Positions 1-64,000 of a stretch of DNA of 64,000 nt are shown here, one piece after another (position 1 is the stretch's first letter; each line of letters begins with the position of its first letter). The translations under genes and the position numbers were made by a program. The stretch is from positions 248,001 through 312,000 of the forward strand of contig NZ_SIHJ01000005.1 of the NCBI RefSeq assembly GCF_007859765.1, given 5' to 3'. The notes beneath the pieces are model-generated. The model saw nothing but the letters and a program-made list of their open reading frames with translations. It had not been told where the DNA came from and ran no database searches. Source of the DNA: Posidoniimonas corsicana. Lineage in GTDB: Bacteria; Planctomycetota; Planctomycetia; Pirellulales; Lacipirellulaceae.

Positions 1-242
1 GATCGTGGTGGTAAACAACTGGGGGGAGCCACAGTGGAAATGTGTACTGCCGCATCCCAACATGGGGCGTATCGGCGCCGGGGACCAATCTGACTAAAGC
101 GCGACCACGGCGGAATGTCGTCAACCACATGCCTGCGCCGGCTAGATGCGCCAACCAACCGGCATGTGTGAGCTCGAGCGATTGTTCGCAAACCCCTTAC
201 AGCAAAGGCAAAACGCGAAGCGTGGGCCGAGTTGCGGATAAT
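1..242. other. Left edge, no gene recognised
   Basis: No convincing coding region is seen between the window edge and the stop codon of the membrane protein at 243. An 84-codon open frame from position 42 on the plus strand has no recognisable domain, runs into the neighbour on the other strand and looks accidental. Any gene crossing the left edge cannot be judged. Confidence 0.5.
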
Positions 243-926
243 TCAGTCTTCTGGCGCCTCATTGCCTTGGCGGTTATGCGCCACACGAAGCAATAACGCA
301 GGCAGGGCGACACAGAACGCAACGCCGATCGGCAGCACCTCGTGCTGAGCGGCCGCCGAGCCGACCACCGAGAACACCAGCGAGGTCACGCTGTTGCCTA
401 GAAACAGCCACAACAGCAACCGACCGACGGGCATCCGCCCCAGCCCCGCGGCCAGCACGACCGCCTCGGCGACGACCGGCGCCGGACGCGACGCGAGCAG
501 CAGCCAGGCGCCGTTGCGTTCGATCGCCCGCTCCCACCGGGCGAGCTCGTCCGGGTCGACCCACCTCAGCGCCAGCGAGCGGCCCCCCCAGCGGGCCAGC
601 AGGTAGCCCGCCAGGCCGCCAGCAGTCAGCCCCACGGCGCCGGCCAAGGCCGCCACGGGCCAGCCCAGCCGCGCCGCCAACAGCGCCAGCAATGGCCCCG
701 ACGGAACCGGGATCAGGATGTCTGCTGCCAGCAGACCGACGCCGGCGGCGAGCAACGCGCGGTCGCTTGGGCCACCGTCGGCGGCCCACAGCCAGCGCGT
801 GTAGCCTTCGCCAAGGAGCACCGCCGGCACAACCGGAACCGCCAGCAGCACCAGCACAATCAGCCACAGCCGGCCGCGGGAGGGGCGTGAGGTCGTCCGC
901 GGCGAGGGTCGTGGGTTGACTTGCAA
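243..926 (-). CDS. VTT/TVP38-type (DedA-like) integral membrane protein
   Basis: Inner-membrane protein of about 227 residues with a hydrophobic N-terminal segment followed by glycine- and alanine-rich membrane helices. The stretch SRPAPVVAEAVVLAAGLGRM, followed by another hydrophobic segment, resembles the core of VTT/SNARE-associated (TVP38/DedA) proteins, which act in membrane homeostasis or lipid translocation. The open frame extends to a TTG at 1010, but that would overlap the divergent gene. A TTG at 926, just before the basic N-terminus and first helix, is a better start; neither has a clear ribosome binding site. The family call rests on topology and this short motif. Confidence 0.6.
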   Translation of the reverse strand: MQVNPRPSPRTTSRPSRGRLWLIVLVLLAVPVVPAVLLGEGYTRWLWAADGGPSDRALLAAGVGLLAADILIPVPSGPLLALLAARLGWPVAALAGAVGLTAGGLAGYLLARWGGRSLALRWVDPDELARWERAIERNGAWLLLASRPAPVVAEAVVLAAGLGRMPVGRLLLWLFLGNSVTSLVFSVVGSAAAQHEVLPIGVAFCVALPALLLRVAHNRQGNEAPED

Positions 927-1009
927 GGGGGTGGGTCTAGGTTTAATCGCATGCTGCGCTTCCGGGCGCGGGAGGCTCCATTGTAACCGCCGACGGAACC
1001 CGACAAACA

Positions 1010-2086
1010 ATGTTTACCGCCCCACAGCTCCGCCCGCTCCGCCTGACACTCACCCTGCTGCTGGCCGCCGCAGCAGCGGCGCCTGCGGCCGCGCAACCAA
1101 CGCCCCGCACGACCGAGCTGCAGTCGCTCGTCGAGCGCGCCGCACGGCACCTGTCGCTCCGGCGTGAGAGCCTCCGCGGCAACTACACCGAACACCAGTC
1201 GCGCCGCGACGCGCTGCAGCAGACGCTCACCGCGTGGAACAACTCGGCCCGCACCGACCAGGACGCCGACGCCATGGAGGCCTGGCTCCGCGGGGTCATC
1301 AACGCTTCCATGCTGGGCGGCCGCGGCCCCATGCCGGCGCCGCCGGTCTTCCAGACGCCCGAGGAGGTTGCCAGGGCGCGCCAGCCGCGTCCCGAGGTCG
1401 TCCCCGCCGAACCGGCCAGCCCGATCGCGTTCGACCCGGCCCCGAGCAGCGTGGACGAGGTCCCCTTCGAGCCGGACCCGTTCGACCCCGTAGAAGCGCC
1501 CGTCGAGGCGACCGAACAACCGCAGGTGACCCGCCAGCCGCCGGTCCGTCGGCCCGCCGCCCCGGCCCCCGCCAAGGAAGCGCCGCCGGTCAGCGAATGG
1601 GCGAACCACCCCTCGGCGCCCGAGCTCGACTGGAGCGACCCGTTCGCCGACGACGCCCCCGCCCGCGGCTCGGCAGGGATCGCGAGCACGCGTTTCAAGC
1701 CGGTGTCACGGAGCAGGACCGTCAAGGTCGACCTGCTGGAGCTCTCCTCGCGGGTCGCGGGCTACAACTCGCGCCTGCGTGAACTCGAGGGGCTGCTCAT
1801 CGGATCGGACGAGCTGTCGGCGTTCCGCCTGGCCGCGATCGTCCGCGACCTGGACGAGCTGAACGACCAGCGGGGATTCCTGCAGCTCTACCTGGCGGGC
1901 CTGTCCCCCGAGGAGGCCGAGGTCGGCCCCCAGTTGAACTCTTCCGACCCGCTGGTGAAGCTGGTCGGCAAGGCGGTGAGCCGTCGGGGCGAGTCGATCA
2001 ACGCCCAGCTTGGCTCGCGGGCCGAGGCCGAGTCGGCCATCCTGTCGGCACTCTACCGGAAGCTGGATGAGATGGGCGACAACTAG
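1010..2086 (+). CDS. Secreted or periplasmic proline-rich hypothetical protein
   Basis: A 358-residue protein starting at ATG 1010. Residues 1-28 form a signal peptide with a long alanine/leucine core and a likely cut after AAAQ. A helical, charged region of about 90 residues follows, then roughly 120 residues rich in proline, alanine and acidic residues, then a C-terminal helical region (about 235-358) rich in Leu, Glu and Arg that could form coiled coils. No catalytic motif is visible. The proline-rich middle looks like a spacer for crossing or anchoring in the cell envelope. A strong terminator follows 41 bases after the stop, so it is probably the last gene of its transcript. Function unknown. 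Confidence 0.75.
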   Translation: MFTAPQLRPLRLTLTLLLAAAAAAPAAAQPTPRTTELQSLVERAARHLSLRRESLRGNYTEHQSRRDALQQTLTAWNNSARTDQDADAMEAWLRGVINASMLGGRGPMPAPPVFQTPEEVARARQPRPEVVPAEPASPIAFDPAPSSVDEVPFEPDPFDPVEAPVEATEQPQVTRQPPVRRPAAPAPAKEAPPVSEWANHPSAPELDWSDPFADDAPARGSAGIASTRFKPVSRSRTVKVDLLELSSRVAGYNSRLRELEGLLIGSDELSAFRLAAIVRDLDELNDQRGFLQLYLAGLSPEEAEVGPQLNSSDPLVKLVGKAVSRRGESINAQLGSRAEAESAILSALYRKLDEMGDN

Positions 2087-2127
2087 TCGTCCCGGCGGCT
2101 CTCGTGAGAGCCGAGCAGAAAGCAACG

Positions 2128-2162
2128 AGAAAGAGCCGCGTGCCATGCACGCGGCTCTTTCT
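2128..2162 (+). terminator. Rho-independent terminator
   Basis: A 16-bp perfect stem (2128-2143 with 2147-2162) around a 3-base CAT loop, containing GAGCCGCG / CGCGGCTC and followed by GTTTTG. It lies just downstream of the secreted-protein gene ending at 2086. The T-rich side is only on the plus-strand exit, so it is assigned to plus. Confidence 0.85.
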
Positions 2163-2226
2163 GTTTTGTTTGCGACAAGCTTGGTCGCGAAGGGCGGAGG
2201 CCGCTCTGGCGGAGCTCCGGACGACA

Positions 2227-2433
2227 TCACTTCTTGTCGTCGTCGTCGTCCTTCTTCTTCTTTTTCTTCTTCATCTGGAGCTTCCGCACCCGCACCTTGG
2301 GGATGCCAAAGGGCGAGTCGCCCTCGCTCCAGCGCTCGTTTTCCTTGAGCTGCTTGAGCCGCTCGACACGGGTCAGCACACTGCGGGCGCCCGTGGAGCC
2401 ACGCTTTACTTTGAGTGATTTGTCGATCGTCAT
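2227..2433 (-). CDS. Planctomycete/chlamydia-type small basic protein (TIGR04137-like)
   Basis: A 68-residue, strongly basic protein beginning MTIDKSLKVKRG, with VLTRVERLKQL and the block GDSPFGIPKVRVRK before a homopolymeric tail of seven Lys, five Asp and two Lys. The start motif, the FG(I/L)PKVR block and the poly-Lys end match the small basic protein family of Planctomycetes, Verrucomicrobia and Chlamydiae (TIGR04137). Its molecular role is not firmly known; the charge suggests RNA or ribosome binding, which is inference. ATG 2433 was chosen over an upstream TTG because the conserved sequence begins there. No good Shine-Dalgarno sequence is visible. It is transcribed alone. Confidence 0.85.
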   Translation of the reverse strand: MTIDKSLKVKRGSTGARSVLTRVERLKQLKENERWSEGDSPFGIPKVRVRKLQMKKKKKKKDDDDDKK

Positions 2434-2581
2434 GGGAGGTCTCCCGCTGGTCGCGGAACGCTGGGCCCGGCTGGACCCTGGTTTGATTTGTGAGCCCCGC
2501 AGTATATCGGCCGTGGCGGGGGGTGGCAAGACGCCTAAACCGGGCTAAAACCCGAGGTTTTCCGGAGTTCGACGGCTTCGC

Positions 2582-4213
2582 CTACCAGTTCGCCACCTGG
2601 TAGTCCTTCAGGAACTTGCCCCACACGTGGTTGCCGGTAATCTGGCCGTCGATGTACGGGTCGCAGATCCGGGCGGCGGCGTCCACCAGGTCGAGCGGAG
2701 GGTGGAAGCCCAGCTCCTCCTGCTTGCGCTTGGCGATCTCGGCCGGGTCCTCGTCGGTGATCCAGCCGGTGTCGACGCTGTTCATGTGGATGCCGTCCCG
2801 CGCGTAGTCCTGGGCGGAGGTCCGCGTCAGCATGTTGAGGGCCGCCTTGGCCATGTTGGTGTGCGGGTGCTTGTCGGTCTTGTACGCGCGGTAGAACACG
2901 CCCTCCATCGCCGACACGTTGACGATGTGCTTGTCGGGCGTGGCGACGCGGGTCATCAGCGGCTTGAGCCGGGCGTTGAGGATGAACGGCGCGATGGCGT
3001 TCACGAGCTGCACCTCGAGCAGCTCGACGGTTGGCACGTCGGCCAGGCGGAGCCGCCAGCTGTTGACGCTCCGCAGGTCCACCTGCTGCTGGTCGACGTC
3101 GTACTGCCCTGCGGGGAACAGGTGCTCGCCGCGGTCCTCGTCGCCGGCTACCAGTGGGATCTGCGACAGCTCGGCCGCTTTGACGATGCCGGCGATGCTG
3201 TCCCGGGCGAGCCCATCGCCGAGCGCGGCGAGCGCGGCGCCGGCCAGCTCCGGCTCGTTCTCCCGCGTGCCCTGCTTGCGGAGCTCCTCGTACGACGCGA
3301 GCATCGGCCGCGCCTCGGCCGGGAGCGACTCGCCCAGCCGGCGCTCGCCCTCCATCAGGTGCGCGTAGAACCCCGGCGGGCGGCGGACCGTCTGGCAGGC
3401 GTTGTTTAGGAGAAAGTCCAGCCGCGGCAGCGTGCCGGCCAGGTGGTCGGCCAGGGCCTCGACGCTGGGCGTGTGCCGCAGGTCGACGCCGTGCAGCTCG
3501 AGCCGGCTGCGCCAGGACTCGCTGTCTTCCTCTTCAAGGAACCGCCGAGCGGCGTCCCGCGGGAAGCGGGTCAGCACCACCGTGTGCGCGCCGGCCCGCA
3601 GGAGCTTGAGCGCCGCCTGGTATCCGATCTTGACCCGCGCGCCGGTCACCACCGCCACGCGGCCCGACAGGTCGCACGTCTGGTTGCGTTTGGTCCAGTT
3701 CAGCCCGGCGCAGGCCGGGCAGAGGGCGTCGTAGAAGTGGTGCAGGCGGTCGTACTCGGCCTTGCAGGTGTAGCAGGTCCGCGGCAGGTCGAGCTTGGGC
3801 CAGTCGGCGGTCGGGTCGGCCGCGTCCTGCCCCGCGGACGCCGAGCCGTCGTGCGTCAGGGCCGGCGGCGGCACGTCGAACGGCGCGGGCGGCTCGGGCT
3901 TCTTGAGCTGCCGGGTGCTGTACTGCGAGCGGATGCCGGTCGTGGCAAGCCGCTCGGCGTCGGCCTTGCGCTGCTCGTCGAGCGCCGCCTGCTTCTTTCG
4001 GTGGAACTCCTTGCGGAGCTTGCGGCGCGAGCCGCGGTCGGGCAACGCCACCTGGTTGACCACCCGCAGCAGACGCTGCCGCTGTTCCTCGGGGAGCTGC
4101 GCGAGCAGCCCGCGGTCGGCGGCGACCTGTTCGAGGACGTCGGCGGCGTGCTGGAGCGCTTCGGCGGAAGGCGAGTCGGGTTCGGGGGAATCAGACAAGT
4201 TGTCGCTTCGCAA
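2582..4213 (-). CDS. Long SDR-fold protein with N-terminal zinc ribbon
   Basis: About 543 residues. The first 140 are charged and helical. Cysteine pairs CYTC (147-150) and CPAC (165-168) form a probable zinc ribbon. From about 185 a Rossmann domain shows TGARVKIG, NNAC near 270 and NVSAMEG with Ser434, so this is a short-chain dehydrogenase/reductase. The usual YxxxK motif reads TNMAK: Lys456 is kept but the catalytic Tyr position is Thr452. Chemistry may therefore be altered, or the protein may bind a nucleotide without classical activity. TTG 4213 or TTG 4198 is the likely start; the open frame reaches TTG 4291, but that lies next to the terminator of the upstream gene. Substrate unknown. 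Confidence 0.75.
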   Translation of the reverse strand: MRSDNLSDSPEPDSPSAEALQHAADVLEQVAADRGLLAQLPEEQRQRLLRVVNQVALPDRGSRRKLRKEFHRKKQAALDEQRKADAERLATTGIRSQYSTRQLKKPEPPAPFDVPPPALTHDGSASAGQDAADPTADWPKLDLPRTCYTCKAEYDRLHHFYDALCPACAGLNWTKRNQTCDLSGRVAVVTGARVKIGYQAALKLLRAGAHTVVLTRFPRDAARRFLEEEDSESWRSRLELHGVDLRHTPSVEALADHLAGTLPRLDFLLNNACQTVRRPPGFYAHLMEGERRLGESLPAEARPMLASYEELRKQGTRENEPELAGAALAALGDGLARDSIAGIVKAAELSQIPLVAGDEDRGEHLFPAGQYDVDQQQVDLRSVNSWRLRLADVPTVELLEVQLVNAIAPFILNARLKPLMTRVATPDKHIVNVSAMEGVFYRAYKTDKHPHTNMAKAALNMLTRTSAQDYARDGIHMNSVDTGWITDEDPAEIAKRKQEELGFHPPLDLVDAAARICDPYIDGQITGNHVWGKFLKDYQVANW

Positions 4214-4293
4214 GACTGAGATCGAGAGCGGGCGGTTCCAACAGCTTAGCCGCCCAGGCGTCCCACGGCAGTCGGGGGGCGCCGACGCCAATG

Positions 4294-4320
4294 AAAAACC
4301 CCCGGCTCCCGCCGGGGGTT
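4294..4320 (-). terminator. Terminator of the acetolactate synthase gene
   Basis: On the minus strand a 10-bp perfect stem (4311-4320 with 4297-4306) with a 4-base loop is followed by a run of T. It sits 33 bases past the ilvB stop and before the SDR gene, so the two are separate transcription units. Confidence 0.85.
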
Positions 4321-4352
4321 GATGGTTGCGCTCTGCAGGTGGCGGCGCCGAC

Positions 4353-6152
4353 CTACTCCGTGATGATATCCCGCACGGTGTGGCCGCTGGGGATCATCGG
4401 CAGCACGTGCTCCTGGTACGGCACGTTGACGTCCAGGATGTAGGGGCCGTCGTAGGCGATCATCTCCTCGATGGCGGCGGGCAGGTCTTCCTTCCGCTCG
4501 ACGTACGCGCCGCCGCAGCCATAGCCGTGGGCGATCTGCACGAAGTCCGCGTACCGCTTGTCGCGCCCCGCGCGGCCGATGCCGTCGCCCTTGCCGGCCC
4601 ACTCGGGGTGGTCGACCGGGCCGAGGTAGGTGTGGGCCCGGTTGCCCTGCATGAACCGGTCCTCCCACTGTACCACCATGCCGAGGTGCTGGTTGTTGAG
4701 GAGCAGCACCTTCACCGGCAGCTTCTCGCAGACCAGCGTTGACAGCTCCTGGATGTTCATCTGGAACGAGCCGTCGCCGTCGATGTCGATGACCAGCCGG
4801 TCGGGGAACTGGCTCTGCGCGCCCATGGCGGCGGGCAGGCCGAAGCCCATCGTGCCCAGGCCGCTGGAGCTGAGCCACGTGCGGGGCTTCTCGAACTTGT
4901 AGAACTGCGCGGCCCACATCTGGTGCTGACCGACGCCGACCGAGATGATCGGGTCCTTGTCGCGGGTCATTTCCCAGAGGGTCTTGATGGCGTGCTGCTG
5001 CGTGATGCCGGGGTACGACTCGTCGTAGCTGAACGGGTATTTCTCCTTCCACGCCTGGCACTTGGCAACCCAGGGGCTGATGTCCTCGGGCGCCTCGACG
5101 ATCTTGTTCAGCTCGGCGAGGGCGTGCTTGACGTCGCTCTGGATGGGGATGTGGGCGGGCTTGTTCTTGTTGAGCTCCGCGGCGTCGATGTCGATGTGGA
5201 CGATCTTGCCGTGCTTGCAGAACTCCTCCAGCTTGCCGGTCACGCGGTCGTCGAACCGCACGCCGAGGGCGATCAGCAGGTCGGCCTCGTCGACGGCGTA
5301 GTTGGCGTACACGCTGCCGTGCATGCCGAGCATGTCGAGCGACAGCGCGTCCGTGCCCGGGTAGACGCCCAGGCCCATCACGGTGGTGGTGATCGGGATG
5401 CCGGTCTTGTGGACCAGCGTGCGGACCTCGTCGCTGGCGTTGGCGATCACAATGCCGCCGCCGGCGTAGATCACCGGCTTCTTGGCCCGCTTGATCGCCG
5501 CGGCGGCCTGCTTGATCTGCTCGCTGCGCGCGACCGGCACCGGGTACTCGCCCTCTTCATTGAGGTAGCCCGGCAGGTCGAGCGGCGCGTCGTAGTCCGG
5601 CACGCAGTGCGCCAGCTGAACGTCCTTGGGCATGTCGACCAGCACGGGGCCGGGGCGGCCGGTGCTGGCGATCACAAACGCCTCGCGCATCACGCGGGCG
5701 ACGTCCTCCACGTCGGTCACCAGGTAGTGGTGCTTGGTGATGCCGCGGCAGACCTCGACGATGGGCGTCTCTTGGAACGCGTCCGAGCCGATCACCGCGG
5801 TCGGCACCTGGCCGGTGATCGCCACCAGCGGGATGCTGTCGAGCTTGGCGTCGGCGATTGCCGTAACCAGGTTCGTGGCGCCCGGGCCGGACGTGGCCAT
5901 GCAGACGCCCACCTTGCCGGTGGCGCGGGCGATGCCCTGCGCGGCGAAGCCGCCCCCCTGCTCGTGCCGCGGCAGGATGGTCCGCAGCTTGTCGCCCTGC
6001 CGGGTGAGCGCCTGGTGCAGCGGCATGCTGCAGCCGCCCGGGTACGCGAAGATGGTGTCTACGCCATGGTTGACCAGCGACTGTACCAGGATGTCGGCCC
6101 CGGAGGTGAGTTCGGCAGCGGTCGAGGATTCTGGCTTGGTAACGGTCGCCAT
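4353..6152 (-). CDS. ilvB: Acetolactate synthase, large catalytic subunit
   Basis: ThDP- and FAD-dependent enzyme condensing pyruvate to acetolactate, or pyruvate with 2-oxobutyrate to acetohydroxybutyrate, the first common step of branched-chain amino acid synthesis. The 599-residue length is normal. The N-terminal pyrimidine-binding domain carries the catalytic glutamate in RHEQGGG (Glu64) and TSGPGATN; the central FAD-type domain follows; the C-terminal domain has the thiamine diphosphate/Mg motif GDGSFQMN and [16 protein letters not shown] 6152 gives a complete N-terminus. The regulatory subunit ilvN and ilvC are not adjacent, so the holoenzyme partner must lie elsewhere. Confidence 0.95.
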
Positions 6153-6367
6153 AGCGGGAACGGGGATTCGGGGGTGAGGGGATCGGGTCGGGCAGTACGG
6201 CCGTTAGGACCCGAAAAAAGCCAAGCGGTTCATCATAGGCCGCCGGGGGCGGCCCTTTCAAGCAGTTTGGGGTCTCCGAACGACCAATGACCGGGCCGAA
6301 ATGACCCACGACGGCGCCGCGGCCTGCCGCAACTCGCCGGGCGCCGCAACGCGGGCGGGCCGCGTCG

Positions 6368-6592
6368 CTAGTCCTTCACCCGCTTGGGCAGCGTGAAGGT
6401 GTAGAGCACAATCACCGCCCCGCCGGCCATCAGGCTCCAGGGGGCCCAATCGGGGGGCTGCACGACCTTCTCGGGGCGGACCACCTGCCCGCCGTGCATC
6501 CGCGGCTTGATGGTGGCCTGCTCGATCGCCAGGCACTCGGCGCCCAGCAGCAGCGAGAACACGCCCATCGCGAGGAAGAAACTTCTCCACAT
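6368..6592 (-). CDS. Small two-helix membrane protein, planctomycete type
   Basis: A 74-residue protein beginning MWRSFFLAMGVF. Two hydrophobic segments (about residues 4-22 and 49-68) flank a polar loop with HGGQVVRPEKVVQPPDWAPW, and the end is basic (PKRVKD). ATG 6592 is fixed by a good AGGAG ribosome binding site 8 bases upstream, so the open frame reaching 6802 should not be used. Similar short proteins starting MWRSFFLA are common in Pirellulales as far as I recall, but no function is known. It precedes ilvB on the same strand with about 215 bases between. Confidence 0.75.
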   Translation of the reverse strand: MWRSFFLAMGVFSLLLGAECLAIEQATIKPRMHGGQVVRPEKVVQPPDWAPWSLMAGGAVIVLYTFTLPKRVKD

Positions 6593-6812
6593 GGCAGCAC
6601 TCCTGGGGCGGTTGTCGGGGGTGGGTAAACAGCCTGGGGTCGGTCTTGAGCCGGGGCGCGGAACCGGCGCGCTATCGGAGAAGATCGACCGACCCGGGGT
6701 GCTAGCTGAACGGTCACCGCCCGGCTTCACGTTGGCGCGGCGGTGCCGGTCGCAACGGCGGCCCGCCAACGCGCAGCTGAGATGGGCAAACAGCCACCCC
6801 AACGGCGCCTGT

Positions 6813-8051
6813 TCAGAACTGCCGCTTGATCTCCGCCAGCGTGACGCCCAGCAGGTTCTTCGCGATGCCGTCCAGTTCGGCTTCGCCGCCGCTAAAGTGG
6901 AGGGTCTTCTGGACGTGGCGCAGTGTCTCCCCGGGTTGGAGTGCGGCGGCGGGCGACGAGGTTTCTAGCTCGTAGAACGGCCCCAGCGGCGGCGCGCCCG
7001 GCTCGGGGGAGCCATCGTTGTAGGAGTTGATTACGTCGCCCGAGTACGGGTCCTGCTGGTGCTCCCACATCGAGTTGACATAGCCGTGCGGCGCAGGCTG
7101 CTGGGTGCAGATAACGATCGTGAGGGTCTGGCTGTCGGCGTCGTAGCTGCCGGCCACTCCCTTGGCCCGCTTCGGTCCGACACCGATCTTGCCTCGGCGG
7201 GTCCCGTCGCCCCTGAAGAACAGCGTGTCGTCACTCACCTTGAGGTAGTCGGCGGGGACCTCACCGAAGTAGGCGGCGTTGACCTTCGGTCCGAGCTCGG
7301 CCTCGGCGCCCGGCTCGATCGGGACGACGACTACCGTGCGCGGCGTTGGGTTGAACATGCCGAGGATCCAGATGGACGGCAGCCCGGTCTCCGGCGACCA
7401 CGCTTGGTCGCCCTGGTTTGTCAGGCGGTTGTCGGTCTGGTAGCCGACCATGCGGACGCCGTCGGCCAGCGGCCCACCGACGAGCTGGGCGGCGCCGGCG
7501 CGATCGATCAGCCGCACCGTCCGCTCGATGCCCATCTTGAAGACCTGGCCGCTATAATTGGTCAGCTCGCAATCACGGCGGAAGGCTACGCTGTCGCTCC
7601 GCGAGTCGACCAGCTCGAACGGCTCGGTGTCGATGACCGCCGGCACACGCCAGTCGGCGAAGTCGAACTCGGTTCCCGGTTTAAAATAGAAGGCAAACTG
7701 GCCACCCTCGGGGCCTAGCCAGAACCGCTCCTCACCGCCGAACACGTGGATGTGATCCTGCAGCTGCCCCTGCGCCTGCTCGCCGCTGAGCACCCCCTTC
7801 TCAATGACAGGCCGGTTAATCCAGCCAAAGCTCGGGCCGGCTTGGCGGTCGAACGTGCTGGTCATCACCCGTCCTTGGTACGCGGGCGCCACAGCCACCG
7901 CCGCGTCGCCGTCGCGCAGCAGCACGATCGGCGTGTGCCGCTCCATGAAAGCCACGTCGTCAGCAAAACCTCCGCCCATCGATCCACGTCCCAGCAGGAG
8001 AAAAGAACCAACACCAAGCAATCCCAGCACCGCCACGCTTGTTTGTCTCAT
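6813..8051 (-). CDS. DUF6786-like protein with N-terminal hydrophobic anchor
   Basis: About 412 residues beginning MRQTSVAVLGLLGVG, a signal peptide or signal anchor. The rest is beta-rich with many aromatics. The C-terminal part contains VINSYNDG, PPLGPFYELETSSPAA and PGETLRHVQKTLHF, which resemble DUF6786 proteins common in Planctomycetes and Bacteroidetes beside glycoside hydrolases. A carbohydrate-related role is inferred from the neighbours (DUF5060 glycosidase and rhamnosidase downstream). ATG 8051 was chosen because the hydrophobic leader starts there; the frame continues to 8120 without features. Confidence 0.65.
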   Translation of the reverse strand: MRQTSVAVLGLLGVGSFLLLGRGSMGGGFADDVAFMERHTPIVLLRDGDAAVAVAPAYQGRVMTSTFDRQAGPSFGWINRPVIEKGVLSGEQAQGQLQDHIHVFGGEERFWLGPEGGQFAFYFKPGTEFDFADWRVPAVIDTEPFELVDSRSDSVAFRRDCELTNYSGQVFKMGIERTVRLIDRAGAAQLVGGPLADGVRMVGYQTDNRLTNQGDQAWSPETGLPSIWILGMFNPTPRTVVVVPIEPGAEAELGPKVNAAYFGEVPADYLKVSDDTLFFRGDGTRRGKIGVGPKRAKGVAGSYDADSQTLTIVICTQQPAPHGYVNSMWEHQQDPYSGDVINSYNDGSPEPGAPPLGPFYELETSSPAAALQPGETLRHVQKTLHFSGGEAELDGIAKNLLGVTLAEIKRQF

Positions 8052-8261
8052 GCCGCCTAGCCCTTGGCTGTCGTGAATCAGGGCGCCGGTGAGGCGCCGC
8101 AAGAACGCCGCGTTCAACAAGTCGCTATTCTAACCGGAATCGCGGCCCAGGGGCGCGGCGGACAGGATCACCGCCGATTGCACTTAACACAAGCTAGTTG
8201 AAGGTCGGTGCCGGGCCTGACTACAGGCGTGACCGCTGAGCGTTGCCGAGAGTGTCCCTAC

Positions 8262-9980
8262 TTACCCCGCACGCAGAATCAGCACCCAGTCGGTGTCGGC
8301 GCCCGGTGGGGTGAACCGGCGGCGGGAAGCGCCCTCGGCTGGCTTGTCATCGTCGTCGGTGAGGGCGGGCATGGGGACCTCGTCGCCCTCGGGCGCGGCA
8401 GTCGTCTCGCCGGTTTTGGCGTCGACCCACACGCGGCTGGGGTAGTCGCCGGGGGCGAGCGTTAACTGGAACGGCTCGCCGGCGGTGGCGAACACCAGGT
8501 ACTGCTTGCCGGGCTCGGCCAGGCACCAGACGCGGAACGGGTCGTGCCCGGACAACAGGCTGTCGTCGGGGCGCATGCGGTGGAAGTCGACCCGCTGGTT
8601 CATCACGTCCGACAGCACGTCGATGTAGCCGGCCGACGCGGTGTAGGGATTTTCGTCGCCGTAGAAGGGGATGCCCTCAGGGCCGCGGACGGCCAACTCA
8701 TACTCCTTGGCGTGGCCGTTCCAGCAGAACGACGCGCCGGCGGTCGCGCAGCCCCACGCGGCGCGGCGCAGGTCGTCCTGGGTGGCGCCGGTCCGCTCCG
8801 CCCAGTACCGCCGCCACAGCGCGTTGCCCTCGGACATGTAGACCGGCTTGCCCGGCACGTAGCCGATCAGGCAGGCCTGGTGGTGCGTCCAGGGGGTCTT
8901 GCGGTACGGCAGGTCGAGCGGGTTCTGCGGCGCGGCGATGTGGTGGTTCTCGATGGCGGCGAAGTTGTACTCGGGGCGTTGGTACTCGTTGTCGCGGGGC
9001 ATCTCGTCTTCGTAGGTGCGTAGGTGGTCGAAGACGTCGTGCTTCTGCACCAGGCGGGCCCAACCGAGCTCACGGCTCTCGGTGTCGCCCGGGTCCTCCC
9101 ACACGAAGTTCCAGCCCGCCAGGTTGGCGTACGGCGCCAGCCGCGCGACCGAGTACCGCACGTAGAAGTCCTTGGCGTCGTCGCTCAGGTTGTCCCACTT
9201 GGGGCCGTCGTTCTTGCGGCCCTCGAAGCCCAGGAACATGTGCACGCCGACGTTCCGGTCGTTGAGCCAGCCGAGGTGCCGCTCCATCCGCCGCCAGACG
9301 TCCAGGTTCATGGTGCTCTCGACCCGGCCGTCCTGATAGAGGGCGAGGTCCTGCGTCGACGGCTCCGGCCCATCCAAATAGTATTGTCCGAAGCAGCACA
9401 GCGACATCAGCCAGTTGACCTGCAGGTGGTTGTACCCGCGGTCGATGAGCGGCTGGTACACGTTGGCGGTGATCCAATCGAATGGCTGGGCGATCGATCC
9501 GTGGCCCGTTTCGTAGTACGACTTGATCCAGACGGGTTCCGTGCCGTTGTAGGCGAACCAGCGCGGGTTCTCGCCGTAGGCCCGCAGGACGCCCTTGCCG
9601 GCGCCCTCGGCGACGCAGTCGAACCGGCCCTCGCCGCCCGGCGTTCCGTCCGACCAGGACCACTTGTACGACCACTCGCCGAGCTCGTCGGGCAGGAAGC
9701 GGAGCTTCCAGACGCTGCCGGTTGTGGCGTCGCCGCCGCCGCGGCCGTCGCCGTCGAAGAAGCCCGCAAAGTCGACCGCGCGGCCCGACGGCGCCGTGTA
9801 CGTGCAGCGCAGCGCGACGTCGGTAAACTTGTTGGCGTACGCCTTGTCGTTGTCCAGCGGCTTCTCAAACACCCGGTGCAGGCCGACCGCGTGCGGCTGT
9901 GCGGCCGCGGCGAGGGGCGCCAGGGCGATCAGCAACGCAAGCCAACGGGTGCAGACGGGAGCGGCACTTCGGGGGTTCAT
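8262..9980 (-). CDS. Secreted DUF5060-type glycoside hydrolase-like protein
   Basis: 572 residues with a clear signal peptide (MNPRSAAPVCTRWLALLIAL, cut near AAAQ). The N-terminal beta domain has the DUF5060 pattern (FTDVALRCTYTAPSG, GFFDGDGRGG, FLPDELGEWSYKWSW). A TIM-barrel-like region follows with YNHLQVNWLMSL, GVHMFLGFEGRK, LAGWNFVWEDPGD and VYMSEGNALWRRYW; acidic residues in WEDPGD and SEGN are candidate catalytic groups. The C-terminal part resembles a putative collagen-binding beta domain. Such proteins are exported and probably attack plant or algal polysaccharides; the substrate cannot be read from sequence. It is divergent from the permease/rhamnosidase operon. Confidence 0.8.
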   Translation of the reverse strand: MNPRSAAPVCTRWLALLIALAPLAAAAQPHAVGLHRVFEKPLDNDKAYANKFTDVALRCTYTAPSGRAVDFAGFFDGDGRGGGDATTGSVWKLRFLPDELGEWSYKWSWSDGTPGGEGRFDCVAEGAGKGVLRAYGENPRWFAYNGTEPVWIKSYYETGHGSIAQPFDWITANVYQPLIDRGYNHLQVNWLMSLCCFGQYYLDGPEPSTQDLALYQDGRVESTMNLDVWRRMERHLGWLNDRNVGVHMFLGFEGRKNDGPKWDNLSDDAKDFYVRYSVARLAPYANLAGWNFVWEDPGDTESRELGWARLVQKHDVFDHLRTYEDEMPRDNEYQRPEYNFAAIENHHIAAPQNPLDLPYRKTPWTHHQACLIGYVPGKPVYMSEGNALWRRYWAERTGATQDDLRRAAWGCATAGASFCWNGHAKEYELAVRGPEGIPFYGDENPYTASAGYIDVLSDVMNQRVDFHRMRPDDSLLSGHDPFRVWCLAEPGKQYLVFATAGEPFQLTLAPGDYPSRVWVDAKTGETTAAPEGDEVPMPALTDDDDKPAEGASRRRFTPPGADTDWVLILRAG

Positions 9981-10212
9981 GCTGTGCGGCGGACCAGATC
10001 ACTGAGGGCGGGGTTCCTAGACGAGGCCGCGCTGAAAATGTCGCGGGCGGTTGCTATGTTAGCTAGCCCGCGGGCGCTGGTCGAGTTTCCGGTTGCGCTG
10101 CTGTCTGGATTCGCACCACGTTTGCAGGCAGCGTCTGTCGCGTTGCAGTCCACGTAGCGCGGCCTCTTCACCGCCAACTCCTCACCCCGCTTCCTCCTCA
10201 CCAAAGCTTCTT

Positions 10213-11712
10213 ATGCCCGCAGAGCAATCTACGTCGATCGTCGACCGGCTGGACGAGCTGTACGAGTACGACCGCGAGCCGGTCAGCGAGGACAAGCTGT
10301 ACGGCTGGCGGACGTTCATCGCGATGTTCTCCAGCGAGCACATCGCCGGCACCGAGTTCGTGCTCGGGCCGCTGCTGGTGGCGCACGGCGTCACGGCGTA
10401 CGACGCGTTCGTCGGGCTGCTGGTGGGCAACGTGCTGGCGGTGCTGAGCTGGGCGCTGCTGTGCGCGCCGATCGCGGTGCGCGAGCGGCTGACGGTCTAC
10501 TGGCAGATCCGCCGGCTGGCGGGGCCGTACCTGACGGTGCTGTACTCGGGCCTGTTCGCGGTGATCCTCTGCCTGCTGGCCGGCGCGATGGTGAACGTGT
10601 CGACAACGGCGGTCGCCAAGGTGGCCGGGGTTGAGAGCCCCAACTTCCTGGAGGCCGAGTACCTGCCCTCGGCGCCCTGGATCGGTATCGCGGTCGCGGT
10701 GGGGGTGGTGGTGGCGCTGTTCGCGATGCTGGGCTTCGAGCAGCTCGCGCACTTCGCCAAGGTCGCGGCGCCCTGGATGCCGTGTGTGTTCCTGGCGGGC
10801 GGGTTCGCTTCGCTCGCGTCGCTCGGAGTGACCGGTCTGGACAACTTCTGGGAGATCGCCAACGAGAAGATCTGGACCGGCGAGGCGCAGCCCGGGCAGA
10901 TCAAGTACGGCTTCTGGCACTGCGCCGGCCTGGCGTGGCTGTGCAACATCTCGCAGCACATGGGCATGGGCGACGTCACGCTCTTCCGCTACGCGAAGAA
11001 GTGGCAGATGGGCTTCAGCTCGGCGTTCGGCATGTTCCTGGGGCACTACATGGCGTGGATCTGCAGCGGCATCATGTGCGCCGCGTTCGTCAACGCCGAG
11101 CTGGCGGCCGGCGTTGAGAACCCGAACGTGAACCCGGGCAACATCGCGATGTTCGCCGTCGGCTGGGCCGGCCTGGTGTGCGTGGTGCTGGCCGGCTGGA
11201 CCACCGCCAACCCGACCCTGTACCGCGCGGGCCTGGCGCTGCAGGTCGCGACGCCCAACTGGCGCCGCTGGGCGGTCACCCTGTTCGCCGGCGCGATGAT
11301 GATTGTCGCGGCGTGCATCCCGGCGGTCATCTACTACCTGGACCGCATCGTGGCGTACTACGGCCTGTTCTTCATGCCGCTGGGCGCGTTTATTGTGATG
11401 GACTACTGGGTGTTCCCGCGCCTGGGCCTGGCGCCCTACTACGCCGAGCGCAAACGCCTGCTGTGGAGCTGGCCCGCGGCGGTGGGCTGGTTCGGTTCGT
11501 TCGGCATCTGCTTCCTGCTGTACGCGAAGGACCAGTACCCGCAGTTCGAGGTGATCAACCGGGTGGCGCCGACTTTCCTGGCCAACTACAAGGCGGACAT
11601 GTTCCTGCAGGTGCTGCCCGCGTGGGTGCTGGCCATCACCCTCTACACCGGCTGCAGCCTGATCCAGCAAACCCTCTCACCGGCGAACGCCCAACCGGAG
11701 GCAACCGAATGA
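10213..11712 (+). CDS. NCS1-like (cytosine/purine permease family) transporter
   Basis: About 499 residues and roughly 12 hydrophobic helices. The N-terminus has YGWRTFIAMFSSEHIAGTEF, where family members carry the first substrate-site helix, then GLLVGNVLAVLSWALL and a later GWTTANPTLYRAGLAL, typical of nucleobase:cation symport-1 transporters. ATG 10213 was chosen; the open frame extends to 10093 without homology. Its stop overlaps the ATG of a 63-residue membrane protein, and a rhamnosidase follows 32 bases after that. Because of these neighbours the cargo may be a sugar or glycoside rather than a nucleobase; that is inference. Confidence 0.8.
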   Translation: MPAEQSTSIVDRLDELYEYDREPVSEDKLYGWRTFIAMFSSEHIAGTEFVLGPLLVAHGVTAYDAFVGLLVGNVLAVLSWALLCAPIAVRERLTVYWQIRRLAGPYLTVLYSGLFAVILCLLAGAMVNVSTTAVAKVAGVESPNFLEAEYLPSAPWIGIAVAVGVVVALFAMLGFEQLAHFAKVAAPWMPCVFLAGGFASLASLGVTGLDNFWEIANEKIWTGEAQPGQIKYGFWHCAGLAWLCNISQHMGMGDVTLFRYAKKWQMGFSSAFGMFLGHYMAWICSGIMCAAFVNAELAAGVENPNVNPGNIAMFAVGWAGLVCVVLAGWTTANPTLYRAGLALQVATPNWRRWAVTLFAGAMMIVAACIPAVIYYLDRIVAYYGLFFMPLGAFIVMDYWVFPRLGLAPYYAERKRLLWSWPAAVGWFGSFGICFLLYAKDQYPQFEVINRVAPTFLANYKADMFLQVLPAWVLAITLYTGCSLIQQTLSPANAQPEATE

Positions 11713-11900
11713 ACACCGCTACCGAAGCCGCGCTGAAAGTGATTGGCGTGCTAGGCCTGATGCTGTCGGTCCTGTCCGGGATGATGGTGTTCGGCGGCGC
11801 GATCTCGCCGACCACGCACAACTGGCTAATGGTGCTGGGCATGGCGATGTGGTTCTGCACCGCGATCTTCTGGATCCAGGCGAAGCCGCTCGGCGACTGA
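11709..11900 (+). CDS. 63-aa two-helix membrane protein coupled to the permease
   Basis: The ATG at 11709 overlaps the permease stop in an ATGA arrangement, which favours translational coupling. The protein has two hydrophobic segments (about 10-32 and 38-57) with GGAISPTTHNW between and ends QAKPLGD. It may be a small accessory subunit of the transporter, stabilising it or tuning its activity. No family was recognised. Position and hydrophobicity are the only evidence. Confidence 0.65.
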   Translation: MNTATEAALKVIGVLGLMLSVLSGMMVFGGAISPTTHNWLMVLGMAMWFCTAIFWIQAKPLGD

Positions 11901-11932
11901 CCAACCCCACTGCTCCCCCCGGCACGGACGGC

Positions 11933-14728
11933 ATGACCCCCGACTCCCTCACCTACCTGCGCTGCGAGTACCTGGTCGACCCCCTCGGCATCGACGAGCC
12001 GCGGCCGCGGCTGAGCTGGGTGCAGCAGTCGTCGCGGCGCGGCGCCGCGCAGACCGCCTACCGGGTAGTGGTCGCCAGCTCGGCCGATCGGCTCGCCGCC
12101 GGCGAGGCCGACCTGTGGGACAGCGGGCGCGTGGCGAGCGACCAGTCGACGCACGTCGAGTACGACGGCGCGCCGCTGACGTCGCGCGCCGCGTGCCACT
12201 GGCAGGTAACCCTCTGGGACGAGCGCGGCGAACCGCTCACCAGCCCGCCGGCGATGTGGACGATGGGCCTGATGGAGAGCTCCGACTGGCAGGCGGACTG
12301 GGTCACGCACGACCCGCAGATCGTCGCCCGCGACCCGGGCGCGCAGCCGCCCACCGCTACCCAACCCGGCACGCCGGCCTTGTTCCGTAAATCGTTCGAC
12401 GCGCCGGACGGGGTCGTCCGCGCGACGCTCTACGTGACCGCCCGCGGGCTGGTAGAGCCGCGGTTGAACGGCGCGGTCGTGACGCCGGACTGCTTCGTCC
12501 CCGAGTGGACCGACTACCACAAGCGTCTGCACTACCGCACATACGACGTCACGCGCCACGTGCGCGCCGGCGAGAACGCGCTGGCGGCCACGCTCGGCGA
12601 CGGCTGGTGGAGCGGGTACATCGGCTGGCAGGAGACCCGCGGCCAGTACGGCACGCTGGAGAACAGCCTGCTGATGCAGCTGGAGGTCGAGCTCGCCGAC
12701 GGGCGGACCATCGTTGTCCCGACCGACGGCTCGTGGAGCTGCACCACCGGGCCAATCATCGCCAGCGACTTCATGATGGGCGAGACCTACGACGCCCGGC
12801 GCGAGCGGACCGGCTGGGACCAGCCGGGCTATGACGCCACCGACTGGCTGCCCGTTGTCGAAGTCCCGCCCGCCACGGTGCGGACCCCGCGGTTCGGCTT
12901 CTCGAACAATGCCCCCGCCGACAGTGGCGAGCCGCTGCCATTGGTCGCGCAGCGCAGCGAGCCGGTGCGCGTGGTCGAGCGGCTGGCGCCCGTCTCGGTG
13001 ACGACCGTCACGCCCGGCGTACACGTGTACGATTTCGGGCAGAACTTCTCGGGGTGGGTCGAGCTGTCGGCCGCCGGCCCGGCGGGCACGCGGTTGGTGC
13101 TGCGGCACGGGGAGCGGCTCAACCCGGACGGGACGCTCTACACCGAGAACCTCCGCCGCGCCGACGCGACCGACGCCTACACGCTGCGGGGCGGCGGCGC
13201 CGAAACGCTGCGTCCGCACTTCACCTTCCACGGCTTCCAGTACCTCGAGATCACCGGGATCGACGAGCCGCTGCCGCTGGCCGACGTGCGCGGCTGCGTG
13301 GTGATGTCGGCGACCCCGCCGGCGGGCGAGTTCGAGTGCTCGCACCCGCTGGTCAACCGGCTGTGGAAGAACGCGCTGTGGGGTCAGAAGGGCAACTTCC
13401 TGACCGTGCCCACCGACTGCCCGCAGCGCGACGAGCGGCTCGGCTGGATGGGCGACGCGCAGGTGTTCATGCGATCGGCCACGTACAACATGGACGTGGC
13501 GGCGTTCTTCACCAAGTGGATGAACGACGTCACCGACTCGCAGGACGCCGACGGCCTGTTCCCCGACGTCGCGCCACGGATCGACGAGGGCGACAACTTC
13601 GTCGGGCTCGACGGCCTGGGCGGCGGCGCCGGCTGGGCCGACGCGGGCGTGATCGTGCCGTGGACGCTGTGGCGGGTGTACGGCGATCGGCGCATCGTGC
13701 AGCGCCACTGGGACGCGATGGTCCGCTGGCTCGACTGGCTGGAGCGCGTCAACCCGGAGTCGATCCGCGAGAACCACCTGAACAACAACTACGGCGACTG
13801 GCTCTGCATCCCCGCCGACACCACCTTCCGCACCCACTCCGAGATGAAGACGCTGCTCGCCACCGCCTACTGGGCGGACGACGCGGCAAAGATGGCCGCC
13901 ATGGCCCGGGCGCTGGGCCGCGCGGACGAGGCCGACCGCTTCGACGCGATGTTCACGAAGGTCCGCGCCGCGTTCGGTAAGCGGTGGCTCGAGGACGAGG
14001 GCCGCCTGGCCGTCGAAACGCAGACCGCCTACCTGCTGGCGCTCGCATTCAACCTGCTGCCCGAGGCCGACCGCGCCGCCGCCGCGAGCCGCCTGGTCGA
14101 GCTGATCGCGGCCGAGGACTGGCATCTGAGCACCGGCTTCATCGGCATCAAGCACCTCAACCCGGAGCTCACCCTCGCCGGCCACGCCGACGTCGCGGGC
14201 CGGTTGCTGACCAACGAGGACTACCCCTCGTGGCTCTACCCGGTGGTGCACGGCGCCACCACCATCTGGGAACGCTGGAACGGCTGGACCGCCGACGACG
14301 GGTTCTTCAACCCGCAGATGAACTCGTTCAACCACTACTCGCTCGGCTCGGTCGCCGAGTGGCTGTACCGCCACGTCGCGGGCATCGAGCTGGACGACGC
14401 GTCCGCCGGGTTCAAGCAGTTCGTCGTGAAGCCCTACCCGACCGACAACCTGCAGCACGCCGGCGCGACCTACCGGTCGGTGCACGGTGAGATCGAGAGC
14501 CGCTGGCGGATTGAGGACGCGCAGTTCAAGCTGCGCGTGCGCGTCCCGGCGAACACCACGGCGCGGGTCTTCTGCCCCTGCCCATCAGACGGTGCGGTCA
14601 CCGAGGGCGGCCAGCCCGCCGCCGAGGCAGAAGGCGTGCAGCTTGTTGGCTTCGCCGATGGCTACGCCGAACTAGCGGTGCGGCCCGGCCTGTACGAGTT
14701 CGCCGCGCCGTTCGGGCAGTACGCGTAG
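11933..14728 (+). CDS. Alpha-L-rhamnosidase, glycoside hydrolase family 78
   Basis: 931 residues from ATG 11933. It hydrolyses terminal alpha-L-rhamnose from polysaccharides or glycosides with inversion. Domain order fits GH78: fibronectin-like N-terminal region (LRCEYLVDPLGIDEPRPRLSW), lectin-like domain with FRKSFDAPDG and GDGWWSGYIGW, beta domain with VYDFGQNFSGW, then the (alpha/alpha)6 catalytic barrel with TDCPQRDERLGWMGDAQVF and HGATTIWERWNGW, whose Glu residues are the expected acid/base pair, and a C-terminal beta sandwich. No signal peptide is visible, so it may act in the cytoplasm on imported oligosaccharides. It is in the same operon as the permease. Confidence 0.93.
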   Translation: MTPDSLTYLRCEYLVDPLGIDEPRPRLSWVQQSSRRGAAQTAYRVVVASSADRLAAGEADLWDSGRVASDQSTHVEYDGAPLTSRAACHWQVTLWDERGEPLTSPPAMWTMGLMESSDWQADWVTHDPQIVARDPGAQPPTATQPGTPALFRKSFDAPDGVVRATLYVTARGLVEPRLNGAVVTPDCFVPEWTDYHKRLHYRTYDVTRHVRAGENALAATLGDGWWSGYIGWQETRGQYGTLENSLLMQLEVELADGRTIVVPTDGSWSCTTGPIIASDFMMGETYDARRERTGWDQPGYDATDWLPVVEVPPATVRTPRFGFSNNAPADSGEPLPLVAQRSEPVRVVERLAPVSVTTVTPGVHVYDFGQNFSGWVELSAAGPAGTRLVLRHGERLNPDGTLYTENLRRADATDAYTLRGGGAETLRPHFTFHGFQYLEITGIDEPLPLADVRGCVVMSATPPAGEFECSHPLVNRLWKNALWGQKGNFLTVPTDCPQRDERLGWMGDAQVFMRSATYNMDVAAFFTKWMNDVTDSQDADGLFPDVAPRIDEGDNFVGLDGLGGGAGWADAGVIVPWTLWRVYGDRRIVQRHWDAMVRWLDWLERVNPESIRENHLNNNYGDWLCIPADTTFRTHSEMKTLLATAYWADDAAKMAAMARALGRADEADRFDAMFTKVRAAFGKRWLEDEGRLAVETQTAYLLALAFNLLPEADRAAAASRLVELIAAEDWHLSTGFIGIKHLNPELTLAGHADVAGRLLTNEDYPSWLYPVVHGATTIWERWNGWTADDGFFNPQMNSFNHYSLGSVAEWLYRHVAGIELDDASAGFKQFVVKPYPTDNLQHAGATYRSVHGEIESRWRIEDAQFKLRVRVPANTTARVFCPCPSDGAVTEGGQPAAEAEGVQLVGFADGYAELAVRPGLYEFAAPFGQYA

Positions 14729-14777
14729 CGAACAGAATATCAAACAGCGCCGCGGCTTCGCCTCGCGCCAACTCGAA

Positions 14778-14805
14778 GAGCGGCCGGCGCTGCCGCCGGC
14801 CGCTC
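14778..14805. terminator. GC-rich hairpin between convergent genes
   Basis: A perfect 11-bp stem, GAGCGGCCGGC (14778-14788) with GCCGGCCGCTC (14795-14805), around a 6-base loop. It lies between the rhamnosidase stop and the convergent EF-hand gene and could end transcription from both sides. The following T-run is weak on both strands. Confidence 0.5.
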
Positions 14806-14837
14806 GTTCACTGGTTGCGAAATTGTCGCCTTATCCA

Positions 14838-15566
14838 CTAGGTCTCTGGCGAGTCTTCCTGCTCTGGTTGCTCTATCGGCGGGCGGTCCCGTTCCGGTCG
14901 GCCGCGGCGGCGGCCCTCGTCGCGGCGTTCGCGACGCGGCCGGTCGGCGCGGTCGTCATCGCCGCGGCGCGGCGGCGGGCCGAAGCCACGCTCGCCCTGG
15001 AAGCGGGGGCCTCCGTCTCGTGCTTCGGGGCCACGGTCACCTGGACCGCGGTCACGCGGGCCGCGGCGGCCCTCAGCCCGCGGTCCGTCCTCCCGGTCGC
15101 GAGGGCCGCGGAAGCCGCGCTCGCCGTCACGGTCGCGCGGACCGTCGAAGTCGCCGCCGCGTCGCCCGCGGGGCGCACGGTCGCCCTGGCGATCTCCGGG
15201 CGGGCCCTGACGGTCGTCCAAGTCGCCACGCGGGCCGCGGCCCTGGCCGCGCCCCTGACCACGTCCGCCACGCGCCTGGCCACGCTCGTCACGCGGCGGT
15301 CCGAATCCTCGCCGGCCCTCGGGCGGGCCCGATCGGCGATCGGCCACGCGCTGCTTGTGGTGCTGCTCGAACTCCTGCCGGCTGATGACGCCGTCGCCGT
15401 CGGCGTCGATCTGGTCAAACACCTGTCCGGCCGGCGGCGGGCCCGGTCGGTCGGGCCGGCCGTCGCGGGGTGGCGCGTCATCGGGCTGCCCGTAGGCGAC
15501 CCCCACCGTTGCGGCGGACACGCAGGCCGCCAGCACGCCACGAGAGAATAGCTTTGCAACAAACAT
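14838..15566 (-). CDS. Secreted RG/DR-rich protein with one EF-hand
   Basis: 242 residues from ATG 15566, with an AGGGAG sequence upstream. Residues 1-26 form a signal peptide (core VLAACVSAATVGVAYG). One canonical EF-hand loop runs from Asp54 to Glu65 (DADGDGVISRQE) and should bind calcium. The remaining 170 residues are low-complexity, built almost entirely from Arg, Gly, Asp and Pro in GPRD, RGD, GDRG and GERGF-like units, so they are probably disordered and polyampholytic. The same composition is found in the outer tail of the Ser/Thr kinase 1.3 kb away, with an ECF sigma factor between. Function unknown. Confidence 0.75.
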   Translation of the reverse strand: MFVAKLFSRGVLAACVSAATVGVAYGQPDDAPPRDGRPDRPGPPPAGQVFDQIDADGDGVISRQEFEQHHKQRVADRRSGPPEGRRGFGPPRDERGQARGGRGQGRGQGRGPRGDLDDRQGPPGDRQGDRAPRGRRGGDFDGPRDRDGERGFRGPRDREDGPRAEGRRGPRDRGPGDRGPEARDGGPRFQGERGFGPPPRRGDDDRADRPRRERRDEGRRRGRPERDRPPIEQPEQEDSPET

Positions 15567-15819
15567 GACCCCGTACTCCCTTCAAAGTGGATTCGCGCCG
15601 GCCCTCCCACGGGCGGCGTCCTCCTGTGTGATGTATCCAACCTCCTAAACGCGGGGCGGCGTCGGCGTTCTACACCGGTTGCAACAGAAAGTCGGGCGGC
15701 AGCTCCGTGGCGAGCAGCGCTGGGATGCTGCGGATGAGGGGTGAGGTTTGCCGTGGCGGGGCAATCCGCGATACTACACTTGTCCCGTGCGATTAACGCC
15801 TTCAGCCAGCGAGCAGCCC

Positions 15820-16479
15820 ATGCCCCCAGCCACCGACGAGCAGCTCCGCCAGCGGCTGGTCGACGGCGACGACGCGGCCCTCGGCGAGGCGTTCGCGCTG
15901 CACCGCGAGCGGCTCCGCACCGGCCTGGTGTTCCGCATGGACCGGCGGCTGCGGGGGCGGCTCGACCCGGACGACATCCTGCAGGAGGCGTTCCTGCAGG
16001 CCTCGACCCGGCTGGACCACTTCCGCGGCACGGTCGAGAAGGACCCCGACAGCAGCCTGTTCGTCTGGCTGCGGCTGATCTCGACCCAGACCCTCATCGA
16101 CGCCCACCGCCGGCACATCGGCGCCAAGATGCGGGACGCCGGCCGCGAGGTGCACCGCGGGCCGAGTAGAAACGCCGTGGCGACCAGCGTTTCCTTAGCA
16201 GACTGCCTGCTGGGCCACCTGACCTCCCCCAGCCAGGCGGCCATCCGCGAGGAGCTGGGCGCCCGGCTCCAGGACGCGATCGCCACGATGAGCGAGAACG
16301 ATCAGGAGATCATCGCGCTGCGGCACTTCGAGGAACTGACCAACGGCGAGGTCGCCGAGGCGCTGGGGATCGAGGTAAAAGCCGCCAGCATCCGGTACGT
16401 TCGCGCCATCAAGCGGTTAAAAGAAGTAGTCGACGGCATCCCCGGGATGAAGAGCTTCGAGTCGCTGCTGAACCGGTGA
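15820..16479 (+). CDS. ECF-type sigma factor paired with the Ser/Thr kinase
   Basis: 219 residues from ATG 15820. Region 2 is seen in RLDPDDILQEAFLQASTRL and region 4 in NDQEIIALRHFEELTNGEVA and EALGIEVKAASIRYVRAIKR, the helix-turn-helix that contacts the -35 element. The insert between regions 2 and 4 is longer than in classical ECFs, as in planctomycete sigma factors encoded next to Ser/Thr kinases. The kinase gene follows after 348 bases on the same strand. By analogy the kinase may take the place of an anti-sigma factor in control; this is inferred from family context. Confidence 0.88.
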   Translation: MPPATDEQLRQRLVDGDDAALGEAFALHRERLRTGLVFRMDRRLRGRLDPDDILQEAFLQASTRLDHFRGTVEKDPDSSLFVWLRLISTQTLIDAHRRHIGAKMRDAGREVHRGPSRNAVATSVSLADCLLGHLTSPSQAAIREELGARLQDAIATMSENDQEIIALRHFEELTNGEVAEALGIEVKAASIRYVRAIKRLKEVVDGIPGMKSFESLLNR

Positions 16480-16827
16480 CCCGATCGGGGCCCAGCGAGG
16501 AAGCCAGAAAAGCTGGAAACGGAAGGCAACAAAGGAAACGAAGAAGAGAGGAGCCTAGCCGGCGGAGGCAGGGCCTCGCACGGCGCCAGGCGATGATTGA
16601 TGCAAGCGTTGTTTCATCAGGCGGACGAACTCTCTCACGACTCTACTAGCGCTGCAATTGAAGTTCACCCGGAGATGGGACCCGGACTGCGGCCTGATTA
16701 TCCACTTCCATGAGCTCCGCCTCGTTGGTGGCGTTGCTCGACTGATCCCGCCCGGCGCCGACCAAGAATCTTAGACTCCGTAACTCTGCTCTCTCTGCTG
16801 CCTCCTGTTCCAAGACTCCTACGCCCA
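16480..16827. other. Spacer between sigma factor and kinase genes
   Basis: 348 bases without a credible gene. A strongly purine-rich stretch (about 16495-16560) follows the sigma factor stop; the last part before the kinase ATG is pyrimidine-rich. No hairpin terminator or recognisable promoter stands out, so the kinase may have its own promoter here or be read through from the sigma gene. Confidence 0.5.
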
Positions 16828-18774
16828 ATGGTGGAGCACACCGAGAACCGAGAACCGATTGAGCTGCTCGCCGAGCGGTTCTTGGAGGACCGCCGGCAGG
16901 GGCGGCGGGTGACGATCGAGGACTACGCGGCCGCACACCCCGACCAGGCGGACGAGATCCGCGACCTGTTCCCCACGATCGTCGCGCTCGAGGAGGCCAA
17001 GTCCGGCGGCCGCGACGACGCGCCCAAGCGGTTCGACTGCCCCGACCGGCTGGGCGACCTGCGGATCCTCGGCGAGATCGGCCGCGGCGGCATGGGCGTC
17101 GTGTACGAGGCGGAGCAGGAGTCGCTCGGCCGCCGCGTGGCGGTGAAGGTGCTGCCCGGCAGGGCGTTGTTCGACACGCGGCAGCTCGAGCGTTTCCGCC
17201 GCGAGGCCCGCACGGCCGCCGCGCTGCAGCACCCCAACATCGTGCCCATTTACAGCGTGGGCGAGCAGGACGGGCTGCACTACCTGGTGATGCAGCGGAT
17301 CGACGGCGTGGGCCTCGACGTGCTCACCCGCCAGGTCGGCCGGCAGACCCGCAGCGGAGCGCTCGCGTCGGCGTCGAGCGTCAGCCTGGCCGGCGACGAG
17401 ACCCTCGCCGCGCACACCGTGCGGGGGCTCGAGGACGGCGTGGCCGCCGCCATGGAGGTTGACCGCTGGACGCTCGACGGCCCGTCCTCCGGCCACCCGC
17501 CCGACTCGCGGGCGAACGAGGCGCCGACCGTCGAGTTCACCGAGGACCCCTCGCTGTCGGGCGCGGTGCGGGCCGGGTCGCTGGGCCGCTCGCTGATCGA
17601 CGACCACAGGGTCGACGTCAACGCGTTGGACCCCGCCTACTACGACAGCGTGGCGAAGATCGGCGCCCAGGCGGCCGACGCGCTCGCCTACGCGCACGGC
17701 CGCGGCGCGCTGCACCGCGACATCAAGCCCGCCAACCTGCTGCTCGACCGCACCGGCCGCGTCTGGGTGACCGACTTCGGGCTCGCCAAGATGATGGACC
17801 AGGACGGCATGAGCCGCACCGGCGAGCTGCTCGGCACGCTCCGCTACATGTCGCCCGAGCAGCTCCGCGGCGAGGCGACCGCGCGGTCCGACCTGTATGC
17901 GCTGGGGCTCACGCTGTACGAGCTGGTGACCTTCCGCTCGCCGTTCGAGGCGCCCACCCCCAGCCAGGTGCTGCAGATGATCAACGAGCACCAGCCCGAA
18001 CGGCCCCGCAAGCTCAACCCCAAGCTGCCCGTCGACCTGGAGAAGATCATCCTCAAGGCGATGGCCGCCGACCCGGCCGACCGGTACGCCACGGGCGAGG
18101 AGATGGCGGCCGACCTGCGGCGGTTCCTGGACAACCAGCCGGTCACCATCACGCGGGCCGCGTTCGGCGCCCGGGTGAGCAGGTGGCTGACAGCAAACCG
18201 CGTGGCCGTGGTCGCAACCGCCGCTGCGCTGCTCGGCGCCGCCGCGGTGTTCGCCGTCGGCGCGCTGCTGGGGCCGCCGCCGCGACCGCCCGAGGGCGCC
18301 GCCGAGGTCGAGACCCCGCCGATCGAAGAAGACTTCGAGCCGCGCGGCCAGGGACGCCGTGGCCGCGGGCTGCCGCCGGTCGACGGGCTGCCCCCGCGCT
18401 TCGGCCCACCGGGCGAGCGCCGCGGGCCGCCCCATGACGATTGGCGTGGCGAGGACCGCCGCGGCGACTTCGGCCCGCGCCGCGGCAGCGGGCCTCCGCC
18501 CGGCGAGGGGCGGCGGGGCGAAGGCCGGCGTGGCGACGGGCCGCGGGGAGAACGGTCCCGGGACGACGGCCCTCGCGGCGACGGACCTCCGGACGACTTC
18601 GACGGCCGGCCCCTCGGCGAGCGGTTCGGACCCGGCAGCCCGCAGGGCCAGGCGCGGCGCGATTTCCTGTTCGAGCAGCGGCGGCGTCGCCAACAGGAGC
18701 TCGACCGGATAGAACAGGAGCAGGCCCAACAAGACGGCCCTGAACTCCCCCCTGCCCCGCCCGACCAGCCGTGA
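16828..18774 (+). CDS. Membrane Ser/Thr protein kinase (Hanks type) with RG-rich outer tail
   Basis: 648 residues. The catalytic domain has the glycine loop GEIGRGGMGVVYEA (about 82-95), AVKVL with Lys107, HRDIKPANLLL (296-306), DFGLAK (316-321) and MSPEQLRG, so all key residues for ATP-dependent Ser/Thr phosphorylation are present. About 100 residues rich in acidic residues, Ser and Gly are inserted between the hinge (near 158) and the helix before HRD. A single membrane helix lies at about 458-482, placing the C-terminal 165 residues outside; these are rich in Arg, Gly, Asp and Pro (RRGEGRRGDGPRGE-like), then QRRRRQQELDR, resembling the secreted EF-hand protein nearby. The next gene overlaps the stop. 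Confidence 0.92.
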   Translation: MVEHTENREPIELLAERFLEDRRQGRRVTIEDYAAAHPDQADEIRDLFPTIVALEEAKSGGRDDAPKRFDCPDRLGDLRILGEIGRGGMGVVYEAEQESLGRRVAVKVLPGRALFDTRQLERFRREARTAAALQHPNIVPIYSVGEQDGLHYLVMQRIDGVGLDVLTRQVGRQTRSGALASASSVSLAGDETLAAHTVRGLEDGVAAAMEVDRWTLDGPSSGHPPDSRANEAPTVEFTEDPSLSGAVRAGSLGRSLIDDHRVDVNALDPAYYDSVAKIGAQAADALAYAHGRGALHRDIKPANLLLDRTGRVWVTDFGLAKMMDQDGMSRTGELLGTLRYMSPEQLRGEATARSDLYALGLTLYELVTFRSPFEAPTPSQVLQMINEHQPERPRKLNPKLPVDLEKIILKAMAADPADRYATGEEMAADLRRFLDNQPVTITRAAFGARVSRWLTANRVAVVATAAALLGAAAVFAVGALLGPPPRPPEGAAEVETPPIEEDFEPRGQGRRGRGLPPVDGLPPRFGPPGERRGPPHDDWRGEDRRGDFGPRRGSGPPPGEGRRGEGRRGDGPRGERSRDDGPRGDGPPDDFDGRPLGERFGPGSPQGQARRDFLFEQRRRRQQELDRIEQEQAQQDGPELPPAPPDQP

Positions 18775-19310
18775 CCCAAGAGAGCACCACCCTGCAGAGC
18801 ATCGCCACCCAGGAAGACCGATTGCGTGCGCAGTTCCGGTTCGATGCGGACCGCTTCGCACAGAGCGTCTTGCTGTCGGACCGCGAGTTGCTAGTCAGCT
18901 GCGAGCCGAGCGAGCCGCTGGCCGGCCCGGTCTTCCAGGAGGTGTACCGCCAAGCGACCCCGGCGGGCGGCCAGATCGCGTTCCTCACCGGCATGGCCGA
19001 CAACCACTACTGGTCGGCCAGCATCGAAGCGGCGGCGGACCGACTGTCATTCGACTTCGCCTGCCGCACCAAGGGCCGCCGCGCCCACGTCGCGGCCGAG
19101 TACCGGCTGGCGGACGACGCCGAGGCGGACCTCGCGTCCGGCGAGCTGCGGCTGACATTCCCCGACGGGCCGTCCGCCCTTATCCGGCCGACCCCGGTCG
19201 AGGGCCACCCTACTTGCCAGTTGATGCTGGCGGGGCGGGTGGTGGTGCTGGCGCCGGGCGAGGGCTTCGAGGGCGACCCGCGGTGGGCGTTTGAGGTCGT
19301 CGCCAGCTAG
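18771..19310 (+). CDS. Hypothetical protein translationally coupled to the kinase
   Basis: 179 residues starting at a GTG that overlaps the kinase stop codon (GTGA), so expression is probably coupled. The sequence is soluble, with SLIRPTP-like beta strands in the second half and no signal peptide, membrane segment or known motif. Strand-rich stretches such as LSFDFACRTKGRRAHVAAEY suggest a beta-sandwich or lipocalin-like fold, which is a guess. By position it could be a regulator or client of the kinase. Confidence 0.7.
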   Translation: MTQESTTLQSIATQEDRLRAQFRFDADRFAQSVLLSDRELLVSCEPSEPLAGPVFQEVYRQATPAGGQIAFLTGMADNHYWSASIEAAADRLSFDFACRTKGRRAHVAAEYRLADDAEADLASGELRLTFPDGPSALIRPTPVEGHPTCQLMLAGRVVVLAPGEGFEGDPRWAFEVVAS

Positions 19311-19477
19311 CCGGGCGAGTCGCCGTTCATTGGCCGTAGGCCAGCGCGGCCTAGCTAGCACGGCGATTCGCCATAGGTCGTGCATGCCGCCGCTGCTATA
19401 CTCCGCGGCCTAACTGAGTATTGGGTCGGCAAGGACGCCGGCCAGCACGCCTTAAGCTCCAACTTACAGGCCCACGC

Positions 19478-20419
19478 ATGACGCGTTCGCTCGCCGCCGC
19501 TTTGGTCGCCCTCGTCTTGGTTCCCGCCCTCGCCCCGGGCCAGCAGCAGCGTTCGCCGCTGGTCGCGGCCGCCCCGCAGTCGCAGCCGGCGGTCCAGCCG
19601 CAGGCGCCCCCCGGGTTCCAGCTCAACACCGCGCAGCAGCAGTACCTGGACCAGGTGCTGGACGTGTGGGAAAAGTCGAGCGACCAGGTCAAGACCTTCA
19701 GCTGCCCGTTCGTCCGCTACGCGTACGACGCGTTCAGCCCGGCGGCGACCATCGCGTCGACCATCGAGGAGGGCGAGGTCAGCTACCAGAAGCCTGACAA
19801 GGGGAGCTTCAAGATCGCGAAGATCCACCGCTGGCAGGCCACGCCGGTCGAGCCGGGCTTCAAGGGGCCGCCGCAGGGCAAGCACGTGCACGACAAGGAC
19901 GCCGTTGGCGAGCACTGGGTGTGCGACGGCAAGTCGGTCTTCCAGTACAACACCACCGACAAGACCCTGGTCGAGCGCCCCATCCCGCCCGAGATGCAGG
20001 GCAAGAGCATCGTCGACACGCCGCTGCCGTTCCTGTTCGGCGCCGAGGCCGCGAAGCTCAAGGCCCGCTTCTTCATGAAGGCGTTCCAGGCGTTGGACGC
20101 CAACAAGCAGCCGATCCCCGACGTGATCCAGATCTCGGCCGTGCCCAAGAAGATGGCCGACGCGGTCGAGTACCAGATGGTGGAGATCCAGCTCGACCGC
20201 CGCACGCTGATGCCGCAGTCGATGAACATCATCCGCCCCGACGGCAGCCGCAGCGCGTACGTGTTCTACAAGGACAAGGTGAGCATCAACAACACGCTGG
20301 ACCGCCTGAAGTGGACCAGCCTGTTCGCCACCCCCAGCACGCCGCTCGGCTGGAAGCACGTGGTCGACGCGCCGTCCACGCAATCGGCCGCCGCCCCGCA
20401 GAACGGGGCGACCCGGTAG
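19478..20419 (+). CDS. TIGR03009-type planctomycete exported protein (LolA-like)
   Basis: 313 residues from ATG 19478, with a signal peptide (MTRSLAAALVALVLVPALA, cut near APGQ). After a Gln/Pro-rich spacer the mature domain has DVWEKSSDQVKTFSC, EGEVSYQKPDKGSFKI, EHWVCDGKSVFQYN and DTPLPFLFGAEA, the pattern of the planctomycete-specific TIGR03009 family, which has a LolA/LolB-like layout. LolA-like proteins carry lipoproteins or lipids across the periplasm; that role is inference here. Convergent with the glycosyltransferase; the spacer is full of palindromes. Confidence 0.8.
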   Translation: MTRSLAAALVALVLVPALAPGQQQRSPLVAAAPQSQPAVQPQAPPGFQLNTAQQQYLDQVLDVWEKSSDQVKTFSCPFVRYAYDAFSPAATIASTIEEGEVSYQKPDKGSFKIAKIHRWQATPVEPGFKGPPQGKHVHDKDAVGEHWVCDGKSVFQYNTTDKTLVERPIPPEMQGKSIVDTPLPFLFGAEAAKLKARFFMKAFQALDANKQPIPDVIQISAVPKKMADAVEYQMVEIQLDRRTLMPQSMNIIRPDGSRSAYVFYKDKVSINNTLDRLKWTSLFATPSTPLGWKHVVDAPSTQSAAAPQNGATR

Positions 20420-20452
20420 CCTTCAGCTCTGCAGCCGCAGGCGGCGGGGAAG

Positions 20453-20657
20453 AAAGTTACGGCAGTAGCGAACCGGCGATTCCGTAACAGCGGCGGGTGC
20501 CGGGGGCGCTCCGCGATAGCGCGAGCCCCCGCGATGTACCACCCGCGGCCTGAACCATTTCGCGGCTACCCTGCTGGGAGCGCCCCGGCGCCCGCCGTAG
20601 TGAGGCTACGGCAAGGCAGGCTGACTAGCGCCGTAACAGCGCTTCGCTTGTTACGGC
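20453..20657. repeat. Cluster of palindromic repeats between convergent genes
   Basis: Several inverted repeats lie together: GTTACGG (20455) with CCGTAAC (20482); a palindrome of about 55 bases at 20492-20547 with GGGTG/CACCC outer arms and GGGGGC/GCCCCC inner arms; GCCGTAG (20594) with CTACGGC (20605); and GCCGTAACA-GCG (20629-20640) with CGCTTGTTACGGC (20645-20657). CCGTAACAGCG occurs twice (20482, 20631). The 20492-20547 element recurs at 22234-22272 and 53740-53784. The last hairpin could also serve as a bidirectional terminator. Confidence 0.8.
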
Positions 20658-20675
20658 CTACCGTTTCGCCGCCTG

Positions 20676-21851
20676 TTAATCGTCTAGCAGCTCGCGGTAC
20701 ACCTCGGCCACCTGCGCGGCCATGGCGTCGTCGGAGAACCGCTCGGCGTGCCGCGCGATCGACTCGGCGGACGCCTGCTCGTAGTCGATCTCCCCGTCGA
20801 CGAGCGACTCGATCGCGCTGGCCAGCTGGCTGACGCTGCCCGGCTCGACCAGGCAGCCGGTCCGGCGGTGCACGACCGCCTCGGAGGTCCCCTCGCAGCG
20901 GGTGGCGATCACCGGCAGCCCGGCCGCCATCGCCTCGAGCACCACCATCGGCAGCCCCTCGCCGAACAGGCTCGGCAGCACCAGCGCGTCGCAGCGGCGG
21001 AGCTCGGCGTCGACGTCCTCGGCGAAGCCGACCCACTTGATCAGACTCCCCACGCCCAGACGGTTGGCCTGCGACACGAGCTGGTCCTGGTACTCGGGGG
21101 TCTCGAACGGGCCGATCGCGCGCACGTTGACGTCCAGCCCGTTGGACCGCAGCAGCGCGAGCGCCTCGAGCAGCACCTCGGCGCCCTTGCGGGGCCGGAA
21201 CAGCGCGACCATGCCGAGCGTCCACAAACCCTTCGGCCGCGGGCGCGGCTCGGCGTTGGCCACGGCCGGCACGCCGTTCAGCACGCACCGCAGCCGCTCG
21301 CCCGCCACGCCCAGCGACTTCATGTGGTCGGACAGCGTCGGCGAGACCGTGATCAGCCGCGCCGCGTCCGACACGCTCCACCGCTCGACGCGGTCGTTCA
21401 CCCAGTTGGCGAACGGGCGGGTCGAGTCGCGGCTGGTCGGGCTGTGCACGTGGTACACGAACGGCAGGCCGAGGCGGCGGGCGGCGATCGAGCCGACCAT
21501 CGCCGACCGCGGCGTGTGCGCATGGATCAGTCGGTAGCCCCCTTCACGCGCGACCCGCGCCACGCGGCGGGCGGCCCGCAGGTCCCACCGCGAGCCCATC
21601 GCCAGCTCCTCCAGCGGCGCGTTGGTCGAGTGGCGGAAGTCGCCGAACTTGCCCGGCTTGAGCGCGACGAACCCCGCCTCGAACCCGTGGTCCGGCAGCC
21701 GCAGGCCGAGCAGGTCCTGCACCCGCTCGGCGCCCGAGTAGTGCTCGCCGTTGATGACGTGCAGCACGCGGGGCAGCTGCTCTTCGGTGGCGGGGACAAC
21801 GAGGCGCAGCTCGGGCGCAGACGGAGAAGCAAGGTCGGTGAGCGGGGTCAT
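20676..21851 (-). CDS. Family 4 (GT-B) glycosyltransferase
   Basis: 391 residues from ATG 21851. Retaining GT-B glycosyltransferase acting in the cytoplasm on envelope or exopolysaccharide acceptors. The N-terminal half has LPRVLHVINGEHYSGAERV and LIHAHTPRSAMVGS; the C-terminal half has GMVALFRPRKGAEVLLEAL and the donor-site motif FGEGLPMVVLEAMAAGLPVI, which contains the EX7E pair. Donor and acceptor cannot be deduced, and no other glycan genes are next to it. The open frame extends to 22154, but that extension has no family features. Confidence 0.9.
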   Translation of the reverse strand: MTPLTDLASPSAPELRLVVPATEEQLPRVLHVINGEHYSGAERVQDLLGLRLPDHGFEAGFVALKPGKFGDFRHSTNAPLEELAMGSRWDLRAARRVARVAREGGYRLIHAHTPRSAMVGSIAARRLGLPFVYHVHSPTSRDSTRPFANWVNDRVERWSVSDAARLITVSPTLSDHMKSLGVAGERLRCVLNGVPAVANAEPRPRPKGLWTLGMVALFRPRKGAEVLLEALALLRSNGLDVNVRAIGPFETPEYQDQLVSQANRLGVGSLIKWVGFAEDVDAELRRCDALVLPSLFGEGLPMVVLEAMAAGLPVIATRCEGTSEAVVHRRTGCLVEPGSVSQLASAIESLVDGEIDYEQASAESIARHAERFSDDAMAAQVAEVYRELLDD

Positions 21852-22533
21852 CGCGGGCGGCGGTTCCAGAGGAGCAGGGTCGACTCTCAAAGGAAAGCCT
21901 AGTGCGCGTCTGACCGCCCGGTCGCGCCGCCCGTAGCGGTTGGTCCGGCTGTGCGGGCTGGCGGGTCCTCGGCGGGCGACTATCTGCACGGCACGCCGGG
22001 GCTGTGGCAGGCTGGCCTGACCTTGTCTTTCACCGGCCCCGCAGTGCCCGACTCTCTCGCGCGCCGGTTCGGAGAACCGGCGGCGCATTCTTGACGCCCG
22101 TCCTGGGAGCTGAATTCCTGGCGTCGGTCGCGGTTGTTTGCTGAAACCGGCCACCCAGCGCGGTCCAATGATGGGGGTATCTCACCGCGCCCAGGTGGCG
22201 AAGCGCCCTCGCGTACGCGGTGGTAGGCGAGCCCATCGCGGGGACTTCCCTGCGGGAGCGCCCCCGCCACCCGTGTGTCTGCTTGCGCAGCCGAAATCGG
22301 ACAAAACCCCCGTCGCCTTAGTCAGAGGAGGCTGTCGCAATGGGATAATACAAAAGCACTTACGAGAGAACTGGGCCGCGGTACGCCCCGAGTTTTGTCC
22401 GCTGCGCGCGTGTTTTTGGGCAAAACGAATCGGACGAAACCACCGCTGCAGAATGCCCGTCTCGCGAATGTGGGAGGTCTGCGCGACGTGCGTTGGGAAC
22501 CAGCGATGGGCTGCGCGGTACTAGCTACCGCGC
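21852..22533. other. 682-base intergenic region with palindromic elements
   Basis: No credible gene. A degenerate copy of the dispersed palindrome is at 22234-22272. A perfect 10-bp inverted repeat, CGGACAAAAC (22298-22307) and GTTTTGTCCG (22392-22401), brackets 84 bases and is followed by GGCAAAACGAATCGGACGAA. An AGGAGG at 22325 precedes an ATG at 22340 that is stopped after two codons. The glycosyltransferase promoter should lie in the left part. Confidence 0.55.
22234..22272 (-). repeat. Dispersed palindrome, third copy (degenerate)
   Basis: Read on the minus strand it starts GGGTGGCGGGGGCGCTCC and continues through a short loop to GTCCCCGCGATG, matching the copy at 20492-20547 in both its arms and its CGCGATG-to-TACCACC end. 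It has more mismatches than the other two. Confidence 0.65.
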
Positions 22534-24276
22534 TCAGTTGCGTTGCTGGATGCGGCGGAGGGAGTCGTTCGCGGCGCTGCGGACGCCGGGGTGCGACTTG
22601 CGCGCGGCGATTTTCAGCACACGGTACGACTTCGGCGAGCCGACGTCGCCCAGCAGCTCCAGCGCCTGGGGCATGATGGTCGGGTCAAGCTTCAAAACCA
22701 CGGCCAGCAGCGGCGCCTCGGCGTCGGGGCCGGCCTCGCGGAGCGCGGCGGTTGCGGCCTCGCTCGCGCTCGTGACGCCCAGCAGCTTGATCAGCGCCAC
22801 GATGCCCTCGGGCGTGCTGTGCTCGCGGAGCGTCTGGACGGCGGCGGGCGGCACGCGGAGCGGGTTGGTGTTCAGGTACTCGATGACCAGCGGCACGCTG
22901 TGCTTGCCGGCGTGCATCTCAAGTCCGCGGATGGCGGTCTCGCCGTCGGACATCATGTAGTGCGGGTCCTTGAGCAGCGCGCGGTAGCCGCGGGCGACCA
23001 TCCGGCGGACGTCGCTGTTCCTGATCGACGAAGGCGGGACGTCGAGCAGCTCAACCGCGGCGGTGCGGAGCGCGATGCGGTCGTCGCTGTTGAGCGCCTC
23101 GGCGAGCTCCAGCTGCTGCTTGTCGCGGCCGGTCAGGTTCTGCAGCGGGGTAGGCTTGGCCGCGGTCGTCCTGGTGGGCGAAGCCGCCGAGGCCATCCGG
23201 CCGGTCGGCCAGGCGGGCTGGGCGGTCGGCTGGGTGGTGGGCACAGCGGGCTCGTCTTCCTCCTCGGCCCACGGGCTGTCGGCGGCGCCCGCCGGGTCAG
23301 CGGCGCGCCAGTCGGTGGCGGCTGGTTCGGCGTCGAACGCGGAGTTGAAATCGGCCAGCGCCTCGCGGCGCATGTCCTCGGCACGCCGGTGCGCGTCGGC
23401 CACGTGCTGGTCGTGCCTCTGCTCGATCGCCTGCACCCGCTCGTCGTGCGTCATGTCGGGCTCGAACAGATTGTCGAAGGAGGAATCATGCCGAGCGACC
23501 TGCCCGTGGTCTGGGGCGTTCCGCGGCGGCGAGGCGTGGGATGGCGAGAAGACGAACGACCGCATGCCGGGGTCGACATCCGTGACGGTCCCGTGGCTGG
23601 CGAGCTTCGAGCGGTAGGCGTCGAAGTCGTTGACCGGGCCGACAACCACGGTCGCCTGGTCCGCGGCGACGAGCCCGGTGGCGTCGCCGTCGGCGGCGTC
23701 GATGAGCGTCTGGGCAGCGCCGGGGCCGCCCTGTTTGATTTCGACCTCCACTACGTTCGCCGGGCCGTGCTGCTCGTAGAGTTTGAGCAGCTGGCGGCTC
23801 GTGTCCAGGTCCGCCACCACCGGCAAGCGGGGCGCTCCCTGGATCTTGGCGACCTCCTGCATCATCTCGACCGTGGCGATCATGAATTCGACCGACTGCA
23901 TCTTCATCATCGAACAGAACGGCTCGGAGAGGTCGTTCCGCGCGTCGAGCTTCTCGACGGCCAGCGTCGATTCCCGCTCGGCCTTCTGCGAACGCTTCTT
24001 CAGCGCCTCGGTAGTCGACTTCAGCACCTTGTCCTGTGCGTGCTTGCGGAACAAGGCCGGCCCTTCGCGCTTCGCGCGGATCATCGCAACGTAGCACTGC
24101 CGCACGTCGTCGAGGCGTTCATCGGCCGCCGCGGGGCTGTCGATCTCGTTGAGCAGCTTGGTCAGCCGTTCGATCTGAGTGCACTGCTGCTCGGTCCACG
24201 TCAGCAGCGGGCTCTTGTTGCAGCCGACGGCAAACAGGCAGACAAACAGAAACAAGAACGCGGCGGGTTGCTTCAT
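22534..24276 (-). CDS. Lipoprotein with C-terminal HEAT-like repeats
   Basis: 580 residues from ATG 24276. The leader MKQPAAFLFLFVCLFAVGC ends in a lipobox (AVGC, Cys19), so the protein should be lipid-anchored. Residues 20-140 are helical and charged. The middle (about 200-390) is rich in Ala, Asp, Pro and Thr and looks like a flexible linker, with a short folded part around VVVGPVNDFDAYRSKL. The C-terminal 180 residues contain helical repeats (MSDGETAIRGLEMHAGKHSV, STPEGIVALIKLLGV, DVGSPKSYRVLKIAARKSHP) of the HEAT/armadillo type. Probably a scaffold or binding protein; partner unknown. Confidence 0.75.
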   Translation of the reverse strand: MKQPAAFLFLFVCLFAVGCNKSPLLTWTEQQCTQIERLTKLLNEIDSPAAADERLDDVRQCYVAMIRAKREGPALFRKHAQDKVLKSTTEALKKRSQKAERESTLAVEKLDARNDLSEPFCSMMKMQSVEFMIATVEMMQEVAKIQGAPRLPVVADLDTSRQLLKLYEQHGPANVVEVEIKQGGPGAAQTLIDAADGDATGLVAADQATVVVGPVNDFDAYRSKLASHGTVTDVDPGMRSFVFSPSHASPPRNAPDHGQVARHDSSFDNLFEPDMTHDERVQAIEQRHDQHVADAHRRAEDMRREALADFNSAFDAEPAATDWRAADPAGAADSPWAEEEDEPAVPTTQPTAQPAWPTGRMASAASPTRTTAAKPTPLQNLTGRDKQQLELAEALNSDDRIALRTAAVELLDVPPSSIRNSDVRRMVARGYRALLKDPHYMMSDGETAIRGLEMHAGKHSVPLVIEYLNTNPLRVPPAAVQTLREHSTPEGIVALIKLLGVTSASEAATAALREAGPDAEAPLLAVVLKLDPTIMPQALELLGDVGSPKSYRVLKIAARKSHPGVRSAANDSLRRIQQRN

Positions 24277-24422
24277 CGGGCTGTCGCGAGGAGTTCGGTG
24301 CGGACCGCGTCGTGCGGTCGGCAAGCCTTGACCCTACCAGAGCATTCGGGGGTCCGCAACGATTTCGCGCCCATGGTGTAGAATGATTCGCAAACCTGCC
24401 ATCCCCCGCCCGACCGACCGTC

Positions 24423-24743
24423 ATGACTGATTTCATCCAGGTCCGCACCACCACCGGAGACCACGCCGTGGTTGAGCGGATTGCGACCGAGCTGGTCGAC
24501 CGCCGGCTGGCCGCGTGCGCCCAGATCGCCGGCCCGCTGACCAGCACGTACCACTGGCAGGGCGAGGTCGAGACCAGCAGCGAGTACCTGTGCACGCTCA
24601 AGTGCCGGGCGTCGGCGTTCGACGAGGTCGCGGAGCTGATCGGTTCGCTCCACCCGTACGACACGCCGGAGGTGATCGGCACGCCGCTGTCGCATGTCAG
24701 CCGGGCGTACGCCGCGTGGCTGGACGAGACCCTCAGCCGCTAG
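24423..24743 (+). CDS. cutA: CutA-type divalent cation tolerance protein
   Basis: 106 residues, normal for CutA, a trimeric ferredoxin-like protein of the PII-like superfamily linked to divalent metal tolerance. The pattern is clear: TTTGDHAVVERIATELVDRR, LAACAQIAGPLTSTYHWQGE and HPYDTPEVIGTPL, with the conserved Cys in the ACAQI strand. The last 11 bases overlap the convergent hydrolase gene. No metal transporter is nearby, so its local partner is unclear. Confidence 0.93.
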   Translation: MTDFIQVRTTTGDHAVVERIATELVDRRLAACAQIAGPLTSTYHWQGEVETSSEYLCTLKCRASAFDEVAELIGSLHPYDTPEVIGTPLSHVSRAYAAWLDETLSR

Positions 24744-25476
24744 CGGCCGCGCTGCCAACTGGCCGACCGGCCGGCGCTGCTTCGGCCCGCAGGAACTGGC
24801 CGTGCCGCAGGAACTGTGCCACCTGCAGGGCGCACTCGCTGGTCCACAGCGCGGCGGTGTGCATGCCCTCGACCAGGCAGTGGTCACGCTGCCCATCCAG
24901 GTGGGTGCTCTCCAGCGCCACCACCCGGTCCAGGCGGGTCGCGATGACGCCCACCTCGGCGTGGCCCGGCGCGGCGGGCAGCGAGTTGACGAAGCTGTCC
25001 GGCGTGTCACGCAGCTCGTAGAGCGTGGGGCTCAGCAGGCCACGCAGGCGGGTGAGCCGCGTCGCGGCGTGCGAGCCGCGGTTCGGCGGGGCGATCATCA
25101 CCACCCGACCGATGCCCGTGGGCAGCGACTCCTCAAACGCGCACCGCATGGCGATCGACCCCATGCTGTGCGCCACCACGTGCACCCGGCTGTAATCGCC
25201 GCTGGCGGCCAAGCGGTTCAGCTCGCTAGCGAGTCGGCGGCCGATGTCGCGGTTCGACCCGCGCAGGGAAAAGTACCCCCACAGCCGCGTCACATACCCC
25301 TCCCGCTGCAGGCGGCGGGCCAACGGCCACATCAGCCAGCGGGTGGAGCCGATCCCGTGCAGCAGCACGATGAGCTCGGGCTTGTCGGCAGCGGTTTGGG
25401 GCACGGCGGGGTCTCGTGGGGCGGCGGACTTGCCCCACACTATACGCGCCGCCGCCCGATTGGAAAGATCGCCCAC
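24733..25476 (-). CDS. Alpha/beta-fold hydrolase (lipase-like)
   Basis: About 247 residues. It has the oxyanion region LIVLLHGIGST and the nucleophile elbow VVAHSMGSIAM, where Ser in AHSMGS is the catalytic residue, followed by IAPPNRGS; a late Asp (TRLDRVV) and His (STHLDG) complete a plausible triad. No signal peptide. The start is GTG 25476, 18 bases after the upstream stop; a second in-frame GTG at 25440 is possible. It is the last gene of an operon with the beta-propeller and metallopeptidase. Substrate unknown, perhaps an ester or lipid. Confidence 0.8.
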   Translation of the reverse strand: MGDLSNRAAARIVWGKSAAPRDPAVPQTAADKPELIVLLHGIGSTRWLMWPLARRLQREGYVTRLWGYFSLRGSNRDIGRRLASELNRLAASGDYSRVHVVAHSMGSIAMRCAFEESLPTGIGRVVMIAPPNRGSHAATRLTRLRGLLSPTLYELRDTPDSFVNSLPAAPGHAEVGVIATRLDRVVALESTHLDGQRDHCLVEGMHTAALWTSECALQVAQFLRHGQFLRAEAAPAGRPVGSAAASG

Positions 25477-25494
25477 AGCCTCGGCCGCCCGCGG

Positions 25495-26457
25495 CTACTC
25501 CGCCGCGTCGATCACCCACGAGTTGGCGAGCGCGTCGCCAAAGTTCTCATGATCCTTGAATGCCCACACCAGCCGCTTGTCGCGGGTGACCTCGATAATC
25601 TGCGGGTTGTCGGGCCCCGCGTGGCAGTTGCCGATAACGAGATTGCCGTTCGCCAGCGGCTGCACCGTGGTGACCCAAGCCAGCGTCACGCCCGGCAGGT
25701 CGCGCTGCTCAAGGCGCCAGACGACCTCCTTCTCTGGGGTGACCTCGATCACGCCGTGCCCGTTGCCGGTGGCGATCAGGGTGTTGCCGTTGGCCAGCCG
25801 CTCGGCGGCGAACACCGCGTTGCCCCACGCCCGCGCGCCGTGGCCGCCGCGGGGCTGCTTGCCGAACAGGGGGACCGGGTAGTCCCACACCACCTTGCCG
25901 GCGGCGTCGTACTCGCGGACGGCGCCGTCCCCCTCGTGGGCGACCAGGTAGCCGCCGCCCGCCAGCTTGCGGACCAGCCGTGTGTCGTGGTGGGGGTCGG
26001 GGTTCTCGACCTTGAGCTTCACCTCGTGCTGGATCTGGCCGCCGCGGTCAACCTCGATGATCCGCGCCGGCCCGGACTCGGCGATCATCGTCAGCCCGCT
26101 GGGCAGCCGCTGGAACGAGTGCACCTCAACCCGCTTCCCCTCGTTGCCGCCCTGGGCGGCGGAATCATACTCCCATACAACGCGGTCATCAGACGGGTCC
26201 ACCTCGACGATCCGTGTCCACGAGAGCTGGAACAGCACGTTGCCATTCTCGAGCAGCTGCAGGTCGTGGATCGGGCCAATCTTGTGCTCCCAAGCGATCC
26301 GGCCGTCGGCGTCGACGATTGCGATCCGCCCGACGCTGTAGTCGGCCGCCAGCACCCGGCGGCCGGCGTGCTCAGGATCGGCGGCGGCCTGGGAAGCGAG
26401 AGACAGCGAGATCGACAAAGCCACAAGCGCCCGGCGCAGCGTGAGACAATTGGTCAC
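25495..26457 (-). CDS. Exported beta-propeller protein (PQQ-like repeats)
   Basis: 320 residues from GTG 26457, fixed by GAGG about 8 bases upstream and by the signal peptide that follows (RRALVALSISLSLASQAAA). The mature part has repeating blades with the pattern G-x-hydrophobic-W (GRIAWEHKIG, DRVVWEYDSA, GKVVWDYPVP, KEVVWRLEQ, KRLVWAFKDH) separated by LxNGNxL turns, as in PQQ-like or arylsulfotransferase-type propellers. No catalytic residues are assignable. It lies 43 bases after the metallopeptidase stop and 18 before the hydrolase. Confidence 0.8.
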   Translation of the reverse strand: MTNCLTLRRALVALSISLSLASQAAADPEHAGRRVLAADYSVGRIAIVDADGRIAWEHKIGPIHDLQLLENGNVLFQLSWTRIVEVDPSDDRVVWEYDSAAQGGNEGKRVEVHSFQRLPSGLTMIAESGPARIIEVDRGGQIQHEVKLKVENPDPHHDTRLVRKLAGGGYLVAHEGDGAVREYDAAGKVVWDYPVPLFGKQPRGGHGARAWGNAVFAAERLANGNTLIATGNGHGVIEVTPEKEVVWRLEQRDLPGVTLAWVTTVQPLANGNLVIGNCHAGPDNPQIIEVTRDKRLVWAFKDHENFGDALANSWVIDAAE

Positions 26458-26500
26458 GTAAGAAACCTCAAGAGTTGTGCTGCCAGGCGCGGTTGAAGGG

Positions 26501-28069
26501 TTACCGACGAAGGAATACCGCACCGCCCAGCGCGAGGAAAGCCGCGAGCGTGACGCCCGCCGGCTCGGGCACAGCGGCGACCGCCGACGAACCCCCTGCT
26601 ATCGCCCCGAAGTTTTCGCGCCAGGCGGCGTACTGATCATCGCCGATCGACTCGCCGGTCGGGTCGTTGGGCAGAGTGCCAGCGGGGGCGCCGAGGTTGT
26701 CTCGCCAAGTGGTGTAGTCGGCCGCGTCGACGATCCCGTCGTCGTTGTAGTCGCCGGCCAGCGTGATCGGGAATTGGGACAGACGCGTCACGCTCAGCTC
26801 AATGTAGCTGCCAACGTCGTCGGACGAGGTCCCCAGCACGCTGAACTCGTACCACTCGTCGTTCAGCTCCCAGGGGTCGGTCGGGGCGGGCGGGTTGAAG
26901 CTCAGGAAGTCCTCGCCTTCCGTGTCCGACCAGAAGACCGACGTGCCGAAGGCGAGGTCGCTGATCGACTGCCCCACCTCCAGCTCCCGCTCGCCGTTGT
27001 TGCGGTCGGTCCCGCCCTCGAGGTCCATGTCGAGGATCGCCTCGCCCATGTAGAACTGCACCCCGTCGCGGCCCGACCGGTACTCGAGCGTGAGCTCCTG
27101 GTTGTAGGGCTCGAACCGCCTGGTGCTGGTGTTGAACCGCTCCGCCTTGCGGGTGTAGCGGAGCCCGTACAGCTTGTCGGCGGCGTAGGTTTCCTCGACG
27201 CCGTAGTAGTCGAAGGTCTCGTCGCGGGCGAGCAGCAGCTCGTCGTGCGCGTAGATGCGGTAGGTTCCCTCGCCGAGGTCGGTCAGCTCCGGCACCTGTT
27301 CGTCGGACAGCCAACCGTACTTGTCGTGCTTGGCGATGATCGAGAAGTGCTCGTGGCTGATATTGCCCATCACGCTGTAGGGGTTGCCGTAGCCGTCCAG
27401 GTGCACACCGAACGTGGTGGGCTGCAGCCCGTCCCGGCTGGTGCTGTACTCGCGGTACTGCTCCCGATCCCCGTCCCAGACGTAGGGCGTGTAGTTGTTG
27501 TCGCTGACAGCGCGGTAGGCGCCCGAGTGCGGCGCGCCAATGTGGTGCCCCAGCTCGTGGTCGACCACAATCTTGCCCCAGTCGGAGGTGATGTCGGGCT
27601 GGACCGCGATGTTGTTGCCCGGGCTTACCGCGATGCCGGACCAGCCCTGGTCCGCGTCCGGCTCGGTGCTGCTGACATCGAACAGGTTGAGGTGGAAGTC
27701 CTCGGGCTCGATCCCGTAGTTGCTGCGGACGTAGTTCTCGCCAAGGCCGAACCAGTCGTCGGGTCGGGTGCCGTTAGAGTTCAGGGCGAGCGGGACGTCC
27801 AGGATGTGCGTGAAGCGGATGTCGTACTGCCCGCCAGAATTGACGGCGTAGAACTTGCGGGTCTGGGCCTCCAGCTCGCGGATCTGGGCGATCTGGAACG
27901 AGGCCATCGGGCGGCCGCTGTCGCTGCGGAGCTTGAGGTACACCGAGTCCCGCAGCCCCGTGCTCTGCGAGCGGGGACGACGCGGGAAGACCGCCGCCGT
28001 GGCGTCAGCGGCCAGCATCAGGGCCGCTAGCACAAGGGTTGCGCAACGCACGCGTCCGCCTGCGGGCAT
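26501..28069 (-). CDS. Secreted zinc metallopeptidase with dockerin-like repeat and PEP-CTERM tail
   Basis: 522 residues. ATG 28069 has GAGGAG upstream and begins a signal peptide. The zinc site is HELGHHIGAPH (His171, Glu172, His175, His181) with a probable Met-turn in PYSVMGN, so it is a metzincin-like protease. The catalytic domain is followed by a beta region, then a dockerin-type calcium repeat (GDYNDDGIVDAADYTTWRDN and a second half DDQYAAWRENFGA), then PEP plus a hydrophobic segment and RR at the very end, the exosortase sorting signal. It is probably exported and sorted at the surface. First gene of a three-gene operon. Confidence 0.88.
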   Translation of the reverse strand: MPAGGRVRCATLVLAALMLAADATAAVFPRRPRSQSTGLRDSVYLKLRSDSGRPMASFQIAQIRELEAQTRKFYAVNSGGQYDIRFTHILDVPLALNSNGTRPDDWFGLGENYVRSNYGIEPEDFHLNLFDVSSTEPDADQGWSGIAVSPGNNIAVQPDITSDWGKIVVDHELGHHIGAPHSGAYRAVSDNNYTPYVWDGDREQYREYSTSRDGLQPTTFGVHLDGYGNPYSVMGNISHEHFSIIAKHDKYGWLSDEQVPELTDLGEGTYRIYAHDELLLARDETFDYYGVEETYAADKLYGLRYTRKAERFNTSTRRFEPYNQELTLEYRSGRDGVQFYMGEAILDMDLEGGTDRNNGERELEVGQSISDLAFGTSVFWSDTEGEDFLSFNPPAPTDPWELNDEWYEFSVLGTSSDDVGSYIELSVTRLSQFPITLAGDYNDDGIVDAADYTTWRDNLGAPAGTLPNDPTGESIGDDQYAAWRENFGAIAGGSSAVAAVPEPAGVTLAAFLALGGAVFLRR

Positions 28070-28293
28070 AATCGCTCCTCAAGGATCGCTCGGCGGACCG
28101 CTGCCTCAAGCGATTCCGCACGCTCTGTTCCGGTCAAACCAGACACGACGTGTCCGGTTCTCCATACCGGTCGCGGGCTATCGGTTACAATCAACCGCTC
28201 CAATCGGCGGTGATCAGCGGCGCAAACGCTGTTCCCGCCGCTAAGCAAGCCGGCATGGGCACGGTCGCCCGTGCCCACCACGGAGGCCGTTCA

Positions 28294-29145
28294 TTGGACT
28301 TCTCGACAATCCACCACCCCGCGGGCAGCCTGTTTCCGCCAGCGGAGTCTGCTCAGTCGGCGGTGCTGAGCGACCAGCAGGTTGCTTCGTTTAACGAACA
28401 GGGGTTCCTGACCGGCGTCCCGCTGCTCGACGACGCCCAGTGCGAAGCGCTGTGTGATGAGCTGAGCGGGTTCTTCGACCCAATGCATGAGGGCCGCGAG
28501 CTGTGGTACGAGTACCACACGAACGAGTCCACCTCGCCGGACACCGCGCTGTTCCACGCCCTGGGCGCATGGCGGCTGCGCCCCGGGTTCCACGACCTGC
28601 TCTGGAACCCGCGGCTGGTGGGCGCGGCAGCGCAGCTGCTCGGCGGCAGGCCCCGCTTCTGGCACGACCAGCTGTTCTGCAAGCCGGCCCACCACGGGGG
28701 AGTGGTCGCGTGGCACCAGGACTACTCGTACTGGACGCGCACCAAGCCGATGCGGCACCTCACCATCTGGATCCCGCTGGACGACTGCGACGAGGCCAAC
28801 GGCGCCATCCAGTACGTGCCGGGCAGCCACGAGTGGGACCTCCTGCCAATCACCGGCCTGGCCGGCGACATGGACGCGATCGGCGAGGTGCTGACCGACG
28901 ATCAGTACCGGGCGCTGCGGAACCCGGTGTCGGTCGTCGCCCCGCGCGGCCACGCGGCGTTCCACGCGCCGCTGACCGTACACGGCTCACCCGCCAACAA
29001 GAGCGACCGCCCGCGGCGGGTTGTGGTGGTCAACCTGGTGGCCGACGGAGTGCGCAGCGACTCGGACGAGTCGCTGCTGGCCGGTGTGCCGATGGTCCCC
29101 AAGGGCGAGCCGCTCGGCGGGCGGTTCTTCCCGCTGTTGGGGTAG
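28294..29145 (+). CDS. Phytanoyl-CoA dioxygenase (PhyH) family oxygenase
   Basis: Fe(II)/2-oxoglutarate-dependent oxygenase of about 283 residues. The iron-binding HxD is in AWHQDYSYWTR, and the distal His is in LTVHGSPANKSDRPRR, whose Arg would hold 2-oxoglutarate. LTIWIPLDDCDEANGAIQYV and PGSHEWD are typical of the double-stranded beta-helix of this family. TTG 28294 is chosen because GGAGG lies 7 bases upstream; ATG 28255 and the open frame to 28150 are alternatives without such a site. Substrate unknown; many bacterial PhyH proteins hydroxylate small metabolites. Confidence 0.88.
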   Translation: MDFSTIHHPAGSLFPPAESAQSAVLSDQQVASFNEQGFLTGVPLLDDAQCEALCDELSGFFDPMHEGRELWYEYHTNESTSPDTALFHALGAWRLRPGFHDLLWNPRLVGAAAQLLGGRPRFWHDQLFCKPAHHGGVVAWHQDYSYWTRTKPMRHLTIWIPLDDCDEANGAIQYVPGSHEWDLLPITGLAGDMDAIGEVLTDDQYRALRNPVSVVAPRGHAAFHAPLTVHGSPANKSDRPRRVVVVNLVADGVRSDSDESLLAGVPMVPKGEPLGGRFFPLLG

Positions 29146-29185
29146 CACGACTCTGTTTCACGAGATCACCTGACGCACGACCGCT

Positions 29186-29443
29186 ATGCCTGAAGAGACG
29201 CAATCCAAGCCACCCCGGCCTCCCCACCAAACGCCGCTAGTGATCAAGCTGGTAGCGGTCGTGATCGTGGCCCCATTCCTTTTCATGGTGCTACGCCTGT
29301 TCGCTATGCTTGGCGTCGGAATGCTGTTAGCGGGCGTGCCTCTGATCGAAGCGGAAACGGGCAAGGAGGTCGCTGACTGGCTCTCATCGCTGATAGGCCT
29401 AGGCCTATCAGGCTGCTTACTGTGGCATGTCTGGAAGATGTAG
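29186..29443 (+). CDS. Small membrane protein, hypothetical
   Basis: 85 residues from ATG 29186, 40 bases after the PhyH stop on the same strand. A Pro-rich polar start (MPEETQSKPPRPPHQ) is followed by two hydrophobic segments at about 18-52 and 66-81. No ribosome binding site or family motif is evident. Length, hydrophobic pattern and position support a real gene only moderately. Confidence 0.55.
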   Translation: MPEETQSKPPRPPHQTPLVIKLVAVVIVAPFLFMVLRLFAMLGVGMLLAGVPLIEAETGKEVADWLSSLIGLGLSGCLLWHVWKM

Positions 29444-29648
29444 CGGCGGAATAACCAGAGCATGGGTGAAGCCAACGCCGACTGGCAGTAGCTTCAGTAG
29501 ACCGGTCGAACCTCTCAGCGGGCTTCCAGCTTGTGCATGTCAGCCCAGAACAATGGCGGATCGATCGCCGCGCTAAGCTGCTGACGGCGGAAGTGGACAA
29601 GTCAGCACTCGCCTAACCCCCATTGGGACAATGCCGGGATGAGTCCAG

Positions 29649-30344
29649 TTACGGCCACCGCATGTCACCCAGCGCAATCTCAAACCGCCAGCTCAGCTTC
29701 ATCGGCGGCTGATCGCTGATGGCTGGTTCGGCCACCACCGCTACCGCTGGCCGCGAGTTCCAGGCAAGCGTGTTTGGCAGCTCAATGCGGCAGAACGGCG
29801 AACGGGTCGCCTCCACCTCGTTCCGCAGCCGTAGCGTCCAACACACCCCGGCGGTTCGGAAGGTCGCCGCCTGGCTTGAGCCGCTGAGCAGCCGCGCCCG
29901 CGGCGTGTGGTAGCTCGACCGCACCTCGGGCGCCGCGGTCGCCAACCGGCAGCTCGCCTCATACAGCAGGCGATCGTCCGCCAACGGGTCGGGCCCGAGC
30001 GCCACCTTCCAGCTGCGATCAGTCGATACGCCGATCAGCTTGGCCTGCGTCGGCAGCGGGCGTGGGGAGTACCCCAGGTCGTCAACGTTCAGCCCGTGCA
30101 GCGGTGGGCTGTCAGGGTTTTGTGGATCGCGGCCGCTTGCGGCGCGCAGCAAGACGACGGGCTCGACAGGCCCCCGACGCATCTCAATCCGGTGGGTGTA
30201 GAGCCGCTCGTCGCGCGAGAACACCGCCACCAGCGTGCCGCAGGGGGTCGCCACCGCGTGCTCAACCGACGCCTTAGCCGGGCTGCCTCGGAACATCTCG
30301 GCCTCCACGCGACTACGGACGGTTTGCCAGTAGTGGTTCGACAC
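29649..30344 (-). CDS. Hypothetical protein downstream of prfB
   Basis: 231 residues from GTG 30344, in the same direction as prfB and 66 bases after its stop. No signal peptide or membrane helix is seen. The sequence alternates short hydrophobic strands and polar turns (TLVAVFSRDERLYTHRIEMR, PVVLLRAASG, ATFRTAGVCWTLRLRNEVEA), suggesting a beta-rich soluble protein. No known motif; a role in translation cannot be inferred from position alone. Confidence 0.6.
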   Translation of the reverse strand: MSNHYWQTVRSRVEAEMFRGSPAKASVEHAVATPCGTLVAVFSRDERLYTHRIEMRRGPVEPVVLLRAASGRDPQNPDSPPLHGLNVDDLGYSPRPLPTQAKLIGVSTDRSWKVALGPDPLADDRLLYEASCRLATAAPEVRSSYHTPRARLLSGSSQAATFRTAGVCWTLRLRNEVEATRSPFCRIELPNTLAWNSRPAVAVVAEPAISDQPPMKLSWRFEIALGDMRWP

Positions 30345-30410
30345 GCCGCGGCGCCGCTATTCCCGGCGCTGCTGGCGCGGCCGCCCTGTGTCGGATGACA
30401 CAAGCGACGG

Positions 30411-31530
30411 CTAGTCCTCGTCGTCCTCCTCAACCGGCTGCCCGGCGCGCCAGCGGAGGGTGGCCTCCAGGAAGCCCTGGATGTCGCCGTCCATGACGTT
30501 GTGGAAGTTGCCCTGCTGGTACTTGGTGCGGGCGTCCTTCACCCGCTGGTCGGGGTGCAGGAAGTAGTTGCGGATCTGGCTGCCGAAGCCGGTCTTGGCC
30601 TGCTGCTGGTACTTGGCGGCCTCTTCGGCTTCCCGCTTCTCTTCCTCCACCCGCGCCATCCGCGCCCGGAGCATCTTCCACGCGCTAGCGCGATTCTTGT
30701 GCTGTGAGCGTTCCGCCTGGCACTGCACGACGATGCCGGTCGGCACGTGCGTGAGCCGGATCGCCGAGTCGGTCTTGTTGACGTGCTGGCCCCCGGCGCC
30801 GCTGGCACGGTAGGTGTCCTCGCGTACGTCCGCCTCGTTGATCTCGACTTCGACCGAGTCGCTAATCTCCGGCGACACGTCCACCGCCGCGAAGCTGGTC
30901 TGGCGTTTGCCCTCGGAGTTGAACGGGCTGATCCGCACCAGGCGGTGCATGCCGCTCTCACCCTTGAGGTAGCCGTAGGCCATCGGCCCGCGGAGCGCGA
31001 TGGTGGCGTTGTTGATGCCGGCCTCGTCGTTGTCCTGGCGGTCGAGCAGCTCGGCCTTGTACTCGTGCTTCTGCGCCCACTGGATGTACATCCGCAGCAG
31101 CATCTCGGCCCAGTCGTTGGCGTCGGTGCCGCCGTCGCGGGCGTTGATGCTGATGATGGCGCCGGTGTTGTCGTGCGGGCCGCTCAATAACGCCGACAGC
31201 TTGAGCTTCTCGATCAGCTCCTCGAGCTTCTCGACCTCGCCGGGGACCTCGGCCTCAAACGACTCGTCCTCCTCGGCCATCTCGATGGCGGCGGCCAGGT
31301 CGTCGTTGGCGGCGATCCCCTCGTCCAGCGGCGCCACGACGGCGGTCAGACCCTTCAGCTCGGCGATTGCGGCCTGCGCCTGCTCCTGGTCGTTCCAGAA
31401 ATCGGGCGCGGCCTGCGCCTGCTCGATCTCGGCGATGCGTTGTTTCTTGCTGTCGTAGTCAAAGAGAGTCCCTGAGCTGCGTCAGGGCCTCGTGGATCGC
31501 CTCGGCGCGATCAGTCCATTGCTTGTCCAT
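30411..31530 (-). CDS. prfB: Peptide chain release factor 2, expressed by programmed +1 frameshift
   Basis: RF2 recognises UGA and UAA and releases the finished peptide. Translation starts at ATG 31530 and reads 23 codons (MDKQWTDRAEAIHEALTQLR, then DSL) to an in-frame TGA at 31461-31459. The site is CTT TGA C, preceded by an AGGGA Shine-Dalgarno-like sequence. A +1 shift skips base 31461 and continues at 31460 with DYDSKKQR through to 30411, giving about 372 residues, close to the usual 365. The RF2 codon-recognition tripeptide SPF (RISPFNSEGKRQ) and the catalytic GGQ (GAGGQHVNKTDSAIRLTH) are intact. The coding sequence is the join of 31530-31462 and 31460-30411. Confidence 0.96.
31459..31475 (-). 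promoter_or_regulatory. RF2 programmed +1 frameshift site
   Basis: On the minus strand the order is AGGGA, then CTCTTTGAC: a Shine-Dalgarno-like stimulator, slippery CTT, TGA stop and a following C. When RF2 is scarce the ribosome pauses at TGA and slips forward, making more RF2. Confidence 0.95.
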
Positions 31531-31600
31531 CTACTCACCGTCCGTTGAAGGGTTGAGAGCGGCGATTATAGACGGTCCATTCGGGACGGACGAGGCGGGG

Positions 31601-31750
31601 GAACCACAAAGGCACGAAGGCACAAAGCCATTCCGAAATCCCCTTTAGCGGCCCCGGTAGCCGGAGAGGACCGGGTTCCCCCTCCGTGTCCTCTGCGTGC
31701 TCTGTGGTAAAATGTCGTCGTCTTCGTGCCTTTGAGTCTTTGTGGTTCTC
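31601..31750. repeat. Dispersed inverted-repeat element upstream of mnmA
   Basis: Left arm 31601-31627 begins GAACCACAAAGGCACGAAGG; right arm 31722-31750 is its approximate reverse complement (CTTCGTGCCTTTGAG then TCTTTGTGGTTC), with an 11-bp perfect end. Between them CCTCCGTGTCCTCTGCGTG and CTCTGTGGT resemble the CACAGAG-type phrases seen in unrelated environmental bacteria. The element ends 4 bases before the mnmA ATG, so it forms that gene's leader. It carries no gene. Confidence 0.75.
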
Positions 31751-31753
31751 AAA

Positions 31754-32872
31754 ATGTCCCTCGTAGTCCTAGCCATGTCCGGCGGCGTCGATTCGAGCGT
31801 CGCCGCGCACCTGCTGCTCGAGCAGGGGCACGAGGTGATCGGCGTGTTCATGCGCCACGGCGAGCAGTCGCCGGCCGCCTGTTCCACGGAATCCACCCCC
31901 GGCTCACTGCCGATCGTCAACCGCCTGGACCACAAGCAGGGCTGCTGCACCGCGGCCGACGCGGAGGACGCCCGGCGGGTGTCCGACCGGCTGCGCATCC
32001 CGTTCTACGCACTGGACCTGAACGAGGAGTTCGGCCAGATCATGGACTACTTCGCCGCCGAGTACGCTCGGGGCCGGACCCCCAACCCGTGCGTGCAGTG
32101 CAACAACTGGATCAAGTTTGGCAAGCTGTTCGACTACGCCGACTCGGTCGGCGCCGAGTACGTCGCCACCGGGCACTACGCGCGGATCGATGATTCCAGC
32201 AGCGAGCCGGTTCTGCTCCGCGGGATCGATCAATCCAAGGACCAGTCGTACGTGCTGTTCGGCATCAAACGCCGCGACTTGTCGCGGATGCTGCTGCCGG
32301 TGGGCGGATACCAGAAGCCCAAGATCCGCGAGCTGGCCGCCGGCATCGGCCTGAACGTTGCGGAGAAGAAGGACAGCCAAGAGATCTGCTTTGTCACCAG
32401 CGGCCGCTACGACCAGTTTGTCCGCCGGCGACTGGAGAGCGGCGGCGAATCGGGCGACCGCTCGGGCGAGCTGGTCACGACCGACGGCCGCGTCGTCGGC
32501 CGGCACGACGGCATCGAGGGCTTCACGGTCGGACAGCGGAAGGGCCTGGGCGTGGCGCTCGGCGAGCGGGCGTTCGTGGTGCGGATCGAACCGGACACCA
32601 ACCGCGTGGTGCTGGGCGACCGCGCGGCGCTCGATGCTAGCGAGCTGACCGCCAGCGGATGCAACTGGCTGACCGATCTGCCGCCAGAAGAGCCAATCGA
32701 ATGCCTGGCCCAGATCCGCTACAACGCCAAGCCGGCCGCGGCGGAGCTAGTGGTCCAAGCGGGGCACAAGCTGAGCGTACGGTTCAAGTCGCCCCAGTTC
32801 GGGGTAGCCCCCGGGCAAGCAGTGGTCTGCTTCGACGGCGAGCGAGTCCTCGGCGGCGGCTGGATCGATTGA
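31754..32872 (+). CDS. mnmA: tRNA-specific 2-thiouridylase
   Basis: Makes the 2-thio group of 5-substituted 2-thiouridine at the wobble position of tRNAs for Lys, Glu and Gln, using ATP and sulfur from a relay. 372 residues, normal length. The PP-loop SGGVDSS is at 9-15, with NPCVQCN (Cys113) and SQEICFV (Cys212) supplying the two catalytic cysteines, and DQSYVLFG and FTVGQRKGLG in the tRNA-binding and central domains. ATG 31754 is preferred over 31742 because the first codons of the longer frame fall inside the repeat element. It appears to be a single-gene unit. Confidence 0.95.
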   Translation: MSLVVLAMSGGVDSSVAAHLLLEQGHEVIGVFMRHGEQSPAACSTESTPGSLPIVNRLDHKQGCCTAADAEDARRVSDRLRIPFYALDLNEEFGQIMDYFAAEYARGRTPNPCVQCNNWIKFGKLFDYADSVGAEYVATGHYARIDDSSSEPVLLRGIDQSKDQSYVLFGIKRRDLSRMLLPVGGYQKPKIRELAAGIGLNVAEKKDSQEICFVTSGRYDQFVRRRLESGGESGDRSGELVTTDGRVVGRHDGIEGFTVGQRKGLGVALGERAFVVRIEPDTNRVVLGDRAALDASELTASGCNWLTDLPPEEPIECLAQIRYNAKPAAAELVVQAGHKLSVRFKSPQFGVAPGQAVVCFDGERVLGGGWID

Positions 32873-32995
32873 TCGAGAGCAACCTGCGGCGGAAGCCGTT
32901 GGTGCGCCGGGTTGCCTGCGGTTCAGCTCCACTCTCCTGAGCTCCGAACCCTGCCGGCTTCCGCAGGCAGTGGCTTGGGACTACGAGCAGTGCGC

Positions 32996-33034
32996 AAAAA
33001 AAAGCGAGCCGGCTGCTCCGCGGCCGGCTCGCTT
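32996..33034 (-). terminator. Terminator of the HAD phosphatase gene
   Basis: On the minus strand a 12-bp perfect stem (33023-33034 with 33002-33013, core AGCGAGCCGGC) is followed by eight T (33003 down to 32996). It lies 30 bases past the stop at 33064. A looser inverted repeat between 32884 and 32970 may serve the convergent mnmA gene. Confidence 0.92.
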
Positions 33035-33063
33035 GCCTCAACGCCCTCTGTCCGGCTCCGTCC

Positions 33064-33912
33064 CTACTGGGCTGCCCCGGCCCACTGGAGGACCTCCGAA
33101 GGGGAGTCGTCCTCGCGGCTGCGGACCTGCATCAGCTCCTTCATCAGCATCTCTTCATTGCACAGGTCGGCAATCGACTCCACCACCAGGTCGGGCTGGT
33201 AGGCGAACCGCGCCAGGTCTTCGCGGCTGGTGGTGCCGGTCAGCACCAGCACCGTGCGGTAGCCCATCTGCACACCGCCGATGATGTCGGTCGACATGGT
33301 GTCGCCGATCATGATCGTGTCGCTGGTGGTCATGCCGATCTCCTTGCGGGCGGAACGCATCATCACCGGGCTCGGCTTGCCGACGCTGAACGCCTGGATG
33401 CCGGTCGCCTCTTCGATCAGCTTCACGATCGCCCCGCAGCCCGGGCGGGTGCCGGTGTTGGTGGGGCAGTTCGGGTCCAGGTTCGTGGCGATCAGCTTCG
33501 CGCCGTCCAGGACCATCTGCACCGCCTGCTCGAGCATCTCGAACGACAGCGTGCGGCCCTCGCCGACCACCACGTAGTCCGGGTGCTTGTCGACGATCGA
33601 GTACCCGTTGGCGTGTAACGCGTTCAGCAGGCCGCCCTCGCCGATCACGTAGGCCGTGCCCTCGGGCTTCTGCCGGGCGAGGAAGCGGGCGGTCGCCATG
33701 GCGCAGGTGTAGATGTGGTCCTCGCTCACCGGCATGCCCATCCGCACCAGCTTGGTCGCCGTGTCGCGGCGGGTGCGCTGGCTGTTGTTGGTGAGGAACA
33801 GGAACGGGATGTCCCACTTGGTAAGCAGCTTGATGAAGTCCACCGCGCCAGGGATCAGCTGGCTGCTGCGGTAGATGACGCCATCCATGTCAATCAGAAA
33901 ACCCTTTTGCAT
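33064..33912 (-). CDS. HAD-superfamily IIA phosphatase (NagD-like)
   Basis: 282 residues from ATG 33912. Motif I DMDGVIY (nucleophile Asp8, acid Asp10), motif II FLTNNSQRTR, the C2-type cap with NLDPNCPTNTGTRPGCGAI, motif III lysine in VGKPSP and motif IV IGDTMSTDI are all present. Family members dephosphorylate small phosphorylated metabolites or nucleotides in the cytoplasm; the substrate is not readable. It ends with a strong terminator and has no same-strand partner close by. Confidence 0.9.
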   Translation of the reverse strand: MQKGFLIDMDGVIYRSSQLIPGAVDFIKLLTKWDIPFLFLTNNSQRTRRDTATKLVRMGMPVSEDHIYTCAMATARFLARQKPEGTAYVIGEGGLLNALHANGYSIVDKHPDYVVVGEGRTLSFEMLEQAVQMVLDGAKLIATNLDPNCPTNTGTRPGCGAIVKLIEEATGIQAFSVGKPSPVMMRSARKEIGMTTSDTIMIGDTMSTDIIGGVQMGYRTVLVLTGTTSREDLARFAYQPDLVVESIADLCNEEMLMKELMQVRSREDDSPSEVLQWAGAAQ

Positions 33913-34274
33913 CGCATCGTCACTTATAACGGGGAGGCCGTCTCGCCGGACGGCTCAGAGAGGGACCGAATCCAGGGCGGTCCGGTCGGGGCGGGGGCCG
34001 CGTGGGCCTGCTTAGGAAGGACCAGTCACGTACGCAACCAGCGTGCCACAACGGCGCAGGTGGCGAACGATCACCCGCAGACTGCGTTATTCAGTGGGAT
34101 CGGGCGGAATCGCCGTCAAACCGCCCATTCCGGCTAACCGAAAAGCTAGCGTGCTGGTTGCCTAGTTTGCGGGCAGCTAGCGATGGGCGGCCGCCACTGT
34201 TTCGGGCTCGGCCCGCCGCACGGCACGTGGGGCTGAGCCGTGCGGGGTCGCCGGGCAGCGGTCCGACCTATCGC
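33913..34274. other. Intergenic region, no gene recognised
   Basis: 362 bases between the HAD phosphatase start and the stop of the membrane protein at 34275. Short open frames on both strands have no coding character. GCTAGC occurs near 34145 and 34178 around a short spacer, a possible weak inverted repeat. The promoter of the HAD gene is expected near 33930-33990 but no consensus is evident. Confidence 0.5.
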
Positions 34275-34646
34275 TCAGCGGGCGAGCTTGTCGATCTTCA
34301 GCTCCAGCCGCTTCACTTCGCGGATCACCGAGTTGCGGCGCCACTCGCCCCAGATCCAGACCTTGGTGGTGCAGATCGACATTGCGCAGCACAGGAGTCC
34401 GGTCGCCCAGGCGATCTGAATCTTGGTGGTCGGCTCCTGGAAGAACTCGTAGCCGCACCACACGCCCAGCGCGAGGTACAGCAGCGAGAGCAGCATCGGG
34501 AAGATGGTCATCCACCTCCGCCTGCCGCGGAAGCTCTGAAGGAGATCCTCCGTGAGCGGGCGGTCGCCGAGGAAGGCGTCGATCGATTCTTCTTCCTGAC
34601 GGACCGCGTCACGGATCAACGCGTCGGCGTCTTGTTCGGTGCTCAT
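34275..34646 (-). CDS. Two-helix membrane protein (DUF6768-like), sigma factor partner
   Basis: 123 residues. ATG 34646 has a strong AAGGAG site upstream. The N-terminal 45 residues are acidic and cytoplasmic (DALIRDAVRQEEESIDAFLG, LTEDLLQSFRGRRRWM), then two helices (about 47-66 and 75-95), then a basic helical tail (WRRNSVIREVKRLELKID). This layout fits DUF6768 proteins found next to planctomycete ECF sigma factors. The sigma gene ends 35 bases upstream on the same strand. It may hold the sigma factor at the membrane; that is inference. Confidence 0.75.
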   Translation of the reverse strand: MSTEQDADALIRDAVRQEEESIDAFLGDRPLTEDLLQSFRGRRRWMTIFPMLLSLLYLALGVWCGYEFFQEPTTKIQIAWATGLLCCAMSICTTKVWIWGEWRRNSVIREVKRLELKIDKLAR

Positions 34647-34681
34647 CACGCTACTCCTTGGGTTGGAAGGGTCCTGGGCTG

Positions 34682-35248
34682 CTAGGGGTTCTCTTGATCC
34701 CGCTCGATCGCGGACTTGAGCCGCTGCCGGGCGTGGTACAGCCGCGACTTGACCGTGCCGACCGGGAGGCCGGCCGCCTCGGCGATTTCCGCCAGCGGCA
34801 TGCCGTCCGAGTAGTGCATGGCCAGCAGCGTCTGGTCCTGACGGGGCAGACTCTTCAACATCCGCCGCACGGCGTCCCGACGGTCGGTCGTCGTGTTGTC
34901 GGCGGCGGGCGTCGGCGGTTCGTCTGTTAGCGGCTCGGTTGTGTTGCGGCTGCGCTGCCGGCGGCGGATCCAGTCGGCGCACCTCCGGGCGACAATCTGG
35001 TAGGCCCAGCGGCGGAAGCAGGCCGGGTCGTCCAGGCGGTCGAGCCCGCGGACGATGCCGAGCCACGCCTCTTGGGCGGCCTCGGCCGCGCCGTCGGCGT
35101 TGCCGGTGAGTCGCATCGCGTGCCGGCCGAGCCGGGGGCTCCACCGCTCGACCAGCTCTTCGAGCGCGTCCTCCTCGCCGGACTGGGCCCTGATCACCAG
35201 CCACTGGTTGTAGGCGTCGTCGGCGGGCGGGGGGGCGTCGGTAGGCAT
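34682..35248 (-). CDS. ECF-type RNA polymerase sigma factor
   Basis: 188 residues from ATG 35248. Region 2 is seen in [20 protein letters not shown] and [20 protein letters not shown], region 4 in [20 protein letters not shown] and [20 protein letters not shown], a standard sigma-70 helix-turn-helix. A Pro/Thr-rich linker separates the two. The membrane protein that follows is the likely regulator. Target promoters are unknown; divergent transcription from the thioredoxin-domain gene leaves about 150 bases for both promoters. Confidence 0.9.
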
Positions 35249-35400
35249 GCGCGGCAGCGGGTTACTCTCCTGGTCGGCGAACGGCCGCCGCGGTTCACAG
35301 GAATCCGGGAATTCTGCAAGACCCGCCGCGTTTGTTAGCATACGGGCTTGGCCCGGGCTACCGACGCCGTCCCCTCGCCCTTCCCTCCCACGTAAGATTC

Positions 35401-37467
35401 ATGCCCAACCGCCTCGCGAACGAGTCCTCCCCCTACCTGCTGCAGCACCAGGACAACCCCGTTGACTGGCAGCCGTGGGGCGAGGAGGCGCTGGCCGAGG
35501 CCGCCCGGCGGGACGTGCCGATCTTCCTGTCGATCGGCTACTCGGCCTGCCACTGGTGCCACGTGATGGAGTACGAGAGCTTTGAGAACCAGGCGATCGC
35601 CGACTACCTGAATGAGCACTACGTGTCGATCAAGGTAGACCGCGAGGAGCGGCCCGACCTGGACCAGATCTACATGAACGCGGTGCAGATGCTGACCGGC
35701 CGGGGCGGCTGGCCGATGAGCGTGTTCCTGACACCGCAGCTCAAGCCGTTCTACGGCGGCACCTACTGGCCGGCCTCGGCCGCGCGCGGCATGCCCGGCT
35801 TCGACCAGGTGCTGGCGGCGGTCGTCGACGCGTGGCAGAACCGCCGCGAGCAGGCCGAGCAGACCGCCATGGAGCTGACCGAGAAGATCCAGTCGCTCGC
35901 GCTGCCCGAGCGGCGCGAGCAACAACTCGACGGCCCGCTGCTGGTCGGCGCGTGCGAGCGGCTGGAGCGGGACTTCGACCCGCAGCACGGCGGCTTCGGC
36001 GGCGCGCCCAAGTTCCCGCAGCCGATGAACCTGCAGGCGCTGCTCCGCGGGTGGCAGCGGACCGGGCGGCAGGCGCTGCTCGACATGGTCACCACCACGC
36101 TCGACAAGATGCACGCCGGCGGCATGTACGACCACCTGGGCGGCGGCTTCGCCCGCTACAGCGTCGACGAGCGGTGGCTGGTGCCGCACTTCGAGAAGAT
36201 GCTGTACGACAACGCCAGCCTGGCGGTCGCGTACCTGGAGGGCTTCCTCGCCGCCGACGAGCCGCGGTACGCGCAGGTCACGCGCGAGACGCTCGACTAC
36301 GTGCTCCGCGACATGACCGACCCGGCCGGCGGCTTCTACAGCGCCGAGGACGCCGATAGCGAGGGGCACGAGGGCAAGTTCTACGTCTGGAAGCCGGAGC
36401 AGATCCGCTCGGTGCTCGGCGAGACCGACGCCGACCTGTTCTGCCGCGTGTACGACGTCACGCCGATCGGCAACTTCGAGGGGCAGAACATCCTCAACCT
36501 GCCCAAGAGCATCGACCAGCAGGCGCAGCTGCTAAAGCTCGACCCGGCCGACCTGTCCCAGCGCCTGGCGGCCATGCGGCAGAAGCTGCTGGCCGAGCGC
36601 GCCAAGCGGGTCCGCCCGGGGCGCGACGAAAAGGTGCTGGTCAACTGGAACGGCCTGATGATCGACGCGTTGGCCAGGGCGGGCGCCGCGCTGAGCGAGC
36701 CTCGCTACCTGGACGCCGCCCGCCGCGCCGCCGACTTCCTGCTGGCCGAGCTCTCGCCCAAGCCGGGGCGGCTGCTGCACACCTGGGCCGGCGGCCGGGC
36801 GAAGCTGAACGCGTACCTGGACGACTACGCCGCGCTGTCCGGCGCGCTTATCAGTCTGTACGAGGCGACCTTCGAGGAGCGCTACCTCGACGCCGCCGGC
36901 GGGCTGCTCGACACGGTGCTCGAGCGGTTCACCGACCCGGCCAGCGGCTCGTTCTTCTACACCTCCAACGACCACGACGAGCTGATCACCCGCACGCTCG
37001 AGCTGACCGACAACGCCACGCCCAGCGGAGCGTCATTGGCGACCACGGCCTTGGTGCGGCTCGGCAAGCTGACCGGCAACGAGGCCTACCTGGCCGCGGC
37101 CGACCGGGCGCTGCAGGCGTCGGCCTCGATGATGGAGCGGGTGCCGATCGCGATGGGCCAGATGCTGGTCGCGCTGGACCTGTACGCCGGGCCCACGCCG
37201 GAGCTGGTGTTCACCGGCCCGGACGCCAAGCGGCTGGCCGAGTCCACGCACCGCCGCTTCCTGCCCCGCCGGGTGATCGCCTGCCGTCCGGGCTCCGGCG
37301 GCGGGGGCGACGCGCCCGGGTCGCCGCTCCTGACCGGCACGTTCAGCGGGCGTGACGCGGCCGCCGAGTCGAGGCTGTACGTGTGCGAGAACCACGCCTG
37401 CCAGGCGCCGGTTGAGGGGAGCGAGGCGATCGTCGCGCGGCTGAAGGAGCTGACCGAAGAGCGTTAG
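35401..37467 (+). CDS. Thioredoxin-domain/(alpha/alpha)6-barrel protein (YyaL/SSP411 family)
   Basis: 688 residues from ATG 35401. The N-terminal DUF255 thioredoxin-like domain begins [20 protein letters not shown] and carries [10 protein letters not shown], with a CxxC pair (Cys50, Cys53). The large C-terminal part resembles N-acylglucosamine 2-epimerase or glycosidase barrels: [47 protein letters not shown] and [15 protein letters not shown]. The family is widespread in bacteria and animals; its biochemical function is not established. No signal peptide, so cytoplasmic. Confidence 0.92.
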
Positions 37468-37496
37468 CCTCGAGCAGCAAGCAGGAGACCCTCCAG

Positions 37497-37625
37497 CCGA
37501 CAGATTACTTCTGTCGGAGGCGCCACGCTGAGCGTTGCCACGGGAAGCTATAGAAAACCAGCGCTTTGGCGGTGGCAAGCAGTGGGGGCTTAAATCCGGG
37601 GCATCCGACGGATGTAATCCGTCGG
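37497..37625. repeat. Two adjacent short palindromes after the thioredoxin-domain gene
   Basis: CCGACAGA (37497-37504) pairs with TCTGTCGG (37510-37517) around TTACT, and CCGACGGAT (37605-37613) pairs perfectly with ATCCGTCGG (37617-37625) around GTA. They are variants of one motif, CCGAC(A/G)GA, in the 189-base spacer between convergent genes. They could act as terminators or belong to a dispersed palindrome family. Confidence 0.7.
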
Positions 37626-37656
37626 CTGTTGTGTGTGCGTTTAACGTAGCCCTGCG

Positions 37657-39039
37657 CTACTCTCGTTCGACTGCCCAGTCCCGCGGCGCGACAAATCCCT
37701 CACGGCCCTCACCATACGGCAAGCTCTGCACGTCGGAGGTCAGCGATTCGAATGCGGCCAGCTCGCGTCGGAGCGCTTCGGCGACCGTGGGGTGTTGGTC
37801 GGCCAGGTCGGCGCGTTCGGCCGGGCGGGCGGACATCTCGAACAGCTTGCCGTCTTTCAGCTTCCAGTCCTGGGTGACAACCGCGTGGTGGCCCAGGTAG
37901 AGCGACCGGTCGGCGGGCGGCGCAGAACCGCCGAGCAACGGCAGCAGGTTGACGCCATCGATCTCGTTCCGCGGCGTCGGCGCACCACCGGCGGCCGCCA
38001 GCAGTGTCGGCAGCACGTCGATGTATGCGGTCAGCGCGTCGAGCTTGCGTCCGCCTGTGATGCGGGCCGGCCAACGCACGATCGTCGGCACGCGGACGCC
38101 GCCCTCCCACACGCTCCCCTTGGCGCCGCGCAACGGCTTGTTGCTGCCGCCGTGCTGGGGCGTGCCGCCGTTGTCGCTCAGGAACCACACCAGGGTGTTC
38201 TCTGCCTGGCCGCTTTGGTCGATCGCGTCGAGCACCCGGCCGACGCCCCGATCGAGCGCGTCGACCATCGCGCGGAACGTCTGCCGCTTGGTGTTGCCAC
38301 GCCCCCTCAGGTCGGCGGCTGCGTTTTTGCTGCCGAACCGCGGCCGGTCAGGGTCAAAGCCCTGCCGGGCCAACGCCTGCTGTTCGGCCTGCAGCGGCGA
38401 GTGCGGCGCGTTAAATGGGACGTAGAGGAAGAACGGCGCCTCACCGCGGTGGTCGCCGATGAACCGGACCGCCTCGTCGGCCAACAGCGTCGTCGCGTAG
38501 CCCTGGTCGCGGCTGGGCTGGAACCCACGGTACCAGTCGAGCTCGCCCTCACGCTCGTGGGTGAAGTAGTCGATAGCGCCGTTGAGGTGACCATAGAACT
38601 CGGTGAAGCCGCGCGACAGTGGGTGGTACCGGCGCCGCGAGTGCCCCAGGTGCCACTTGCCCACGCACGCACGCCGCTGGTAGCCGGCTTCGGCGAGCAG
38701 CTCCGGCAGGCACTGCTCATCGGTCGACAGGCCGAAGTCCCGCCAGGGAGGAATGACGTCGTTGTGCAGGCCGAAGCGGTGAGGGTAGCGGCCGGTCATC
38801 AGCCCGGCCCGAGTAGGAGAGCAAACCGGGCAGACGTAGAACCGATCGAGCTCGACGCCGGCGGCCGCCAGCCGATCGATGTGGGGGGTGTTTACCCTGG
38901 CGTTGTGGTAGCCGACATCGTTCCACCCGAGGTCGTCGGCGACCAGCAGCACGATATTTGGCGGCGCGGCGACCACTTGGTCGCAGCACGCCGTCGCGAA
39001 AGCTGCCAACACCGCGCCGCGCCAAATGAGTCCCGCCAT
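37657..39039 (-). CDS. Exported type I sulfatase (arylsulfatase family)
   Basis: 460 residues from ATG 39039. The signal peptide core is LIWRGAVLAAFATACCD. The mature part starts PPNIVLLVADDLGWNDVGY (metal-binding Asp pair) and has the formylglycine motif CSPTRAGLMTGRYPHR, with Cys73 expected to be oxidised by a formylglycine-generating enzyme. VGKWHLGH, FNAPHSPLQ and FLSDNGGTPQHGGSN supply further active-site residues. It would remove sulfate esters from marine polysaccharides. It has no dedicated glycosidase next to it. Confidence 0.93.
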   Translation of the reverse strand: MAGLIWRGAVLAAFATACCDQVVAAPPNIVLLVADDLGWNDVGYHNARVNTPHIDRLAAAGVELDRFYVCPVCSPTRAGLMTGRYPHRFGLHNDVIPPWRDFGLSTDEQCLPELLAEAGYQRRACVGKWHLGHSRRRYHPLSRGFTEFYGHLNGAIDYFTHEREGELDWYRGFQPSRDQGYATTLLADEAVRFIGDHRGEAPFFLYVPFNAPHSPLQAEQQALARQGFDPDRPRFGSKNAAADLRGRGNTKRQTFRAMVDALDRGVGRVLDAIDQSGQAENTLVWFLSDNGGTPQHGGSNKPLRGAKGSVWEGGVRVPTIVRWPARITGGRKLDALTAYIDVLPTLLAAAGGAPTPRNEIDGVNLLPLLGGSAPPADRSLYLGHHAVVTQDWKLKDGKLFEMSARPAERADLADQHPTVAEALRRELAAFESLTSDVQSLPYGEGREGFVAPRDWAVERE

Positions 39040-39197
39040 CACTGCTTCTCGCCAAGGGGCCAATGCTGGTCCATGTCAACGGCTCCGGGAACGGCGTTCT
39101 TGATTGAGCACGCCGGGGTGGGCGATTAGACTCACGAGGGCGTCGCCTCATCGCTCTGCTTGTCACCACAGCTGTCCGCTTGCCGAGAGCTAGCCTA

Positions 39198-39836
39198 ATG
39201 TATCGCAACACGCTGCTGATTGCCTCCTGCTCGCTGCTGCTTTGCGCGTCACGCTGTGCCGCGTTTGGTGTCCCAGAGCCGGTCTTCGTGATCGAGCCCG
39301 ACAACTATGCCGACGGCACGGTGCTCAACAGCATCTCGCCGCTGGTGACGCTCTCAACCGGCGCGTTCAGCGACAATCGCCCCACATTTGATGTCGTTGC
39401 ATCGACCGACCCGCAGGACGCGTCGACCGGCGCCAAGGTGTTCGCCCACGGCGGTGGCGTCTCGTTCTTCAACTCCGGCCGGACATTCCGGATGGACTTC
39501 CCCAGCCCGCCACGCAAGGTCGAACTCGACTACATCGCCAGCGGCTTCTTCGACAACCTCTACCTGGGGCGGATCGAGGGGTACGACACCGCGGGCAACC
39601 TGATCGAGGTCGACGAGACCGCGCTGCTCGCCGGCGGGCAGTTCGAGACGCTCACCCTCTCGGCGCCCGGCATCGCCTACGCGGTCGCCTACCCGCCCGA
39701 AGACTCGTTCGGCGATTTTGACTTCCTGCGGATCACGGCGCCCGAGCCAACTGGCCTACTGCTGGCCGTGACGGCCTTTGCAGTGGCAGCCGGTAGGCGG
39801 TCGCGGGCCGGACGGGCCCGGACCTCTATCCAGTGA
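39198..39836 (+). CDS. PEP-CTERM-type exported protein
   Basis: 212 residues from ATG 39198, with a signal peptide (MYRNTLLIASCSLLLCAS). The mature part is beta-rich (TFDVVASTDPQDASTGAKVF, YLGRIEGYDTAGNLIEVDE) with no catalytic motif. The end, APEPTGLLLAVTAFAVAAGR followed by RSR, is a PEP-CTERM sorting signal: the PEP triplet, a hydrophobic stretch and basic residues, with a longer basic tail than usual. Exosortase would cut and attach it at the surface. Function unknown. Confidence 0.75.
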   Translation: MYRNTLLIASCSLLLCASRCAAFGVPEPVFVIEPDNYADGTVLNSISPLVTLSTGAFSDNRPTFDVVASTDPQDASTGAKVFAHGGGVSFFNSGRTFRMDFPSPPRKVELDYIASGFFDNLYLGRIEGYDTAGNLIEVDETALLAGGQFETLTLSAPGIAYAVAYPPEDSFGDFDFLRITAPEPTGLLLAVTAFAVAAGRRSRAGRARTSIQ

Positions 39837-39970
39837 GCGGCCCTGCAAGCGGGCCGGGAGAATCTGGAACTCTTTCTCAGAATTGTGCACGGATCGGGCC
39901 GCGGTTAGCCACTAACAGCAGTGGACGGTCGATATATGCCGCCATTCTGCCTCCAACCGCGACGAATCCC

Positions 39971-42247
39971 ATGCGTCTGACACTCCGCACCCTGCTGGCC
40001 TACCTCGACAACATCCTGGAGCCCCAGGACCAGGAAGAACTCTCCCGCAGGGTCGCGGCGAGCGACGTCGCGAACGACCTGCTGCACCGCACGCGGGACG
40101 CCACGCGGCGGCTGCGCCAGCCGGCGCCCGACGTGAACGCCAGCGGCCCGCAGAGCGACGCCAACACAGTCGCGGAGTACCTGGACAACACGCTGCCGCC
40201 GGACGACGTCACGGAATTTGAGCGGCGGTGCCTGGACCTCGAGACCTTCCCCGACGCCGACTCGCACCTGGCCGAGACGGCCTTGTGCCACCACGTGCTG
40301 ACCATGGTGCTGGGCCAACGGGCGGATATCGACCCGGCCACCAAGCAACGGCTGTACGCCATGGGCCGTGGCGCGGCGGCCGCGACCGCCGCCCCTCCGG
40401 CCGAGCCCCAGGAAGTGGGTCCGCCGGTGCACGAGCACAGCAGCGTCGCGGAGATCCCGGACTACCTGCGGGCCTCGGAGCGGTCGGTTGTCAGCCGGCT
40501 GCTGCCAGCGATAGCGGCGTTGCTGCTGCTGGCGGTGACCGCGTTCCTGGCGTTTGGCCCCGGTGGCTGGATGCGCGAGAAGGGCGAGCCGGTCGCCGCG
40601 AACAACGGGGCCGCCAGCCCGGCAGAGGCCGGCGCCGCGTCCCCCGAGGAGGGCGAGCCAGCGCCTATCGTGCCGCCGATCGACGAGCCACAAACCGGCG
40701 GCGACACGCCCGGCGGCGTGGCGGATGGAGAACCAGAAGACGAGCCCTCCGGCGACCCAGACGAAGTAATCTCGGAGGAGACCGTCGTCGAGGTTGAGGA
40801 GCCAATCGACCCGGCCGCCGGCGTCCCCGGCGTGGGCGTGGTTGACGAGGGCATGGCCGACGAAGCATCGGGCGAGACCGCCACGGTGTCCGAGCAGGGG
40901 CCCGACCCGCTGGAAGGGGTCGACCCGCCGATCCCCGGTGTCCCAACCGCGCCCGGTGAGGCGTTGGCCGACGCGCCAACCGGAGAAGGCGGCGAGGAAG
41001 CAATGACGACCGACCCCGCCGAGGCGGTCGCGTCGGACGACAGCTCCGAAGAGGGCGCCGACCCACTGGAGCCGGTCGAGCCGGAGCCGCCCAAGCGGCT
41101 CGGCATGGTGTTCTCCCAGGGCGCGGTGCTGCTGCGGCTGGACGAGGCCACCGACCAGCCGGTCTGGCGCCGCGTCGCGGACCGCGCCGAGGTGATGCCC
41201 GGCGAGAAGCTGCTGTCGCTGCCGACCTACCGGCCGGCCGTGGCGTTCGACTCCGAGATCGTGCTCGACCTGTTCGACGGAACCCGGGTCAACGTGGGTT
41301 CGCTCGGCGAGTCGACCCCAGAAGTGAACGTGGTCTACGGCCGCCTGCTGCTGACCAACATGGGCAAGACGCCCGCGGAGCTGTCATTCTCGCTGGGCGA
41401 GCGGTTCGGCCGGCTCACCCTCGGCGAGGCGTCGTCGCTGGCGATCGAGGTCGAGCGGCTCTTCCAGCCCGGGGTCGACCCGCGGCAGCAGGCCGCGCCG
41501 CTGGTGGCGGAGTGCTACGCGCCGGTGGGGGACGTTGAGTGGGCCGGCGCCGACTTTGAGATCAACGCCGCGGACCGCGGCATGTGGATGATCTCCGACC
41601 AAGAGGTCAGCGAGATCCAGCCCTACTCCACCGACCCCACCTGGCTGGAGGACCGCACGCCGTCGCGGGTGACCCGCGAGGCGTCCCCCCGCCTGGCGGC
41701 CCAGATCCAGGTCGGTCCGCCCGCCTGGACGCAGCTATCGGCCATCAACAACTCGCGGCTCAAGGAGGTGCGGGCGCTGGCCAACATCTGCGCGGTGCAC
41801 ATCGGCCAGTTTGACGCGATCGTCAAGGCGCTGCGTGACGAGGAGCAGTCCCTGTCCTGGAGCGAGGAGATCGCCGCGCTGCGGTTCGCCATGGCCAGCA
41901 GCCCAGCCCTGGCCCAGGCGGTGAACGATGAGCTCTACCGCCAGCGGCCCGAAGAAGTAGCGGAGGAGGTCTGGGAGATGCTCTGCGGCTACAACCTGCA
42001 GCAGGTGGGCGAGGACCCGGACGCCTGGCGGGTGGGCGCCATGCGGACGCTTATCGACCGCCTGTCCAGCGATCAGCTCGACGTGCGGGTGCTGGCAAAC
42101 ACCAACCTGGAGCAGATCACCGGCCGGCGGGGCGTGTTTAATCCGATCGGCACCTCGGGCGCCCGCGAGACCAGCATCAACCGCCAGCGGTCCCGGCTGG
42201 AGTCGGGCGAGCTGAAGCCCGCCGGGCTGACCTCGGCCGCCCCGTAA
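39971..42247 (+). CDS. Large single-pass membrane protein with anti-sigma-like N-terminus
   Basis: 758 residues from ATG 39971. It begins MRLTLRTLLAYLDNILEPQD and repeats the theme at NTVAEYLDNTLPPDDVTEFE, a start shared by large planctomycete proteins; the helical region recalls anti-sigma/FecR-like cytoplasmic domains. One membrane helix (about residues 178-196, core LLPAIAALLLLAVTAFLAF) is followed by about 170 residues very rich in Glu, Pro, Gly and Asp, then a folded region with FSQGAVLLRLDEATDQPVW that resembles FecR-like beta structure, and a helical C-terminus. It may sense or scaffold at the envelope. No sigma gene is adjacent. Confidence 0.75.
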   Translation: MRLTLRTLLAYLDNILEPQDQEELSRRVAASDVANDLLHRTRDATRRLRQPAPDVNASGPQSDANTVAEYLDNTLPPDDVTEFERRCLDLETFPDADSHLAETALCHHVLTMVLGQRADIDPATKQRLYAMGRGAAAATAAPPAEPQEVGPPVHEHSSVAEIPDYLRASERSVVSRLLPAIAALLLLAVTAFLAFGPGGWMREKGEPVAANNGAASPAEAGAASPEEGEPAPIVPPIDEPQTGGDTPGGVADGEPEDEPSGDPDEVISEETVVEVEEPIDPAAGVPGVGVVDEGMADEASGETATVSEQGPDPLEGVDPPIPGVPTAPGEALADAPTGEGGEEAMTTDPAEAVASDDSSEEGADPLEPVEPEPPKRLGMVFSQGAVLLRLDEATDQPVWRRVADRAEVMPGEKLLSLPTYRPAVAFDSEIVLDLFDGTRVNVGSLGESTPEVNVVYGRLLLTNMGKTPAELSFSLGERFGRLTLGEASSLAIEVERLFQPGVDPRQQAAPLVAECYAPVGDVEWAGADFEINAADRGMWMISDQEVSEIQPYSTDPTWLEDRTPSRVTREASPRLAAQIQVGPPAWTQLSAINNSRLKEVRALANICAVHIGQFDAIVKALRDEEQSLSWSEEIAALRFAMASSPALAQAVNDELYRQRPEEVAEEVWEMLCGYNLQQVGEDPDAWRVGAMRTLIDRLSSDQLDVRVLANTNLEQITGRRGVFNPIGTSGARETSINRQRSRLESGELKPAGLTSAAP

Positions 42248-42492
42248 CGCCGGGCAGGGCGAATTCCCGGCCCGTGGGGCTACAATAGCCGGTCCGGGAC
42301 GCAGCTTTCCCGGAGTTTTCTCGCCCGGCGGGGCCGATTAGTGCCCCGGCCGGCCCCGAACCTGTAGCCCGGGCCGCCGGCCCGAGCTCGGTTCCGTCTT
42401 TTTCCCGCCGCCGCTACAATGAGCCTCTTGGCCGCTGCGGCCCTCATCCCCTCTTTGACCGTTATCAGTTACGTATTTCGAAGGAAAACTCG

Positions 42493-42858
42493 GTGCAGAT
42501 TAACGTCACGACCAGGCACGGGCACCTGAATGAAGCAACCCAGGAGAAGCTGACGGCGAAAGCGGAGAAACTGCAGCGGTTCTTTGAGCGACTCAGCGCG
42601 ATCGAGATTGTGGTGGACCTGAAGGACCCCCACCGCCCGCGTGTGGACGTGAATGTATCGGCGGAGCACAAACACGACTTTGTGTCGCACGATCAAGGCG
42701 ATAACCTAATAGCGGTAGCCGACAGCGCCCTGCACAAGATGGAGGAGCAGCTGCGCCGCTACAAGGAGAAGGTACAAAACCGCCACCGCGACGCGTCGGT
42801 CAAGCGGCTCGAAGACGAGACCGTCGAGATGGGCGGGGACGAAGACGGCGATTCCTGA
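42493..42858 (+). CDS. hpf: Ribosome hibernation promoting factor (short HPF/RaiA type)
   Basis: 121 residues from GTG 42493, with AAGGA about 8 bases upstream. Binds the 30S decoding region in slow growth and inactivates or preserves ribosomes. Typical features are MQINVTTRHGHLNEATQEKL, RFFERLSAIEIVVDLKD and LIAVADSALHKMEEQLRRYK. The C-terminus is a short acidic tail (VEMGGDEDGDS) instead of the dimerisation domain of long HPF. First gene of the PTS cluster, as hpf lies beside ptsN in proteobacteria. Confidence 0.93.
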   Translation: MQINVTTRHGHLNEATQEKLTAKAEKLQRFFERLSAIEIVVDLKDPHRPRVDVNVSAEHKHDFVSHDQGDNLIAVADSALHKMEEQLRRYKEKVQNRHRDASVKRLEDETVEMGGDEDGDS

Positions 42859-43029
42859 TCGCCACCCAACGAGGCCGGCGCCCGGGAGCACCGTTCCCCG
42901 GCGGCCGAGCCCCAGCAGAAGAGCCACGGCGGGCGGGCCGCAGCAGATCGACCCGCCGCCCGGCGGGCCCCGGTAGGGCCGTCCGCCGCGCACCAGACAC
43001 AGCGTAAGACACAAGGAAACCAGTAACCG

Positions 43030-43506
43030 ATGAAATTCTCTGACTTCATCAGCAAGGACGCGATCCGTCCCCGCCTGGAGGCGACCGACAAAGAGTCCGT
43101 GATCCGCGAGATGGCCACCGCCCTGATGGAGGCCGGCGAGATCGCCGAGGAAAACTTTGACAGCATCGTTCAGGCGATCATGAAACGCGAGGAGCTCGGC
43201 AGCACCGGCATCGGCCGGGGCGTCGCGGTCCCGCACACCAAGCACCCCACGGTCAACAAGCTGTGCGGCGCAGTGGCGGTGAGCGAGAACGGCGTCGAGT
43301 TCGAGAGCCTGGACGGCGAGAAGGTCCACCTGCTGTTCCTGCTGGTGTCGCCGCCGGACCGCCCGGGCGACCACCTGCGGGCGCTGGAGAACATCTCGCG
43401 TCAGCTGCGGGACGACTCCTTCTGCCGGTTCCTGAAGCAGAGCTCCACCGCGGAAGACATCTGGCAGCTGCTGGAAGAAGCGGACAACAACCAGTTCGGT
43501 AACTAG
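43030..43506 (+). CDS. ptsN: PTS EIIA component, EIIA-Ntr (PtsN) type
   Basis: 158 residues. Phosphate acceptor and regulatory protein. The active site is GRGVAVPHTKHP with His69, and KREELGSTGIG precedes it; FLLVSPPDRPGDHLRALENI is the fructose/Ntr-type EIIA signature. There is no EIIB or EIIC around, so phosphate probably serves signalling rather than sugar uptake. It lies 171 bases after hpf and 45 bases before HPr. Confidence 0.93.
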   Translation: MKFSDFISKDAIRPRLEATDKESVIREMATALMEAGEIAEENFDSIVQAIMKREELGSTGIGRGVAVPHTKHPTVNKLCGAVAVSENGVEFESLDGEKVHLLFLLVSPPDRPGDHLRALENISRQLRDDSFCRFLKQSSTAEDIWQLLEEADNNQFGN

Positions 43507-43551
43507 CCGCACCCGTCCGCGGCGCCGACACGCCCTGGCGATGGCATTGCG

Positions 43552-43866
43552 ATGGCCGACGTGCAACAAACACAAGACGTCCTGGTGAAGAACCCGCACG
43601 GGTTGCACATCCGCCCGGCTAGCATCGTCGCCACCGAGGCCATGCGGTACGAGTCGCAGATCACGCTTGAGTTAGAGGGATACAAGGTAGACGCCAAGGC
43701 GGCCCTGCAGATCATGACGCTGGGCGCCAGAGAAGGCTCGACGATCACTGTCGCGGCGAGCGGGGCCGACGCCCAGCAGGCCGTGCAGAAGATCGCCGAG
43801 CTGATCGGCGGCTACTACGAGAACGACGACCACGACCAATCAGCGACGCAGGATCAGGCGGGCTGA
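43552..43866 (+). CDS. ptsH: Phosphocarrier protein HPr
   Basis: 104 residues, slightly longer than typical HPr because of a polar start (MADVQQTQD) and an acidic tail (YYENDDHDQSATQDQAG). Passes phosphate from Enzyme I to EIIA. The site NPHGLHIRPAS contains His19 (the His15 equivalent) and Arg21. The position of regulatory Ser46 is Ala50 (DAKAALQIMTL), so HprK-type phosphorylation is unlikely. Located 45 bases after the EIIA gene. Confidence 0.95.
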   Translation: MADVQQTQDVLVKNPHGLHIRPASIVATEAMRYESQITLELEGYKVDAKAALQIMTLGAREGSTITVAASGADAQQAVQKIAELIGGYYENDDHDQSATQDQAG

Positions 43867-44241
43867 GCGGCATTCCAAGCGGCGGCGGCGGGCCCTGCCC
43901 GCAGCGACCGCCGGGCGCCGCACGCCCCCGGGCCGAGCGCCGGCTGGGTCGGTGGTCGAAAGCTGGCCCGCCCCCGGCGGGCGAGGCGGCCTTGACGACG
44001 CGGCCACCGCCCGCCGCCAAGGCCGATCACTAACACAGACACAACAGCACACCCACAGCCCGGCAGCGCAGGCGACCGCCGCGCAGGCCGGGGCCCGGGA
44101 GCGGCCCGACGCGCCGTCCGCCCGTCGCACACGGCGACCGGCCGCGCGCCAAACCCCGGGGGTCGAGGGCGGCGCGGCCGCCCTGGCGCGGGGCCACGCC
44201 CCCGACGCCGCGGCCCGGCGGGTTGTGCCCGAAAGGGCGCT
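43867..44241. other. 375-base GC-rich spacer between HPr and Enzyme I genes
   Basis: No credible gene, although open frames exist because of GC content. It is almost pure G and C on both sides, with potential long stems (for example GCCCCCGGGCCGAGCGCCGG and CAGGCCGGGGCCCGGGAGC), and has a CA-rich, G-poor island in the middle (about 44030-44062). The last 15 bases form a small hairpin over the ptsI ribosome binding site. It may hold a promoter or processing site. Confidence 0.6.
44227..44238 (+). promoter_or_regulatory. GNRA-like hairpin covering the ptsI ribosome binding site
   Basis: GCCC-GAAA-GGGC forms a 4-bp GC stem with a GAAA tetraloop directly before the ATG at 44242. The AAAGGG Shine-Dalgarno-like sequence lies in the loop and 3' strand, so pairing would hide it. 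A translational control role is inferred. Confidence 0.5.
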
Positions 44242-45984
44242 ATGAAACGCCTACAGGGAATCGCCGTCTCGCCTGGCGTCGCCATCGGCGAGGCGATCGT
44301 TCTGGACAACGAGGGGTTCCGCATCCCTCGGAGGTTCCTTGCGCGCAACGTGGTCCAGCACGAGCTCGTGCGGCTGCACGAGGCGATCGCCCGCGTCACG
44401 TCCGACATCCAGGAGAGCCGCCAGCGGGTCTCCGAGCAGCTGGGCGACGACTACGCCGCGATCTTCTCCGCCCACGTGCAGATGCTCAACGACCCCCGGC
44501 TCCGCGAGGAGCTGGAGGAGATGATCCGCGACCGGCACTACTCGCCCGAGTACGCCGTGAGCCGCGCCCTGCGGCGGTACGCCAAGGTGTTCCAGTCGCT
44601 GGCCGGCGACTACATGGCCGAGCGGGCGAACGACGTCTTCGACATCGAGAAACGCCTGCTCCGCCGCCTGCTGGGCGAACGCCGCGAGGACCTGGGCAAG
44701 ATCACCAGCGAGGTGCTGGTGCTGGCCCGCAACCTCACGCCCAGCGAGACCGCCCACATGAACCCGCGGTTCGTCCGCGGGTTCGCCACCGAGGTGGGCG
44801 GGCCCGGCAGCCACACCGCGATCGTCGCCGAGGGCCTCGGCATCCCGGCGGTGGTCGGCGTGGGTTCGTTCCTGTCGGACGTGTCCGGCGGCGAGACCAT
44901 CGTCATCGACGGCGACGAGGGGCTCATCATCCTGCAGCCGGACGAGGAGACCCTCGCCCGCTACCGCCACGAGGTCGACCACCAGCGGGACATGGCCGTC
45001 CGACTGGCGAGCCTCAAGGACCTGCCCGCCGAGACCACCGACGGCGTGCAGGTGCAGCTGCTGGGCAACATCGAGTTCCCCAGCGAGGTGCAGCACTGCC
45101 TGGACCGCGGCGTCAGCGGCATCGGGCTGTACCGCACCGAGTTCCTGTACCTGGCCAACAACGGCGAGCCCACCGAGGACGAGCACCTGGCGGCCTACAA
45201 GTCGGTCGCCGAGCAGATGGCCGGGTTCCCGGTCGTGATGCGCACGCTCGACCTGGGCGCCGACAAGCTGCCCACCCTGCCCGAACCGGAGGACGAGCGG
45301 AACCCGTTCCTCGGCCTGCGGAGCATCCGCCTGGCGCTGAAGCACGTGGACATGTTCCGCACGCAGCTGCGGGCGATCCTGCGGGCGAGCGTGACCGGCA
45401 ACATCCGCATCATGTTCCCGCTGATCAGCACGCTGATTGAGCTGCGGCGGGCCAAGATGGTGCTGGCCGACGCGATGGAGGACCTAGAGGAAGAGGGCCT
45501 GTCGTTCGACCGCGACATCAAGGTCGGGATGATGGTGGAGGTGCCCTCGGCCGTGGTGATGATGGACCACTTCTGCGACGAGGTGGACTTCTTCAGCATC
45601 GGCACCAACGACCTGGTGCAGTACACGCTGGCCGTGGACCGCAGCAACAAGGACGTGGCCGGCCTGTACACCAGCGCCGACCCGGCGGTGATCAAGCTCA
45701 TCAAGATGTCGATCGACTGCGCCAACGAGCACGGCAAGCCGATCAGCATGTGCGGCCAGATGAGCGGCAACCCCCTGTACACCATGCTGCTGCTGGGCCT
45801 GGGCCTGCGTAGCCTGAGCACCACGCCCGCGGCGGCGCCCGAGCTCAAGCGGCTGTGCCGCAGCGTGTCGATCCCCGAATGCGAGGCGGTCGCCGAGCGG
45901 GTGCTCCGGATGGAGAGCTCCCGCGACGTCAAGGCGCTGCTCCGCGAGGAGCTGCTGAAGCGACTCCCCGAACACATCGAGTAA
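44242..45984 (+). CDS. ptsI: Phosphoenolpyruvate-protein phosphotransferase (PTS Enzyme I)
   Basis: 580 residues, usual length. Transfers phosphate from PEP to HPr. The N-terminal swivel domain has GGPGSHTAIVAEGLGIPAVV with His191; the PEP-binding barrel has GIGLYRTEFLYL, MRTLDLGADK, RNPFLGLRSIRL and FSIGTNDLVQYTLAVDRSN. The C-terminal catalytic motif reads SMCGQMSGNP: the Cys is kept but Glu of the usual CGE is Gln, so the last protonation step may differ. It is 375 bases downstream of HPr and 88 upstream of the RNase gene. Confidence 0.96.
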   Translation: MKRLQGIAVSPGVAIGEAIVLDNEGFRIPRRFLARNVVQHELVRLHEAIARVTSDIQESRQRVSEQLGDDYAAIFSAHVQMLNDPRLREELEEMIRDRHYSPEYAVSRALRRYAKVFQSLAGDYMAERANDVFDIEKRLLRRLLGERREDLGKITSEVLVLARNLTPSETAHMNPRFVRGFATEVGGPGSHTAIVAEGLGIPAVVGVGSFLSDVSGGETIVIDGDEGLIILQPDEETLARYRHEVDHQRDMAVRLASLKDLPAETTDGVQVQLLGNIEFPSEVQHCLDRGVSGIGLYRTEFLYLANNGEPTEDEHLAAYKSVAEQMAGFPVVMRTLDLGADKLPTLPEPEDERNPFLGLRSIRLALKHVDMFRTQLRAILRASVTGNIRIMFPLISTLIELRRAKMVLADAMEDLEEEGLSFDRDIKVGMMVEVPSAVVMMDHFCDEVDFFSIGTNDLVQYTLAVDRSNKDVAGLYTSADPAVIKLIKMSIDCANEHGKPISMCGQMSGNPLYTMLLLGLGLRSLSTTPAAAPELKRLCRSVSIPECEAVAERVLRMESSRDVKALLREELLKRLPEHIE

Positions 45985-46072
45985 TCACGGCGGCCGGCGC
46001 CCGGCCGACGGCCCCCGCGGCCGCCCGGACCCGCCGCCCAACCAACACCAACCAACTCACACCGGACTTCTC

Positions 46073-47743
46073 ATGAAACAAGAAATGCTGATCAACGTCG
46101 CGCAGCCGGAAGAGTGCCGGATCGCGATCGTTGAGGACGGCGTGCTCGAGGAACTCTACGTCGAGCGCAGCAGCCAGGACAACTACGTCGGCAACATCTA
46201 CAAGGGCAAGATCGTCAACCTGGAGCCGAGCATCCAGGCGGCCTTCGTCGACTTCGGCGTCGGCCGCAACGGCTTCCTCCACATCTCGGACGTCGAGGCC
46301 CAGTACTTCCGCCAGGGCGGCTACGACCCCAGCCTGCCCATCGAGCCCGACGGCAGCCAGCGCGGCCGCGGCCGCAAAGAAGAAGAAGCCGACGCCAGCG
46401 ACGACGATGACCTCGACATCGACGAGAGCGGCGAGACCACGGTCGCCACCAAGAAGGCCAGCCGCCAGCGCCGCGTGCGCCCGGGCGTGCGTCCCCGCGT
46501 GAAGCCGCCCATCCAGGAGATCTTCCAACGCGGCGACGAGGTCGTGGTGCAGGTCATCAAGGAGGGCATCGGCACCAAGGGACCCACGCTGTCGACCTAC
46601 ATCAGCATCCCCGGCCGGTACCTGGTGCTGATGCCGGCGCTGGGCCGGATCGGCGTGAGCCGCAAGATCGAGGACGACGACGACCGCCGCCGCCTGCGCG
46701 ACATCCTGCGCGAGCTCGCCCCGCCCAAGGGCCTGGGCTTCATCGTCCGCACGGCGGGCACCGACCGCACCAAGAAGGACCTCTCCCGCGACCTGGCCTA
46801 CCTGGTCCGGCTGTGGAAGCTGATCGTCAAGCGGATCAAAAACTCCGAGGGCCCGTGCGACATCTACGAAGAGTCCGACATCGTCATCCGCACGATCCGC
46901 GACATCTTCACCAGCGAGATCGACGCCATCCACATCGACGAGCCGCAGGCGTTTGAGCGCGCGCGGGACTTCCTGCAGATCGTGATGCCGCGGTACGTCA
47001 ACCGCCTGCAGCTGTACGAGGGCAAGGAGCCGCTGTTCAACCGCTACAAGCTGGACGAGGAGATCGCGCTGATCAACCAGCGCAAAGTGCCGCTGCGGGG
47101 CGGCGGGTCGCTGGTGATCGACCAGACCGAGGCCCTCGTGGCGATCGACGTCAACAGCGGCAACTTCCGTCAGGAGGGCAACCCAGAAGAGGCCGCCTGC
47201 CAGCTCAATCAGAACGCGGCCAAGGAGATCGCCCGCCAGCTGCGGCTCCGCGACCTGGGCGGCGTGGTGGTGAACGACTTCATCGACATGCGCAAGGAGA
47301 AGCACCGCCGCCAGGTCGAGCGGACCCTCCGCGACGCGGTGAAGCGGGACCGCGCCCGCACCAAGATCCTCCGCACCAGCCCGTTCGGGCTGATCGAGAT
47401 GACGCGCCAACGGATCCGCCCCAGCCTGAAGCGGAGCGTCTACAAGGAGTGCCCCAGCTGCGTCGGCAGCGGCCTGGTGAAGAGCGCCGAGAGCATGTCG
47501 ATCGAGGTGGTCCGCAAGCTGATCATGGCGTCCCAGCTGGAGAGCGTGGCGACTATCGCCGTGACGGTCGAGGAGGAGGTCGCCACCTACCTCAACAACC
47601 GCAAACGCCGCGAGCTCGCCCGCATCGAGGACGACGGCCAGGTGGAGATCGTCATCCAGGGCCGCGAGGGCCTGGGCGCCGAGCACCTGGAGATCGCCTG
47701 CACCGACGCCGCCGGCCGCGACATCCGCTTCGACGCGCGGTAG
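46073..47743 (+). CDS. rng: Ribonuclease E/G family endoribonuclease
   Basis: 556 residues. Endonuclease in mRNA decay and rRNA processing. It starts with an S1 domain (DNYVGNIYKGKIVNL, AFVDFGVGRNGFLHISDV) interrupted at about 85-147 by a charged insert rich in Asp, Glu and Arg. The DNase I-like catalytic part has VAIDVNSGNF and VVNDFIDMRKEKHRR, holding the magnesium-binding aspartates. ECPSCVGSGLVKS supplies the zinc-link cysteines. It lacks the long scaffold domain of E. coli RNase E. It is the last gene of the PTS cluster. Confidence 0.94.
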   Translation: MKQEMLINVAQPEECRIAIVEDGVLEELYVERSSQDNYVGNIYKGKIVNLEPSIQAAFVDFGVGRNGFLHISDVEAQYFRQGGYDPSLPIEPDGSQRGRGRKEEEADASDDDDLDIDESGETTVATKKASRQRRVRPGVRPRVKPPIQEIFQRGDEVVVQVIKEGIGTKGPTLSTYISIPGRYLVLMPALGRIGVSRKIEDDDDRRRLRDILRELAPPKGLGFIVRTAGTDRTKKDLSRDLAYLVRLWKLIVKRIKNSEGPCDIYEESDIVIRTIRDIFTSEIDAIHIDEPQAFERARDFLQIVMPRYVNRLQLYEGKEPLFNRYKLDEEIALINQRKVPLRGGGSLVIDQTEALVAIDVNSGNFRQEGNPEEAACQLNQNAAKEIARQLRLRDLGGVVVNDFIDMRKEKHRRQVERTLRDAVKRDRARTKILRTSPFGLIEMTRQRIRPSLKRSVYKECPSCVGSGLVKSAESMSIEVVRKLIMASQLESVATIAVTVEEEVATYLNNRKRRELARIEDDGQVEIVIQGREGLGAEHLEIACTDAAGRDIRFDAR

Positions 47744-47782
47744 CGGACGCTGGCCCGGTTGCTCGATCGCCCTGCGCGGACG

Positions 47783-48196
47783 CTAACCCGATCGGCGTGC
47801 GTCCCGCGGCGGGTGGTCGCGCCGCGCCGCGAGCCACTCGACGGCCGCCTGCTCGTCATCGAACATCGCGACCTGGAACCCGGCGTTCGCCATCACGAGT
47901 TCCAGGAAGTCGAACGAGCGGTCCTCGGGGTCCTTGACCAACGCGAAGTCGCCCGAGCGAGGCACCTTGATGTCGTCCGCGCGGCGGTAGGCGAAGTTGT
48001 ACTTCTCGACGTCCGAGGAGACGCTCCGCGTGCCCCGCACGTCGATCAGGAACGACCAAACGCCGCGCTCGGCGCCGACCTGCACAAGCCGCGTCGAAAA
48101 CTCGATCGCAAACGGTTGAGTGATCGGCACAGCCGCCACTCGGACGAACGCGTAGGAACCGTCCTCCGCAACGCCCACCTCGTACTTGTCCTGCAT
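47783..48196 (-). CDS. STAS-like (SpoIIAA-like) protein
   Basis: About 137 residues if the start is ATG 48196. The first strands (GSYAFVRVAAVPITQPFAIE) and RGVWSFLIDVRGTRSVSSDV are followed by YNFAYRRADDIK, FALVKDPEDRSFDFLELVMA and FDDEQAAVEWLAARR, the layout of STAS or SpoIIAA-like single-domain proteins. No signal or membrane segment. The open frame extends to 48448 but those residues look non-coding. A GGAGG lies very close to the ATG. Function unknown; a sensor or regulatory role is only a guess. Confidence 0.65.
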   Translation of the reverse strand: MQDKYEVGVAEDGSYAFVRVAAVPITQPFAIEFSTRLVQVGAERGVWSFLIDVRGTRSVSSDVEKYNFAYRRADDIKVPRSGDFALVKDPEDRSFDFLELVMANAGFQVAMFDDEQAAVEWLAARRDHPPRDARRSG

Positions 48197-48632
48197 AGCC
48201 TCCACCAGCCGCGCAAATCCCAGCGCGGAATCAAACCAGTTGGCGTCCTTCCCGCCGTCGAAGGTCTGTTCATAACGGCGTCGACGGCGAACGCCAAGAG
48301 ATCGGAAAACCGCCCCCGTCGGAATCTCCCAGGCGCACCTATCAGGTGTACTTACGGTCAAGCCACGGGTGCTCGGAGCAACGTGCGTTGAACACGCGCC
48401 CGCGGTCGCGTCCTCGGATTCCCGAGAGCACGCCGACGACCTACGCACCCGCCAGGCGCCGCGTGGGTTTCACGCTCGGCAACGATGCGCGCTTACCGAC
48501 GCCGAGCGGCGCGGCACAAAGCTCGACAGCGCCACACCACCCAGCCATACTGGGGGATTCGGAAACCCGCGTCGCCCGCGCGACAACCCCCTCCCCTCCG
48601 CTGCCCCGTTCCGCCCCCACAGGGAACTCGCT
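48197..48632. other. Divergent intergenic region
   Basis: 436 bases between the STAS-like gene and the T5SS/PEP-CTERM-repeat gene on the opposite strand. Open frames cross it from both genes but carry no domain, and the signal peptide of the plus-strand gene starts only at 48633. It should contain both promoters. No strong palindrome or recognisable operator was seen. Confidence 0.5.
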
Positions 48633-51350
48633 TTGCCCCGCTCTCCTCTCCACGCCCCCATCGCTGCCGGCCTGCTGCTCGGCCTGCTGGCCGGTCCGGC
48701 CCACGCCGAGATTGACTTCACCGGGGACGTCAGCCCTGGCGACCCGGCGGAGTGGACATCCGAGACGGATGGCTACGTTGGCGTCACCGGTACCGGGACG
48801 GTCACGGTTGACGACGGTTCCTCGGTAGCATCGATGGGCGGCTACCTCGGGTACGAGTCAACCGCCACGGGGGAGGCGACCATCTCCGGGGCCGGCTCAA
48901 GATGGAGCAACGAAAAAGGTCTGTACGTTGGCTACGAAGGCGTCGGGACGTTTGTCGTGGAAGGGGGTGGCGCCGCATCGAGCAACTTCGCCTACCTGGG
49001 CTACGAGGCAGGCGCGTCGGGCGCCGCGACCGTTAGCGGGAACGGATCCGAGTGGACGTCGAGCGGCGGTCTGACCATCGGGCGAAGAGGAAGTGCAACG
49101 CTAGAGGTGCTTTCCGGAGGACTCGTCACCGGCAGCAACGGCTACCTGGGGGACGAGGCGGCCGCTACCGGGGCCGCGACCGTTTCGGGCGTCGGATCGC
49201 GGTGGAACGTGAGCGACGACCTGTACGTCGGCCGGGACGGCGCCGGCGTGCTGACCGTGGCCGACGGCGGGCTAATCACGGCTGGCACACTCTGGGCCTC
49301 GCCATCCGATCTCTACGGCGACGGCGAGATAACTGCCACAGGGGGGGCGGTGCTCGACGCCGACCTGACGCTCGACGCGTCGACCGGGAACCAATTCGCA
49401 ACCAGCTTCGGCAACGGCGGCGTCCTATCGGTCACCGCCAATGGGGGCACGCTCGGCGCCGGCCACAAAGGCTCGGGCGCGCTCACCATCCGCGAAGGAA
49501 TCGCGATTGCTAGTGAAACCGGGATGCTTGGCCGCCACGCGGGCGCCCTCGGCCAGGCCACCGTCACGGGGAGCGGCTCGCGGTGGGACGTCGAGAGCAA
49601 CTTCTACATCGGTCATGACGGCAGTGGCGCCGTGACCGTTGCGGACGGCGGGCTCGTGACAACGGGTACGCTCTGGGCCTCGCCGGAAGACCTGCACGGC
49701 GACGGTCAAGTCATTGCGTCCAAAGGCGCCGTGCTCGACGCCGAGGTGACCTTCGACGCGGCAAGCGGGAACCGGTTCGACGCGAGCTTCGGCGCCGGTG
49801 GCGCCTTGTCGGTCACGGCTACCGGCGGCACTCTTGGCGCGGGGTACAAGGGAGAGGGCGCGCTGACGATATCGGAAGGCGTCGCCATCGCAAGCGACGC
49901 CGGTTTTGTTGCCTTTCACCCTGGATCATCTGGCATAGCGAGGATTACGGGGAGCGACTCCCGGTGGGAGACCCGCTACATCTTCCGTGTGGGAAACGGG
50001 GGGACCGGCATGCTAGTTATCGAGGAGGGCGCCACCGTTGACTCGTTGGTCGGCACCCTCGGTGGATTGTCCAGCGGCACGGGGTCAGCTCGTGTCGCAG
50101 GCAGCGATTCTCGATGGAGCATGAGCGGAAACTTGTACGCCGGCTTGTTCGGCGACGGAACGTTGTCGGTCGAATTCGGGGCACAGGTTTCGAATACCAA
50201 TGGATACCTTGGCTACAACGAAGGATCTTCGGGAACTGTCACGGTTTCAGGCGCCGGCTCCCATTGGGAAAACAGCACGATCTTATATGTAGGCCGCCAC
50301 GGAAACGGAACGGTAACCGTCACGGACGGCGGGTTCGTCTCCAGCTACCGTGGCGCCCTTGGGTATGCAGAGGGAACCGCAGGCGCCGTGACCGTCACCG
50401 GAACTGACTCACTATGGGAAGCCCGTAATGAGGTCACGGTCGGGGTGTCGGGCAGTGGCGTGCTGCGCATCGAAGCGGGAGGCCTGGTATCCAGCGAAGC
50501 CGGAACGCTGGCTCTCCGCGACGGCGCGACAGGCACAGCAACGGTTTCTGGGGCTGGCTCCGCTTGGAACATTGATAGCAGGTCACCCCTTACGATCGGT
50601 GCGAGCGGGAACGGAACGCTCCGCGTTGAGGCAGGTGGTCGCGTGTCCAATGGCAGCGGGGTTGTCGCCAACGCTGCCGACGGAATCGGCGCCGTCACGA
50701 TCATCGGTCTTGGATCCCTGTGGACAACCAGCTCCGACCTTAACGTTGGCCGCGACGGCCAGGGGACCCTTGCCATCGCCGACGGCGGCCTCGTGACCGT
50801 TGGCCAGACGCTCACGATCGACTTCAACGGCGACGGCGACAGCTTCATCAACATGAAGACCGGCGGGATGCTCGCCCTGGCCGGCGACGCGGACGACTCC
50901 CTCTCCGAGTTCTTCGACCTGATCGAAGGAACCGACGCGATCCGCTATTGGGACGGCCTGCTCAACGACTGGGCCCCGCTGACCGACGCCGCCTACGGCG
51001 AGGACTACACGCTGGAGCACCTCACCAGCGGCGAGCTGGCCGGGTACACCCTGCTGACGGTGGGGACGCAGCTTGCCGGTCTGGCGGGGGACTTCAACGC
51101 CGACGGGGTCGTCGACGCGGCGGACTACACCGTGTGGCGGGACGGGTTGGGGACCTCGTACGTCGCCGACGACTACCAGCTGTGGCGCGACAACTACGGT
51201 GCGACCGCGGCCACCGCGCCGGCGGGGTCGGCGGCCGCCCCGGAGCCCGCCGCGATGATTCTGGTGGCCGCCGCGCTGGCGGCGGTCGTCGTCACTCGCT
51301 CGGCGGAGGGCCGGGCAGCTCTTCGTAGCCGACGGGCGCCGCGGGCGTGA
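48633..51350 (+). CDS. T5SS/PEP-CTERM-repeat surface protein with dockerin-like repeat
   Basis: 905 residues. TTG 48633 is preceded by AGGGAA at 7 bases and opens a clear signal peptide (MPRSPLHAPIAAGLLLGLLA, cut after AHA). The body has about a dozen repeats near 50 residues with GAGSRW, LYVGxxGxGTLTV and DGGLV, matching the T5SS/PEP-CTERM-associated repeat (TIGR04393 type), which should form a parallel beta helix. Two long neighbouring units sharing GTLWASPxDLxGDG are a recent-looking duplication, offset 381 bases. A dockerin-type repeat (GDFNADGVVDAADYTVWRDG, DDYQLWRDNYGA) and PEP plus a hydrophobic segment end the protein. The final 59 bases overlap the convergent gene. Confidence 0.88.
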   Translation: MPRSPLHAPIAAGLLLGLLAGPAHAEIDFTGDVSPGDPAEWTSETDGYVGVTGTGTVTVDDGSSVASMGGYLGYESTATGEATISGAGSRWSNEKGLYVGYEGVGTFVVEGGGAASSNFAYLGYEAGASGAATVSGNGSEWTSSGGLTIGRRGSATLEVLSGGLVTGSNGYLGDEAAATGAATVSGVGSRWNVSDDLYVGRDGAGVLTVADGGLITAGTLWASPSDLYGDGEITATGGAVLDADLTLDASTGNQFATSFGNGGVLSVTANGGTLGAGHKGSGALTIREGIAIASETGMLGRHAGALGQATVTGSGSRWDVESNFYIGHDGSGAVTVADGGLVTTGTLWASPEDLHGDGQVIASKGAVLDAEVTFDAASGNRFDASFGAGGALSVTATGGTLGAGYKGEGALTISEGVAIASDAGFVAFHPGSSGIARITGSDSRWETRYIFRVGNGGTGMLVIEEGATVDSLVGTLGGLSSGTGSARVAGSDSRWSMSGNLYAGLFGDGTLSVEFGAQVSNTNGYLGYNEGSSGTVTVSGAGSHWENSTILYVGRHGNGTVTVTDGGFVSSYRGALGYAEGTAGAVTVTGTDSLWEARNEVTVGVSGSGVLRIEAGGLVSSEAGTLALRDGATGTATVSGAGSAWNIDSRSPLTIGASGNGTLRVEAGGRVSNGSGVVANAADGIGAVTIIGLGSLWTTSSDLNVGRDGQGTLAIADGGLVTVGQTLTIDFNGDGDSFINMKTGGMLALAGDADDSLSEFFDLIEGTDAIRYWDGLLNDWAPLTDAAYGEDYTLEHLTSGELAGYTLLTVGTQLAGLAGDFNADGVVDAADYTVWRDGLGTSYVADDYQLWRDNYGATAATAPAGSAAAPEPAAMILVAAALAAVVVTRSAEGRAALRSRRAPRA

Positions 51351-52248
51351 ACGTGTCGGGGTCGGTCTCGACGTTCCACTCCAGGTCGGTGAAGCGGTAG
51401 GTGGTCTCGAAGTCGTCGCCGCGGCGGACGCCGTGGATCTCGATCGGCAGGTCGGTGTTCGGATCGACCCAGACCTGCAGCGTCTGGCCCTGCCACAGCC
51501 ACTGGGGGTCGGGGCCGTCCAGCTCGTCGAAGCCGGCCGGGCCGAGCTCGGTCCGGGGTGGGCCGTCCAGGGCGATCTCGAAACCGATCGCGTCGCGCCC
51601 GGCGACCTGCCGCTGGCCGAGGCTCTGCAGCACGCGCCCCCGGCGTTGGCGGACCATGTAGAGGATCACCTGCGGGCTGTTGGCGGGCGCCGTGTCCGCC
51701 CGGACGCCGCCGTCGACCCACCAGTACTGCCGCTTGAGATGGTCGATCAGGATGCCGGGGCCCTCGCCCGGGGCGCGGTGGGTCTCTTCCAGATTGACCA
51801 GCACCTTGGGCGGGCCGGCGTTAGCATCAGTGCGCGGCGTCTGGACGATGTGGATCTCGGCGCGCAGCCCGGGCGGCGCCACGCCAACGGTCCCGGCAAG
51901 GACTTCCCGCACCCGCCGCCCCTCTCCCTGCCACGAGTCGTACACGGACTCCATGCGGAAACGGTACGCGGTGACCTGATCGAGCGCGGCCGCCATCCGC
52001 TCCATCGCGTTGCTGGTCGGAGCGGCGCCGGTCAACCAGAGCGCCGCCAGCAGCGCGGCCGCCACGGCGCCGAGCGTGAGGCCGCCGAGCGCAACGCGTC
52101 GACCGGCGCCGGCGGGCCTTCCGTCAACGGAGGAATCGTCGAGCGAAGCCAACAGGCGGCGCCGCTGCTGGTCGTGCCGCGAGGCGGCGGGTGCGTGCAG
52201 CGCGGCGAGCGCGGCCTCGACGCGGTCGCCGGGTTCAGTGGGTTCCAT
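51292..52248 (-). CDS. Anti-sigma factor-like single-pass membrane protein
   Basis: 318 residues from ATG 52248, overlapping the upstream sigma factor gene by 14 bases. About 50 cytoplasmic residues (DRVEAALAALHAPAASRHDQ) precede one membrane helix (core GAVAAALLAALWLTG, about 58-74). The outer part resembles LolA/RseB-like beta proteins: DQVTAYRFRMESVYDSW, EIHIVQTPRTDANA, QVWVDPNTDLPIEIHGV and FTDLEWNVETDPDTFTPAAP. The order sigma, then membrane partner, implies it holds the sigma factor until a signal arrives. Confidence 0.8.
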   Translation of the reverse strand: MEPTEPGDRVEAALAALHAPAASRHDQQRRRLLASLDDSSVDGRPAGAGRRVALGGLTLGAVAAALLAALWLTGAAPTSNAMERMAAALDQVTAYRFRMESVYDSWQGEGRRVREVLAGTVGVAPPGLRAEIHIVQTPRTDANAGPPKVLVNLEETHRAPGEGPGILIDHLKRQYWWVDGGVRADTAPANSPQVILYMVRQRRGRVLQSLGQRQVAGRDAIGFEIALDGPPRTELGPAGFDELDGPDPQWLWQGQTLQVWVDPNTDLPIEIHGVRRGDDFETTYRFTDLEWNVETDPDTFTPAAPVGYEELPGPPPSE

Positions 52249-52816
52249 CTTCGGCTCCTTGTCGCCTGGTGGCGTGATCTCTCGTCAGCGCGGCGCGGAG
52301 CTGCTTGAGGGCGCGCTGCAGCACCGCGTAGTAGCCGCTCCTCGACAGCCCGAGCTCCGCCGCGGCCGCGTCGGCCTGCTGCTGTGAGAAGTAGTACGCG
52401 TGCACCGCGAGCCGATCGCGTTCGGGGAGCCGCTCGAGGGCGGCGAGCAGTTGTGATTGCTCCTCTCGGGCGGCAGCGGCGGCGTGGGGGTCGTTCTCAA
52501 TAGGCGGTTCACCAGCATGGTTCTTTGTGAGCGGGGCAGCCGCGTCGGAGTGGCGGCGTCGTTCACGGGCGACCTGCCGGGCCACGCCGCGCACCCACGC
52601 GCCGAATGACGACGGGGCCCGCAGGGTCGAGAGCCGCCGGTACGCACGGAGGAACGCCTCCTGTGTGACGTCGTCTACCGCGTCGAGCCCGCCGACCGCC
52701 GCGGCTGCCGCCCGGACGCCCGGCGCGTGCCGGTCGAACAGGCGGCCGAACGCCTCGCGGTCGCCCCGCAGGGCTTGCCGCACGTCGTCCTCGTCGGTGA
52801 ATGGGCTGGCGGGCAT
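52235..52816 (-). CDS. ECF-type RNA polymerase sigma factor
   Basis: 193 residues from ATG 52816. Region 2 motifs are GLDAVDDVTQEAFLRAYRRL and FGAWVRGVARQVARERRR; region 4 is LPERDRLAVHAYYFSQQQAD and LGLSRSGYYAVLQRALKQLR. The anti-sigma-like gene starts before this one ends, so they are translationally coupled. Upstream is a 586-base region holding two palindromic repeats and the opposite-facing rplU. Confidence 0.9.
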   Translation of the reverse strand: MPASPFTDEDDVRQALRGDREAFGRLFDRHAPGVRAAAAAVGGLDAVDDVTQEAFLRAYRRLSTLRAPSSFGAWVRGVARQVARERRRHSDAAAPLTKNHAGEPPIENDPHAAAAAREEQSQLLAALERLPERDRLAVHAYYFSQQQADAAAAELGLSRSGYYAVLQRALKQLRAALTRDHATRRQGAEDGTH

Positions 52817-53402
52817 GGCTACCTACTAGTGCTCTCAACCGGGCGATTGTCCACGGGATTCTGAACGATTCCCAGCCGTTTGCGCGGGCGGCGGGAACGC
52901 GTGGCCGACTCGCCGGATTTCGATAGAAACCGGCCACCTCGTGCGGGAGAATGGGTGGGTTGCGGGCGGTCCGCGGGGGCCGGCGGCGGCTGCGCGGGCA
53001 ACTTCGGAGCCGCCGACTTATGTCCCTATCGATCGTTTAGGGTGGACAAAAGTCTGATTGCCTCACGCACCCAGAATCGCTCAAGCCATTACCATAAAAC
53101 GACTTACAGCGATCCGAACCGTCGATCTGGGGCGACTTTAGTCCCTAAGGATCGATGTGCCGGAAGGGGACAAAAGTCCTGCGGCGGACCGCGGCCGTTG
53201 AGTGCCGATAAGGGGTATTCGGATCGGATGCGACTGCGTGCCGGGGTTCGCTGGCGAGACGGGAGGTTGCTGTGGGGCTTCGGCGGGGCGTTGCTCGCCG
53301 GCTGCATGAACCGCTACGCCCCTCGACAGTTTTTCGGGGGGTCGCTAGAATCCGAGATTCTCAACCGATTACTCCCCAGCGTCCTGCGAGTTGGACCCAG
53401 CC
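52817..53402. other. Divergent region between sigma factor and rplU
   Basis: 586 bases without a credible gene. It carries two related palindromic repeats (53015-53054 and 53134-53178) and, near rplU, a T/G-rich stretch around 53328-53345 that may be part of the rplU promoter or leader. An open frame from 52880 runs through it in the wrong frame for rplU and looks accidental. Confidence 0.55.
53015..53178. repeat. Two direct copies of a GACTT...GTCC / GGACAAAAGTC palindrome
   Basis: Copy A (53015-53054) begins GACTTATGTCCC and ends GGTGGACAAAAGTC. Copy B (53134-53178) begins GACTTTAGTCCC and ends AAGGGGACAAAAGTC. In each, the outer arms are inverted repeats (GACTTT-GTCCC with GGGAC-AAAGTC) around 15-20 variable bases that include GATCGAT- or ATCGATCG-like sequence. 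They lie 79 bases apart in the same orientation. Confidence 0.75.
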
Positions 53403-53714
53403 ATGTACGCGATCATCGTCGACGGCGGCAAGCAATACAAAGTGGAAGAAGGCCAGGAGCTGGCCATCGATTACCGCGGCCTGAAGGAGGGCGAGAGCCT
53501 GACCTTCGACCGAGTGCTTGCCGTGGGCGAGGGCGAGAAGGTCACGCTGGGCGCCCCCGTGGTGGACGGCGCGAGCGTCTCGGCCGAGGTGGTCGCGACC
53601 ACGCAGGGCAAGAAGATCGACGTGATGAAGCTGCGTCGCCGCAAGAACAGCCGCCGCAAGACCGGCCACCGCGCCCTGTTCACGACCGTGAAGATCAGCG
53701 GCATCAAGGGCTAG
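53403..53714 (+). CDS. rplU: 50S ribosomal protein L21
   Basis: 103 residues from ATG 53403, normal length. Binds 23S rRNA. MYAIIVDGGKQYKVEEGQEL, FDRVLAVGEGEKVTLG and the basic stretch KLRRRKNSRRKTGHRALFTT are typical L21. In most bacteria rpmA (L27) follows directly; here no L27 gene is seen and the next gene is on the opposite strand. The start was moved 4 codons in from the open frame edge because conserved L21 begins MYAII. Confidence 0.96.
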   Translation: MYAIIVDGGKQYKVEEGQELAIDYRGLKEGESLTFDRVLAVGEGEKVTLGAPVVDGASVSAEVVATTQGKKIDVMKLRRRKNSRRKTGHRALFTTVKISGIKG

Positions 53715-53739
53715 CGTTGTAGTCTTTAGGATTGCCCTG

Positions 53740-53784
53740 GCGCACGGGGGGCTTCCGCTAACGCGGAGCGCCCCCGGCACCCCC
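53740..53784 (-). repeat. Dispersed palindrome, second copy
   Basis: On the minus strand it reads GGGTGCCGGGGGCGCTCCGC, then GTTAGCGGAAGCCCCC, a near-perfect match to the copy at 20492-20547 through the first 21 bases. It is enclosed by a further 10-bp inverted repeat, GCTAGCGTTG (53710-53719) and CAACGCTAGC (53784-53793). It may also end rplU transcription. Confidence 0.8.
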
Positions 53785-53865
53785 AACGCTAGCTGCGTAT
53801 CAGCCTTTGACAGTGCACACGGGCGCGACGGAGACGCGACGCTTCCTGCTGGTCGGGCGGCCGCT

Positions 53866-54609
53866 CTACGAAGCGACCGTGACGGCCCACAGCTTTTCGT
53901 GCCACGGCGTTTCGACGCTGGCGAAACCGGCTTGGCGGAGCAGCGCGGCCTGACCGGCGACCGTTTCGTGGCAGTCGTCGCCGCTTGATCTTGGGCCGCC
54001 GAACTCGTCCAGGTTGCGCCGGCGCCACTTTTCTATGATCGGCCCAAACGACTCGGGGATGTCGCCGGCGGCGTGCGCCTCCTCCATGTGACGGCCCCAC
54101 CACTCGAGCAGCGAGCGGTACTGGTGCTCGGACTCGGGGCGGTGCTCGTCGCCGTTGACGAACACGCCGCCCGGCTTGAGCGCGGAGCGGACCGCGCGGA
54201 ACAACGCGAGCTTTTCGTCGGACTCCAGGTGGTGGATGGCCGACGTGCTGACCACCAGGTCGAGCCGCGCGTCGTCCGGCGAGAGGTCCGCCGCCCACGG
54301 CTGTTGCATCGACCGGCACACGGTGCGGGACCGGGCCCCGAAGCGGCGGAGCCGCTGGTGCGCCAGGTTGACGAACGGCTTCGACTGGTCGAGCACCACG
54401 ACCGTCGCGTAGCGGAAGCGGTCGAGCAGCCGCTCGGCCAGCCGGCCCGACCCGCCGCCGAGGTCGAGCGCGCGGAACTCGGCGAGGGGGTCTATTGGCA
54501 ACGCGTCCACCATCGCCTGCTGCAGGTCGAGGTAGAGCGGGTGGATCACCGGCGCGGCGGCGTCGTAATCGCGGGCGGCCTGGTCCTGGTTCCAGCGGTA
54601 GTCGGACAT
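53866..54609 (-). CDS. Class I SAM-dependent methyltransferase
   Basis: 247 residues from ATG 54609. Rossmann-type SAM site with ALDLGGGSGRLAERLLDRF (motif I), VVLDQSKPFVNLA (motif II), LDLVVSTSAIHHLESDEKL (motif IV) and LKPGGVFVNGDEH (motif VI). The C-terminus (FGPIIEKWRRRNLDEF, LLRQAGFASVETPWHEKLW) is like small-molecule methyltransferases. No pathway genes are adjacent, so the substrate is unknown. Confidence 0.88.
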   Translation of the reverse strand: MSDYRWNQDQAARDYDAAAPVIHPLYLDLQQAMVDALPIDPLAEFRALDLGGGSGRLAERLLDRFRYATVVVLDQSKPFVNLAHQRLRRFGARSRTVCRSMQQPWAADLSPDDARLDLVVSTSAIHHLESDEKLALFRAVRSALKPGGVFVNGDEHRPESEHQYRSLLEWWGRHMEEAHAAGDIPESFGPIIEKWRRRNLDEFGGPRSSGDDCHETVAGQAALLRQAGFASVETPWHEKLWAVTVAS

Positions 54610-54653
54610 GCGAGGGAGGACCGGGCGGCGGGTGGGGAGGTTCGCTCGAGCGG

Positions 54654-55496
54654 CTAGTTCCGTTCAGGCAGGACCAGCGACTCGTAGGCGGTGTTGAGCA
54701 CGGGCGGGTCGGCGGCAGTGCCGGGCGGGTGAGAGCTAGCGGCCGGATGAGAGCTGGCGGCCGGATCAGGCCATGGCTCCGAAGGCCAAGGGTCGCACGC
54801 GTCGAGGGCTGTGTCGAGGTCGGGGGCGGTTGGATCGATCCCGATGGGGTCGCCGCACTCGGCCGCGGGGACGTGCTCGGACGGCGGGTCGAACGGAAGG
54901 TACGCCAAGCTGATTCCTACGAGGGGGTACGACCGGTTCTCCTCGGAGGTCGTGAAGAAGTAGCTGGCGGTGGTTGAGATCCGGACGGCGGGCGTGACCC
55001 AGAAGTGCACGCCGGCCTCCGGGTAGCCGGCGAGCAAGACGTCGGACTCCTCGCCTTCGTCCGGCTCGCCGGGCGCCGAACCAACATAGGCGCCAACGCC
55101 GACAAACGGCGCCAACCGCGAAGGAGTCTGCAACCGAATGCCGGCGTCGATGCCGCCGGTGAGGGGATGGTCGCCCTCGGCCAGCAGCCCCTGGAATCCG
55201 CCGTGCAGCTCAACCGACCCCGCGTAAAGGTCGGGGTAGTGGAACATCCCAGCATTAACGCCCCCGGCCACGGGGTCGTCCTGCCCCACAGCGCCGGCGT
55301 AGAACCCGGTGTCACCGGCGACGTGCCGCGCGTCGACCGCCTGCTTGGTCATCCGGGCCAGGTTGCCGGTGTGGTGGGGGTACTTGGCGGCCTAGTCGGG
55401 GTGGCTGCGGGCCCAGCGGGAGCCGGTGCAACCAGCCGCCGCCAGGCAGAGCGCGGCGGCGAACAGGGCGAGTTGATCACGGTGGGTGCTGCGCAT
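54654..55496 (-). pseudogene. Envelope lipoprotein gene interrupted by an in-frame TAG
   Basis: Reading from ATG 55496, 34 codons give a lipoprotein leader (MRSTHRDQLALFAAALCLAA, lipobox AAGC at Cys23, then TGSRWARSHPD), followed by TAG at 55394-55392. The same frame stays open for another 246 codons to 54654 with a well-formed mature domain: AKYPHHTGNLARM, AGDTGFYAGAVG, GGVNAGMFHYPDLYAGSVEL, PFVGVGAYVGSAPG and GVHFWVTPAVRISTTASYFF, resembling planctomycete outer-membrane barrel-like proteins. An internal ATG (55352) exists but would make an unsecreted protein. So this is a recent nonsense mutation, a sequencing error, or suppression. TAG is an ordinary stop in many neighbours, so recoding is unlikely. 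It is 11 bases after the TPR gene. Confidence 0.8.
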
Positions 55497-55507
55497 CGCG
55501 TCCCCGG

Positions 55508-56830
55508 TTAGCGGCGGGCCTGCCGTGCGGCGCCGGGGTCGACCGCGGTGCGGACCGGCGGTTGGCGGTACGGCTTGCCCTGGCGGTACAGCGCCAGTCG
55601 TTCCTGCAGCTCGCGGCGGGCCTGCTGAGGGGCGAGCATCGCGGCCTGCTGCTGGATGCGGACGGCGTGGTCGAACTGGCCGGCGGCGGCGTGGGCGGCG
55701 GCCGCCACGTCCAGCAGCCAGGGGTCGCCCTGGGCGCCGAACCGCTGCGCACGGTTGGCGGCCTCGACCGCCTTGGCCGGGTCGCGGAAGCGGGGGTCGG
55801 GGCAGGTCGAGAGCAGCCACGCGACGCTCTGGTAGGCCGACGCCGACGCGGCGTCGACCGCCAGCGCGGCGTCCAGGTCCGTGACCGCCTGCTCGTAGTA
55901 GCCGACCTCGGCGAACGCCGCGGCGCGGAGCACCAGCGTCTGGGCGTCGCCGGGCATCAGGCGGAGCGACTCGTTGTAGTCCCGCACGGCGTGGCTGTAA
56001 CGGCCCAGCTGGGCGTGGGCGAAGCCGCGGCCCGCGTACAGGCCGGCGTCCGTTGGCAGCTGAGCGATGGCGTTGTTGTAGTCGGCGATTGCCCGCTCGT
56101 GCTCGCCGCGGCCCGCGAAGAGCTCGGCCCGGTTGCGGTAGCCGAGGGCGTTGCTGGGGTCGTGGGCGAGCGCGTGCGAGAAGTCGGCTAGGGCCTCGTC
56201 GGTCTGCCCGTACTCGGCCAGCGTGACGCCGCGGTTCACCAGCGCGGCGGCGTTGTGGGCGTCCAGCACGACCGCGTGCTGGAAGTCGGCGAACGCCTGA
56301 CGGGGCTGCCCGGCGGCGGCGTGCAGCTCGCCCCGGCGGTTGTAGGCCCATGAGGTGAGGCGGCTGAGCTGGGCGTCGTCGGCGAGCTTGAGCTTCTCGC
56401 CGGCCTGCTCGCAGCGTTCGATCAGGTCGGTCAGGTCGGTGGCGGAGCGGCCGCGGCCGGCCATCCGTTCGGCCTCGGCGTACAGCGTCAGCAGGTGCTG
56501 GCCGCGGGGCGAGGTCGGGTTGGTCGACGCCTGCTGCAGCTGATCGTCGCGGACCGGCGGCAGCGGGCCGGGCTTGGAGAGCGGCTTCTCGAGGTCGAAG
56601 GCATCGTGCAGCTGGGGCCGGGGCGCGGCGGCCTTGATCGAGCGCGGCAGCGTGAGCGTCCGGTCGCCGGGCGGGAGCGCGGCTGCCGGCTGCGGCTCGG
56701 CCAGCGGGCGGGGCGCGTCGGCCGCGGGGAGAGGCGCGGGGAGAGGCGCGGGCTCATCGCCCGGGCAACGCGCTGCGGCGGAGAGTGCGGCTGCTGCCGT
56801 GATTGAGAGTAAGAACCGGGTCGCGTCCAT
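55508..56830 (-). CDS. Exported TPR-repeat protein
   Basis: 440 residues from ATG 56830. A short signal peptide (MDATRFLLSITAAAALSAAA) is followed by about 75 Pro/Ala-rich residues. From about 160 at least five tetratricopeptide units follow: SWAYNRRGELHAAAGQPRQA, ALVNRGVTLAEYGQTDEALA, GYRNRAELFAGRGEHERAIA, LYAGRGFAHAQLGRYSHAVR and TLVLRAAAFAEVGYYEQAVT, then degenerate units. TPR arrays bind other proteins. It forms an operon with the interrupted lipoprotein gene, so it may help assemble it; this is inference. Confidence 0.87.
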   Translation of the reverse strand: MDATRFLLSITAAAALSAAARCPGDEPAPLPAPLPAADAPRPLAEPQPAAALPPGDRTLTLPRSIKAAAPRPQLHDAFDLEKPLSKPGPLPPVRDDQLQQASTNPTSPRGQHLLTLYAEAERMAGRGRSATDLTDLIERCEQAGEKLKLADDAQLSRLTSWAYNRRGELHAAAGQPRQAFADFQHAVVLDAHNAAALVNRGVTLAEYGQTDEALADFSHALAHDPSNALGYRNRAELFAGRGEHERAIADYNNAIAQLPTDAGLYAGRGFAHAQLGRYSHAVRDYNESLRLMPGDAQTLVLRAAAFAEVGYYEQAVTDLDAALAVDAASASAYQSVAWLLSTCPDPRFRDPAKAVEAANRAQRFGAQGDPWLLDVAAAAHAAAGQFDHAVRIQQQAAMLAPQQARRELQERLALYRQGKPYRQPPVRTAVDPGAARQARR

Positions 56831-56891
56831 GCGATCGTTCCTGGTGGTGTTTCCGGGCCCCGTCCATGGGGCCGACTTGCTTGATCGGAGG

Positions 56892-58307
56892 TTAGGCGTG
56901 CGGGTCGGTCATGCTCATCGGGTCGAGCAGCTTGTCGAGCTCGGCCTCGCCGAGGACCTGCTCCTCGAGGCAGATCTCGCGGATGGTCTGCCCCGACTTG
57001 AGCGCGTCCTTGGCGAGCTTGGCCGCCTTCTCGTAGCCGATCTCGGGGGCGAGCGAGGTGACCATCATCAGCGACTGGTCGATCAGGCCGCGGCAGCGGG
57101 CCTCGTCGACTTGCAGGCCGTCGACCAGCTTGTCGACAAACACGCTGGCGCCGTTGGCCAGCAGGGTGATCGACTGCATGAAGGCGTCGATCATGACCGG
57201 CATCGCGACGTTCAGTTCAAAAATCGAGCCGACGCCGCCCAGGCCGGCGGTGGTCACGGCGGCGTCGTTGCCGATCACGCGGCAGGCGACCTGCATGATC
57301 GACTCGCACATCACCGGGTTCACCTTGCCCGGCATGATCGACGAGCCGGGCTGCGTGGCGGGCAGCAGCAGCTCGCCAAGCGAGCACCGCGGGCCGCTGC
57401 CGAGGTGGCGGATGTCGTTGGCGATCTTGGAGAGCGCCACGGCGATCGCCTTGAGCTCGCCGTGGGCCTCGACGAACGAGTCCTTGGCGGCCTGGGCCTC
57501 GGGGTGGTTGCCGGCCTCCTCGAACGAAACGCCCAGCTGCTCCGACAGCGAGGCGCAGACCTTCGCGGCGAACTCGGGGTGGGTGTTGATGCCGGTGCCG
57601 ACGGCGGTGCCGCCGATCGGCATGTTCTCCAGCAGCCGCACCTGCGCGCGGCCGGCGCGGATCACCGAGTAGTTGGCCTGGGCCGCGTAGCCGCCGAACA
57701 CCTGGCCGACGCGGATCGGCGTGGCGTCCATCAGGTGGGTGCGGCCGATCTTGACGATCTGGTCCCAAGCCTGGGCCTTGGCGTCCAGCGCGTCGGCCAG
57801 CTTCTGCAGCGCCGGCGCCAGCCGGTTGTGCAGCGCCGCCGCGCCGGCAATGTGCATCGCGGTGGGGAAGGTGTCGTTGGAGCTCTGCCCCATGTTGACG
57901 TGGTCGTTGGGGTGCACCGCGCCATCGGCGCCCTTGGCGCCCAGCTCCAGCCCGAGCCGCAGGTTCGCTAGGTTGGCGATCACCTCATTGGCGTTCATGT
58001 TGGTGCTGGTGCCGCTGCCGGTCTGATACACGTCGACCGGGAAGTGGTCGTCGTGCTTGCCCTCGGCGACCTCCATCGCCGCGGCGATGATCACCTCGGC
58101 CCGCTTGTCGTCCAGCTTGCCGAGCTGCCGGTTGGCGTCGGCGCAGGCGGCCTTGAGGTAGCCGAAGGCGTGCACCACGTCGGCGGGTACCGGCTGGTGG
58201 GCGATCGGGAAGTTCTCCACAGCGCGGGCGGTCGAAGCCCCATACAGCGCGTCGGCGGGCACCTGCATCTCGCCCATGGTGTCGCGTTCGGTGCGGGTGT
58301 TGCTCAT
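56892..58307 (-). CDS. fumC: Fumarate hydratase, class II
   Basis: 471 residues from ATG 58307. Reversible hydration of fumarate to malate in the TCA cycle; iron-independent homotetramer. MGEMQVPADALYGASTARAV, TGSGTSTNMNANEVIANLA and the superfamily signature GSSIMPGKVNPVMCE (active-site Ser loop) identify it. HVNMGQSSNDTFPTAMHIA holds the B-site-type motif. The open frame extends to 58370 but conserved sequence starts after the chosen ATG. It lies 61 bases before the TPR gene on the same strand. Confidence 0.96.
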   Translation of the reverse strand: MSNTRTERDTMGEMQVPADALYGASTARAVENFPIAHQPVPADVVHAFGYLKAACADANRQLGKLDDKRAEVIIAAAMEVAEGKHDDHFPVDVYQTGSGTSTNMNANEVIANLANLRLGLELGAKGADGAVHPNDHVNMGQSSNDTFPTAMHIAGAAALHNRLAPALQKLADALDAKAQAWDQIVKIGRTHLMDATPIRVGQVFGGYAAQANYSVIRAGRAQVRLLENMPIGGTAVGTGINTHPEFAAKVCASLSEQLGVSFEEAGNHPEAQAAKDSFVEAHGELKAIAVALSKIANDIRHLGSGPRCSLGELLLPATQPGSSIMPGKVNPVMCESIMQVACRVIGNDAAVTTAGLGGVGSIFELNVAMPVMIDAFMQSITLLANGASVFVDKLVDGLQVDEARCRGLIDQSLMMVTSLAPEIGYEKAAKLAKDALKSGQTIREICLEEQVLGEAELDKLLDPMSMTDPHA

Positions 58308-58547
58308 GTCGGCAGCTTGCAAGAAGGGGGGTGTCTGTTTGTCCTGGCGGTCCGGGACCGGCGTTTCCAACCGCGCATGCTAGCACGCGGCGGCACGCGC
58401 GCCGATGATAGGGGTTTCGCGGGCCTGGCGGAATGGCGGAATGGCGGATTCGGCGCCCGCGCCGCGGCGGATTCACGACAACCAGGGCTGGAAATGCGGT
58501 ATGCTGGCGCCAGAGGCGTCCGCCACCGATCGACCGCACACCGCCCC

Positions 58548-59084
58548 ATGGCTAACCGCCACAACCACTACGAGGCCGCGTTCGAGGCCTACCTGCGCGA
58601 CGAGCGGCTCGCCTACGTGGCGGTCGACGAGCAGCGCCGCGCGCTGACCGGCGACGCCTCGCTGAAGAGCGTCGACTTTATCGTCACGCCGGCCGCGGGC
58701 GGGACTTCGTGGCTGATCGACGTGAAGGGGCGGCGGTTCCCGGCCGGGCGCAAGCAGCGGCAGTACTGGAAGAACTGGTCCACCCGCGACGACGTCGACT
58801 CGCTCACCCGCTGGCGGGCGCGGTTCGGACCCGGGTTCGACGCGATGCTGGTGTTCGCCTACCACCTCACGGCCGAGCAGTCGCCGGTGCCGGTCGAGCA
58901 GGTGTTCCCGTTCCGGGGCCAGGCTTACGCATTCGTCGGCGTGCCGTTGGACCAGTACGCCCGGTCCGCCCGCCCGCTCTCAGAGCGGTGGCAGACCATC
59001 GCGATGCCGGTCGCCGAGTTCCGCCAGGCCGCCCGCAGCGTGGGCGACCTGCTGCACGCCGACCCCGCGGCCACGCGGGCGTAG
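58548..59084 (+). CDS. PD-(D/E)XK nuclease-like protein, HYEAAFExYLR family
   Basis: 178 residues from ATG 58548. It begins NRHNHYEAAFEAYLRDERL (Glu9) and has LKSVDFIVTP (Asp43) and SWLIDVKGRRF (Asp58-x-Lys60), which together match the restriction-endonuclease-like core E..D..(D/E)xK. The rest is helical, ending SVGDLLHADPAATRA. Such proteins cut or bind DNA, but the target is unknown and it may be a housekeeping planctomycete nuclease. Divergent from fumC and convergent with the peroxiredoxin gene, 7 bases away. Confidence 0.72.
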   Translation: MANRHNHYEAAFEAYLRDERLAYVAVDEQRRALTGDASLKSVDFIVTPAAGGTSWLIDVKGRRFPAGRKQRQYWKNWSTRDDVDSLTRWRARFGPGFDAMLVFAYHLTAEQSPVPVEQVFPFRGQAYAFVGVPLDQYARSARPLSERWQTIAMPVAEFRQAARSVGDLLHADPAATRA

Positions 59085-59091
59085 CGCGCGC

Positions 59092-59808
59092 CTACAGCTT
59101 CTTGAGCGCCGCGACCACGTCGCGGGGCTCGGCCCGCTTCTTGTAGTCGGCGTCCAGGAACGCATAGCGGATCACGCCGTTGGTGTCGATGACGTAGGTC
59201 GCGGCCAGCGGCAGCTCGAACCGGTCGTCGCCGTTGAAGTCGGCCAGCTTCAGCCGGTCGCGGTAGGTCGGCAGGATCACCTGCGGCAGCTTGAACACGA
59301 TGCCCAGCTTCTTCGCCACCGCGTTGTGCTTGTCGGACAGGACCTGAAACGTGAGGTTGTGCTTGTCGATGGTCTCGGCGACCTTTTCCGGCATCTCGGG
59401 GGCGACCGCCGCCACCCTGGCGCCGACGCCCTCGAGCGCCGCGACCGACTTCTGCAGGTTCTGCAGCTGCAGGTTGCAGTACGGGCACCAGCCGCCACGG
59501 TAGAACGTCAGCACGAGCGGTCCGTCGGCCCACAGCGAGCTGAACTCCACTGGCTTGCCGTCGATGTCGTAGAGCACGCCCTTGGGCGCCTTGTCGCCAA
59601 CGTTGGCCGCTTTGTCGAGCATGCCGGTGTCGCGGACGTCGGTCACGCCCTGGGCAAACCGCTCGAGCATCTCGGACGGCATCCGGTCGGCCGCAGACTG
59701 GCTCATCTTTTCGAGCTCCGGTTTCAGCAGCGGCGGCTCGTCAGCGCTGGTGCGGACGGCAGCGAGGGCGACGATCACGAGCAGCAGGCTGCGGACGGCA
59801 CAGGTCAT
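59092..59808 (-). CDS. Exported AhpC/TSA-type peroxiredoxin
   Basis: 238 residues from ATG 59808, with a signal peptide (AVRSLLLVIVALAAVRTSA). The thioredoxin fold has VLTFYRGGWCPYCNLQL with a CxxC active site in place of the single peroxidatic Cys of classical peroxiredoxins, followed by VAAVAPEMPEKVAETIDKHN and FQVLSDKHNAVAKKLGIVF. VIDTNGVIRYAFLDADYKKR ends the fold. It probably reduces peroxides or handles thiols outside the cytoplasm. Neighbouring respiratory genes make an oxidative role plausible. Confidence 0.87.
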   Translation of the reverse strand: MTCAVRSLLLVIVALAAVRTSADEPPLLKPELEKMSQSAADRMPSEMLERFAQGVTDVRDTGMLDKAANVGDKAPKGVLYDIDGKPVEFSSLWADGPLVLTFYRGGWCPYCNLQLQNLQKSVAALEGVGARVAAVAPEMPEKVAETIDKHNLTFQVLSDKHNAVAKKLGIVFKLPQVILPTYRDRLKLADFNGDDRFELPLAATYVIDTNGVIRYAFLDADYKKRAEPRDVVAALKKL

Positions 59809-59913
59809 GGGTGGGTCTTTCGCTCGGAGGGAGGGGCTGGCGGGCGCTGGGTCGGTCGGAGGAACCTACCAGCGGTATTCTACGCCTGAGCCACGGAGCA
59901 ACGGTGAACCAAC

Positions 59914-60978
59914 TCACGTTCCCGGCGAATCGGCGTCGACCGGCGGGCGGCACGCGATGCGGACGACCCAAACGATCAGCCCGGCGTTCATCGCTAGCAG
60001 AGCCGCAAACAGCCACCAGCCGCCGACCCGGGCGGCCGCGGCGTGGGCCTCGTAGTACTCGGTGATGTCGACCGCCGTGAGCCGGCGCAGCTCCCGCAGC
60101 ACCGTGACGCCGGCGGCGGTGAGCACCGCCGCCGCTGACAGCCCCAACCACAGTTCGGCGCGCAGTTGGCGACCACGCCAGACCATCGTCCACAACGCCA
60201 CCTGGGCGACCCAGCCGATCAGCCCCAGCGTCAGCCACGGCCAGCCGACCGACACGACCGACTGGCGGGCGTCGGCGGGGAGCTGGAAGTAATACACCAC
60301 ACCGGCCGCCGCCGCGGCGACAAGCGACGGCAGCGCCACCCGCGCCAGCGCCTTGCGGGCCGACGGGACCTGCCAAGCGAGGATCATGGACAGCATCGGG
60401 AACGCCCCAACCCACCACAACGCCAGCCGGGCCGGAAGCTCGCGGTCGCCGTAGAACCAGCCGCCGCGGGCGTACTGCTCGATCCACACGTCCTGACCGC
60501 GGGTGCTGAGCACGTGGTTCTCGGTCCAGCTCCAGGCGACGAAACCGAAGCAGAGGAAGATGCCGACCGACACCAGCATCCGCACCACCGCGGGGCGGGC
60601 CTGGAACCGTTTGGACTTCTGCAGGTACAGCAGATAGAACGCCACGATCAGCACCGGCAGGATCGCCATCCAGCGGTGCAGCAGCAGCAGGTTGGCCGTG
60701 TAGAAGGGCTGTTTGTACAGCACCTGCAGGAACAACAGCGGCGCCACGCCGGCGGTGATTGCTACGCTCAGCGCGAACGGCATCCAGTCCCGCAGACCGG
60801 CTGCGATCCGCTGGTGGGCGTCGCTGACCCCGCCCCGTGCGGCCTCCCAGACGCCGAGCAGCGCCAGGTAGCTCGATCCGGCCAGCACATAATTCATTGG
60901 CACGACGTGCAGCACCAGCGTGCCGAGGTACAGCACCAGGTAGAACGCGGTGGAGGCGGGCTGGTCGAACGGGAACAT
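59914..60978 (-). CDS. Multi-pass membrane partner of the CydA-like cytochrome
   Basis: 354 residues from ATG 60978, with about nine hydrophobic segments. Features include FYLVLYLGTLVLHVVPMNYV with a His in the first helix, LLLLHRWMAILPVLIVAFYL, SWTENHVLSTRGQDVW in a loop and DITEYYEAHAAAARVGGWWL near the end. Conserved-looking His and Glu residues in or beside helices could ligate haem or conduct protons. No family name is secure. It lies 75 bases after the CydA-like gene on the same strand and probably replaces CydB; that is inference. Confidence 0.65.
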   Translation of the reverse strand: MFPFDQPASTAFYLVLYLGTLVLHVVPMNYVLAGSSYLALLGVWEAARGGVSDAHQRIAAGLRDWMPFALSVAITAGVAPLLFLQVLYKQPFYTANLLLLHRWMAILPVLIVAFYLLYLQKSKRFQARPAVVRMLVSVGIFLCFGFVAWSWTENHVLSTRGQDVWIEQYARGGWFYGDRELPARLALWWVGAFPMLSMILAWQVPSARKALARVALPSLVAAAAAGVVYYFQLPADARQSVVSVGWPWLTLGLIGWVAQVALWTMVWRGRQLRAELWLGLSAAAVLTAAGVTVLRELRRLTAVDITEYYEAHAAAARVGGWWLFAALLAMNAGLIVWVVRIACRPPVDADSPGT

Positions 60979-61034
60979 GGGAGGGAGTGGTTGGTTGCTG
61001 GTGGTGAGTGGTAGGTGGAGGGTGGTGGGGGGTG

Positions 61035-61062
61035 AGTGGCTAGTGGCTAGTGGCTAGTGGTT
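61035..61062. repeat. Four tandem 7-base units at the end of the CydA-like gene
   Basis: AGTGGCT occurs three times in a row (61035-61055) followed by AGTGGTT (61056-61062); the minus-strand stop codon at 61054-61056 is inside it. Each unit carries TAG in one frame. It extends a G/T-rich stretch between the two respiratory genes. Confidence 0.8.
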
Positions 61063-62469
61063 AGAGTCTGCCGAGCTACCCACCCTGACGCCCGGTTCGA
61101 CGCCCACCTCGTCAAGGTGGCGCTGGATCTGGGCGATGACCCGCGGGTCGTCGGTAGCGAGCCAGCCGTCCGGCTTGTCGGCGTGCCCCCAGCGGAGCCA
61201 CTGCACAAGCGCCTCGAGCTCTTCCGGCGTGCCGGCGAACGGCGGCATGAAGTTCTTGGTGCGTTGCAGCTGCGCAATGTTCAGCCGCAGCTGGTCGTCG
61301 GTCCAGCCGCTGGTCAGGTGGGCCAGCCCGTTGGCGCCGTCCCAGGTGTGGCAGACGCTGCACTGCACGCGGAACACGTGGGCCCCCAGCCCGAGCTGCT
61401 CGGGCAGCTCACGCTCGCCCCGCAACGGGTAGGGGTCGCCGGTGGTGCACCCCTCGCGGCGGAACCTGGCCACCTCGTCCTGTGTAATGGAGTTGGAGTA
61501 GAGCGTGCCGTGCACGGTGTACGGCTTGCGGATCCCCTCGCGAACGAATTCGGCGCCGGCGGTGGCGCCAAACCCCAGCGCAATCAGCAGCGCCGCGGTC
61601 GCGCCGTTGACGGTCATGCTCTTTTTGAGCAGCAACACCACCGCGTAGCCGCCGATCAGCGCCGACGCGCCAACGCCAATCCCCAGGAACATCGTCATCG
61701 CGATGCTGCCGCCCATCGCCCACGTGCGCGACGCCTCGGGCACGGCCGCCAGGAACCAGGCGCCCAAGAGCGGCATCACGGCCATCGGTGCGAGGAACCG
61801 GAACGACGCGTGCACCAGCCGCCGCCGCTCCTCAGCGTCGAACCGGGAACTGAGGTTCACCACCAGGCAGGCGACCAGCGCCGCGGTAGCCATCGACGAT
61901 AGCGTGCGGAAGATCAGCGACGGCCAGAACGTCGGGTTAAAGAACCCCTGCCAGACGCTGTGCGTTTCGTGCCAGGCGCCAGGGGTGAGCTGCCACGAGA
62001 GGATGCCGTTGATCCAGAACAGGCTCATCCACGCGGCCAGCGAGTACATCAGCAGGAGCGTCAGCCGGCTGCGTGGGTCGAGCGTCGGGCCGCGCCGGTA
62101 GAACGCGTAACCGGCGGCGACCTCCAGACAGAAGAACGTCCACTCGATGGCCCACACCCAGTGGAACTCGTCGACCATCAGCCCGATGGTCCGCGGGCTG
62201 ATCTGGATGGTAGTGAACCACATCGCCACGCCGGTCACCGCGCCGGTGACGAACGACACCAGCACCAGCACACGGAATAGGCCGTCGATGAAGCGGGTGT
62301 AGAGCTCGCCGCCGTCGGCGCCGCCGCGCATCGACCGCCACTGGAACCAGCTCATCAGCAGCCCGCCGCCGATCGCGAACTGGGCCAGGTACACGTGGAA
62401 AATACCCAGCCCCCCGATAATCATCCCCTTCATCACGGGGCCGAAATCGTTGACCGGGTAGTAGAACAT
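61054..62469 (-). CDS. CydA-like membrane protein fused to a cytochrome c domain
   Basis: 471 residues from ATG 62469. Residues 1-305 hold about eight or nine hydrophobic helices with a layout like cytochrome bd subunit I: His25 in the first helix (FHVYLAQFAIGGG), VTGVAMWFTTIQISPRT, and the Glu pair Glu109/Glu116 in WAIEWTFFCLEVAAGYAFYR. Where CydA usually has a haem b558 His after a Trp-Pro (FLHM-like), this reads FWPSLIFRT, with Arg188. The GRQPW loop of CydA is not seen. Residues 360-430 are a c-type cytochrome: QCSVCHTWDG (370-374) with candidate axial Met408 (KNFMPPFAG). It may receive electrons by cytochrome c. The 354-aa partner follows. Confidence 0.72.
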   Translation of the reverse strand: MFYYPVNDFGPVMKGMIIGGLGIFHVYLAQFAIGGGLLMSWFQWRSMRGGADGGELYTRFIDGLFRVLVLVSFVTGAVTGVAMWFTTIQISPRTIGLMVDEFHWVWAIEWTFFCLEVAAGYAFYRRGPTLDPRSRLTLLLMYSLAAWMSLFWINGILSWQLTPGAWHETHSVWQGFFNPTFWPSLIFRTLSSMATAALVACLVVNLSSRFDAEERRRLVHASFRFLAPMAVMPLLGAWFLAAVPEASRTWAMGGSIAMTMFLGIGVGASALIGGYAVVLLLKKSMTVNGATAALLIALGFGATAGAEFVREGIRKPYTVHGTLYSNSITQDEVARFRREGCTTGDPYPLRGERELPEQLGLGAHVFRVQCSVCHTWDGANGLAHLTSGWTDDQLRLNIAQLQRTKNFMPPFAGTPEELEALVQWLRWGHADKPDGWLATDDPRVIAQIQRHLDEVGVEPGVRVGSSADSNH

Positions 62470-62703
62470 CCGCGCGGGCCCCGCTGGTCGTTGGGCGTGG
62501 GAGAGGGCGGGCCGGGCGGTGAGGCGCCGCGGCCGTGCTCCTTATACCATCCACCCCGCTGCCGGCGGAGGCAATCGCCCGCGACAATCTGCCGCGGGGG
62601 GTCGGCTGGGCGGGGAAAGCTGCACTTTTGCCCCGGCGCGGCGTAAGATAGTCTTACTCACCCACCCCGAGCCCTCACCCTAAACCCTTGCTAGCTAACG
62701 CCT

Positions 62704-63609
62704 GTGGGCATTTACGACCGCGACTACGAACGACAAGGCCAGTGGCGCGACAGCTACGGCGGGGGGGGTGGTATCCAACTCCGGTTCCCTGAGACGAGCG
62801 TCAACCGCATCGTGCTGGTGACGCTGCTGGCGTACCTCGTTGAGGTCGTCTTCTTCAGCTCGCCCGACGGCAACCTGTGGGTCCGCTGGCTCAGCCTGTG
62901 GTCCAACTGGTTCTACTTCCCGTGGGAGGCATACCAGCTGCTGACCTACTCGCTGGTGCACGACCCGCACAGCATCTGGCACGTGGCGGGCAACATGTTC
63001 GGCGTGTGGATGTTCGGGCGTCAGCTGGAGCAGCGGTTCGGCAGCCGTGAGTTTATGCTTTACTATCTGGGCGCGGTCCTCGCCGGCGGGCTGGCAATCA
63101 CGCTGTACAACGTTGTTGTTCCGTCCGCGCAGCCGTTCCCGACGCTAGGCGCCTCGGCCGGGACGGTGGCGGTGATCCTGCTCTACGCCCTGCTCTACCC
63201 GCACCAAACGGTGCTGCTGTTCGCGGTGTTCCCAATCCCGATGTGGGTGCTGGGGGCGTTCATCGTGGGCCAGGACGTCATGCGGGCGCTCAGCACCGAC
63301 GCGGACGGCGTCTCGTTCCAAGGGCACCTCGGCGGGGCGGCCTTCGCCGCGGCGTACCACTTTCAGCGTTGGCGGCTGTCGAACTGGGTCCCACAGGAGT
63401 TCAAGCTGCCATCCCTTAAGCGCAGGCCAAAGCTCCGGGTGCACACCGCCCCGGACGACGAGCAGAACGAATCGCAAGACAAGCTGCGAGACGAGGTTGA
63501 CCGCATCCTGAAGAAGATCAGCGACCAGGGGTCGGACAGCCTAACGAGCAAAGAGAAGCGCCTGATGCAGAGGGCGAGCCGCGAGTTCAAGGGACGCCGG
63601 CAGTTGTGA
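62704..63609 (+). CDS. Rhomboid-family intramembrane serine protease
   Basis: 301 residues from GTG 62704. Cleaves transmembrane substrates within the bilayer. About six helices; HVAGNMFGVW (the HxxxN-like helix-2 motif), PTLGASAGTVAVI with catalytic Ser151 and FQGHLGGAAFAAAYH with catalytic His208. A soluble, charged C-terminal tail (about 235-301; DEQNESQDKLRDEVDRILKK, SLTSKEKRLMQRASRE) is planctomycete-like. The substrate is unknown. It precedes the epimerase by 27 bases. Confidence 0.92.
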   Translation: MGIYDRDYERQGQWRDSYGGGGGIQLRFPETSVNRIVLVTLLAYLVEVVFFSSPDGNLWVRWLSLWSNWFYFPWEAYQLLTYSLVHDPHSIWHVAGNMFGVWMFGRQLEQRFGSREFMLYYLGAVLAGGLAITLYNVVVPSAQPFPTLGASAGTVAVILLYALLYPHQTVLLFAVFPIPMWVLGAFIVGQDVMRALSTDADGVSFQGHLGGAAFAAAYHFQRWRLSNWVPQEFKLPSLKRRPKLRVHTAPDDEQNESQDKLRDEVDRILKKISDQGSDSLTSKEKRLMQRASREFKGRRQL

Positions 63610-63636
63610 TCCTCCGCCGGCGAGTACAATGGAAGT

Positions 63637-64000
63637 ATGAGCCTCCCCTCCCCCATCGCGGTCACCGGCGCCACCGGCATGGTCGGGTCCGCGCTGTGCC
63701 GCTCACTCCGCGACCACGGTGTCGAGGTCCGGCGGCTGGTCCGCAGCAGGCCGGCGCCCGGCTCGTCGGACGTGTACTGGAAGCCGTCCGCAGGAGAGAT
63801 CGACCGGGACGCGCTCGCGGGGATTGAGGCCGCCGTGCACCTGGCGGGCGAGAGCATCGCCGCGGGCCGCTGGACGGCGGCAAAGAAGGAGCGGATCGTC
63901 TCCAGCCGTGTCGACGGAACGCGGCTGCTGTCCCAGGCGCTTGCCGCGCTCGACCCGAAGCCGCGGGTGCTGGTCAGCGCGTCGGCGATCGGCTTCTACG
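63637..64000 (+). CDS. NAD(P)-dependent epimerase of TIGR01777/SDR39U1 type, partial
   Basis: Starts at ATG 63637 and runs off the right edge after 121 codons. ITS Rossmann start is IAVTGATGMVGSALCRSLRD, then EAAVHLAGESIAAGRW and ERIVSSRVDGTRLL, then VLVSASAIGFY at the break, where the family usually has the Ser preceding the Tyr/Lys. Usual length is about 300 residues, so roughly 180 are missing. The substrate of this family is not established. Probably co-transcribed with the rhomboid gene. Confidence 0.88.
   Translation, partial: MSLPSPIAVTGATGMVGSALCRSLRDHGVEVRRLVRSRPAPGSSDVYWKPSAGEIDRDALAGIEAAVHLAGESIAAGRWTAAKKERIVSSRVDGTRLLSQALAALDPKPRVLVSASAIGFY

Follow-up and report, generated by a model that had tools for sequence, protein, structure and literature searches.

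All cytochrome bd enzymes that have been characterized biochemically are quinol oxidases (PMC8509429). In the bd-II enzyme of E. coli, His186 and Met393 are the ligands of haem b558, Glu445 that of haem b595 and His19 that of haem d (PMC8585947), Glu107 acts as the proton donor in E. coli (PMC13189123), and in the solved bd structures haems b558, b595 and d all lie on one side of the membrane (PMC9846854). Papers citing Murali et al. (2021) divide the bd superfamily into three families, qOR, OR-C and OR-N, only one of which has a quinol site (PMC13189123, PMC10839748). The non-quinol families proposed in that study are, in the reviews that take up the proposal, described as having no characterized member (PMC8509429, PMC10839748), and a bd-superfamily enzyme with a non-quinol donor was, according to the 2021 review, still to be obtained (PMC8509429). 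For the OR-N proteins, cytochrome c is the presumed donor and a pair of CydA paralogues the presumed make-up (PMC10839748), and an association with ACIII has been reported for OR-N5 (PMC12342949).

The window analysed here, a stretch of 64,000 nucleotides from Posidoniimonas corsicana, contains a pair of genes, termed A and B. Together they probably encode a bd-superfamily enzyme that acts as a cytochrome c:O2 oxidoreductase, with OR-C as its most likely family; A would keep the high-spin haem pair and B would stand in the place of CydB. The features of the pair are listed below, with the evidence for each in brackets.

61054..62469, minus strand: fused subunit A, 471 aa, with a diverged CydA core and a C-terminal cytochrome c domain (ORF call, Pfam, AF2)
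61534..62430, minus strand: CydA-like membrane core of A, residues 14-312, eight predicted TM helices (AF2 model)
62395..62397, minus strand: His25 of A, equivalent of E. coli His19 (joint alignment)
62143..62145, minus strand: Glu109 of A, equivalent of E. coli Glu99 (joint alignment)
62122..62124, minus strand: Glu116 of A, equivalent of E. coli Glu107 (joint alignment)
61909..61911, minus strand: Phe187 of A, at the position of the haem b558 ligand His186 (ligand lost), with the invariant Arg188 next to it (joint alignment)
61519..61542, minus strand: REGIRKPY of A (310-317), an altered GRQPW motif, with Glu311 as the Glu445 equivalent (hhalign)
61183..61401, minus strand: cytochrome c domain of A, residues ~357-429, predicted periplasmic (Pfam, AF2, positive-inside rule)
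61348..61362, minus strand: CSVCH haem c attachment motif of A (370-374) (CxxCH conservation)
61246..61248, minus strand: Met408 of A, probable distal haem c ligand (invariant in alignment A1)
59914..60978, minus strand: partner subunit B, CydA-prime-like, 354 aa, without a haem c motif (profile match to A, AF2)
60907..60909, minus strand: His24 of B, aligned with His25 of A (kept in 57/58 partners)
60082..60096, minus strand: RELRR of B (295-299), aligned with REGIR of A (310-314) (profile alignment)

The two open reading frames were recovered with the coordinates and strand given in the initial annotation, and the gap between them is 75 bp. The order proposed there, a CydA-like region followed by cytochrome c, agrees with the Pfam matches of A to PF01654 (cytochrome bd subunit I; E 1.3e-11, residues 23-237) and to Cytochrome_CBB3 (E 7.5e-9, residues 362-425); the suggested search of the N-terminal region against CydA families thus came out favourably, the match being to PF01654 and not to a non-respiratory family. 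No NCBIfam family matched A, no family in Pfam or NCBIfam matched B, and a sequence search of solved structures returned weak cytochrome c6-type domains only for A and nothing meaningful for B. The spacer between the genes (60979-61056) is in frame with both and contains one TAG only, and at its start, surrounding the stop codon, stands a short repeat of CCACTAG.

The residues of A were compared in a joint alignment of 41 family members, 23 qOR and 5 OR-N-like sequences. The column of His25 holds His in every sequence (41/41, 23/23 and 5/5, respectively), that of Glu109 holds Glu in 41/41 family members and 23/23 qOR and Tyr in 5/5 OR-N-like sequences, and that of Glu116 is invariant in the 41 family members and also in the 23 qOR. 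A profile of A (alignment A1) matched the qOR CydA profile with Prob 98.5 and E 1.6e-15, and this alignment pairs His25 with His19, Glu109 with Glu99 and Glu116 with Glu107. Within alignment A1, which holds 34 relatives, His25, both glutamates, CxxCH and Met408 are invariant, and all of these, including CSVCH at 370-374, lie where the initial annotation had placed them. CxxCH occurs in every one of 115 distinct full-length relatives; together with the conservation in the 34 aligned relatives, this is far beyond chance. The GRQPW motif, previously called not seen, exists in the altered form GIRKPY: the segment FVREGIRKPYTV of A aligns without gaps to FVAEYGRQPWAI of E. coli (hhalign E 3e-4), and by this alignment Glu311 is the equivalent of Glu445. 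The motif RExxRKP[YF] was found in 111 of the 115 distinct full-length relatives.

The position of His186 has fared differently: every qOR (23/23) and every OR-N-like sequence (5/5) has His there, and no family member (0/41) does; ligation of haem b558 from this column is thus missing in A, where the residue is Phe187. The loss of the b558 His had been noticed earlier, and only its position needs correction, since Arg188, named as the replacement, lies one residue on; this Arg is common to the family and the OR-N-like proteins. The Q-loop is also missing from A, the loop between TM6 and TM7 having about 14 residues in the AF2 model, and a global profile alignment of A with qOR leaves the Q-loop unaligned. 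Given the ligands of E. coli bd-II, the residue census and the match of Glu311 to Glu445 show that A has retained the ligands of the O2 site and has lost the electron-entry haem b558 and the quinol loop. Nevertheless, the active site of A is not identical to that of E. coli bd, because the spacing between the two glutamates is 7 in A versus 8 in E. coli, and because Trp84 takes the position of E. coli Glu74, as Trp does in 41/41 family members.

Since a single TAG is all that interrupts the common reading frame of the two genes, AF2 could be given A and B as one read-through chain, joined by a linker of 26 residues, and the pair folded as a pseudo-complex; the input was 102 sequences, of which 16 were fused rows. 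The model (mean pLDDT 93.6, pTM 0.92) has eight TM helices in A before the cytochrome c domain, and not the nine previously claimed for the CydA-like region, and nine TM helices in B. The contact between A and B in this model is suggestive only, because the chain is covalent and the linker favours contact. Comparison by VIA-align gave Z 29-33 against all ten cytochrome bd entries among the matches listed, and the next fold was that of the ACIII (NrfD-type) subunits at Z 18. The CydA four-helix core and the equivalents of the ligands His19, Glu99, Glu107 and Glu445, by which the bd superfamily is recognized, are found in A, and both sequence and predicted fold place A inside this superfamily; a complex "distinct from bd", as first proposed, is thus distinct from the quinol-oxidizing bd enzymes and not from the superfamily. 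Membership of A in ACIII was considered separately and rejected, PF01654 being the best family and the fold scores being those given above.

In the loops of A, 13 Lys and Arg residues are assigned to the inside and 3 to the outside, so that, by the positive-inside rule, both the N-terminus and the cytochrome c domain probably lie outside. The cytochrome c domain comes directly after Glu311 and Arg314 and, if it lies outside, it is predicted to replace TM9, on the side of the membrane that carries haems b558, b595 and d in solved bd structures.

Profile comparison (hhalign) related B to A with Prob 96.2 and E 2.5e-9 over 276 columns. In a second set-up the value was Prob 94.9, whereas CydB reached 4.6, qOR CydA 6.2 and a reversed-profile control 5.2, and over all comparisons of B with A Prob ranged from 87.6 to 96.2; column-shuffle controls gave scores of at most 22.5 versus 66.7. 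His24, Arg184 and RExxR of B sit at the places of His25, Arg188 and RExxR in A, and R295 and R299 are nearly invariant among partners; the TM3 glutamates of A are not kept in B. Folded alone, B gave a model of pLDDT 95 with Z 24-25 against bd subunits, and by fold alone CydA and CydB were indistinguishable for B. By its sequence profiles, B is best described as a diverged CydA paralogue, CydA'. A 354-aa multi-pass partner in the same direction had indeed been described in the initial annotation, where its identity as a CydA paralogue went unrecognized. The identification of B as CydB was rejected, since hhalign gave Prob 1.8 and 4.6 against CydB and nothing above background. The archaeal CydAA' of Caldivirga, reportedly described by Murali and co-workers in 2021, is a quinol oxidase made of two CydA paralogues; it resembles the pair in having two such paralogues and differs from it in being driven by quinol and in lacking haem c.

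In a tree of the N-terminal core, the A family forms one clade (UFboot 99), sister to the OR-N-like proteins, with both apart from qOR; the OR-N-like set was chosen by architecture and phylum and not by published labels, and its members found by phylum search lie in open frames of 608-713 aa. OR-N proteins (CydAA' of Nitrospira, Nitrospina and anammox bacteria) have, like the pair, a bd-like core without a quinol site. The OR-N-like proteins keep the b558 His and lack Glu99, whereas in A the opposite is found, and A does not cluster with OR-N-like CydA but falls in its separate clade. On these grounds A does not belong to the OR-N-like family, the Nitrospira group raised earlier as a possible home. 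Canonical qOR enzymes (CydAB; E. coli bd-I and bd-II, 6RX4, 7OY2) share with A the CydA fold and its set of four ligand equivalents; unlike A, they have haem b558 (His186/Met393), the Q-loop, Glu74, TM9 and CydB, and have no haem c. There is a very low probability that the pair is nothing more than a diverged form of a canonical, quinol-driven bd oxidase or of an OR-N enzyme of the Nitrospira type: such an origin would fit the common superfamily and fold, but not the separate clade, the missing b558 His, Glu74 and Q-loop, the fused haem c or the partner profile without a CydB match. We take the CydA of OR-C to carry a haem c domain, and A both carries a cytochrome c domain and lacks a quinol site. 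As presented in papers citing the original proposal, OR-C resembles A in lying within the bd superfamily without a quinol site and has cytochrome c as its proposed donor, and it is by these papers that we regard the A-B pair as most likely of the OR-C kind.

Among 199 genomes of the class, 38 have relatives of A and 36 have relatives of B, and the two sets of genomes are almost identical. At least 576 relatives of A turned up when named genomes were scanned; the 80 best belong to Planctomycetota, Myxococcota (Polyangium, Kofleriaceae), Tectomicrobia, Chloroflexota, Chthonomonas and others; Polyangium fumosum, Limnoglobus roseus and Aeoliella straminimaris are cultured, genome-named carriers of the pair. 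In every one of the 77 evaluable loci among these best 80 of at least 576 relatives, B adjoins A and has the same orientation; 3/80 named loci were left out of the count since the locus runs to the contig end, and the two genes overlap by 1 or 4 bases in 43/77. Conservation of the partner across Planctomycetes, which had been suggested as a check, is therefore borne out. PF01654 misses clear orthologues in five of the class genomes (G016, G021, G053, G057 and G065); for this reason the family is easily missed in annotation and is probably under-annotated.

Across phyla, no conserved neighbourhood was found beyond the A-B pair itself. Two distant planctomycete relatives (L062:4577-8757 and L118:2644-6751) have the gene order B - Rieske - cytochrome b - A, and in a third distant relative (L122) a partial cytochrome b gene adjoins A. 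Because Rieske and cytochrome b genes lie inside the pair in the first two, and a piece of cytochrome b lies beside A in the third, these operons tie the family to a bc complex as its putative electron source. Such bc-linked operons occur in distant relatives and not beside the window genes. Genes for several haem-copper oxidase subunits I, for a cytochrome b of the bc type, for a cytochrome c assembly protein and for an NrfD protein like that of ACIII lie elsewhere in the genome to which the window belongs. No gene resembling that for ActB, the molybdopterin/FeS subunit of ACIII, was present among the neighbours scanned, no PF02322 match (CydB) was obtained in the window genome, and A was the only CydA homologue found there, with no second CydA.

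An oxidase and a quinol:cytochrome c reductase-like unit had both been proposed for the pair, and we favour the oxidase because the ligands of the O2 site are kept and the quinol site is missing. It is unlikely that the pair is a quinol:cytochrome c (or cytochrome c:quinone) oxidoreductase, i.e. an ACIII-like or reverse-electron-transport unit and not an oxidase. A similar role has been proposed for bd-like proteins of Nitrospina and Kuenenia (PMC3578206), and the NrfD-type subunits of ACIII are the next-best fold match, but the short TM6-TM7 loop and the absent b558 His argue against it, as does the invariance of the O2-site ligands, including the Glu109 that is missing from OR-N-like proteins, and a dedicated bc complex, as in some of the operons, would already oxidize quinol. 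Slightly less likely still is a bd-type enzyme fed by cytochrome c whose substrate is NO, peroxide or scavenged O2, with little energy conservation. Canonical bd oxidases do detoxify NO and O2 (PMC10839748), the distribution within the class is patchy, and the host also has haem-copper oxidases. Directly downstream of B, on the same strand, lies a gene for an AhpC/TSA-type peroxiredoxin (59092-59808), and this would suit detoxification; however, a peroxiredoxin gene follows the pair only in the window and in two close relatives (L072 and L074), and respiration is indicated both by the conservation of the ligands for O2 reduction and by the operons that include bc genes.

Our preferred reading remains a cytochrome c-driven oxidase, and the cytochrome c-linked membrane redox complex first envisaged is upheld in outline, the quinol/b558 module having been lost, haem c gained and the partner conserved. 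In this enzyme A would keep the high-spin haem pair for O2 reduction (His25, Glu109, Glu116 and Glu311) and would have a periplasmic cytochrome c domain in place of haem b558, the Q-loop and TM9, while B would take the place of CydB in the complex. A donor in the periplasm, either a reduced cytochrome c or a cupredoxin, would be reduced by a bc or ACIII-like complex and pass electrons to haem c (Cys370/Cys373/His374 and Met408), from which they would reach the haem pair (His25, Glu311 and Glu109) and finally O2, with protons drawn from the cytoplasm past Glu116. We infer the presence of haem d, or of any haem, at the core of A from its ligands; the overall haem complement, the electron donor, O2 as acceptor, electron transfer in A without b558 and the joining of A and B into one complex are likewise what this scheme would predict. 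More tentatively, and with rather less confidence, it is possible that a widespread bd-type cytochrome c oxidase of two CydA paralogues, without b558, forms one unit with a bc complex in some lineages, as a dedicated quinol - bc - haem c - bd module unlike any characterized oxidase. The pair offers a compact, well-conserved candidate for a non-quinol bd-superfamily enzyme, with explicit predictions at the level of residues. If our reading is true, a bd haem pair can reduce O2 without haem b558, and a CydA paralogue can serve in place of CydB as the second subunit.

Several loci show further variation. In the closest relative, a member of the same genus, A and B are split by an insert of 907 bp that carries an ORF on the opposite strand (L072:6719-7628). 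At L209:5995-9723 two consecutive cytochrome c-fused CydA genes are followed by the partner, an apparent local duplication in which the second copy of A stands between A and B. The partner at L065:6208-8040 is about 600 aa long, as are those of L066, L068 and L069; in L065 the CydA'-like part is followed by three fused cytochrome c domains, and a fragment of an Fe/Mn superoxide dismutase adjoins the partner. The partner in one distant relative matches PF01654 weakly (E 7.5e-5, below the curated cut-off) in addition to three cytochrome c domains. In the window itself, a divergently transcribed gene at 62704-63609 encodes a rhomboid protease with a C-terminal DUF6576 domain.
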